A DNA stretch of 33,572 nt, from NCBI GenBank assembly GCA_019313505.1, contig JAFDBA010000002.1:1-33572 (forward strand), in the 5' to 3' direction. Position 1 is the stretch's first letter, and the number at the start of each line of letters is the position of its first letter. The notes beneath the pieces are model-generated. The model worked only from the letters and a program-made list of their open reading frames with translations, did no database searches and was not told the origin of the DNA. A program made the position numbers and the translations under genes. Positions 1 through 33,572 of the stretch are shown piece after piece. This stretch comes from Deltaproteobacteria bacterium (GTDB taxonomy: Bacteria; Desulfobacterota; Desulfobacteria; Desulfobacterales; UBA11574).

Positions 1-2316
1 AAGGATCTGCCACCTGTATCGTTTTGCGATTCTTGGAAGTGAGGCTTCAATGGGTCCCAATATTTCCACGGACTTTAAAAAAGAGTGATTGTTGTTTTTC
101 AACGTATCACAAAGATCCCCGATATCCTGGGCATGCCGCCGGGTTTTATCCTTATCTTTCCCTGATATTTTAAGCTGGACCATCCTTGCAAATGGGGGAT
201 AATTCAGGCTCTTCCGGAAACTTATCTCCTGGTTGTAAAAGGTTTGAAAGTCCTGCTTTGTTGCAGATAAGACGGCGAAATGATTTGGGTTATAAGTCTG
301 CAGGATCACACGGCCGGGCACAGCTCCCCGCCCTGCCCTTCCGGCAACCTGGGCTAAGAGCTGAAAGGTTCGTTCCCCGGCTCGAAAATCCGGAAAGTTG
401 AGTGAAAGATCTGCGCAAATAATACCCACCAGAGTAATGTTGGGAAAGTCATGGCCTTTTGCGACCATCTGAGTCCCCACGAGAATATCTGTTGTCTGGT
501 TTCTGAGACCTTTCAGGATTTTCAGAATGGAACCTTTTCGCCGGGTGGTATCTCGATCCATCCTGGCCGTCCTGGCATCAGGGAAAAAAGATTTTACGGC
601 TGCCTCGACTTTTTCAGTTCCTATACCCAGCAAAAGGATTTTGGTGGATCCGCAGGACGTGCAGTTTGATGTGGATGCCCGCGCATAACCGCAGTAATGA
701 CATTTGTATGCATTGATCTTCTGATGCAGGGTAAGTGAAATATCACAATTTTTGCATCTTATGGCTTCACCACAGGCCGCACAAACCGGATAACTGGCAA
801 AACCACGGCGGTTTAGAAAAAGAAGAACCTGCTCCCCTCGAACGAGTGTTGCTTTCATTTCCCGGTGAAGTTCCGGTGTAATGAAGCGCCGAATTCCCCG
901 AACATCCCTGCTTTTGCACAGATCGACTACGGTTATCTCCGGGAGGGGTCGTTTTTCAACTCTTTTTGTTAATGTGACCACCTTAAACTTTTTTGTTGTC
1001 GTATTATAGTACGACTGTATCGAGGGTGTAGCAGACCCCAGCAGGGCAACGCCGTTATCAAGCTTTGCTCTTACAACTGCAAGATCCCTGGCATTATAAC
1101 GCAAACCACCCTCCTGCTTGTAGGATGTGTCATGTTCTTCATCAACGATAATAATGCCGATATTCACAAAAGGTGCAAACACGGCGGATCTTGCACCTAT
1201 TACGATAGCCGCTTCCCCTCGAGCGATACGCATCCACTGGTCATAGCGTTCTCCAGCTGAAAGACCGCTGTGAAGAATAGCAACACACTCTCCAAACCGG
1301 GCTCGAAAGCGACGTTCCATCTGGGAAATAAGGGCAATCTCCGGAACAAGGACCAGCACGGAATAGCCCAGGCTTATAACTTTTGCAGCAAGCTGCATAT
1401 AAACTTCTGTCTTGCCGCTTCCAGTGACTCCTGCCAGAAGACAGGTTGTAAATTTCCGGCCAAGGGATTCTGTTACTGTAAAGATCACACTTTTCTGTTC
1501 TTTTGTAAGCGTGTGAGCGGTGTCAGGTGCTATGGGTTCACCGAAGGGATCCCGGTACACTTTTTTTTGAAAAATCGAAATGTACCCGTCCGTTTCAAGA
1601 GATTTTATTAATCTTGGACCAGAAGGAACCTGTTCTTGTAATTTTTTTACGGAGATTTCACTGAAAGTTTTGAGAGTCTCAATGATTTTTTTTCTTGCAT
1701 TGGAAAGTTTTTCCATTGGAATATCCGAACCAATTAATGACACATATCGCTCCATCTTCGGTTTAGTTGACCCACCTTTTAGCTTGCGATTGCAAACAAT
1801 AACCCCCCGACTTTCCATGGAATGAATTAAAGCATTAGGGATGTGCTTATTAAAATTTTTGTTAAGGTCTTTGAAGCGACATGGTCCGGTCCCCAGCCGG
1901 TTTAAGATCTCCATTTCCAGAGGTGTGGTAGAATTATTTAAAAGAGAATCTTTCCCTTTTTCCGTAATTGCGATGGTGAAAAAGTCGTAAAGATTTAAGC
2001 CTCCGGGCAAAGCACATTTGATAACATCTCCTATGGGATGCAGGTAGTAGTCAGCGGTCCACCTGAAGAACGGAATCATGGATGAAGGGAAAAGGGGCTT
2101 TTCATCAAGGATATCCAAGATAGTTTTTATCCCTTCCTGATTTTCATCCTTTCCCTGGCCCAGGATATATCCTGTTACCCTGCGCCGGCCGAATGGGACC
2201 AGCACCCTTTTTCCCGTGGATACCAGTTCACCAAGATTTTCCGGAACGCTGTAAGTATAGGTATTGTATACCGGAAGCGCTACGGCGACTTCTATATAAG
2301 TCAAATATGATGCCAT
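1..2316 (-). CDS. priA: Primosomal protein N' (PriA replication-restart helicase), 3' end truncated by window edge
   Basis: Own translation of the minus strand from ATG at 2316 (MASYLTYIEVAVALPVYNTYTYSVPENLGELVSTGKRVLVPFGRR...) is open to position 1. It contains Walker A (LAGVTGSGKTEVYMQ), DEEH box (IIIVDEEHDTSYKQEGGLRYNARD), the zinc-binding CxxC series (CAACGEAIRCKNCD...CHYCG...CTSCGS) and GTQMVAKGHDFPNITLVGII. Not in the supplied ORF track because no stop falls inside the window. Confidence 0.96.
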   Translation of the reverse strand, partial: MASYLTYIEVAVALPVYNTYTYSVPENLGELVSTGKRVLVPFGRRRVTGYILGQGKDENQEGIKTILDILDEKPLFPSSMIPFFRWTADYYLHPIGDVIKCALPGGLNLYDFFTIAITEKGKDSLLNNSTTPLEMEILNRLGTGPCRFKDLNKNFNKHIPNALIHSMESRGVIVCNRKLKGGSTKPKMERYVSLIGSDIPMEKLSNARKKIIETLKTFSEISVKKLQEQVPSGPRLIKSLETDGYISIFQKKVYRDPFGEPIAPDTAHTLTKEQKSVIFTVTESLGRKFTTCLLAGVTGSGKTEVYMQLAAKVISLGYSVLVLVPEIALISQMERRFRARFGECVAILHSGLSAGERYDQWMRIARGEAAIVIGARSAVFAPFVNIGIIIVDEEHDTSYKQEGGLRYNARDLAVVRAKLDNGVALLGSATPSIQSYYNTTTKKFKVVTLTKRVEKRPLPEITVVDLCKSRDVRGIRRFITPELHREMKATLVRGEQVLLFLNRRGFASYPVCAACGEAIRCKNCDISLTLHQKINAYKCHYCGYARASTSNCTSCGSTKILLLGIGTEKVEAAVKSFFPDARTARMDRDTTRRKGSILKILKGLRNQTTDILVGTQMVAKGHDFPNITLVGIICADLSLNFPDFRAGERTFQLLAQVAGRAGRGAVPGRVILQTYNPNHFAVLSATKQDFQTFYNQEISFRKSLNYPPFARMVQLKISGKDKDKTRRHAQDIGDLCDTLKNNNHSFLKSVEILGPIEASLPRIAKRYRWQIL

Positions 2317-2468
2317 TTTTCTTTAATTTATCCAAGTTAGACGCTTAGTTGTAAATTTTGGGCTTTCTGTGGCAAAACTTTTTTTCTTGCCACAAATATT
2401 TTTAGTTCCGGCTTGTCCGGGTTAGGTTCATGCAAAGCAAAACTGGTTTTAATGCCCCCGTTTTTTTC

Positions 2469-2497
2469 TTGACACCGAAGCTGTTTTTCTTTAGAAT
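2469..2497 (+). promoter_or_regulatory. Putative sigma-70 type promoter (TTGACA-17 bp-TAGAAT)
   Basis: TTGACA at 2469-2474 and TAGAAT at 2492-2497 with 17-bp spacing, upstream of the small-protein gene at 2683. Confidence 0.55.
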
Positions 2498-2607
2498 ACA
2501 TTGTGCAAACTACCTGTGAAAATTAGATATTTTATCAAACACCTCAATTTGGTTACTATGTAGACAAAATATAGCTTTATTATAGATATTTTTCAACCGT
2601 ATCGGGC

Positions 2608-2642
2608 AGACCTTTGGAAAACGCTCCCTTTTGCAAAGGTCT
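2608..2642. repeat. Short inverted-repeat element AGACCTTTGGAAAACG...TTTTGCAAAGGTCT
   Basis: Arms AGACCTTTGgAAAA / TTTTgCAAAGGTCT; termini match the larger element at 15184-15325. Confidence 0.75.
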
Positions 2643-2682
2643 CATCAGAACATGTGAAAGGTGCTTTCATAAGGAGGAAGAT

Positions 2683-2985
2683 ATGCATAAAATAAGAAAA
2701 CAATCCATGATCTTGTTGTTAATTGCAGCCATGATCTTTATTCCATTCGGCACTTCCGCTCTTGCGCAAAGCAAGACTATGGATAACAATGTCAGCGCCG
2801 AAGCCATGACCGCAGACCTTTTAGTTATCAGGCCCTTGGGAATCGTTGCCACTGTGGTGGGCAGCGCCATTTTTATTGTATCTCTCCCATTTTCAGCTCT
2901 TGGTGGAAACACAAAAACCGCATGCCGGAAATTGGTCCAAGATCCTGCCAAATTTACATTTAAAAGACCACTGGGAGATTTTTAG
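2683..2985 (+). CDS. Small exported/membrane protein of unknown function (100 aa)
   Basis: ATG at 2683 preceded by AAGGAGG; N-terminal signal/TM segment (MHKIRKQSMILLLIAAMIFIPFGTSALAQ), second hydrophobic segment (GIVATVVGSAIFIVSLPFSALGG), C-terminal KLVQDPAKFTFKRPLGDF. Confidence 0.8.
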   Translation: MHKIRKQSMILLLIAAMIFIPFGTSALAQSKTMDNNVSAEAMTADLLVIRPLGIVATVVGSAIFIVSLPFSALGGNTKTACRKLVQDPAKFTFKRPLGDF

Positions 2986-3034
2986 CGTTTTATTGTGTTT
3001 TCTCTCCAAATTATTCTTTGAACAAGGAGTGTAA

Positions 3035-3832
3035 ATGGGTATAAAAGTTCCTGGGATTAAAGATTTAACTAAATTTGCAATGGAAGTTATCCGCCGTTCA
3101 GGTAAAGAAGCACTTTCCTATTATGGTAAAGGAAACCCCAATATTAAATTCGATGAGGAACTGGTTACAGAAGCGGAGCTCCATCTGATGGCATTTTTTC
3201 AGGATCAGCTCAACAATCATTTCCCAGAGCATCAGGTGTTTAAAAACAACCAGGCCGATAAAGACTACACCCATGATGAAAAGCGCTACCTGTGGATCTT
3301 TGATCCGTTAGATGGTGTTGCTAATTTTCAGGCTGGAATCCCCATTTGGGGCACCTCTCTTGCACTTATTGAAAATTTCTGGCCCGTTTTCGGTGCATTT
3401 CATATGCCGGCAACCGGCGATCTATTTCATGCACGGGCAGAACAAAAAGCTTTTTTGGGAAAAGAGGAAATCTGCGTATCTGATAAAAAAAATATTAACG
3501 ACGAGAGCCTTCTTTTCACTTACTCCCGGTTTCACCACAGTTATCGATCCACATTCCCAGGTAAAATCCGCGATCTGGGATGCACCGGTGCTCATATATG
3601 CTATGTTGCCATGGGTCGCGCGGAAGCCGCAATCATTGCTAACGAGTCGTATCAAGATCTTTCTGCAGCAGGTATCATTCTTGAGGCGGCGGGAGGAAAA
3701 ATCTGCAAGATAAATGGAAATAATTTTTTCCTTAACGAATACCTGGACGGACAAAAGATCAATGATCACCTTCTTGTCATGGCTCCCGATATCTACTCCC
3801 AAGTACGTAGCAGTTTGCATGAGGTTTCTTAA
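3035..3832 (+). CDS. Inositol monophosphatase family protein (divergent)
   Basis: DPLDGVANFQAGIPIWGTSLALI and DLSAAGIILEAAGGKI motifs; upstream AAGGAG. Confidence 0.85.
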   Translation: MGIKVPGIKDLTKFAMEVIRRSGKEALSYYGKGNPNIKFDEELVTEAELHLMAFFQDQLNNHFPEHQVFKNNQADKDYTHDEKRYLWIFDPLDGVANFQAGIPIWGTSLALIENFWPVFGAFHMPATGDLFHARAEQKAFLGKEEICVSDKKNINDESLLFTYSRFHHSYRSTFPGKIRDLGCTGAHICYVAMGRAEAAIIANESYQDLSAAGIILEAAGGKICKINGNNFFLNEYLDGQKINDHLLVMAPDIYSQVRSSLHEVS

Positions 3833-3934
3833 GCACTTTCCTTGATTATCCGAGTCAGGGCAACATAAATGATTTCAAGGACGATGGTTTCGTAAAAAGT
3901 TCATAAGCGATTTTGAGCAGTCAAGCTAAATAGG

Positions 3935-3995
3935 ACGCAGATTTTCGCAGACCCGCCTGCCATGCGAGGCACAAGCGGGCAGGTATACACAGATA
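3935..3995. repeat. Dispersed intergenic repeat (ACGCAGATTTTCGCAGA...TACACAGATAA) interrupted by a GC-rich hairpin
   Basis: CCCGCCTGCCATGCGAGGCACAAGCGGGCAGGTA (3952-3985) contains CCTGCC/GGCAGG arms and lies between AT-rich halves. Confidence 0.5.
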
Positions 3996-4047
3996 ATATT
4001 GTTATTTTGCAATTTAAGAATCTTGATAATATGTGTCCAAAAAAGGA

Positions 4048-4074
4048 AATTCCTAGACCATCAAGCTAGGGATT
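4048..4074 (-). terminator. Putative rho-independent terminator of the alpha/beta hydrolase gene
   Basis: Arms AATTCCTAG (4048-4056) and CTAGGGATT (4066-4074); on the minus strand the stem is followed by TCCTTTTTT. The stem overlaps the stop codon. Confidence 0.6.
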
Positions 4075-4965
4075 CATCTGATTAGTTAGCCACTTGTTTA
4101 CGGCGTTCACAAGATCCTGTTGATGACCGCTAAAGCGGTGATTGGCACCGGGAATTTTGACTATCGTAACATGTATTCCCGGCGTTGCACTTTTAAGGAG
4201 TCTGTCAGCCACATCAGGGTTTGCCAAGCGATCAGCCAGACCATGGACGATGAGAACCGGCTTAAAAATCCGGGCGATGTTTTTGTATGGGTCGGAAACT
4301 GTTTTCGGGCCCCTGAGGCTTACCACATGGTTAGCGGTGTAAAGTGCTTTACCCAGAGGACCCAGATTGATCAGCATCCATTCGTCTCCTTTACTCCCGG
4401 CTACCAAATCCTGGGCCTGGCGGAGAACCTGGCTTGCAGCCTTTAGGCCGAATACGCTTATATTCCATTCGAACAAATTGCCTGGAGGGCCGGTTAACAG
4501 CATGCCTTTAATCCTGGGATCTCCGGTTGCTGCAAGGTAGTAGAGTACACGGTTAGTGCCCATACTGTGGCCGAAAAGAAATATAGGATTATAGCCAAGC
4601 CGTGCCATTTCATCCACCGCTACAGTAATATCATAACGGTTATCTTCAAACCGGTTCTTTTTAGGACCCCGATCATGGTCACGCATGTTTAGCGCCAGAG
4701 TGGCAAAACCGAAATCAGCCAGGGTTTCCGGGAGAAAGGCCATGATACCAGAATAGAAGTTGCCGCTGTAACCGTGGATCATTACCACACCGACGTTATT
4801 TTGAACCGTATGAGGCCGGCGCAAAATACCGGTTAGGTTGATCCCGTCGGCAGTTTGCAGTTGAACCATTTCGATCCCGACATTTCCAGCAGCACGGGCC
4901 GCCGGGTTCAGGAAAACAAGGATAAGCAGAAAGGTCAAAACAAAAGATTTGAGAAATTGCATCAT
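4066..4965 (-). CDS. Secreted alpha/beta hydrolase (serine hydrolase family)
   Basis: Signal peptide (MMQFLKSFVLTFLLILVFLNPAARA), VMIHGYSGN, nucleophile elbow LFGHSMGTN, C-terminal Asp/His region (HGLADRLANPDVA...GANHRF). Confidence 0.9.
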   Translation of the reverse strand: MMQFLKSFVLTFLLILVFLNPAARAAGNVGIEMVQLQTADGINLTGILRRPHTVQNNVGVVMIHGYSGNFYSGIMAFLPETLADFGFATLALNMRDHDRGPKKNRFEDNRYDITVAVDEMARLGYNPIFLFGHSMGTNRVLYYLAATGDPRIKGMLLTGPPGNLFEWNISVFGLKAASQVLRQAQDLVAGSKGDEWMLINLGPLGKALYTANHVVSLRGPKTVSDPYKNIARIFKPVLIVHGLADRLANPDVADRLLKSATPGIHVTIVKIPGANHRFSGHQQDLVNAVNKWLTNQMNP

Positions 4966-4980
4966 TACCTCTTTATTTTA

Positions 4981-5045
4981 CCTAAATTGAGCGATTTTTT
5001 ACTCGATTTGCGCCGATCTCTTCGCAAAAAATCGCTCAGCTTAGG
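4981..5045. repeat. Inverted repeat with 20-bp arms upstream of the hydrolase gene
   Basis: CCTAAATTGAGCGATTTTTT (4981-5000) versus the reverse complement of 5026-5045 (CCTAAGCTGAGCGATTTTTT): 18/20 matches. Confidence 0.75.
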
Positions 5046-5134
5046 TTTTAGTTAGTGTATATGTAACGTTTCTGAAAATCTATACCGCTATAAGCGAACT
5101 AGTGTCCGTCCATAAATACATTTGAGCACTAAGT

Positions 5135-5280
5135 AGTTTCCAATTTATAAATGAGATATTTTTTCGATGAGCAAGGCCGCACAAGGGTTTTTGCCCGAGG
5201 CGTACTTTCTGTACGTCGAGGGCGGAAACCCGCGGAGAACGCCACTCATCGGAAAAATAGCTCATTTATGGATGGAAACT
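5135..5280. mobile_element. MITE-like hairpin element, about 146 bp, with ~36-bp terminal inverted repeats
   Basis: Left AGTTTCCAATTTATAAATGAGATATTTTTTCGATGAG; right end reverse complement AGTTTCCATCCATAAATGAGCTATTTTTCCGATGAG. The internal arms GGGTTTTTGCCC..CGTAC / GTACG..GGGCGGAAACCC continue the palindrome. Confidence 0.75.
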
Positions 5281-5301
5281 AAAATTTACAGGAGGTCCAA
5301 C

Positions 5302-5724
5302 ATGCTTATTCATAAGACCAAAGTACAGGTTCTCTTTGGTGATACCGACCCGTACGGCGTTGTTTACTTTGTTGCCTATTTTCGTTATTTTCATCAGGGC
5401 ATCGAAGAATTCCTGCGCCATATAGGCATATCACCGAAAACATTTTTCCGCAACCGGGAAGAAAAATTTGGAATGCCCAAAGTCGCAGCGGATTGTCGCT
5501 TTCTTATACCGGCCTATTATGGTGATTTGCTTGAGATGCACACCTCGATCAAGGAAATCAAGGATAAGGCTATTATTTTCCAGTTTCAATTTTATCGCCC
5601 TCCTGAAACTCGCTTGGTGGCGGAAGGAAGTGTTACATTTGTATGCATCGACCATACCTGGAAGGCCAGGTCGCTTCCGGAAATCCTGGTCGAAAAAATA
5701 CAAAACCATTTGCCGGCAAAATAA
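5302..5724 (+). CDS. Acyl-CoA thioesterase, 4HBT/YbgC-like hotdog family
   Basis: ATG 5302 with GGAGG RBS; KVQVLFGDTDPYGVVYFVAYFRYFHQGIEEFL matches the hotdog catalytic-region pattern (FxDTDxxGVVY). The longer ORF from 5167 only reads through the repeat. Confidence 0.9.
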   Translation: MLIHKTKVQVLFGDTDPYGVVYFVAYFRYFHQGIEEFLRHIGISPKTFFRNREEKFGMPKVAADCRFLIPAYYGDLLEMHTSIKEIKDKAIIFQFQFYRPPETRLVAEGSVTFVCIDHTWKARSLPEILVEKIQNHLPAK

Positions 5725-5747
5725 TTTTTCTATCAATTATTTTGCCG
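5714..5747. terminator. Perfect 13-bp hairpin between convergent genes, putative bidirectional terminator
   Basis: CGGCAAAATAATT (5714-5726), 8-nt loop, AATTATTTTGCCG (5735-5747). Confidence 0.65.
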
Positions 5748-5779
5748 ATATGATTGCAACGAGTTTTCTACAAGCCATC

Positions 5780-6523
5780 TCAAATCGATTTATGTAAAAC
5801 AACATCATTCCCTGAAATTGCCAGAAGCAATCCCCTGCGATTGGTGGCTTTTGCCACACGCAACCACTTTTCTTTGCTGAGGCCCCGTGCCAATGTGGTG
5901 AGGAGCAAGCCACCTTCCAGTTCACGGCTTCCTTTCATAACCATAAACTGGCGATGGTTGGTGAAGGCAAACAAAAGATGTCCGTTGGAAAGCAAGAAAT
6001 TATAGTCACCAGGATACTGGTCGATCATTTGCGTAGTACTATAAGCCAAAGCATCGAAAAGCATATCAGGTCCTGCGGCATGCCTGTGATGATCTTCCAT
6101 ATGGTCCCGGAGGTATTCAAAAGCCCTGGCCGAGTCGCTTACGGCATCTTCAATGGCAATATCACTACTTCTGTAAGATTCAATGGCCGGCGCTTTGCCG
6201 TTATGGGCAAAAATCCAATTATGACTGCCGAATTTTAGAACGAAGGGATGGGCATGGCACTCGTCCACTAAACCGCTGGTCCGAAAACGGATATGGCAAA
6301 TGATAATTCTACTCTTTACAACACGGGCCAGTTTTTGAAAACTGTCGTGCAAGTGACCTGAATGAAAAACCTGTTCAGCCGACTTTTCAATTAAGGCATG
6401 ATTTTTACGGAAAAAACCAATGCCCCAGCCGTCCATGTTTTTTTTGGCCTGGACTGCAAACAGGGGCATCGATTTGGGGGCGGAATAATCTTTTTTGGCG
6501 GAAAGGGCAAAAAGGTCACACAT
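5780..6523 (-). CDS. Class II glutamine amidotransferase (YafJ/GATase_4-like), catalytic motifs intact
   Basis: Cys at position 2 (MCDLFALSA), DGWGIGFF, ICHIRFRTSG, HPF, IFAHNGKA, DSARAFEYL. Confidence 0.9.
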   Translation of the reverse strand: MCDLFALSAKKDYSAPKSMPLFAVQAKKNMDGWGIGFFRKNHALIEKSAEQVFHSGHLHDSFQKLARVVKSRIIICHIRFRTSGLVDECHAHPFVLKFGSHNWIFAHNGKAPAIESYRSSDIAIEDAVSDSARAFEYLRDHMEDHHRHAAGPDMLFDALAYSTTQMIDQYPGDYNFLLSNGHLLFAFTNHRQFMVMKGSRELEGGLLLTTLARGLSKEKWLRVAKATNRRGLLLAISGNDVVLHKSI

Positions 6524-6534
6524 TTATACCAGCC

Positions 6535-7275
6535 TCAAACATCTCCAGCATATAACATATCCGGTCCGGCAATCACCAAAAGCTCACCTTTGGATTGAGG
6601 ATCCGGTATTATTGGGTGCCAATCGGTGCTAATCAGCTTTTCTCTGATGGAAGTAACCAGTAGAATGTCCCCCATACTTTCAGACTCTTTGAGAACCATC
6701 AGTTGTCCAAAGTTACAAAAGGCAAAGAGAAACGATTCATTGGCCAGAAAAAAAGTGTACTCCCCGGGGTAGTCTTCAAGAAGCTCTTGGATAGCGATGC
6801 GCATGGCAATGTATACACTGATATAGGGATTTTTGCGGTTGAGCAATACTAAGTGATCTCTTAAATATTCGAAAATTCTGGCTGTATAGACATCAATTTC
6901 AAGCCGTGGTGTTCCGACGGTCTGATATTCGCGAATGTTTTCAACAACTCCTACTTGGGCAAAAAGCCAATGGTGTTCTAAAAATTCAAGCTTGAAAGGA
7001 TGGTTGTGTGCACTGTGGCGACCACCGCTTTTGGGGCAATTTAGATGTGAAATGATGACCCGGCTATCGATGACCCGGGCAAGTCTTTGGAAGCTTTCGT
7101 GTACCTGATTTCGCGTAAACACCTGTTCGGATGATTTTTCCACCAAAGCCTGATCTTCGCGAAAAAAACCGATGCCCCAGCCGCTCATGTTTTTCTTACC
7201 CTTTTCCGCAAAGATGGGCAAGTATTTTTGGGGCGTATAGTTATATCCGGCCGAGATGGCTAAGATGTCACACAT
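6535..7275 (-). CDS. Class II glutamine amidotransferase-like paralog with degenerate glutaminase motifs
   Basis: ATG 7275 with GGGAGGG upstream (ORF track start 7308 is probably too long). MCDILAISA, SGWGIGFFREDQALVEKSSEQVF, ISHLNCPKSGG, LFAQVGVV align with the neighbour but differ at key residues. Confidence 0.88.
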   Translation of the reverse strand: MCDILAISAGYNYTPQKYLPIFAEKGKKNMSGWGIGFFREDQALVEKSSEQVFTRNQVHESFQRLARVIDSRVIISHLNCPKSGGRHSAHNHPFKLEFLEHHWLFAQVGVVENIREYQTVGTPRLEIDVYTARIFEYLRDHLVLLNRKNPYISVYIAMRIAIQELLEDYPGEYTFFLANESFLFAFCNFGQLMVLKESESMGDILLVTSIREKLISTDWHPIIPDPQSKGELLVIAGPDMLYAGDV

Positions 7276-7290
7276 GGGCCCTCCCGCTTC

Positions 7291-7305
7291 GAGACCTTTG
7301 CAAAA
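7291..7305. repeat. Isolated end of the GAGACCTTTGCAAAA hairpin-element family
   Basis: GAGACCTTTGCAAAA identical to one terminus of the element at 15184-15325; no matching partner arm nearby. Confidence 0.5.
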
Positions 7306-7306
7306 C

Positions 7307-7344
7307 ATTGTTTAATTCAATTATTTTGATATCAATTAAACAAT
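7307..7344. terminator. AT-rich perfect 11-bp hairpin overlapping the amidoligase stop codon (possible attenuator or processing site)
   Basis: ATTGTTTAATT (7307-7317) and AATTAAACAAT (7334-7344). Confidence 0.4.
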
Positions 7345-8306
7345 TTTATATGTTCTACTGACTGATCTGCTTTAGTTGGCGCCTGCTTGATACGCTCCTT
7401 ATAGCCGTACTCTGTATAAATCTCGTAGATGGTTTTCAGCCACTTGTTCGCTTCGGGATAGTAATAGATTTCCGGAACATAACCCTGGCTCAATTCAACA
7501 ATAAACTGGGTAAAGATGATCCATTGCATGGCTCCATCAATATCATGCAACACAGACGAGTGATATCGAAATTCAATGGTGGAGCGATACCAGTATGAGT
7601 GCAGATTCAAGCCGTGATAGCGGGTCTTATCATAACGTGAATTCACACCCCCATTTGCGTCGTAACGGTTTTTCAGTGAATACCAAAGTTCTTTAATGTG
7701 GCAATTACCGTCACCAACATTACCTTCGCAAACATCCAGAAAGGCTTTGACGTCAATTTCCATAGGGCGACAGGTTGCGACGTTTTTGCGATCTCCCGGA
7801 ATAAGCAGATAAAAAAGATCTTCATAGTGGTGAACGATGCGTACAAGCTGCTGGAGTTCTTTACAGGTGTAAACTGCCGGGTCAACACCGTGATGAACAT
7901 GCATGCCGCAACTTGCATCGATATCAATTCCTTCAATAGCATTGAGAAATCGGAAAGCGTTGAAGACTTGCACCAGTCCTTCCATGCCGCTTAAGATCGG
8001 GCTGATCAGTTCAACACCACATTTGGTGTGTCCTTTGCCTCTGACGGAAGAATCTCGCTCAAAGTGCCACAAGTCGCGACTGGCGCCAAGGACCAGGTTG
8101 TAATCCTTGTAAAGATCTGTAATGTGGCGCCCGTCTTTAGCACGGGATGAAATGCAGTAGGGCTTGATGATACTATTGTCCAATGGTGTTATCACATAGT
8201 TCAGGCCGAAAAATTCGATCTCCACCCCAAAGGTGCGATCGGTAAAGTTTTGCAACATGGGGTACTTGTTCTTGATCTCTGTCACAAAATGATCAGATAC
8301 AGTCAT
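7332..8306 (-). CDS. Putative amidoligase (GS/COOH-NH2 ligase fold, Amidoligase_2-like)
   Basis: FGVEIEFFG (ExE metal site), HFERDSSVRGKGHTKCGVELISPILSGMEGL, DASCGMHVHHG, STIEFRYHSSVLHDIDGAMQWIIFTQFIV. Confidence 0.88.
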   Translation of the reverse strand: MTVSDHFVTEIKNKYPMLQNFTDRTFGVEIEFFGLNYVITPLDNSIIKPYCISSRAKDGRHITDLYKDYNLVLGASRDLWHFERDSSVRGKGHTKCGVELISPILSGMEGLVQVFNAFRFLNAIEGIDIDASCGMHVHHGVDPAVYTCKELQQLVRIVHHYEDLFYLLIPGDRKNVATCRPMEIDVKAFLDVCEGNVGDGNCHIKELWYSLKNRYDANGGVNSRYDKTRYHGLNLHSYWYRSTIEFRYHSSVLHDIDGAMQWIIFTQFIVELSQGYVPEIYYYPEANKWLKTIYEIYTEYGYKERIKQAPTKADQSVEHIKLFN

Positions 8307-8315
8307 GTTAGTTCC

Positions 8316-10346
8316 TTAGCTATTCTCCCGTTCAATAATTCTAGCATCTGCCACCAATATGCCTTCAGCATAGGCGAAGACCGGGTTAAGATCGATTTCA
8401 ACAATCTCCGGATGGTTTTCGGCCATTTTGGCCACCGCAAGAATGCAGTCTGCAAGTGCCTGTTCATCCACTGCCGGTCCGCCGCGATAACCGGCAATAA
8501 GCCCATAGCCTTTTATTTCTCGTATCATAGTCAGAGCCTCATCTTTGGTCAAAGGAAAAAGCCTGAGGCTCACATCTTGAAAGATCTCTACCATAATGCC
8601 ACCAAGCCCAAAGAGGATAACCGGGCCGAACTGCGGGTCACGATTCATTCCCACGATAACCTCCAGGCCGGGAGGTGCCATCTTACTCACTAATACGCCA
8701 TCCATCCGGGCTTCGGGACTACTGAGCTTCACAGCTGACAGCAACTCGTTGTGAGCTTTTTTAACCGCTTCAGCAGAATCCAAGTTTAATTGTACCCCCC
8801 CCACATCACTTTTATGCAGGATATCAGGGGAGCTGATTTTAAGAGCCACCGGAAATCCTTGCTCCTGAGCAATCTGAGCAGCAGCAGTTGGGCTATCCGC
8901 CAGGGCAAAGTCTGTACAGGAAAGTCCTTGTTCAGCAACCCGTGCAAATGCTTGGTGAAGCGGCAATTGACGACCGATCACAGGAACAGTTAGCGTGGGT
9001 TTCTGTGGCACGGCCAGCGTTTTACGTTCAAGTACCTGGGCCAGGGCTTTTATCCCGCGTTCGGGGGTAGGGAAAACCGGAATTCCTTTAAGGTGCATGA
9101 GTTCACTTTCGTGACGTTCGATATCGGCCCCTCCATAAAAGATAATCAGCTCATTGGCATCAGGAGTTACTATGCTGGAGGCATCTTCCACCGGATCACC
9201 AAAAATAACGCCGAGAGTGTCGTAATATTTCCTGGTTGCCTTAATAACATCGTCAAACATCTGGGCAGTGCCATCACCGGTAAGATCAATAGGATTAGAC
9301 TTTATGGCATGGGCTGGAATAAGCGGCGTGATCGCCTCCACCGCCTCTTGCGGCAGGGTAGACACATCAAGGCCTTCCTGTTCAGCCTGATCCGTTGCAA
9401 GAATGGCGGCACCTCCGGATGTGGTTATAAAAAGAATGCGATTGCCTTTCGGTGGTTTCAGATAAGCCAGGGCCTTGGCGTAGTCATAAAATTCCTCTGC
9501 TGTGTAGGCCCTGCAAATGTTATATTTTGTAAAGAGGGCCTCATAGATGGCATCAGCACCGGCCAGAGCCTTGGTGTGAGACTCGGCCGCCACTTTTCCT
9601 TTGGGCGTACGGCCGGACTTGAGAACCACCAGCGGTTTTTTTAGCTGTTTCACCGATTTGATAAACTGCTCCGGGCGTTTTATCCCTTCAATGTAAGCAG
9701 CAATCACATCAGTGTTTTCATCCTGATTGAAATAGGCAATTAGATCCGCCTCATCCACGTCAGCCCTGTTGCCCATACTGACAAAACTGGAGGTTCCCAG
9801 CTTATCCTCGGATAACCAGTCCATCATTGCGGCGCCTACCGTACCGCTCTGGGAAATGAGCGCGATCTTGCCCTGGCAGGTAAGCAGCGGCCAGGATGCA
9901 CACAGAGGGTGATGGGGATTGTTTACACCCTGGCAGTTGGGCCCGATAATGCGAATGCCGAATTTTTGCGCCGCTTCAACCACCTGCTGCTGTAGCTTTT
10001 CGCCTTGGTCATCCGCCTCGGCAAAACCACCGGTAATAATAATTGCGCCTTTGACACCCTTTTCGCCGCACTCCTGCACGGCCTGGGGCACGAATCGAGC
10101 CGGTATGATAATAACAGCCAGGTCTACAGCTTCTGCAACCTCCTTTACGCTCTTGTGACAGGGAAGATCGAGAATAACGTCGGCCTTGGGATTGATGGGG
10201 TAAACAGCTCCCTTAAAGCCGCCGTCTATGACGTTTTTTAAAATTTCATGGCCCATTTTGTCAGGGCTGGCTGAAGCCCCGATAACTGCTACACTTTTAG
10301 GTCTTAAGATAGCATCTAACCGGCTTACGAAGTCTTTTTCCGCCAT
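8316..10346 (-). CDS. NDP-forming acetyl/acyl-CoA synthetase (fused alpha-beta, CoA-binding plus ATP-grasp)
   Basis: ATG 10346 with AGGAGG (track start 10469 too long). ILRPKSVAVIGASASPDKMGHEIL, GPNCQGVNNP, SQSGTVGAAMMDW, AESHTKALAGADAIYEALF (phospho-His region), ATP-grasp PVALKISSPDILHKSDVGGVQLNL, EVIVGMNRDPQFGPVILFGLGGI. Confidence 0.95.
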   Translation of the reverse strand: MAEKDFVSRLDAILRPKSVAVIGASASPDKMGHEILKNVIDGGFKGAVYPINPKADVILDLPCHKSVKEVAEAVDLAVIIIPARFVPQAVQECGEKGVKGAIIITGGFAEADDQGEKLQQQVVEAAQKFGIRIIGPNCQGVNNPHHPLCASWPLLTCQGKIALISQSGTVGAAMMDWLSEDKLGTSSFVSMGNRADVDEADLIAYFNQDENTDVIAAYIEGIKRPEQFIKSVKQLKKPLVVLKSGRTPKGKVAAESHTKALAGADAIYEALFTKYNICRAYTAEEFYDYAKALAYLKPPKGNRILFITTSGGAAILATDQAEQEGLDVSTLPQEAVEAITPLIPAHAIKSNPIDLTGDGTAQMFDDVIKATRKYYDTLGVIFGDPVEDASSIVTPDANELIIFYGGADIERHESELMHLKGIPVFPTPERGIKALAQVLERKTLAVPQKPTLTVPVIGRQLPLHQAFARVAEQGLSCTDFALADSPTAAAQIAQEQGFPVALKISSPDILHKSDVGGVQLNLDSAEAVKKAHNELLSAVKLSSPEARMDGVLVSKMAPPGLEVIVGMNRDPQFGPVILFGLGGIMVEIFQDVSLRLFPLTKDEALTMIREIKGYGLIAGYRGGPAVDEQALADCILAVAKMAENHPEIVEIDLNPVFAYAEGILVADARIIERENS

Positions 10347-10356
10347 GGCCCGCCTC

Positions 10357-10755
10357 CTAATTCCCTGCCTTTTTTGCCATGTTGCTGTTGAATTTTTCAG
10401 CGTTGATAATAAATCGATAGTGGGTGGCTTCACCGATTTTGTCAACTTCATCGAACCCTTCGACTTCAAAAGCCAGTTTGGGACCGTCCGCCTTAGTCAA
10501 TTTAGCGGTGAAACGCACCTTCATTCCCAAGGGGGTGGCAGCCATGTGTTTGAATGTCATTCCGGTTCCAACGGTTTGCTCTCCTTCGCCAAGGTGAGAA
10601 AGGACCAAGTCTGCACAAACCTCTTCAATATGCCCCACCATGGCTCGTGTTGCATATACATTGGGCACATGGGGATAGACTTTTTGTGCCGACATTTCCT
10701 CCGTTGTTTCCCGTTCCATTTGATGAGTCATGCCAACCTTTAGTGCTTCAGTCAT
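10357..10755 (-). CDS. FlK-like hotdog thioesterase
   Basis: ATG 10755 with GGAGGAAAA upstream. VYATRAMVGHIEEVCADLV and FKHMAATPLGMKVRFTAKL resemble fluoroacetyl-CoA thioesterase family motifs, retaining the Thr, Glu and His positions. Confidence 0.85.
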   Translation of the reverse strand: MTEALKVGMTHQMERETTEEMSAQKVYPHVPNVYATRAMVGHIEEVCADLVLSHLGEGEQTVGTGMTFKHMAATPLGMKVRFTAKLTKADGPKLAFEVEGFDEVDKIGEATHYRFIINAEKFNSNMAKKAGN

Positions 10756-10890
10756 TATTTTCCTCCAAAAATAATTATACGTTAACGAAATAATTGCTAA
10801 ACGATATTCATAAAACAAATATTATTTCAATTTTATCACATTAAGTCAATAAGCATTTTACTGGGTTCCAGTGGGTATCGATCATACGAT

Positions 10891-11631
10891 TTAAACTTCT
10901 GACTCAGCTGTAATCCCAAGAAGGATTTCCCGGAAATGGGGGTGACCCAAGAGCTGCTCGCCGGTTCCAACAAGGGTGATTTTTCCTTCTTCTATAAGAA
11001 ACGCTTTGGTAGCCACCCTTAATATTCGATGTACATGCTGGCCGGCTAAAAAAAGAGTAACTCCGTTGCGGTGAATCAACTTTAGAGTGTCACAAAGCCG
11101 GTTCACATCTTTTGGGGCCAGACCCAGGAAAGGATCGTCCAGCAGGAGAAGATGGGGATCACTCATCAGCCCGCGGGCAATCGTCAACATCCTTTTTTGC
11201 CCCCCGCTCAAGGTTCCTGCCATATTCCGGCGTTTATCCGCAAGAACAGGGAAGATTTCGAATATAAAAGATAGCCGGTTCTTCTTTTTTTTTCTGGCGA
11301 TATAGGCTCCCACTTCCAGATTTTCCAGCACACTCATAAGAGGAAAGACATTCATGCCTTCCGGCACATAAACCAGGCCCCGGCGAACCACTTCATGTAC
11401 AGGGAGTGTCTGAATAGGCTCATCTTGATAGCTGATAACTCCCTGAATCGGCCGCATGATGCCGGCAATTGCTTTCATGAGCGTGGTCTTGCCGGAACCG
11501 TTGGGACCCACAACGGAAACGATCTGGCCGGCACACACCGTCAGGCTAACACGCTTTAACACCTGGATATCACCATGGTAAGCAATCAAATTGCAGACTT
11601 TCATGAGCGGTTTAAAATTATCCATATTCAA
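10891..11631 (-). CDS. livF: Branched-chain amino acid ABC transporter ATP-binding protein, LivF type
   Basis: VVGPNGSGKTTLMKAIAGI Walker A, LSGGQKRMLTIARGLMSDPHLLLLDDP signature/Walker B. Confidence 0.92.
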   Translation of the reverse strand: MNMDNFKPLMKVCNLIAYHGDIQVLKRVSLTVCAGQIVSVVGPNGSGKTTLMKAIAGIMRPIQGVISYQDEPIQTLPVHEVVRRGLVYVPEGMNVFPLMSVLENLEVGAYIARKKKKNRLSFIFEIFPVLADKRRNMAGTLSGGQKRMLTIARGLMSDPHLLLLDDPFLGLAPKDVNRLCDTLKLIHRNGVTLFLAGQHVHRILRVATKAFLIEEGKITLVGTGEQLLGHPHFREILLGITAESEV

Positions 11632-12365
11632 TCTTTCTGGTGTTGCAGGCCCAGGTAAGCACGGCCCACCTCCCGGTTTTTCATGACCTTGTTGGGCGGA
11701 CCCTCTGCAATCTTTTCTCCATGATCAAGAACAAGAAGACGGTCTGAAACTTTTAAACTCAAGGTTAAAAAGTGATCGATAATTAAAATCGTTACTCCTC
11801 GCTCCCTTACCCTATTAATCAATTGGACCGCCTGTTTTACCAAAACAGGACTGAATCCCGCAGCCACTTCGTCCAAAAGCAGCAGCTTCGGACGGGTAGC
11901 AAGGGCACGGGCCAGATCGAGCCGGCGTTTCTCGCTGAGGGTAAGATCCTCGGCAAGAGTTTCGGCTTTATGAGGGATCCCAACTACTTCAAGGAGTTCC
12001 AGCGCCATTTGCACATCTTCAGACCGGGTGTGAAGACGAAAGCCTTTGCCAAAGAGGTGCCCGGTCAGTATATTGTTCAAGGCAGTCATTTTAATAAACG
12101 GCCTTGACGACTGAAATGTCCTGCTGATTCCCAGGCGGCAAATACGGTGAGGTTTGAGACCATTAATTTTCTTACCCTCAAACAGGATGTTGCCGCTGCT
12201 GGGTTTTAAACGGCCGCTGATAATATTGAACAAAGTTGTTTTCCCGGCACCGTTGGGTCCCACCAGTCCGACGATCTCCCCCTGGTTGATAGAAAAGTCA
12301 ATCCCATTCAGAGCATTAAAATCGTTGAATTTCTTACTTATTCCCCGTAGTTGTAATAGTATCAC
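11628..12365 (-). CDS. livG: Branched-chain amino acid ABC transporter ATP-binding protein, LivG type
   Basis: GLVGPNGAGKTTLFNIISG, ISRTFQSSRPF, LALDEVAAGF-type Walker B (LLLLDEVAAGFSPVL); overlaps livF by 4 bp. Start taken at GTG 12365; the track start at TTG 12473 adds a non-homologous leader. Confidence 0.88.
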   Translation of the reverse strand: MILLQLRGISKKFNDFNALNGIDFSINQGEIVGLVGPNGAGKTTLFNIISGRLKPSSGNILFEGKKINGLKPHRICRLGISRTFQSSRPFIKMTALNNILTGHLFGKGFRLHTRSEDVQMALELLEVVGIPHKAETLAEDLTLSEKRRLDLARALATRPKLLLLDEVAAGFSPVLVKQAVQLINRVRERGVTILIIDHFLTLSLKVSDRLLVLDHGEKIAEGPPNKVMKNREVGRAYLGLQHQKD

Positions 12366-12523
12366 GATATGTTCCGCAATATTTTTGACAGCATTAATTG
12401 AATAAAAATCCGAGATCCGGTAACCGTATCGTTCTTTAAGACCAATTAATTGTATCAGAAAAATTATTATCAATGAAACAATATTTTAACTATCTCGAGC
12501 ATTTTGTTATGAAAGGATAACCC

Positions 12524-12550
12524 TTGACAATGCTGCAACGTTTATATAGT
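12524..12550 (+). promoter_or_regulatory. Putative sigma-70 type promoter for adk (TTGACA ... TATAGT)
   Basis: TTGACA at 12524-12529, TATAGT at 12545-12550, 15-bp spacer (slightly short). Confidence 0.4.
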
Positions 12551-12626
12551 AAAACCAAAAATAATGATATGTTAAAAAGTTTGCAGATTATAGATCATAA
12601 AACCAATGATGAAAGGAGATTCGAAC

Positions 12627-13301
12627 ATGAACATTTTGTTTTTTGGGCCAAACGGCAGCGGCAAAGGAACCCAAGGATCTATTTTAAAGGATAAATATAA
12701 TACCCCTCACGTTGAGTCCGGAGCTATTTTCCGTGATAACATCGGGAAAGGGACCGAACTCGGCACAAAAGCCAAGGAATATATAGACAAGGGTGATCTG
12801 GTGCCGGACGAGATTACAATCCCGATGATACTCGACCGCCTCAAACAAGATGATTGTAAAAACGGCTGGCTTCTGGACGGGTTTCCGAGAAACAAGAACC
12901 AGGCGATCAAACTTGATGAATCACTCAAAGAGGCCGGCATTGACCTCGATATCGTCGTGGAAATAATTCTGGACCGGGAAATTGCAAAAAACAGGATCAT
13001 GGGGCGCAGACTATGTGTCAATGACAACAACCATCCCAATAACATCTATATTGATGCCATCAAACCTGACGGGGACAAATGCCGTGTTTGCGGTGGTGAT
13101 TTAAAGACCAGAGACGATGACCAGGATGAGGGTGCAATCAACAAACGCCACGGTATATACTACGACGCCGATACCGGAACCCTTGCATCAGCCTACTATT
13201 TCAAAGACCTTGCCGCCAAAGAAGGATCTATGAAATACATTATCCTGGACGGCGCACCGAGCGTAAAAGAGGTTACGACAGAACTTGTTTCAAAACTGTA
13301 A
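12627..13301 (+). CDS. adk: Adenylate kinase
   Basis: MNILFFGPNGSGKGTQG Walker A, GWLLDGFPRN, MGRRLC...CRVCGG lid with cysteines, AAGGAGA RBS. Confidence 0.95.
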   Translation: MNILFFGPNGSGKGTQGSILKDKYNTPHVESGAIFRDNIGKGTELGTKAKEYIDKGDLVPDEITIPMILDRLKQDDCKNGWLLDGFPRNKNQAIKLDESLKEAGIDLDIVVEIILDREIAKNRIMGRRLCVNDNNHPNNIYIDAIKPDGDKCRVCGGDLKTRDDDQDEGAINKRHGIYYDADTGTLASAYYFKDLAAKEGSMKYIILDGAPSVKEVTTELVSKL

Positions 13302-13328
13302 AATTTAATAACCACTTGTAATTATTAA

Positions 13329-13374
13329 ATGTGTCCGCGAGCTGATTTTTCAGTCCGGGCACATTTTTTTTGCA
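13329..13374 (+). terminator. Rho-independent terminator after adk
   Basis: TGTGTCC ... CTGATTTTTCAG ... GGGCACA stem-loop followed by ATTTTTTTT. Confidence 0.75.
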
Positions 13375-13420
13375 AAATTTCTGACCGATTATTTTTTTAC
13401 AATATAATGAATATTTTCCC

Positions 13421-13449
13421 TTGCCAATTAATAGTTATATGTATATAAA
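13421..13449 (+). promoter_or_regulatory. Putative sigma-70 type promoter for rpsU (TTGCCA-17 bp-TATAAA)
   Basis: TTGCCA at 13421-13426 and TATAAA at 13444-13449. Confidence 0.5.
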
Positions 13450-13571
13450 GCTGGGTTTAAGATTCAAAAAAATAACCATCGGAAATGATTTTTAATTTGA
13501 GATCAATGTAAGATAGAGTGTTTTTTAAAGATCTCAATTTGTCGCTGATGGAAAAGGGGGGGGGAAATAAT

Positions 13572-13781
13572 TTGAAGGATATTCAGGTCAAGGTTTTTGA
13601 CAATGACCTTGAAAAAGCAATGCGCATTTTGAAAAAAAAGGTTCAAAATGACGGGCTTTTTAAACGATTAAAAATGAAGAAGGCTTATGAAAAGCCGAGT
13701 GAGCACCGGCGGCGCAAACAGCGCGAAGCTTTGAGAAGACAGAGAATTGCGGCTTCCAGAAACAGATACCGCAGAAGGTAA
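13572..13781 (+). CDS. rpsU: Ribosomal protein S21 (TTG start proposed)
   Basis: LKDIQVKVFDNDLEKAMRILKKKVQNDGLFKRLKMKKAYEKPSEHRRRKQREALRRQRIAASRNRYRRR; poly-G Shine-Dalgarno just upstream of the TTG. The track start 13518 (GTG) is probably upstream leader. Confidence 0.9.
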   Translation: MKDIQVKVFDNDLEKAMRILKKKVQNDGLFKRLKMKKAYEKPSEHRRRKQREALRRQRIAASRNRYRRR

Positions 13782-13805
13782 GATCAATCCCTAAATTTGT
13801 TTTTA

Positions 13806-13842
13806 AAACCCGGTAAATATATTATTTTTACCGGGTTTTTTC
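13806..13842 (+). terminator. Rho-independent terminator after rpsU
   Basis: AAACCCGGTAAA ... TTTACCGGGTTTTTT, strong stem and T-run. Confidence 0.85.
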
Positions 13843-13843
13843 T

Positions 13844-15148
13844 GTGAAAATGACAACAAAAGATTCCTACAGCAATTGTCTGAATACTATATATAATCTT
13901 AGAAGATACGGCATTATACTTGGCCTATCTACGATCAGAAAGATTCTTCAAGGTCTGGGAAATCCACAGGATACATTTAATTCCATTCATGTGGCCGGGA
14001 CCAACGGAAAAGGATCAATCGCTTCCGCTCTGGCTACAATTCTCCATATCTCCGGATACAAAGTCGGGCTTTATACATCCCCGCATCTCGTCAGGTTCAA
14101 TGAGAGGATATCTATAAATAACCGGCATGTTTCTGATGAGGATATCGTTGCATCTTATGAGGCCGTGAAAAGCGTACATCACGGCTCTCGCGAGCCGACC
14201 TTTTTTGAGTTTGCAACTGCAATGGCCCTTTATGAATTTGGCAGACAGAAAGTCGATTGGGCCGTCATCGAAACAGGTATGGGGGGGCGGCTTGATGCAA
14301 CCAATATCATAAAACCTGCCCTTTCTATAATAACCAATATTTCCCTTGAACATAAAATCTATCTGGGGAATACCATCGCCGAAATAACCCGGGAAAAAGG
14401 GGGTATTATAAAAAATAACGTTCCTGTTGTAACCGGCGTAAAACAAAAAAATGCGATTTCAGTGTTAAAAACCATAGCCGATTCTAAATCTGCACAGCTT
14501 TACCGTTTTGGAGACGCATTCCGTGTTCGAAGAAACAATGGAGCATTCAATTATTTTGGATTAGAGAATGTGTGGCGAAATATACATACGGGATTGCTTG
14601 GCAACCACCAGATCAATAACGCAGCTCTGGTTCTCGCTTCATGTGAGATACTGAACAAAAATAACCTCGGTCTCACCCCACAAAACATCAAGGACGGCCT
14701 GGCACAAAACAAATGGCCGGGAAGACTGGAGATAGTCTCCTGGTCTCCGCTTATACTTCTTGACGGTGCCCATAATTTCATCGCCGCCCGCAATCTTGCA
14801 GGATATCTGTCTGAGAATCTTTCTGATCGTAACATAACACTGGTCGTTGGCATACTGGATGACAAGCCATGTGCTCCCATGCTTAAAAGCCTTATTCCTT
14901 TCTGTAGCAGGGTCATATTAACAAGCCCGAAAATCGATCGGGCTTTGCCTCCGGAAAAGCTTTACCCCATGGCAAAGGAAATGATTTCTGACATACATAT
15001 CATCCCTGATGTCGATAAAGCCGTGATACATGCAATTGAAACCGCATCACCTAACGATGCGATCTGTATCGCTGGTTCTCTTTACGTGGTTGGTGAAGCA
15101 AAAGAATTGTTTGAGAAAAACGCCGCTCTTTTAAGCAAATATCAGTAG
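13844..15148 (+). CDS. folC: Folylpolyglutamate synthase / dihydrofolate synthase (Mur ligase family)
   Basis: VAGTNGKGSIASALATIL, YTSPHLVRFNERI, ETGMGGRLDATNII, ILLDGAHN. Confidence 0.94.
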   Translation: MKMTTKDSYSNCLNTIYNLRRYGIILGLSTIRKILQGLGNPQDTFNSIHVAGTNGKGSIASALATILHISGYKVGLYTSPHLVRFNERISINNRHVSDEDIVASYEAVKSVHHGSREPTFFEFATAMALYEFGRQKVDWAVIETGMGGRLDATNIIKPALSIITNISLEHKIYLGNTIAEITREKGGIIKNNVPVVTGVKQKNAISVLKTIADSKSAQLYRFGDAFRVRRNNGAFNYFGLENVWRNIHTGLLGNHQINNAALVLASCEILNKNNLGLTPQNIKDGLAQNKWPGRLEIVSWSPLILLDGAHNFIAARNLAGYLSENLSDRNITLVVGILDDKPCAPMLKSLIPFCSRVILTSPKIDRALPPEKLYPMAKEMISDIHIIPDVDKAVIHAIETASPNDAICIAGSLYVVGEAKELFEKNAALLSKYQ

Positions 15149-15183
15149 CCCGGTTATCATAAAACCTACATTCTGCGGCAGGC

Positions 15184-15325
15184 GAGACCTTTGAAAAATG
15201 CTCATTTTTGTTCAAGGCCAAGGAAGGCGAAAATTTTAACCACAGGAATACATTGAGTATTTTGAGGATTAAAATTTGAGTCTGACGCCGGGATTGGGCA
15301 AAAAGGGGCGTTTTGCAAAGGTCTC
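15184..15325. mobile_element. MITE-like full-length hairpin element, about 142 bp
   Basis: Termini GAGACCTTTGaAAAA / TTTTGCAAAGGTCTC; central palindrome AATTTTAACCACAGGAATACATTGAGTATTTTGAGGATTAAAATT; no coding capacity. Confidence 0.75.
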
Positions 15326-15378
15326 CAGACTTGACATATCATCACTGATGAACTATTTATCCGAGCTATACCGATAGT

Positions 15379-15454
15379 GCGCCCGTAGCTCAGTGGATAG
15401 AGCGTCAGCCTCCGGAGCTGAAAGCCGCTGGTTCGAACCCAGCCGGGCGTACCA
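15379..15454 (+). tRNA. tRNA-Arg (anticodon CCG), CCA encoded
   Basis: Cloverleaf: acceptor GCGCCCG/CGGGCGT, D arm GCTC..GAGC, anticodon stem TCAGC/GCTGA with loop CTCCGGA, T arm GCTGG-TTCGAAC-CCAGC, 3' ACCA. Confidence 0.95.
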
Positions 15455-15474
15455 TAATTTATATAATATCCCTA

Positions 15475-16458
15475 ATGCACCTCCTGAAACCAATACAACT
15501 CGTTGGAATTACAGCCCTATTAATTTTAGGCATCATTGTGACCGACACCTCTTCATCCCAAAACACCATAGATGTGAGCCGCTATTTTTACAAAGGCGAT
15601 GGCAAGCTGAACCTTGTCAACGGAAAAAACAAGATCTCATTCAACGGCAGGTACCGGGGCGGCAAGGGCATGTATGATGAAAAAGCCCTCGAAGCAATTC
15701 ATCGTGTGTTTGGTGCGGAAAATGACAAACCGCTTTCCACCATATCCCTGCGGCTTATCGAATTCCTGGACTTTATAGAAGACCGTCTTCATCCGGGTGC
15801 ACAGATAAATATTGCCTCGGGATGGAGGAGCCCGAAATACAATGCCAATCTTCGTAAGAAGGGAAAACTCGCTGCAACGGCAAGTCTTCATCAGTATGGC
15901 ATGGCGGCAGACATAAAAATGAATGGAACGTCATCCAGGCACATCTGGAATTATGTTAAAAAACTCGGGTTCGGCGGAACAGGCTACTATCACGGAGAAC
16001 TCGTACATATTGATGTAGGGCCTGCACGCTCATGGAATGAGAAAACATCCGGCGTGGGTACGGATATTTCAATACACAACAAACTCATTGGGCTGGTGAC
16101 AGACTATGACATTTATCTGCCTGGAGAAATGATAGAACTAAGATTCATCCGCATGACGTCATTTCCCATCGGCGTCATACCTGAATTTGTTCTGGAGGGT
16201 GTAGAAAAGGACGATCGGTTAAAGGAGATTGCCCGTTTTAAACCGTCATTTGCATTTGCTTCCGGCAGCGAATGTCCACAGTTTTCTGATATTGGCCAGA
16301 TGATGGAAATCCGTTGGAAATTGCCGAGCGATATCTTACCCGGTCGATATAAGATCCGCGCCTCATTCTGTCAAAGGGTATGGAAAAATATGCCGCCTGA
16401 AATTTCAACCCCTGAATTCACTGTTATTCTGAATGAACGTAAACAAAATGAAAATTAA
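15475..16458 (+). CDS. Exported DUF882 / M15-like peptidase domain protein with C-terminal extension
   Basis: N-terminal hydrophobic signal; INIASGWRSPKYNANLRKKG, SLHQYGMAADI, GELVHIDVGPARSW (His/Asp zinc-site pattern). Confidence 0.82.
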   Translation: MHLLKPIQLVGITALLILGIIVTDTSSSQNTIDVSRYFYKGDGKLNLVNGKNKISFNGRYRGGKGMYDEKALEAIHRVFGAENDKPLSTISLRLIEFLDFIEDRLHPGAQINIASGWRSPKYNANLRKKGKLAATASLHQYGMAADIKMNGTSSRHIWNYVKKLGFGGTGYYHGELVHIDVGPARSWNEKTSGVGTDISIHNKLIGLVTDYDIYLPGEMIELRFIRMTSFPIGVIPEFVLEGVEKDDRLKEIARFKPSFAFASGSECPQFSDIGQMMEIRWKLPSDILPGRYKIRASFCQRVWKNMPPEISTPEFTVILNERKQNEN

Positions 16459-16688
16459 TTGATTTAATTAAATCATCAGGCTGTGCTCTTCTTTTTTCAG
16501 CCTTATGCTATCAGGAGGTCGTTTTATTACAAGGCGGTAATAAATTTATTCTATGCCATGCTGGAAAGCATAACATTCTAATATCTTAATATATAACGTC
16601 CCTGAAATCTCCTCAACTATAGGCTTAAATCGAAATTGACCTGTCAAAGATCAATTAATCGGTATCTCCTTTGCAGTACTTTTATAAC

Positions 16689-16717
16689 TTGACACCAATA
16701 TAAAATAAAAATACAAA
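16689..16717 (+). promoter_or_regulatory. Putative promoter (TTGACA-17 bp-TACAAA) upstream of the oxidoreductase cluster
   Basis: TTGACA at 16689-16694, TACAAA at 16712-16717. Confidence 0.4.
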
Positions 16718-16778
16718 GCAGCTAAATTTTTAAGATAGAGACTTTGATTACAATGTTTCTGAAATCGGATTAAATAAA

Positions 16779-17474
16779 GTGGTGCAGGTTAAGGGAATTG
16801 TAGTAATTGTAGGCAACTACGGCAGCGGAAAAACCGAAGTTGCCATAAACCTTGCCGTGAATAGAAAACGTGCGGGTCTGGACGTTCGGATAGCAGATCT
16901 TGATCTTGTTAACCCCTACTTTAGAACCAGGGAGGCAAGGAAACCACTTGCCGAACTGGGTATTGATGTGGTTCTGCCCCCGGAAAAATATCTGCAGGCT
17001 GATCTACCCATTTTAAGTCCTGTTATAGCAGGTCTAATCCGACAACCGAGCCAACTGACACTGATAGATGCAGGAGGCGATGATGTGGGCGCCACCGTGC
17101 TTGCAACCCTTGCAGATTCATTTCGGAAAAGGCGTGTGCATATGCTCCAGGTCGTTAATCCTTATCGTCCGTTTACTGATACTGTAACAGGATGTTTGAA
17201 AATGCGAAACGAGATCGAAAAGGCTTCGAAGATGACCATAAACGGGATTATCGGCAACGCAAACCTGATAGATGAAACCACAATGGAAGATATATACAAA
17301 GGATATGATTTTGTTAAAGCATTGTCTGACGAAAGCCGGTTGCCACTCGAGTTTATCACAGCACCGGTAGAGCTTTTGCCGGAAATAGATGTAGAGCGTT
17401 TTGCCTGTCCGGTCTTATCTATAGAAAGACAACTTGTTCCGCCATGGAAAAAGGCTGCCGAGTTGCGCAAATAA
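16779..17474 (+). CDS. P-loop NTPase (SIMIBI/MinD-like, CobQ/CobB-related) linked to the 2-oxoacid oxidoreductase cluster
   Basis: VVIVGNYGSGKTEVAINLAVNRKRAGLDVRIADLDLVNPYFRTREA; GTG start. Confidence 0.8.
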   Translation: MVQVKGIVVIVGNYGSGKTEVAINLAVNRKRAGLDVRIADLDLVNPYFRTREARKPLAELGIDVVLPPEKYLQADLPILSPVIAGLIRQPSQLTLIDAGGDDVGATVLATLADSFRKRRVHMLQVVNPYRPFTDTVTGCLKMRNEIEKASKMTINGIIGNANLIDETTMEDIYKGYDFVKALSDESRLPLEFITAPVELLPEIDVERFACPVLSIERQLVPPWKKAAELRK

Positions 17475-17560
17475 GTTGTTGAAAAGCTTTTAAGGTAGTA
17501 AATTTTTATACAATCGAGTTCATCATTGTTTAGATTATAGTTAAAGAGGAGTTAGAGTAT

Positions 17561-17791
17561 ATGGCATATAAACATACGATTAATAAGGACCTATGCAAAG
17601 GATGCGGACTATGTGTAGCTGTATGCCCAAAAAATGTGCTGGAAATTTCCGATCAAGTCAATTCTATGGGTTATTTCCCTGCATATCAAGCACGCCCTGA
17701 AGACTGCGTCTTCTGTACAACATGCTGCATAATGTGTCCTGATGTAGCTATAAGCATAACCAAGGTCGTTGAAGAAGAAGAGCAAGAATAA
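17561..17791 (+). CDS. korD: 4Fe-4S ferredoxin-type delta subunit of 2-oxoacid:ferredoxin oxidoreductase
   Basis: [17 protein letters not shown] and [16 protein letters not shown] dicluster motifs; followed by alpha/beta/gamma subunits. Confidence 0.9.
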
Positions 17792-17804
17792 ACGGAGGAA
17801 AAAC

Positions 17805-18872
17805 ATGGGCAAAATATTAATGAAGGGAAATGAAGCGATCGGAGAGGCCGCAATCAGGGCTGGATGCCTTAATTACTTTGCCTATCCTATTACCCCTCAA
17901 TCTGAAGTTGCAGAATACCTTTCCCGCCGCATGCCGGAAGTGGGCGGTGTGTTTTTACAAGGGGAAAGTGAAATCGCCGTCGGGAACATGCTTTTTGGTG
18001 CTGCGGGATGCGGTGCCCGGGTTTTCACCACATCATCGAGTCCCGGTATAAGCCTTATGAGTGAAGCCATCAGTTATATCTCATCTGCCCAGTGCCCGGT
18101 TGTTTTTGTTAACATTGTACGCGGCGGTCCCGGACTTGGCGGGATTCTCCCTTCCCAGGCAGATTATTTCCAAGCCACGAAAGGAGGGGGACATGGGGAT
18201 TACAGGTTGCTTGTCATGGCACCGGCAAGTGTCCAGGAAGCTGTTGAGATGGTGATGACGGCATTTCCTCTGGCTGAAAAATATCGAAACCCTGTGATGA
18301 TTCTGGGTGACGGTTTGATCGGACAGATGATGGAACCGGTTGAATTTCCGGAGCACCTCAGGACTGAACCGAGCAATAAGGATGACTGGGCCACAAACGG
18401 TATGGATACTCGCAAAAGCAACAAGCCAAATCTGGTCAAATCTTTATTTTTAAGTGCGGAACTACTGGAAGAACATAATGTAATCTTAAAAGCAAAGTAC
18501 GATCGCATGAAGCAAGAAGAGGTTCGCTACGAACCGTATAACATTGATACGGATTACCAGGCGCTTATCGTCAGCTTTGGTACCATGAGCAGAGTTTGCA
18601 GAACAGTTATTGATGATTTAAAGGCCGAAGGTTTTGAGACGGCCATGATAAGACCCCAGACGCTTTTTCCCTTTCCTGAAGAACCGATAAAGCAGGCAGC
18701 TTTAAAAGAAAGCTGTAAAATCGTTTTAAGTATCGAGTTGAACATGGGACAGATGGTTGAAGATGTAGAGCGGAGTGTTCAGGGGACACGCCCTGTTCAT
18801 TGGTATGGGAAAGCCGGTGGTGATGTACCGACACCGGAAGAAGTAATCGATGTAATCAAGTCATTTTTTTAA
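17805..18872 (+). CDS. korA: 2-oxoacid:ferredoxin oxidoreductase alpha subunit
   Basis: GNEAIGEAAIRAGCLNYFAYPITPQSEVAEYL, GESEIAVGNMLFGAAGCGARVFTTSSSPGISLM; CGGAGGA RBS before ATG 17805. Confidence 0.93.
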   Translation: MGKILMKGNEAIGEAAIRAGCLNYFAYPITPQSEVAEYLSRRMPEVGGVFLQGESEIAVGNMLFGAAGCGARVFTTSSSPGISLMSEAISYISSAQCPVVFVNIVRGGPGLGGILPSQADYFQATKGGGHGDYRLLVMAPASVQEAVEMVMTAFPLAEKYRNPVMILGDGLIGQMMEPVEFPEHLRTEPSNKDDWATNGMDTRKSNKPNLVKSLFLSAELLEEHNVILKAKYDRMKQEEVRYEPYNIDTDYQALIVSFGTMSRVCRTVIDDLKAEGFETAMIRPQTLFPFPEEPIKQAALKESCKIVLSIELNMGQMVEDVERSVQGTRPVHWYGKAGGDVPTPEEVIDVIKSFF

Positions 18873-18934
18873 AGTTTGATGTGGGATGTGAGATCTCAAG
18901 TCACAATTCACATATTGCATGAGGAGCAGATATA

Positions 18935-19687
18935 ATGGCAAAAACATTCAAAAAACCCGAAGCCCTTTCCGATCAGTCGACTCATTATTGCCCGGGTTGT
19001 ACCCACGGTATTATTCACCGCTTGGTGGCCGAAGTTATCGATGAACTGGGGATCAGGGGTCGGACCGTCGGTATTGCACCTGTGGGGTGTGCGGTTTTGG
19101 CCTATAATTATTTTACCTTCGATTTCCAGGAGGCAGCCCATGGACGGGCACCGGCAATGGCCACGGGAATAAAAAGGGTTCGCCCTGACCTGATAGTTTT
19201 TACCTATCAGGGTGACGGTGACCTGGCAAGTATCGGAATGGGAGAAATTATACATGCTGCCAACAGGGGAGAAAAGTTTACTACAATCTTTGTCAACAAC
19301 ACTGTCTATGGTATGACCGGAGGCCAGATGGCGCCCACAACATTGCAGGGCCAGCGAACCACCACCTCTCCTGCGGGACGTAATGTTGAAGAAGTCGGCA
19401 TGCCGGTTAAAATAGCCGAACTGTTATCTGCTTTAGAAACTCCTGCATATATTACGAGACAGGCCGTACTAAAGCCAAAGTACATCGTCAGGGCCAAGAA
19501 AGCCCTAAAAAAGGCCTTCCAGTATCAAATAGACGGCCGATGTTTCAGTCTGGTGGAATTTATAAGCACATGCCCTACCAACTGGGGGCTCACTCCGGTG
19601 GAGGCCATAAAGTGGGCCGAGGACAACATGCTTCCCTATTTCAAACTGGGCGAATATAAAACACCCGATGATGTTGAGGAGGACTGA
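18935..19687 (+). CDS. korB: 2-oxoacid:ferredoxin oxidoreductase beta subunit (TPP-binding)
   Basis: HYCPGCTHGIIHRLVAEVID, GDGDLASIGMGEIIHAANRGEKFTTIFVNNTVYGMTGGQMAPTT. Confidence 0.94.
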   Translation: MAKTFKKPEALSDQSTHYCPGCTHGIIHRLVAEVIDELGIRGRTVGIAPVGCAVLAYNYFTFDFQEAAHGRAPAMATGIKRVRPDLIVFTYQGDGDLASIGMGEIIHAANRGEKFTTIFVNNTVYGMTGGQMAPTTLQGQRTTTSPAGRNVEEVGMPVKIAELLSALETPAYITRQAVLKPKYIVRAKKALKKAFQYQIDGRCFSLVEFISTCPTNWGLTPVEAIKWAEDNMLPYFKLGEYKTPDDVEED

Positions 19688-20221
19688 ATGCAACGCGAAG
19701 TTATGTTTGCCGGTTTTGGAGGTCAGGGCATTCTGTTGATAGGAAATATCCTGGCACACACTGCAATGGAAGAAGGTTACGAGGTGGCGTGGGTTCCTTC
19801 TTATGGTCCTGAGATGCGTGGCGGGACCGCATATTGTCTGGTGGTTATCAGTGACAGGCCCATAGGTTCTCCGATTATCAGGAACCCTATGCATCTGGTG
19901 GCCATGAATCATCCTTCTTTGGAAAAATTTGCACCCATGGTAAAGCCAAACGGTGTTGTAGTTATCAATAGTTCATTAATCCACATTGGCTCAAACCGCG
20001 ATGATGTTGACGAACTTCTGGTACCGGCCAACGATATTGCAAACGACCTGGGTAGCATAAAAGTGGCCAATATTGTGGCCCTTGGCGCTTTTGTCGCTCG
20101 CAGCAAAATTGTCGACTTTGAAGTACTGCGCAAGTGCGTCCAAGAAAAGTTTTCTTCAAAAGAAAAGCTTATTCCAATAAATATGGCGGCTGTTGAAGAG
20201 GGGAAAAAAGCTGCCCGGTGA
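19688..20221 (+). CDS. korC: 2-oxoacid:ferredoxin oxidoreductase gamma subunit
   Basis: FAGFGGQGILLIGNILAHTAMEEGYEVAWVPSYGPEMRGGTAYCLVVISD; starts immediately after the korB stop. Confidence 0.93.
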   Translation: MQREVMFAGFGGQGILLIGNILAHTAMEEGYEVAWVPSYGPEMRGGTAYCLVVISDRPIGSPIIRNPMHLVAMNHPSLEKFAPMVKPNGVVVINSSLIHIGSNRDDVDELLVPANDIANDLGSIKVANIVALGAFVARSKIVDFEVLRKCVQEKFSSKEKLIPINMAAVEEGKKAAR

Positions 20222-20287
20222 AATAACGCACAAAACCCTAACTCAGATAAGCCGGAACCAAAAATCTTACAACTTGGCATCTAAAAT

Positions 20288-21397
20288 ATGAAGTTATCTG
20301 TTCCCGATTATATTTTATCAATAAAACCGTATACTCCCGGGAAACCCTTAGAAGAGCTTGAAAGGGAATATGGTATCTCTGATTCCATAAAACTCGCTTC
20401 TAATGAAAACCCTCTGGGTCCGTCTCCCATGGCTGTGAAGGCCATCAAAAACGCCATTGGAAAACTGAACAGGTATCCTGACGGAAGCGGTCATGACCTT
20501 ATCCAAAAAATTTCTAAACATCTCGGTTTATCACCACAGAACATTGTCTTGGGAAACGGTTCCGATGAAATTATAAGCATGCTTGCCTGTGGACTGCTTC
20601 AGCCGGGTGATGAGGCAATTCTTCCACATCCTTCCTTTCTAATGTATGAAATAATGATTCGCAGCGCCGGTGTAACACCGGTCTTTGTCCCTTTAAAGTC
20701 ACTTTCAATCGATTTGGAAGGAATAAAAGAAAGGATTACACCAAGAACCCGCATGGTTTTCCTGTGCAATCCAAACAATCCCACCGGAACGATTATTTTA
20801 AAAAAAGATTTTGAAAATTTTCTGAAAAAGATTCCACCAGAAGTGATTGTGGTGGTGGATGAGGCGTATATTGAATTTGTGCGTGATCAAAACTGTGCTA
20901 AAAGCATTGAATATCTTGATAATGACAGACCTTTGGTTACACTTAGAACCTTTTCCAAAGTTTATGGCCTGGCCGGGCTTCGTATCGGATATGGCGTTAT
21001 GCCGGATGAAATAGCAAATCTGTTGAACAGGATCAGGCTGCCGTTCAATACCAATTCCCTGGCTCAGACAGGCGCATGTGCGGCGCTTGAAGACGATGTT
21101 TTTCTTGCAGAGGTCATAACACTCATACATCAAGGTCTCGATTTTTTATATGATTCACTGGACAGGTTGGGAGTAAAATACTTTCCAACACAGACGAATT
21201 TTTTTCTGATAGACGTTTGCAAAGACGCCGATGAAATTTATGAAAGTATGCTCAGGCAGGGTGTTATTGTAAGGTCAATGAGATCGTATGGATATCCTAA
21301 TTATATCAGAATCAATGTCGGACTTCATGAAGAGAATGTTAAGTTTATTAAAGCGTTTGAAAAAAGCCTGACCCGGACAAACCGGAAAAGTGACTAA
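20288..21397 (+). CDS. hisC: Histidinol-phosphate aminotransferase
   Basis: IKLASNENPLGPSP, NGSDEIISML, VVVDEAYIEF, RTFSKVYGLAGLRIGYG (PLP lysine), FPTQTNFFLI. Confidence 0.93.
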   Translation: MKLSVPDYILSIKPYTPGKPLEELEREYGISDSIKLASNENPLGPSPMAVKAIKNAIGKLNRYPDGSGHDLIQKISKHLGLSPQNIVLGNGSDEIISMLACGLLQPGDEAILPHPSFLMYEIMIRSAGVTPVFVPLKSLSIDLEGIKERITPRTRMVFLCNPNNPTGTIILKKDFENFLKKIPPEVIVVVDEAYIEFVRDQNCAKSIEYLDNDRPLVTLRTFSKVYGLAGLRIGYGVMPDEIANLLNRIRLPFNTNSLAQTGACAALEDDVFLAEVITLIHQGLDFLYDSLDRLGVKYFPTQTNFFLIDVCKDADEIYESMLRQGVIVRSMRSYGYPNYIRINVGLHEENVKFIKAFEKSLTRTNRKSD

Positions 21398-21415
21398 ATT
21401 GGGCTAAATTTGATG
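21375..21415. repeat. Dispersed repeat GGACAAACCGGAAAAGTGACTAAATTGGGCTAAATTTGATG overlapping the hisC 3' end
   Basis: Aligns with 31052-31093 with a few substitutions and single-base gaps. Confidence 0.6.
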
Positions 21416-21474
21416 TTCGCCTTGGGCGCGGCTAATTTATCAACCAGAAATCAGTAACGAGCATTGTTCCGACT

Positions 21475-22149
21475 TTGAAACGTCTTATTATTACCATAGA
21501 TGGTCCATCAGGGGCTGGCAAGACAACGGTAAGCAAGATACTGGCCGGTCGTCTGGAATACAGATATATTGATACTGGTGCTCTTTACAGAGGTGTCGCC
21601 CTGGAAGCGATATCAGCGGACATAAATCCAGATGACGACGCAGGTCTTGAAAATATATGCAGCTCTCTGAAAATGAAATTCGTGTACGGTGAAAAAGGGT
21701 TGCGCCTTATATCAAATGATTCGAATATCACGGATAAAATTCGGACGCCTGAAATATCGATGTTTGCCTCGGCAGCTTCTGCAAGACCGGTTGTAAGAAA
21801 TTTCCTTTTGGAATTACAAAGAGAACTGGGCAGGGAAAAAGGCGTTGTGTTTGAGGGGCGTGACATGGGTACTGTGGTGTTCCCTGATGCTGATGTGAAG
21901 TTTTATCTGGATGCATCACACAAAACCAGGTCGCTAAGACGATACCAGGAATTAGAATCGGAAACTTCTCAAACATTAAAGAGCGTGGAAAAGGATATCA
22001 AACGCCGGGACAAAAATGACAGTGCCCGGGATATAGCGCCCTTAAAGGCCGCAGAAGATGCCGTTATAATAGATTCCACCCATCTTTCTGTTCATGATGT
22101 TGTTGACCGGATGATGAGTGTTATTGGGAATATGCGTTACATAAAATAA
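21475..22149 (+). CDS. cmk: Cytidylate kinase
   Basis: IITIDGPSGAGKTTVSKILAGRLEYRYIDTGALYRGVAL, VFEGRDMGTVVFPDADVKFYLDAS, KRRDKNDSARDIAPLK; TTG start. Confidence 0.94.
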   Translation: MKRLIITIDGPSGAGKTTVSKILAGRLEYRYIDTGALYRGVALEAISADINPDDDAGLENICSSLKMKFVYGEKGLRLISNDSNITDKIRTPEISMFASAASARPVVRNFLLELQRELGREKGVVFEGRDMGTVVFPDADVKFYLDASHKTRSLRRYQELESETSQTLKSVEKDIKRRDKNDSARDIAPLKAAEDAVIIDSTHLSVHDVVDRMMSVIGNMRYIK

Positions 22150-22224
22150 TCATTGTTTTTTAATAATTACTCTGATATCAGAACCGGTTATACAAAAAAA
22201 ATAGACTAGGGGGTATTTTGTTTA

Positions 22225-24327
22225 ATGGAAAATTTTAAAAAAACCGATTCAACCAAAGATTTAGGCTTCAACACTTTGTCTGATAAGCCTGTTGAAGAGC
22301 AATTAGATGAAGCAGGTATTGAGGAAAAAGAGATATTGAAAACCGATACGCCTGTTGAAGAGCAATCAGATGAAGCAGGTATTGAGGAAAAAGAGATATT
22401 GAAAACCGATACGCCTGTTGAAGATGCATTGTCCGATGATGTACAGCATGAGAGTGACGGTCCGGTAGAAGTTCAGAAACCAGATGACGTTCCGGCGGAA
22501 GTCCAGGAAACAGATGAGACGCCGGCGGAAATCCGGGAAGCAGATGACATTTCGGAACCTGTTCAGAAACCGAGTGAAGAATCAGAGTCTGTTCAAGAAA
22601 CGAGTGTCGGCCTGGAAGAAGTTAAAAAACCTGCTGAAGATATGGAAAGCTTGATGGATATGTACGAAGAAAGCTTCAAGCGTTTCACTGAAGGGTCGGT
22701 TGTTACCGGCCGGATAATTTCAGTTGATAAGGGTTATGTGCTAGTTGACATCGGGTACAAATCAGAAGGACAGATACGCATTCAAGAATTCACGGATGAA
22801 GATGGAAATTTAAACGCCAATATCGGTGATACGGTTGAGGTTATGGTGGAATGGTGGGATGAAGAAGAAGAACGTGTTATCCTTTCCAAAGAAAAGGCAG
22901 CCAAGGTCAAAGTATGGGAAGATATTAAAAAATGTTACGACGCAGAAAAGACAGTTGATGGCGTTATTATAAATCGTGTCAAGGGCGGTTTTTCCGTGGA
23001 TATAGGTGTCCAGGCCTTTTTGCCCGGTTCACAGGCCGATTTGCGTCCCATCCGCAAGCTCGATGAGATGGTCGGACAGACATTTACTTTCAAGATCCTA
23101 AAATATAACCGAAAACGGAGCAATATCGTTTTATCAAGAAGGGCTGTTCTTGAAGAGGAGCGCAGCACTATCCGAACTTCAACGTTAGCTTCCATCCACG
23201 ATGGTAAAGTTGTTGAGGGTATCATAAAGAATATCACGGAGTATGGTGTGTTTGTTGATCTTGGTGGCGTGGACGGTCTGCTCCATATTACAGATATTTC
23301 ATGGGGACGAGTGAAACACCCTTCAGAACTCTTTTCAGTAGGTGATGAGATAACTGTAAAGATCCTCAATCTTGACCTTGAAAAGGAGAGAGTTTCATTG
23401 GGCAAGAAACAACTTACCGAGGACCCCTGGTTAACCGCTTCAGAAAAGTATCCTGTGGGTTCCCGTATTATTGGAAAGGTTGTCAGTTTGACAGATTATG
23501 GCGCATTCATTGAATTGGAAGAAGGTATTGAAGGGCTGATTCATGTTTCTGAAATGTCATGGACCCGAAAGATTCGTCATCCTTCCAAAGTTGTTTCTTC
23601 GGGTGATGAAGTTGAGGCTGTTGTGCTTGACATCAGGCCTGAAAACAGACGGATTTCCCTTGGCATGAAGCAGGTTGTTCCGAATCCATGGGACGTCATT
23701 AGTGAAAAGTATCCGGTAGGTACGACTATTGAAGGTAAGATCAAGAATATCACCGATTTCGGTCTTTTTATCGGCATCGGTGAAGGAATCGACGGCCTTG
23801 TTCATATTTCCGATATCTCCTGGACCAAACGGATAAAACATCCATCAGAATTATATAAGAAAAATGATGTGATTCAGGCCATAGTTCTTGATATTGAGAA
23901 AAATCAAGAAAGGTTTTCTTTAGGGATAAAACAGTTGCATACGGACCCATGGAAAACTGTGGGCGAGCGGTATGAAGTCGGAAAAGAGATAACAGGTACT
24001 GTGACTAACCTTACAGATTTCGGGGTTTTTGTGGAACTCGAAGAAGGTATAGAAGGACTTGTGCATGTGTCTGAAATCAGCAATGAAAAGGTGAAAACCC
24101 CCATCGGCAGATTTAACGTAGCCGATGTCATCACCGCCAAAGTTATGAATATCAACAGCGTGGAAAGACGGATCGGCCTTTCGATCAAGCGACTTGAAAT
24201 TGAGGATGAGCAGAGCTTGCTGACCGAGTATGTCAATAACGTGGGACCCGCGACTTCAACCTTTGGAGAAATTTTACGTGAAAACCTTCAGGAAAAGTTA
24301 AATGATAATGATTCCGATGATAATTAA
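22225..24327 (+). CDS. rpsA: Ribosomal protein S1 with an acidic repetitive N-terminal extension
   Basis: Successive S1 domains (GVFVDLGGVDGLLHITDISW, GAFIELEEGIEGLIHVSEMSW, GLFIGIGEGIDGLVHISDISW, GVFVELEEGIEGLVHVSEIS). The extension contains PVEEQ(L/S)DEAGIEEKEILKTDT x2. Confidence 0.94.
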   Translation: MENFKKTDSTKDLGFNTLSDKPVEEQLDEAGIEEKEILKTDTPVEEQSDEAGIEEKEILKTDTPVEDALSDDVQHESDGPVEVQKPDDVPAEVQETDETPAEIREADDISEPVQKPSEESESVQETSVGLEEVKKPAEDMESLMDMYEESFKRFTEGSVVTGRIISVDKGYVLVDIGYKSEGQIRIQEFTDEDGNLNANIGDTVEVMVEWWDEEEERVILSKEKAAKVKVWEDIKKCYDAEKTVDGVIINRVKGGFSVDIGVQAFLPGSQADLRPIRKLDEMVGQTFTFKILKYNRKRSNIVLSRRAVLEEERSTIRTSTLASIHDGKVVEGIIKNITEYGVFVDLGGVDGLLHITDISWGRVKHPSELFSVGDEITVKILNLDLEKERVSLGKKQLTEDPWLTASEKYPVGSRIIGKVVSLTDYGAFIELEEGIEGLIHVSEMSWTRKIRHPSKVVSSGDEVEAVVLDIRPENRRISLGMKQVVPNPWDVISEKYPVGTTIEGKIKNITDFGLFIGIGEGIDGLVHISDISWTKRIKHPSELYKKNDVIQAIVLDIEKNQERFSLGIKQLHTDPWKTVGERYEVGKEITGTVTNLTDFGVFVELEEGIEGLVHVSEISNEKVKTPIGRFNVADVITAKVMNINSVERRIGLSIKRLEIEDEQSLLTEYVNNVGPATSTFGEILRENLQEKLNDNDSDDN
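22288..22413 (+). repeat. 63-bp tandem duplication inside rpsA (2 copies, 1 mismatch)
   Basis: CCTGTTGAAGAGCAAT[T/C]AGATGAAGCAGGTATTGAGGAAAAAGAGATATTGAAAACCGATACG at 22288-22350 and 22351-22413, followed by CCTGTTGAAGA of a third partial unit. Confidence 0.95.
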
Positions 24328-24344
24328 CAGCTAATAACAACACT

Positions 24345-25244
24345 ATGTTTTCTCGCAGACATCCATATCTTTTTTTTATCCTGACCTTTTCATCTGTTGT
24401 TGCGACAGCAATGATAGTGATGGTTCTTCTTTTTGTCCTCGGCACAAGAAATGCTGAATTTGAATTCGGAGAGAAAGTCGGTATCATAGAGATCAAAGGT
24501 ATTATTGCGGAGTCTAAAAATGTAATCCATAACATAAAACGCTTCCGGGAGGATGATTCCGTCAAAGCGATCGTGATCCGTATCGATTCTCCCGGTGGCG
24601 CCGTTGGTCCTTCACAGGAAATCTTCAGGGAGATCAGAAAGACTTCGAAATCCAAGAAAGTTGTGGCTTCCATGGGTACAATTGCTGCTTCCGGAGGCTA
24701 TTACATTGCTGCAGGGGCAGATGGAATTGTTGCCAATCCAGGGACAATAACCGGTAGCATTGGCGTTATCATGGGGTTTACTAATTATCAGGAACTGCTT
24801 GATAAAATCGGATTGGTTCCCATTGTGATCAAAAGTGGTAAATACAAGGATATCGGATCTCCGGTTCGAAAGATGAAGCCTGAAGAAAAGAGAATCCTTA
24901 AAGATTTTGCAAGAAAAATCCACAGACAATTTATTCAAGATATTGTTGAAGGCAGAACGATGGATAGGGCCAAGGTGGAATCTCTTGCTGACGGACGTAT
25001 CTTTACCGGAGAAGAATCAAAAAAACTTGGTCTGGTAGACCGGATCGGAAATTTTGAAGATGCCGTTGAATGGGCCGGCCGTTTGGGTGGTATTAAGGGA
25101 AAAATCTCCACGGTTTATGCCCGGGAGAAAAAATTTCCACTTTTAAGATATATTACGGATTCATCTGCTAAAGCGTTATTAAATCGAATCACGGATCCAT
25201 CTTTGTCTGCAAATTATCTATATACACCGGAAAAAGACCTCTAA
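24345..25244 (+). CDS. sppA: Signal peptide peptidase SppA (S49 family)
   Basis: N-terminal TM; VIRIDSPGGAVGPSQEIFREI, GTIAASGGYYIAAGADGIVANPGTITGSIGVIM catalytic Ser region, later Lys region. Confidence 0.93.
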   Translation: MFSRRHPYLFFILTFSSVVATAMIVMVLLFVLGTRNAEFEFGEKVGIIEIKGIIAESKNVIHNIKRFREDDSVKAIVIRIDSPGGAVGPSQEIFREIRKTSKSKKVVASMGTIAASGGYYIAAGADGIVANPGTITGSIGVIMGFTNYQELLDKIGLVPIVIKSGKYKDIGSPVRKMKPEEKRILKDFARKIHRQFIQDIVEGRTMDRAKVESLADGRIFTGEESKKLGLVDRIGNFEDAVEWAGRLGGIKGKISTVYAREKKFPLLRYITDSSAKALLNRITDPSLSANYLYTPEKDL

Positions 25245-25313
25245 CCCGATCTAATAATCAATAATTAATTGTTGACTATTAACCATTATTTATTTAACCA
25301 CAAGCCTCCTTTG

Positions 25314-25922
25314 TCATTCAAAAACAGTTATGTCCCCCCGCCCTTTGCGGATAATCTCAGGCATGTCGTTAATCAGGGATACGACACTTGAAGGGTGGCC
25401 CGGAACAGGTCCACCATCAATTACCACATCTATTCTGGGATGAAAAAAATCATGAATAAGGGACGGATCGAAAAAATTGGTGCCATCAGGCATTGTGGCA
25501 CTTGTGGTGATAATCGGATTCCCCAGCATTTCAACAAGTTCAAGACATATCGGGTGATCCGGCATACGTATTCCGGCGGTTTTCCGCTTGGTAAGCATGA
25601 TTTTGGGAACAAGTTTGGATCCTTCCAGAACGAATGTATAAGGGCCCGGCAAAAGCCGTTTCATGGTTTTATATGCATAATTTGAAACCTTGGCATAATT
25701 GCTTATATTTTTGAGTCCCGAGCAGATAAAGCTAAATGGCTTTATTCTATTCCGCTGTTTTAACTGGTAAATCTTTTCAATCGCCTTTTTATTCATAATA
25801 TCGCAGCCAATTCCGTAGTAGGTGTCGGTTGGATAGGCGATAATACCCCCTTTTTTAAGGATCTCGACAACCTTTGTAATAAGTCGTGCCTGGGGATTCT
25901 TGGGGTTTATTTTAGCAAGCAT
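25314..25922 (-). CDS. Sua5/YciO/TsaC-family threonylcarbamoyl-AMP synthase-like protein
   Basis: GGIIAYPTDTYYGIGCDIMNKKAIEKIYQLKQRNRIKPFSFIC, LLPGPYTFVL, AGIRMPDHPICLELVEMLGNPIITTSAT. Confidence 0.9.
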   Translation of the reverse strand: MLAKINPKNPQARLITKVVEILKKGGIIAYPTDTYYGIGCDIMNKKAIEKIYQLKQRNRIKPFSFICSGLKNISNYAKVSNYAYKTMKRLLPGPYTFVLEGSKLVPKIMLTKRKTAGIRMPDHPICLELVEMLGNPIITTSATMPDGTNFFDPSLIHDFFHPRIDVVIDGGPVPGHPSSVVSLINDMPEIIRKGRGDITVFE

Positions 25923-26065
25923 GACATTTATCTATTACGGGTATTAACGCAATGTCAAGGCGACTTATGAAAAATCATGACTAATAAAGATTGCAAAAAA
26001 CAGTTCCATTTGTTATGCGATCCTGAAAAAATAATAAATTAACGAAATCCTTCCTGGAGGAACCC

Positions 26066-27529
26066 ATGATAAGAATACCACCTGAAGAGGCCTTTTCTTT
26101 TGACGATGTTTTGTTGCTGCCGGGCTATTCCGATGTTTTGCCCCGAGATGTTGATACCAGTACCCGATTGACAAGAAACATTAAATTAAGCATTCCCATT
26201 GTCAGCGCCGCTATGGATACCGTAACAGAGGCTCACACCGCAATAAGTATGGCACGCGAAGGTGGAATCGGTTTTATACACCGCAATATAAGCATAACAA
26301 GCCAGGTTGTTGAGGTTGACAGGGTTAAAAAATCTGAAAGCGGCATGATAGTCGATCCGGTAACGATTCATCCTGATCAGCTTGTTCATGAGGTATTGAA
26401 ACTGATGGGAAAATATCGCATTTCCGGAGTTCCGGTTACAAAAGGAGATCGACTTGTAGGTATTGTGACAAACAGGGATCTAAGATTTGAAACAGATCTT
26501 GAAAAGAAAGTTTCTGAAGTCATGACCAAAGAAAATCTTATTACGGTTTCAGAGGGAATTACACTGGAAGACTCAAAGAAACTGCTGCATAAACACAGGA
26601 TAGAAAAGCTCCTTGTGGTTGATGACAAAAGGCGACTGATAGGAATGATAACCATAAAAGATATTGAAAAGATAAAAAAATATCCGAACGCTTGCAAGGA
26701 TAGTATGGGAAGACTAAGAGTCGGGGCCGCTATAGGGGTCGGCACTGACATGGAAGAACGTGCAGAAGCACTTCTGAAGGCGGGAGCCGATGTTATCTTA
26801 ATTGATACATCTCACGGACATTCAAAAAACGTACTTAATGCTGTAGAAATTTTAAAAAATAACTTCAAGGAAATTGAGCTGATCGCCGGAAATGTGGGTA
26901 CGGCAAAGGGAGCTGAAGCCCTTGTTAAGGCCGGTGTGGACGGAGTTAAGATCGGAATTGGACCCGGTTCCATCTGTACCACTCGTGTTGTTGCGGGTGT
27001 TGGTGTACCTCAGATTACCGCAATCATGAACTGCGAGTCGGTATATAACAAAACAGGTGTTCCCTTGATTGCTGATGGCGGTATTAAATTTTCAGGTGAT
27101 ATTACAAAAGCCGTGGCCGCAGGTGCTCATGTGATAATGATTGGCGGTCTTCTGGCAGGAACCGAGGAGAGTCCGGGTGAGTTGGTCATTTTTCAGGGTC
27201 GCAGCTATAAGGCTTACAGAGGAATGGGATCCATAGAAGCCATGCGAAAAGGGAGCAAGGACAGATACTATCAAGGTGAAGATGTCTACGGCGACAAGCT
27301 GGTTCCGGAAGGTATTGTGGGCCGTGTGCCCTATAGAGGAAGTCTTTCCGACAATATTTTCCAGCTTATTGGAGGGCTAAAGGCAGGCATGGGATATGTG
27401 GGATGCCGAAATTTGGATGAGCTCAGGGAAAAAGCTCGCTTCATAAAGATCAGCGCAGCAGGTATGCGTGAAAGTCATGTTCATGACGTGATTATTACCA
27501 AAGAGGCACCGAATTATCGTCTCGATTAG
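26066..27529 (+). CDS. guaB: IMP dehydrogenase
   Basis: [16 protein letters not shown], tandem CBS domains, [20 protein letters not shown] catalytic Cys loop, [15 protein letters not shown]. Confidence 0.97.
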
Positions 27530-27552
27530 CCTCCAATTATGCAAAATAAACA

Positions 27553-30500
27553 ATGACAGAAACCACATCTAATTTCGTACATCTTCATGTTCATACCCAG
27601 TACAGTCTTCTGGATGGAGCCATCAGGATCGATCCGCTTTTAAAGCGTGTAGCAGATTTTGGCATGGACTCAGTGGCTATCACCGATCATGGCACCATGT
27701 TCGGAGCCATGACCTTTTATGAAAAGGCTAATAGAGCCGGAATAAAACCGATTATCGGGTGCGAATGTTATCTGGCTCCGGGACGTCTTACGGAGAAAAC
27801 CCCCCTTGATAAAAGGGGCCTTTCCCATTTGATCCTTCTGGCTGAGAATCAGGAAGGATATCGGAATCTTTGCAAACTGGCCACCATTGCCCAGCTCAAG
27901 GGATTTTATTACAAACCACGCATCGATAAAGAAGTTCTAAAACAACACATCAAAGGGCTTATCGGCTTTTCAGCATGTCTGCACGGTGAGATCCCCAGGC
28001 TGATTCAGAAAGGCCGAATAGATCAGGCTGATGAAGCAGCCCTCTTTTACCTAAAAGTTTTTGGTGAAGGGAATTTTTTCTTAGAAGTTCAAAATAACGG
28101 TATCGATATACAGGAAAAAGTGAACCAGGCCCTTTTGGATATGAGCAAAAGGCTTTCCATCCCCCTGGTTGCCAGCAACGATTGTCATTATCTCGACAAA
28201 GAAGATGTTCGTGCTCACGATGTGCTTTTGTGCATCCAGACAGGAAAGACCGTTCATGATACGGATAGGCTAAAGTTTAGAACCGATCAGCTCTATTTAA
28301 AATCAAAAGCCGAAATGTATTCAGCTTTCAAGGATTATCCGGGTGCTCTTGAGAATACTGTGAATATAGCCGGACGCTGCAATATAGAATTCGACTTTAA
28401 CTCATATCACTTCCCTAAATTTAAAACCTCACCCGGAGAAACTGTTGATAAGGTTTTTAAACAAAAGGTAAGGGATGGGTTTGAGTCAATATTCCAACGG
28501 GTAAAAACAAAGAATCCAGATGTTGATAAAAAGCTTTATGTTGATCGTATCGAAAAAGAGATTACTGTTATCAATTCCATGGGCTTTTCAGGGTATTTTT
28601 TAATTGTAGCCGATTTTATCCGCTATGCCAAAGAGAACAATATTCCTGTTGGACCCGGCAGGGGCTCTGTGGCGGGAAGCCTTGTTTCTTATTCCCTTGG
28701 AATCACAGACCTTGATCCGATTGAGCATGGTCTTATCTTTGAACGCTTTTTAAACCCGGCTCGTAAAAGCATGCCGGACATCGATGTCGACTTTTGTATA
28801 AACGGCAGGGAAGAAGTCTTTAAGTATGTGGCGGAAAAATACGGCGGCGGCGATTTTGTTGCCCAGATTATCACATTCGGAAAACTAAAAACCAGGGCCG
28901 TAATTCGTGATGTTGGCCGGGCGTTAGATATACCCCTTTACGAGGTGGACGCTATTGCCAAAATGGTGCCCGATGTCTTGAACATAAGTCTTGACGCTGC
29001 GCTTGAACAGGAACCTCGGATTAAGAATCTGGCTAAAAACAAACCGGAAGTCGCCAATCTTATCAACATCTGCCGTACACTGGAAGGACTCCCGCGACAT
29101 GCCTCAACCCATGCTGCCGGCGTTGTGATTGCGGACAAGCCTCTGGTGGAATATCTACCGCTATACAAAGGTAAAAAAGGCGAGGTTGTTACCCAGTTCG
29201 ATATGAAATGTGTGGAGAAGATCGGGCTGATTAAGTTTGATTTTCTGGGGCTTCGCAACCTGACGGTCATCGCAAATACGCTTAAGCTTATCGTAGCACA
29301 AGGCGGAACTCCCCCTGATCTTACAAACCTCGATTTAAACGATCCTGCCACCTATCATCTTCTTGAATCCGGCAAGTCCACCGGTGTGTTCCAACTGGAA
29401 AGTTCAGGCATGAAAGATCTGCTGGTAAGATTGAGGCCGGAAAGCTTTGATGATATCATCGCACTGGTTGCGCTTTACCGCCCCGGCCCCCTTGACAGCG
29501 GAATGGTGGATGACTTTGTGGACAGAAAACACGGTAAAAAGACAGTTGAGTATCTTGTACCACAGCTCGAACCGATTCTGAAAGAGACTTACGGGGTTGT
29601 CGTCTATCAGGAGCAGGTGATGAAGATTGCCGGGGATCTGGCAAATTTTTCCATGGCCGAGGCTGATGATCTTCGAAAAGCCATGGGTAAAAAAATCCCG
29701 GAGATTCTGGCCAAACACAGAGAGCGTTTCATGCAGGGGGCGGCGGACAATGGAATCCCATCTGACAAAGCCGGGAAGATATTTTATTTCATGGAAAAAT
29801 TCGGGGGATATGGATTCAACAAGTCCCATAGCGCCGCATATTCAATGATAGCATATCAGACAGCTTTTCTAAAAGCTCACTTCCCGGTGGAGTTCATGGC
29901 TTCATTGCTTACAAGCGAAATGCATTCCACTGATGGGGTTGTAAAATATATTGCCGAATGCCGCAGTCAGGGTATTGAAGTTCTTCCTCCTGATATCAAC
30001 GAAAGCGGCAAGGAATTTACCGTAACCGGTTCGAAAATAATATTCGGACTGGTTGCTGTTAAGAACGTGGGTGAAAACGCCATCGAATCTATCGTCGAAG
30101 CCAGAAATGAAGGGGGAAAATTTTCTTCGCTTTTTGAATTCTGTGAACGCATCGATCTGAAAAAGGTTAACAAACGTGTTGTCGAGAGTCTTATTAAATG
30201 TGGTGCCTTCGATTCCACCGGAGATTACCGCTCCCGGATGACGGCTTCCATGGATGATATTTTCGATTATGGTCAACGGGTTCAGAAAGAAAGATCGGAT
30301 CCACAGATGGGTTTGTTTGACATGCCTGGAAACAGTATGGCCATTAACTTGCCCAACCTGCCCGAAATCGATGAATGGAGTGAAAAACAGCTTTTAGCAC
30401 TTGAAAAGGAATCTCTCGGTTTTTATATCACCGGACATCCTTTGAGCGGTCATGAAGATATTCTGGAAAATTTTACCAATGCAAACTCGGCCGAGCTCAA

Positions 30501-31041
30501 AGAGAAAAAAGATGGTGAAACCGTAAGAATAGGTGGAATAGTCAGAAATTCGAAAACCATAAAGACCAAAAAAAAAGGGGATTTGATGGCCTTTGTTACC
30601 CTGGAGGACCTCCATGGATCTGTTGAAGCTACAGTATTTTCTTCACTTTATGCAAAAGTTAATAAACTTTTAAGCGATGACAATCCAATCCTTGTCCAGG
30701 GACAGCTGCAAAAGAACGAAAACTCGGTAAAAATTTTGGCAGACACGATCATACCGATTAATAAGGCCGAGGAGACGTGGACTGCAAGCGTCCATTTTAA
30801 TCTGGACATAACCCGCACACAAAAAGAGTTGCTTATTCAATTAAAAGAGATTTTTAAAAACCATCCGGGTTCCTGTCGAGCATATATTCACCTGCTGAAC
30901 CCTGATAAAACAGATACGATTGTTGCACTTTCTGACTCTATGAAATTAAGGCCCGGTCTGCCGCTGACCAGTGAGGTTAATCGATTATTAGGCTATAATG
31001 CTGTGGAAACAGATTGCAGGCCTGCTGTGTCGTCGGGCTGA
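27553..31041 (+). CDS. dnaE: DNA polymerase III alpha subunit
   Basis: PHP domain FVHLHVHTQYSLLDGAI, GPGRGSVAGSLVSYSLGITDLDPI, MPDIDVDFC, GYGFNKSHSAAYSMIAYQTAFLKAHFPVEFMASLLT, C-terminal OB fold. Confidence 0.97.
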   Translation: MTETTSNFVHLHVHTQYSLLDGAIRIDPLLKRVADFGMDSVAITDHGTMFGAMTFYEKANRAGIKPIIGCECYLAPGRLTEKTPLDKRGLSHLILLAENQEGYRNLCKLATIAQLKGFYYKPRIDKEVLKQHIKGLIGFSACLHGEIPRLIQKGRIDQADEAALFYLKVFGEGNFFLEVQNNGIDIQEKVNQALLDMSKRLSIPLVASNDCHYLDKEDVRAHDVLLCIQTGKTVHDTDRLKFRTDQLYLKSKAEMYSAFKDYPGALENTVNIAGRCNIEFDFNSYHFPKFKTSPGETVDKVFKQKVRDGFESIFQRVKTKNPDVDKKLYVDRIEKEITVINSMGFSGYFLIVADFIRYAKENNIPVGPGRGSVAGSLVSYSLGITDLDPIEHGLIFERFLNPARKSMPDIDVDFCINGREEVFKYVAEKYGGGDFVAQIITFGKLKTRAVIRDVGRALDIPLYEVDAIAKMVPDVLNISLDAALEQEPRIKNLAKNKPEVANLINICRTLEGLPRHASTHAAGVVIADKPLVEYLPLYKGKKGEVVTQFDMKCVEKIGLIKFDFLGLRNLTVIANTLKLIVAQGGTPPDLTNLDLNDPATYHLLESGKSTGVFQLESSGMKDLLVRLRPESFDDIIALVALYRPGPLDSGMVDDFVDRKHGKKTVEYLVPQLEPILKETYGVVVYQEQVMKIAGDLANFSMAEADDLRKAMGKKIPEILAKHRERFMQGAADNGIPSDKAGKIFYFMEKFGGYGFNKSHSAAYSMIAYQTAFLKAHFPVEFMASLLTSEMHSTDGVVKYIAECRSQGIEVLPPDINESGKEFTVTGSKIIFGLVAVKNVGENAIESIVEARNEGGKFSSLFEFCERIDLKKVNKRVVESLIKCGAFDSTGDYRSRMTASMDDIFDYGQRVQKERSDPQMGLFDMPGNSMAINLPNLPEIDEWSEKQLLALEKESLGFYITGHPLSGHEDILENFTNANSAELKEKKDGETVRIGGIVRNSKTIKTKKKGDLMAFVTLEDLHGSVEATVFSSLYAKVNKLLSDDNPILVQGQLQKNENSVKILADTIIPINKAEETWTASVHFNLDITRTQKELLIQLKEIFKNHPGSCRAYIHLLNPDKTDTIVALSDSMKLRPGLPLTSEVNRLLGYNAVETDCRPAVSSG

Positions 31042-31051
31042 AACCTAAACT

Positions 31052-31103
31052 GGACAAACGGTAAAAGTGACTAAAGTGAACTAAAGTTTGAAGTGACTAA
31101 AGT
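31052..31103. repeat. Dispersed repeat, second copy of the hisC-terminal repeat, with internal 26-bp-period duplication
   Basis: GGACAAACGGTAAAAGTGACTAAAGTGAACTAAAGTTTGAAG; AAGTGACTAAAGT at both 31065-31077 and 31091-31103. Confidence 0.6.
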
Positions 31104-31193
31104 TAAGGTGTCGCTTCTCTCCATTTATTCATATAAAAATTGACGGAATTCCAAAATGTTAGACATTTTAGATCACTTCACACTTTATTTAAG

Positions 31194-31239
31194 TTGAAAA
31201 ATATCTTCCATCAAAAGCACAAAATGGAAGATTTTTCAA
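31194..31239. repeat. Inverted repeat upstream of the DegT-family gene
   Basis: TTGAAAAATATCTTCCAT (31194-31211) / ATGGAAGATTTTTCAA (31224-31239), followed by AGGTCT like the right end of the 15184-15325 family. Confidence 0.65.
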
Positions 31240-31261
31240 AGGTCTGGAGACATAATTCACA

Positions 31262-32404
31262 ATGAAAGTACCTCTGCTTGATTTAAAAAAACAGTATAAA
31301 TCTATTAAGGAAGAAATTTTAAAGGTTGCTGAGGAAATCTTTGAAAGCCAGTATTTTATCCTGGGTCCACGGGTCGAGGCCCTTGAAAAAGAGATTGCCG
31401 GTTATTGTTCTTCAAAGCATGCCGTGGGAGTTTCATCCGGAACCGACGCCCTTTTAATTTCGCTGATGGCAGCTGATATCGGCTCTCAACACACTGTTAT
31501 AACAACTCCTTATACTTTTTTTGCCACCGCAGGGTCCATATTTCGTACAGGCGCAAGGCCGATTTTTGTCGATATTGACCCTGACACGTATAATATTTCA
31601 CCTGAAAGCCTGGAAAGTGTAATCGCTGCCATGACCGGTAAAGAGCTGGCAAGGCTTAAGGCAGTCATGCCTGTTCATCTGTATGGCCAATGTGCCGACA
31701 TGGATCCGATCTTAAAGATTGCCAAGGAATATAATCTTTTTGTTATTGAGGATGCCGCACAGGCCATCGGAGCGGAATACCGGGGAAGGCGGGCAGGAGC
31801 AATGGGCGATTTTGGCTGCTTCTCTTTTTTCCCATCTAAAAACCTTGGTGCTTTTGGAGACGGAGGGATAGTCACAACCGGCTCAGATGAGCTATATGAC
31901 AAATTGCGCATTCTTCGGGTTCATGGTTCCCATCCAAAGTATTATCATAAATTAGCCGGCGGTAACTTCAGACTGGACGCGTTCCAGGCCGCGGTTGTTT
32001 CCGTAAAACTAAAACACCTTGACAAATGGACAAAAGGTCGCCGGGAGAACGCAAATAAATACAGAGAACTTTTTGCAAATGCGGGCATAGATGATGTAAT
32101 TAAGCTCCCGGTTGAAAAGGAAGACCGTCATATATACAATCAGTTTGTAATATGCGTAAAGGATAAAAGAGACGATCTTCGATTGTTTTTAAATGATGTC
32201 GGAGTGGGAACTGAAATTTACTATCCGATTCCCATGCACCTTCAGGAATGCTTTTTATCTCTCAATTACAAAAATGGTGATTTCCCCATGGCCGAGTATG
32301 CGGCATTGCATACCCTGGCCCTTCCTATATATCCCGAACTTTCTGACGACCAGCTTGCATATGTGGTAGAAAAGATTGCAGCCTTCTTTGAAATTAAAGG
32401 ATAA
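31262..32404 (+). CDS. DegT/DnrJ/EryC1/StrS family sugar aminotransferase
   Basis: VPLLDLKKQYKSIKEEI, SSGTDALLISLMA, VIEDAAQAIGAEYRGRRAGAMGDFGCFSFFPSKNLGAFGDGGIVTT (PLP lysine). Confidence 0.95.
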   Translation: MKVPLLDLKKQYKSIKEEILKVAEEIFESQYFILGPRVEALEKEIAGYCSSKHAVGVSSGTDALLISLMAADIGSQHTVITTPYTFFATAGSIFRTGARPIFVDIDPDTYNISPESLESVIAAMTGKELARLKAVMPVHLYGQCADMDPILKIAKEYNLFVIEDAAQAIGAEYRGRRAGAMGDFGCFSFFPSKNLGAFGDGGIVTTGSDELYDKLRILRVHGSHPKYYHKLAGGNFRLDAFQAAVVSVKLKHLDKWTKGRRENANKYRELFANAGIDDVIKLPVEKEDRHIYNQFVICVKDKRDDLRLFLNDVGVGTEIYYPIPMHLQECFLSLNYKNGDFPMAEYAALHTLALPIYPELSDDQLAYVVEKIAAFFEIKG

Positions 32405-32410
32405 ATTCGG

Positions 32411-33349
32411 TTATAATTTTTCAAGAATATCCCCTATATCACGGGGAATGGTGGCTTCAAAAGAAAGGGTCTTTTGGTTTGCAGGATGGGTGAATTCAAG
32501 GCGCCAGGCATGCAGCATCTGCCTTGAAACTGATCTAAACAGATCATATGCGGCGTTTTTTCTATACTTACGACCGCCGTACACCGGATCACCGACAACC
32601 GGATGCTTGATGGCGGCACAGTGAACCCTGATCTGGTGAGTTCGCCCTGTTTTTAGACCAAGCTCAACCAGGGTAGCCAGGTCAAAACGTTTCCTGACTT
32701 GCCACGTTGTCTCGGCTGTGCGACTTTTTCTGCTATGTGTCGACATCTTTTTTCTGTGAACAGGATGCCGACCGATGGGAAGTGAAACCGTGCCTGAATC
32801 AGATTCCATCCTACCATAAACAAGGGCCAGATACTTCTTTTTAACCCTTCTCGATTTGAACTGTTCCGCCAGACTATGATGTGCCGCAGAATTTTTGGCA
32901 ATCACCATCACGCCGGACGTGTCCTTGTCGAGTCTGTGTACAATCCCAGGCCTCAACTCTTGACCGACCCCTGCAAGCTCCGGACAACGATAAAGAAGAG
33001 CATTCAACAAAGTCCCGCTATAGTGGCCCGGTGCAGGGTATACCACAATCCCCGGCTGCTTGTTTACAACTATAATATCATCGTCTTGGTACAGGATGTC
33101 AATGGGAATAGGCTCGGGGTTAAACAATACCGGTTCAGGAGGGGAAATGGTGCCACAAATCTCATCACCTGTCCTTACCCGATATCCGGGCTTCTTTTCC
33201 ACTCCCTGAACCCTAATTTTTCCATTTCGGATCAGGTTTGCAGCAACAGAACGGGAACAACCTGAAATTCGGGATGCCACTAACAGATCCATGCGTTTTC
33301 CCGAATCAGATACATCAACAAAAATTGTAAAGGCACTTGGGTTGTGCAT
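32411..33349 (-). CDS. rluD: RluA/RluD-family 23S rRNA pseudouridine synthase
   Basis: S4 domain (GKRMDLLVASRISGCSRSVAANLIRNGKIRV), VNKQPGIVVYPAPGH, GIVHRLDKDTSGVMVIAK catalytic Asp, LKTGRTHQIRVH. Confidence 0.9.
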   Translation of the reverse strand: MHNPSAFTIFVDVSDSGKRMDLLVASRISGCSRSVAANLIRNGKIRVQGVEKKPGYRVRTGDEICGTISPPEPVLFNPEPIPIDILYQDDDIIVVNKQPGIVVYPAPGHYSGTLLNALLYRCPELAGVGQELRPGIVHRLDKDTSGVMVIAKNSAAHHSLAEQFKSRRVKKKYLALVYGRMESDSGTVSLPIGRHPVHRKKMSTHSRKSRTAETTWQVRKRFDLATLVELGLKTGRTHQIRVHCAAIKHPVVGDPVYGGRKYRKNAAYDLFRSVSRQMLHAWRLEFTHPANQKTLSFEATIPRDIGDILEKL

Positions 33350-33368
33350 ATTTTAAAAAGGCGGGTTG

Positions 33369-33572
33369 TTAGTCGGAATTATCCGCACTTTCGGGTTTTT
33401 TAGGGGGGAAAAGCAACTCCATCTCTGAAATAATAGTCTGTTCATCGGTATTACTGGCCGTGGAAAGCTCCATTACCAGCAGGGTTTGGGCAGTATCATA
33501 AAGCTTGCGTTCACCAAAGGAAAGATCCTTTGTTAATTTCAGCAAAGAAAGGTCCCTGTAGACCTCGGCCAC
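33369..33572 (-). CDS. Hypothetical protein, C-terminal portion (probably continues beyond the window)
   Basis: Open frame reaching the right edge; ends ...MELLFPPKKPESADNSD; no family recognised. Confidence 0.5.
   Translation of the reverse strand: MAEVYRDLSLLKLTKDLSFGERKLYDTAQTLLVMELSTASNTDEQTIISEMELLFPPKKPESADNSD

Follow-up and report, generated by a model that had tools for sequence, protein, structure and literature searches.

A conserved amidoligase with an intact and a degenerate class II glutamine amidotransferase in Desulfobacterota

We found that a predicted amidoligase (AML) and two class II glutamine amidotransferase (GATase) paralogues (GATa and GATb), encoded side by side in a 33,572-nucleotide stretch of Desulfobacterota DNA (the window), form a conserved unit of three proteins that is chromosomal and apparently vertically kept. 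The pairing of an amidoligase with a class II GATase is known; what is new is the conserved pair of an active and an inactive GATase_4 protein. The three may together be one glutamine-dependent amide synthetase, a reading to which we give about an even chance.

The gene array and the conserved unit

The window contains five intact minus-strand open reading frames at positions 5780-10755, each translating from an ATG to a stop codon (Table 1). These are the five genes given in a preliminary description of this DNA, and translation confirmed both their coordinates and the intergenic gaps of exactly 10, 9, 56 and 11 bp. The family assignments made there also hold, as the HMM profiles Amidoligase_2, GATase_4, CoA_binding_2 and ATP-grasp_5 all match. 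The start of GATb is fixed at 7275 by a conserved Met-Cys-Asp, the ORF caller's alternative being an upstream ATG at 7308. Among relatives the gap between the acyl-CoA synthetase (ACD) and AML genes varies from about -14 to 290 bp, and that between AML and GATb from -8 to 609 bp, so the tight spacing of the array is weaker evidence than it first appears. A promoter scan of the stretch returned 18 sites against 12.4 expected in shuffles, which is background level, and a terminator scan of the stretch gave nothing above background.

Table 1. Features of the five-gene array and its upstream region.
Feature	Coordinates	Strand	Remarks
GATa: intact GATase_4 class II glutamine amidotransferase	5780..6523	-	GATase_4 94.8 bits (Pfam cut-off 23); Cys2, HIRFRTSG, FAHNG, SDSAR motifs
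GATb: degenerate GATase_4 paralogue, conserved pseudo-glutaminase	6535..7275	-	GATase_4 54.8 bits (Pfam cut-off 23); Asn/Asp/Thr of glutamine site lost
AML: Amidoligase_2, predicted glutamine synthetase (GS)-fold carboxylate-amine ligase	7332..8306	-	Pfam PF12224 103 bits (cut-off 22); probable GS fold
ACD: NDP-forming acyl-CoA synthetase, fused alpha+beta, ACD type	8316..10346	-	neighbour, judged outside core system
FlK-like hotdog thioesterase	10357..10755	-	neighbour, judged outside core system
Promoter-like site TTGACT-17-AATAAT, extended TG	10821..10849	-	best of stretch, weak; 66 bp upstream of thioesterase start

We surveyed 395 genomes spread over the Desulfobacterota, the one phylum covered. 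Orthologs of AML (E <= 6e-77) are present in 10 of these genomes, GATb and GATa are present in exactly the same 10, and none of the 395 has AML alone or the GATb-GATa pair alone. The co-occurrence has a Fisher P of about 4e-20 if genomes are taken as independent, but the 10 genomes represent only five families (f1, to which the window belongs, f79, f132, f139 and f155). Six f79 genomes have both AML and the GATb-GATa pair but on separate contigs, AML lying in a ribosomal-protein operon far from the pair. The order AML-GATb-GATa is held in most loci, at AML identities of 53-82%, and the distances of the three proteins are correlated (r = 0.88-0.96). A single-contig genome, CP070768.1, also has the three genes. 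The suggestion that a GS-fold amidoligase works with class II GATases is thus supported by conserved gene order and by a co-occurrence that is perfect even where the genes are unlinked. Searches of phages and plasmids gave only remote matches (<60% identity), and a literature search for an AML-GATase pairing of this Desulfobacterota type found nothing.

The preliminary description had also included the two upstream genes in a five-gene pathway, in which ACD and the FlK-like thioesterase would supply or clear the acid amidated by AML. ACD has all its domains in one chain (Pfam scores of 254 bits for ATP-grasp_5, 169 for Succ_CoA_lig and 96 for CoA_binding_2), and its sequence AAESHTKALAG contains what we take to be the phospho-acceptor His; against the models for acetate, 3HP and 4HB ligases it scores below cut-off in every case (536/1200, 459/1300 and 482/1300, respectively). 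The thioesterase matches FlK (PF22636; 118 bits, cut-off 27), and its Thr, Glu and His triad aligns with that of FlK chain 3p3f. A joint pathway would fit the single strand, the 9-10 bp gaps and the synteny throughout f1, and would also fit G341, from another family, where ACD again adjoins AML, and G208, where AML still adjoins ACD despite the GATs being located elsewhere. However, the neighbourhood survey, set beforehand as the refuting test, shows that ACD and FlK are not conserved beside AML. The thioesterase flanks AML only in f1, and ACD is linked to AML only in f1 and G341. Syntrophobacterales-type loci have AML-GATb-GATa without ACD or FlK neighbours, loci L060-L069 have AML-GATb(-GATa) without either wherever upstream DNA is available, neither gene is adjacent to AML in f79, and a LivG-LivF-FlK-ACD block is present in a genome that has no AML (G053). 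Among these loci, L064 of Desulfoferrobacter suflitae DRH4 has the complete trio and no ACD. The gaps are variable, and unrelated downstream genes (4HBT, hydrolase and inositol phosphatase) are just as syntenic. We therefore regard the five-gene pathway as improbable. The further proposal that the CoA ester of the amidated carboxylate is made or hydrolysed by the neighbouring enzymes is unsupported, since the AML trio occurs without ACD and FlK, and Liv-FlK-ACD occurs without AML. We judge ACD, the FlK-like thioesterase and LivFG to be a separate neighbouring module: the window genes match the families of a block with a Liv-type ABC transporter (LivG-LivF-FlK-ACD) that occurs elsewhere in this taxonomic order, and they are neighbours of the amidoligase unit, outside it.

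The amidoligase and its two GATase_4 partners

AML matches the Amidoligase_2 profile over positions 2-243 of its 245. Residues E29, E31, D85, E99, H136, H138, R229, H231, E245 and R247 are invariant among its homologues, and this conserved set resembles that of GS in its acidic, His and Arg residues. We count E29, E31, D85, E99, H136, H138 and R247 as its putative metal- and ATP-site residues. When an AF2 model of AML (pLDDT 80) was compared by VIA-align with GS and GCS/YbdK structures, it gave Z values of 9-10 with an rmsd of 3.5-5.9 over about 190-220 residues. Its Foldseek TM-scores are low (0.2-0.4), a remote likeness, so the fold assignment leans on the VIA-align Z and the conserved residues. 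AML is probably a GS-fold ligase with a predicted ATP-dependent COOH-NH2 activity. PDB sequence searches with AML and with its profile returned nothing relevant, that is, no solved sequence relative. An in-frame TAG in the AML copy of genome G202 is most likely a natural stop: the ORF there is 316 aa long, and many relatives end near residue 311.

In all 25 GATa homologues the class II GATase residues Cys2, Arg, Asn, Gly and Asp are kept. The set Arg73/Thr76/Asn98-Gly99/Asp123 is present, with Ser for Thr in 4 of the 25 (for both paralogues we number the glutamine site by what we take to be the GlmS positions). Among the 29 homologues of GATb, Asn, Asp and Thr are lost from all and Arg from 25, but Cys2 is kept in every one. 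The label of degenerate GATase II originally given to this gene is apt, except that the N-terminal catalytic Cys survives. The fold of GATb is still that of a class II GATase (Foldseek matches to 1te5, E = 4e-14, EgtC and PurF). It is as well conserved as GATa (mean pairwise identities of 61.6% and 62.6%, respectively), and its dN is well below dS, which indicates purifying selection. A single duplication separates the two paralogues in the tree, with full support. A literature search on pseudo-GATases found nothing.

Candidate reactions and substrates

As an N-terminal-cysteine class II glutaminase, GATa would free ammonia from glutamine. AML would spend ATP on activating a carboxylate (to an acyl phosphate, if it works as GS does) and would join the ammonia to it to form an amide. 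GATb, lacking a glutamine site, would have a structural or regulatory part in the complex, most likely as the partner of GATa or as the piece that docks GATa onto AML. What we computed is the gene structure, the protein families and folds, their conservation and co-occurrence, and the loss of residues; complex formation, ammonia transfer, the direction of the reaction and the role of GATb are what we infer. The literature yielded no biochemistry for AML, GATa or GATb. A bolder idea is that GATb is no dead subunit and that its invariant N-terminal Cys, kept as the glutamine site was lost, has taken on a new task, for instance that of a thiol carrying an acyl group or substrate in a relay between GATa and AML. 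We think this a long shot; if true, the ligation chemistry of the trio would be unlike that of known glutamine-dependent amide synthetases.

The main rival to an amide synthetase is a pair resembling EgtA and EgtC, in which AML would link an amine or amino acid to the gamma-carboxylate of glutamate, and GATa, acting as an Ntn amidohydrolase, would later strip off the glutamyl group, with no free ammonia transferred. EgtC (TIGR03442) is the best NCBIfam match of GATa and has the class II GATase/Ntn fold and residues in common with it, and structural comparison of the family brings up EgtC and 1te5, which is uncharacterised. EgtA belongs to the GCS/GS ligase superfamily, and AML likewise has the fold of the GCS/YbdK group, makers of gamma-glutamyl bonds. 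Because equivalent residues make up the glutamine site of class II GATases and the gamma-glutamyl site of EgtC, sequence cannot tell the two readings apart. However, GATa (41.4 bits) and GATb (22 bits) score far below the TIGR03442 cut-off of 218.65 bits, EgtD (TIGR03438) has no match in this 96% complete genome, the window has an extra, inactive paralogue, and the documented amidoligase-GAT pairings involve GATases. An EgtA/EgtC-like pair is unlikely in our view. Ergothioneine synthesis itself is ruled out, as far as the model goes, by the EgtC score below cut-off together with the missing EgtD match.

Some observations were counted against an amide synthetase. As EgtC shows, proteins of the GATa subfamily may act as hydrolases of gamma-glutamyl amides instead of supplying ammonia. 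AML paralogues at loci L053, L055 and L056 have no GAT alongside, and at L060-L062 GATb is present with no GATa nearby.

As for the substrate of an amide synthetase, AML may amidate the cell wall, for example the free D-Glu or meso-DAP carboxylate of peptidoglycan precursors, as MurT/GatD and LtsA/AsnB-type enzymes do. This would name a substrate without departing from the amide synthetase reading, but it is doubtful. AML does follow an NlpC/P60 peptidase gene in f79, and phage amidoligase/GATase pairs are suggested to be cell-wall modifiers in a passage of PMC10580990 that cites Iyer 2009. But the NlpC/P60 neighbour is confined to f79, where it lies inside the ribosomal-protein operon, and no cell-wall genes lie beside the AML/GAT unit outside that family. 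We found no consistent clue to the substrate in the f79 genes flanking GATb-GATa (CoA transferase-like, CLP1-type kinase and enolase) or AML (ribosomal proteins, NlpC/P60 and a 117-aa Cys-rich protein). The Cys-rich protein is not a general partner of AML, being absent from 8 of the 8 non-f79 genomes tested.

Relation to known systems

Predictions of Amidoligase_2 enzymes date back years. Iyer et al. reportedly described pairs of Amidoligase_2 and class II GATase genes in 2009 (Mol Biosyst 5:1636), often, but optionally, with an AIG2/GGACT cyclotransferase or an ATP-grasp ligase alongside. Neither of these accessory genes is among the window genes scanned, save for the ATP-grasp domain of ACD itself. 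Such amidoligase loci are also present on other Desulfobacterota contigs, one with DUF5049 and GATase_6 (L009) and one with an AIG2/GGACT cyclotransferase (L042), the latter belonging to another subfamily. Amidoligase_2 genes adjoining class II GATase genes have been reported in phage UFV-P2 (PMC3890496) and in OM43 phages (PMC10580990). All these pairs link the same GS-fold amidoligase family to a class II GATase as in the window, but the window unit has two GATases, both GATase_4 and one of them degenerate, and is chromosomal. The peptidoglycan amidation complex MurT/GatD, with separate ligase and glutaminase subunits (PMC5871853, PMC3267633), is a two-component system for glutamine-dependent carboxylate amidation, as proposed for the window, but both folds differ, MurT belonging to the Mur ligases and GatD to the class I GATases.

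The locus defines a compact, conserved chromosomal trio for Amidoligase_2, a family for which we found no solved sequence relative, and dropping ACD and FlK from the pathway spares a substrate search two misleading genes. For a glutamine-dependent enzyme, an obligate pair of active and inactive class II GATases would, if true, be an unusual architecture.

Gene content of the window

The preliminary description had proposed a single amide-forming operon, and its five minus-strand genes are present in the window as described, all of them with intact reading frames. The family assignments also stood, and every Pfam match exceeds its cut-off in the profile search. In gene order the matches are FlK (the FlK-like thioesterase); ATP-grasp_5, Succ_CoA_lig and CoA_binding_2 (the NDP-forming acyl-CoA synthetase, ACD); Amidoligase_2 (the GS-fold ligase, AML); a weaker GATase_4 match (the degenerate class II glutamine amidotransferase, GATb); and a stronger one (the intact enzyme, GATa). 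The source genome is a 2.7-Mb draft that is 96% complete, in which the window is one entire contig. Its only strong GATase_4 matches are GATa and GATb, with a third, weak match in a 476-aa frame. The close relatives of the window are Desulfobacterota, chiefly metagenome-assembled genomes of Desulfobacterales.

Features of the window and of compared loci
Sequence	Positions	Strand	Feature
Window	5137-5280		Palindromic element, 144 bp
Window	5780-6523	-	GATa
Window	6535-7275	-	GATb
Window	7332-8306	-	AML
Window	8316-10346	-	ACD
Window	10357-10755	-	FlK-like thioesterase
Window	10891-12473		LivG and LivF ATPases
Window	13844-16458		Mur-ligase-like protein (middle and C-terminal domains), then M15-type peptidase
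L009	1336-3489		Remote Amidoligase_2 subfamily
L042	589-2175		Remote Amidoligase_2 subfamily
L053	6136-9936		Second AML paralogue
L156	7881-9283		AML inserted behind ribosomal operon and NlpC/P60 gene (also in other f79 loci, L070-L082)

Several other features lie nearby. The palindromic element, with 34-bp inverted arms and a DNA hairpin z-score of -8.5, is a MITE- or REP-like repeat present in about a dozen genomic copies, most of them 85-97% identical. It overlaps the assigned start of an ORF for a 4HBT thioesterase; this ORF probably begins further downstream, near position 5302. The LivG and LivF genes have no permease or binding-protein genes alongside, either here or in genomes of the same genus, and are adjoined by a divergent ADK gene; a fuller Liv-like set is found upstream of FlK-ACD in some relatives (L046, L047 and L170). 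The Mur-ligase-like and peptidase genes are located near a long adenylate kinase.

Gene neighbourhoods and co-occurrence

We compared gene neighbourhoods in 39 public loci and 20 stretches from further genomes. Most of these loci, which include Desulfoferrobacter and Syntrophobacteraceae-type genomes, keep AML, GATb and GATa in that order on one strand, at AML identities down to 53%, and the genes adjoining the trio vary between families. Throughout the window's own genome family (f1), ACD is found upstream of AML, except at AML paralogues without GATases and at loci truncated by the end of a contig; one genome of family f132 (G341) also has ACD in this position. In this comparison, ACD was not found upstream of AML in loci L060-L069. 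Family f79 has a different arrangement: its AML homologues (43-48% identical) follow rpsM-rpsK-rpsD-rpoA-rplQ and an NlpC/P60 gene, with neither GAT genes nor ACD near AML, and the GATb-GATa tandem is present in the same genomes on other contigs. Conversely, genome G053 has a LivG-LivF-FlK-ACD block, and AML was not found in it.

In a sample of 395 genomes drawn across the phylum, orthologous AML is present in 10, and the GATb/GATa pair occurs in exactly the same 10 (Fisher P ~4e-20, for genomes that are not independent and involve five families). The proposed tie between the amidoligase and the class II GATases is thus upheld by the conserved order and by this sharing, which persists in f79 even where the genes are unlinked. 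The inclusion of ACD and FlK in the same unit is not upheld, given the loci without ACD beside AML and the AML-free block in G053. Therefore, the functional unit is AML, GATb and GATa, and ACD, FlK and the Liv genes are an adjacent module.

The pairing of Amidoligase_2 with an adjacent class II GATase was already an established prediction (Iyer et al. 2009, as relayed in PMC3890496, PMC10580990 and PMC10945688). Unlike the known pairs, the unit in the window has GATase_4 as the partner, has an obligate pair of active and inactive GATases, and is kept on the chromosome as a set even where its genes lie apart. Our literature search found no paper on the AML-GATb-GATa unit, which does not prove its absence from the literature. 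Other Desulfobacterota carry a separate, mobile-type version of Amidoligase_2, associated with DUF5049, GATase_6 or AIG2/GGACT.

This version is a second, remote Amidoligase_2 subfamily of Desulfobacterota (L009, L042, L038, L041 and L045), partnered by DUF5049 and GATase_6, or by an AIG2/GGACT gene adjoining a conjugation-type ATPase; the arrangement is the canonical one and probably mobile. A second AML paralogue (68% identical) in L053, L055 and L056 has no GATases and adjoins a PLP-dependent decarboxylase and a protein of ~490 aa without a Pfam match. In L156, AML has a 4-bp overlap with the gene for a 117-aa Cys-rich protein, again without a Pfam match, which was seen in no tested genome outside f79.

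The two GATases, the ligase and their predicted roles

GATa retains the class II residue set in 25 of 25 homologues. In GATb, Cys2 and the Gly residues are still present, and the residues lost are, in GlmS numbering, Thr76, Asn98 and Asp123 (29 of 29 homologues each) and Arg73 (25 of 29; the four that have it are consistent with the f79 rows of the alignment). The structural model of GATb shows a class II GATase fold, with 1te5 and EgtC as the nearest structures. In a phylogenetic tree GATa and GATb separate with full support, so one duplication took place before these families diverged. Mean pairwise identity is similar for GATb (61.6%) and GATa (62.6%), and among f1 relatives dN is well below dS in all five genes; GATb is therefore no decaying copy.

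Across 39 AML homologues, a set that took in remote Amidoligase_2 proteins, the common residues are G27, E29, E31, D85, E99, H136, H138, R229, H231, N234, E245 and R247. The AlphaFold model of AML (pLDDT 80) aligns with structures of glutamine synthetases and of the GCS-like YbdK group (Z 9-10, rmsd 3.5-5.9), and its TM-scores in Foldseek are low.

We considered whether AML and GATa might instead be a gamma-glutamyl ligase and hydrolase pair. Such a pair would need the same GATa residues, and the sequence fits both readings; we regard it as the less likely of the two, and ergothioneine synthesis as a version of it is disfavoured. Judging from the protein families, their conservation and their co-occurrence, the most likely arrangement is ammonia supply coupled to amide formation: GATa would release ammonia from glutamine, AML would use it in ATP-driven amide formation, and GATb would pair with AML, GATa or both as a non-catalytic subunit.

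Follow-up and report, generated by a model that had tools for sequence, protein, structure and literature searches.

Amidoligase_2 enzymes are found in phages and bacteria, and modules that place such an enzyme (PF12224) beside a glutamine amidotransferase (GATase) were predicted by Iyer et al. (2009), as related in the papers that cite this work. Phage modules, e.g., those of phiEco32 and PSA-HP1, contain the same amidoligase family next to a class II GATase as the locus described here, and Arthrobacter phage Ottawa carries one amidoligase/GATase pair with intact Cys2, Arg, and Asn-Gly motifs. However, the three phage loci inspected contain one GATase or a gamma-glutamyl cyclotransferase, whereas here a second, degenerate GATase, termed GATb, is added, which makes the locus a variant of a known module. 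Searches of phages and plasmids with GATb returned only distant YafJ-type proteins, at 22–31% identity.

In class II amidotransferases, an Arg binds the carboxylate of glutamine, an Asn-Gly pair forms the oxyanion hole, and an Asp binds the alpha-amine. YafJ-like class II GATases (PF13230; structure 1TE5) and EgtC are the best matches of GATb in sequence and fold; they have the same length, MC(D/E) N-terminus, and GWG motif, and the profile match extends over most of the protein. Unlike them, GATb has no Asn or Asp in the glutamine site and, in most orthologues, no Arg; it possesses a cysteine at position 80 and scores far below the cut-off of the EgtC equivalog (TIGR03442, 218.65 bits), with 22.0 bits compared with 41.4 bits for its neighbour GATa, which does not reach this value either.

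The window, i.e., the whole stretch of 33,572 nucleotides that was analysed, encodes on its minus strand and in order of transcription an ADP-forming acyl-CoA ligase recognized by Pfam and NCBIfam matches (8316..10469), an Amidoligase_2 protein (7332..8306), GATb (6535..7275), and GATa (5780..6523). The amidoligase, a glutamine-synthetase-like carboxylate-amine ligase, scores 103 bits against PF12224 (cut-off 22) and conserves the motifs FGVEIE, CGxHVHHG, RYHGLNLHS, and EFRY, the glutamine-synthetase-like set being intact. GATa, a class II GATase of 247 residues, has a complete set of catalytic and binding residues, and the window thereby holds the two elements of a module, a PF12224 ligase with intact motifs and an adjacent, catalytically complete GATase. 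Against PF13230 (cut-off 23 bits), GATa scores 94.8 and GATb 54.8 bits, and the two proteins are 41% identical over 243 residues (E = 5e-68), with 11 bases between the end of GATb and the start of GATa. The GATb reading frame (246 residues, a GATase_4 homologue) runs from MCD at 7275 to a stop codon that ends at position 6535; although another ATG lies upstream, at 7308, GGGAGGG directly precedes the MCD start. In Ntn enzymes, removal of Met1 exposes the N-terminal Cys2 and, with this start, the same processing would expose Cys2 in GATb. Elsewhere in the window, between an alpha/beta hydrolase gene and the start of a thioesterase, a hairpin-forming element (5100–5281) with imperfect inverted arms of 34 nt (82%) and 18 nt (89%) lengthens the listed thioesterase reading frame; it could represent a small mobile repeat.

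Roles were assigned to R79, N108-G109, and D130 by alignment to 1te5, EgtC, and PurF-type enzymes and from what is established for class II enzymes. Orthologues of GATb came from families f1, f79, f132, f139, and f155 and from two named Deltaproteobacteria MAGs; a scan of contigs added just two more. A first set comprised up to 25 GATb and 21–23 GATa sequences informative per site, and a later set, gathered after the pattern had been defined, added 11 GATb and 10 GATa, which repeat the pattern without exception and bring the totals to 36 and 31, respectively. The substitutions relative to GATa that a sequence-only reading of this DNA had listed are all present. Moreover, the alignment of both groups of orthologues bears out the view that glutamine recognition has been selectively lost, in a conserved manner, in one copy of the tandem. 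GATa keeps C2, R79, N108, G109, and D130 in all 31 copies spanning these sites, whereas in GATb the oxyanion-hole Asn108 is absent from 36 of 36 sequences (Val in the window, codon 6952..6954, minus strand; mostly Val or Ile, but also Leu, Thr, Arg, Lys, or Ser), as is the alpha-amino-binding Asp130 (Tyr in the window, 6886..6888, minus; mostly Tyr, Phe, or Leu, but also Ala, Asn, Ser, or Met). The carboxylate-binding Arg79 is replaced by Asn, Ser, or Thr in 23 of the 36, including the window (Asn, 7039..7041, minus), and retained in 13, all from family f79; in the first set alone, it was lost in 19 sequences and kept in six of that family. The loss of Arg79 is therefore lineage-specific. Catalytic motifs had been described as lost, and this holds for positions 108 and 130 throughout and for position 79 in most orthologues, but not for the change of Asp31 to Ser, which was rejected as a catalytic loss because position 31 is not diagnostic: it is mostly Asn and sometimes Asp in GATb, and His in the GATa of family f79. 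The retention of Cys2 (7270..7272, minus), also noted in the sequence-only reading, extends to all 36 GATb and every GATa, and His77 and Gly109, the oxyanion-hole partner of position 108, are likewise kept in all 36. Thus, GATb qualifies as a GATase_4 protein by homology and Cys2, but not by the oxyanion Asn-Gly pair or by the Arg and Asp that bind glutamine.

Further differences had not been noticed in the sequence-only reading. Among 71 columns invariant in GATa, only seven are lost in every GATb, including N108, D130, and two positions of the glutamine loop, D87 (6263–6265 in GATa, minus strand) and C89 (6257–6259, minus). The same loop contains Cys80 of GATb (7036..7038, minus), next to position 79, which is present in 36 of 36 GATb and occupied by Phe, Leu, or Tyr in GATa. 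In genome G083, two reading frames (L040:10-758) together make up GATa, owing to either a frameshift or an assembly error.

The idea that GATb is decaying, or is an artefact of sequencing, has nothing in its favour beyond the loss of motifs and is refuted by conservation, as the reading frame is intact in 36 orthologues from five families and the two named MAGs and dN/dS is about 0.12. In comparisons of close orthologues, GATb has a median dN/dS of 0.116 and GATa one of 0.118 (Nei–Gojobori; median dS exceeds 1, so that absolute values are rough), and GATb is under strong purifying selection, equal to that on GATa. GATb is a real and conserved protein. In the tree, 25 GATb fall on one side of a branch with support of 99/99, and both copies occur in all five families and both MAGs, which implies either an early duplication, relative to these families, or a spread of the two copies as a pair. 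Because family f79 keeps Arg79 and yet lacks Asn108 and Asp130, the simplest order of events would be that Asn108 and Asp130 were lost first and Arg79 later, in the other lineage, although a regain of Arg would be an alternative.

Purifying selection indicates that GATb is in use, and the absence of residues that a glutaminase needs suggests that its use is not that of a glutaminase. Orthologues with intact Arg and Asn-Gly motifs, which the sequence-only reading had named as evidence against itself, were found in part, since family f79 carries the Arg, but the Asn occurs in none. A glutaminase in which other residues compensate for the missing ones could draw on the persistence of Cys2 and Gly109 and on Arg79 in family f79; nevertheless, not one orthologue has either Asn108 or Asp130, neither of which GATa ever loses, and this explanation is therefore highly improbable. 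From the substitutions, GATb is very likely not a second glutaminase. The earlier label of a pseudo-enzyme agrees with the loss of N108 and D130, but is perhaps too strong for a protein that never varies at Cys2, His77, and Gly109 and has acquired another invariant cysteine.

These retained residues bear on the rival explanation with most support, which is possible, albeit doubtful: GATb could be a working Ntn enzyme whose substrate has changed, in which Cys2 acts as the nucleophile of a pocket that no longer takes the gamma-glutamyl group, and would hydrolyze or transfer a different acyl or amide, perhaps the product of the amidoligase. The invariance of Cys2, His77, and Gly109 in 36 of 36 sequences and the new Cys80 are in line with this, as are the best structure matches, 1te5 and EgtC, and the existence in the family of amidohydrolases that act on substrates other than free glutamine, EgtC among them. 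However, Asn108, which provides the side-chain half of the oxyanion hole, has no consistent substitute, and no new conserved polar residue that could bind a substrate appears at the old sites, with Asn, Ser, Thr, or Arg at position 79 and mostly Tyr, Phe, or Leu at position 130. A degenerate Ntn glutaminase domain that does not cleave glutamine is known from beta-lactam synthetase, where it forms one chain with the synthetase and no longer has the nucleophilic Cys; GATb resembles this domain in having an Ntn glutaminase fold beside a ligase, but it is a separate protein and has kept the cysteine.

Cys2 and Cys80 are the only cysteines common to all 25 GATb examined for cysteine content, and they could form a thiol switch or a metal site, in which a disulfide or a bound ligand would make the activity of GATa or of the amidoligase depend on redox conditions or metal. 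In GlmS/GFAT, the ammonia channel is gated by Trp74/Trp96 of the glutamine loop (PMC7948480, PMC7000685). Judging from the R-x-x-T-x-G spacing, position 80 would correspond to this gating residue, in which case the loop covering the active site of GATb would have been rebuilt. Nevertheless, a residue adjacent to the Arg site may face away from Cys2, and the AlphaFold2 model of GATb, built from six sequences, reaches a mean pLDDT of 57 and stays below 50 over most of the active-site half; it is unreliable at residues 1–18 and 28–95 and thus gives no Cys2–Cys80 distance. A switch of this kind is considered unlikely. A fold search with this low-confidence model ranked 1te5 and EgtC first.

GATb adjoins GATa wherever contigs span both, usually directly after the amidoligase, and the order amidoligase, GATb, GATa recurs in f1, f132, f139, f155, and the loci L031 and L032 where the contig spans the region. 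In family f79, the pair is in tandem with few bases in between and the amidoligase lies on a different contig, and genome G258 likewise has the pair apart from an amidoligase located on another contig. The pair and a close amidoligase (45–63% identity) occur in the identical 10 of 396 genomes sampled from the phylum. In the class to which f79 belongs, they are found in the identical 13 of 29 genomes, on different contigs, and at genus level the figure is 4 of 11 for both; all of these counts ignore shared ancestry. The exceptions are drafts, G149 (88% complete), which has the amidoligase without the pair, and G263 (81% complete), which has the pair without the amidoligase and a GATb cut by the contig end; moreover, all that is present in G275 is a piece of the amidoligase at the edge of a contig. 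Other genomes of the phylum carry distant amidoligases (about 33%), and no related GATase was found in the several kilobases inspected around them. The acyl-CoA ligase lies beside the amidoligase in f1, f132, L031, and L032, but was rejected as a core partner, as it was not found there in f155, f139, and f79, and it is probably no core part of the system.

Constant pairing suggests that the sister protein marks the place where GATb is used. The explanation favoured here, to which roughly an even chance is given, is that GATb is a conserved non-glutaminase paralogue that serves as the partner of GATa in one system with the amidoligase. GATa and GATb would form a heteromer in which GATa would cleave glutamine or another gamma-glutamyl amide, while GATb would stabilize, activate, or gate GATa and/or dock the amidoligase, acting through its altered glutamine loop (Cys80-Pro81) and the retained Cys2 pocket in the manner of a dead paralogue that activates its partner. 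The precedent for such activation is the prozyme of trypanosome AdoMetDC (PMC5201418), also a dismantled paralogue kept beside an active sister; nevertheless, its fold is unrelated, and heteromer formation and activation are proven for the prozyme, while for GATb they are inferred. A heteromeric or regulatory role had already been proposed from the sequence, and the tandem pairing, the operon order, and the co-occurrence with the amidoligase support it indirectly; the ammonia-channel role put forward with it is conjecture. Against GATb as a partner of GATa stand the facts that all sequences retain Cys2, His77, and Gly109, which an inert scaffold would not require, that Arg79 survives in 13 orthologues, and that a few draft genomes break the co-occurrence.

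What the amidoligase joins may be judged from its neighbours. NlpC/P60 proteins typically cut gamma-D-glutamyl bonds. In all six f79 amidoligase loci (L074–L079), the gene immediately upstream, in the same orientation, belongs to this family, the encoded proteins being 60–78% identical to the L076 copy, and this neighbour hints that the chemistry concerns gamma-glutamyl groups or the cell wall. Two relatives of the same genus have a second amidoligase copy, 68% identical to that of the window (L138:6038-7039 and L139:7532-8500), which is preceded by a PLP-dependent decarboxylase, a possible source of an amine, and by a protein of 507–514 residues without a Pfam match. The phage ligase loci, with a GATase or a cyclotransferase, have been read as genes for peptidoglycan modification or superinfection exclusion, and cell-wall gamma-glutamyl chemistry has been proposed for the modules (PMC5498523, PMC10580990, PMC11318856). 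The literature searched contained no demonstrated substrate of an Amidoligase_2 enzyme, and the leading guess, on account of the NlpC/P60 neighbour, the decarboxylase, the neighbours of phage ligases, and the published phage readings, is a gamma-glutamyl amide or else a peptide of the cell wall.

Tentatively, GATb could also found an Ntn subfamily rebuilt on Cys2 and Cys80, either as an amidase or acyltransferase that has no need of a gamma-glutamyl group or as a thiol switch acting on its paralogue, and would then add a third component to an amidoligase pathway of the cell. In a lineage where the ligase is inherited together with two GATases, one complete and the other selectively dismantled, the glutaminase function is set apart from any other role of a GATase partner, and GATa and GATb, adjacent and 41% identical, are matched natural controls for the question of why the partner exists.
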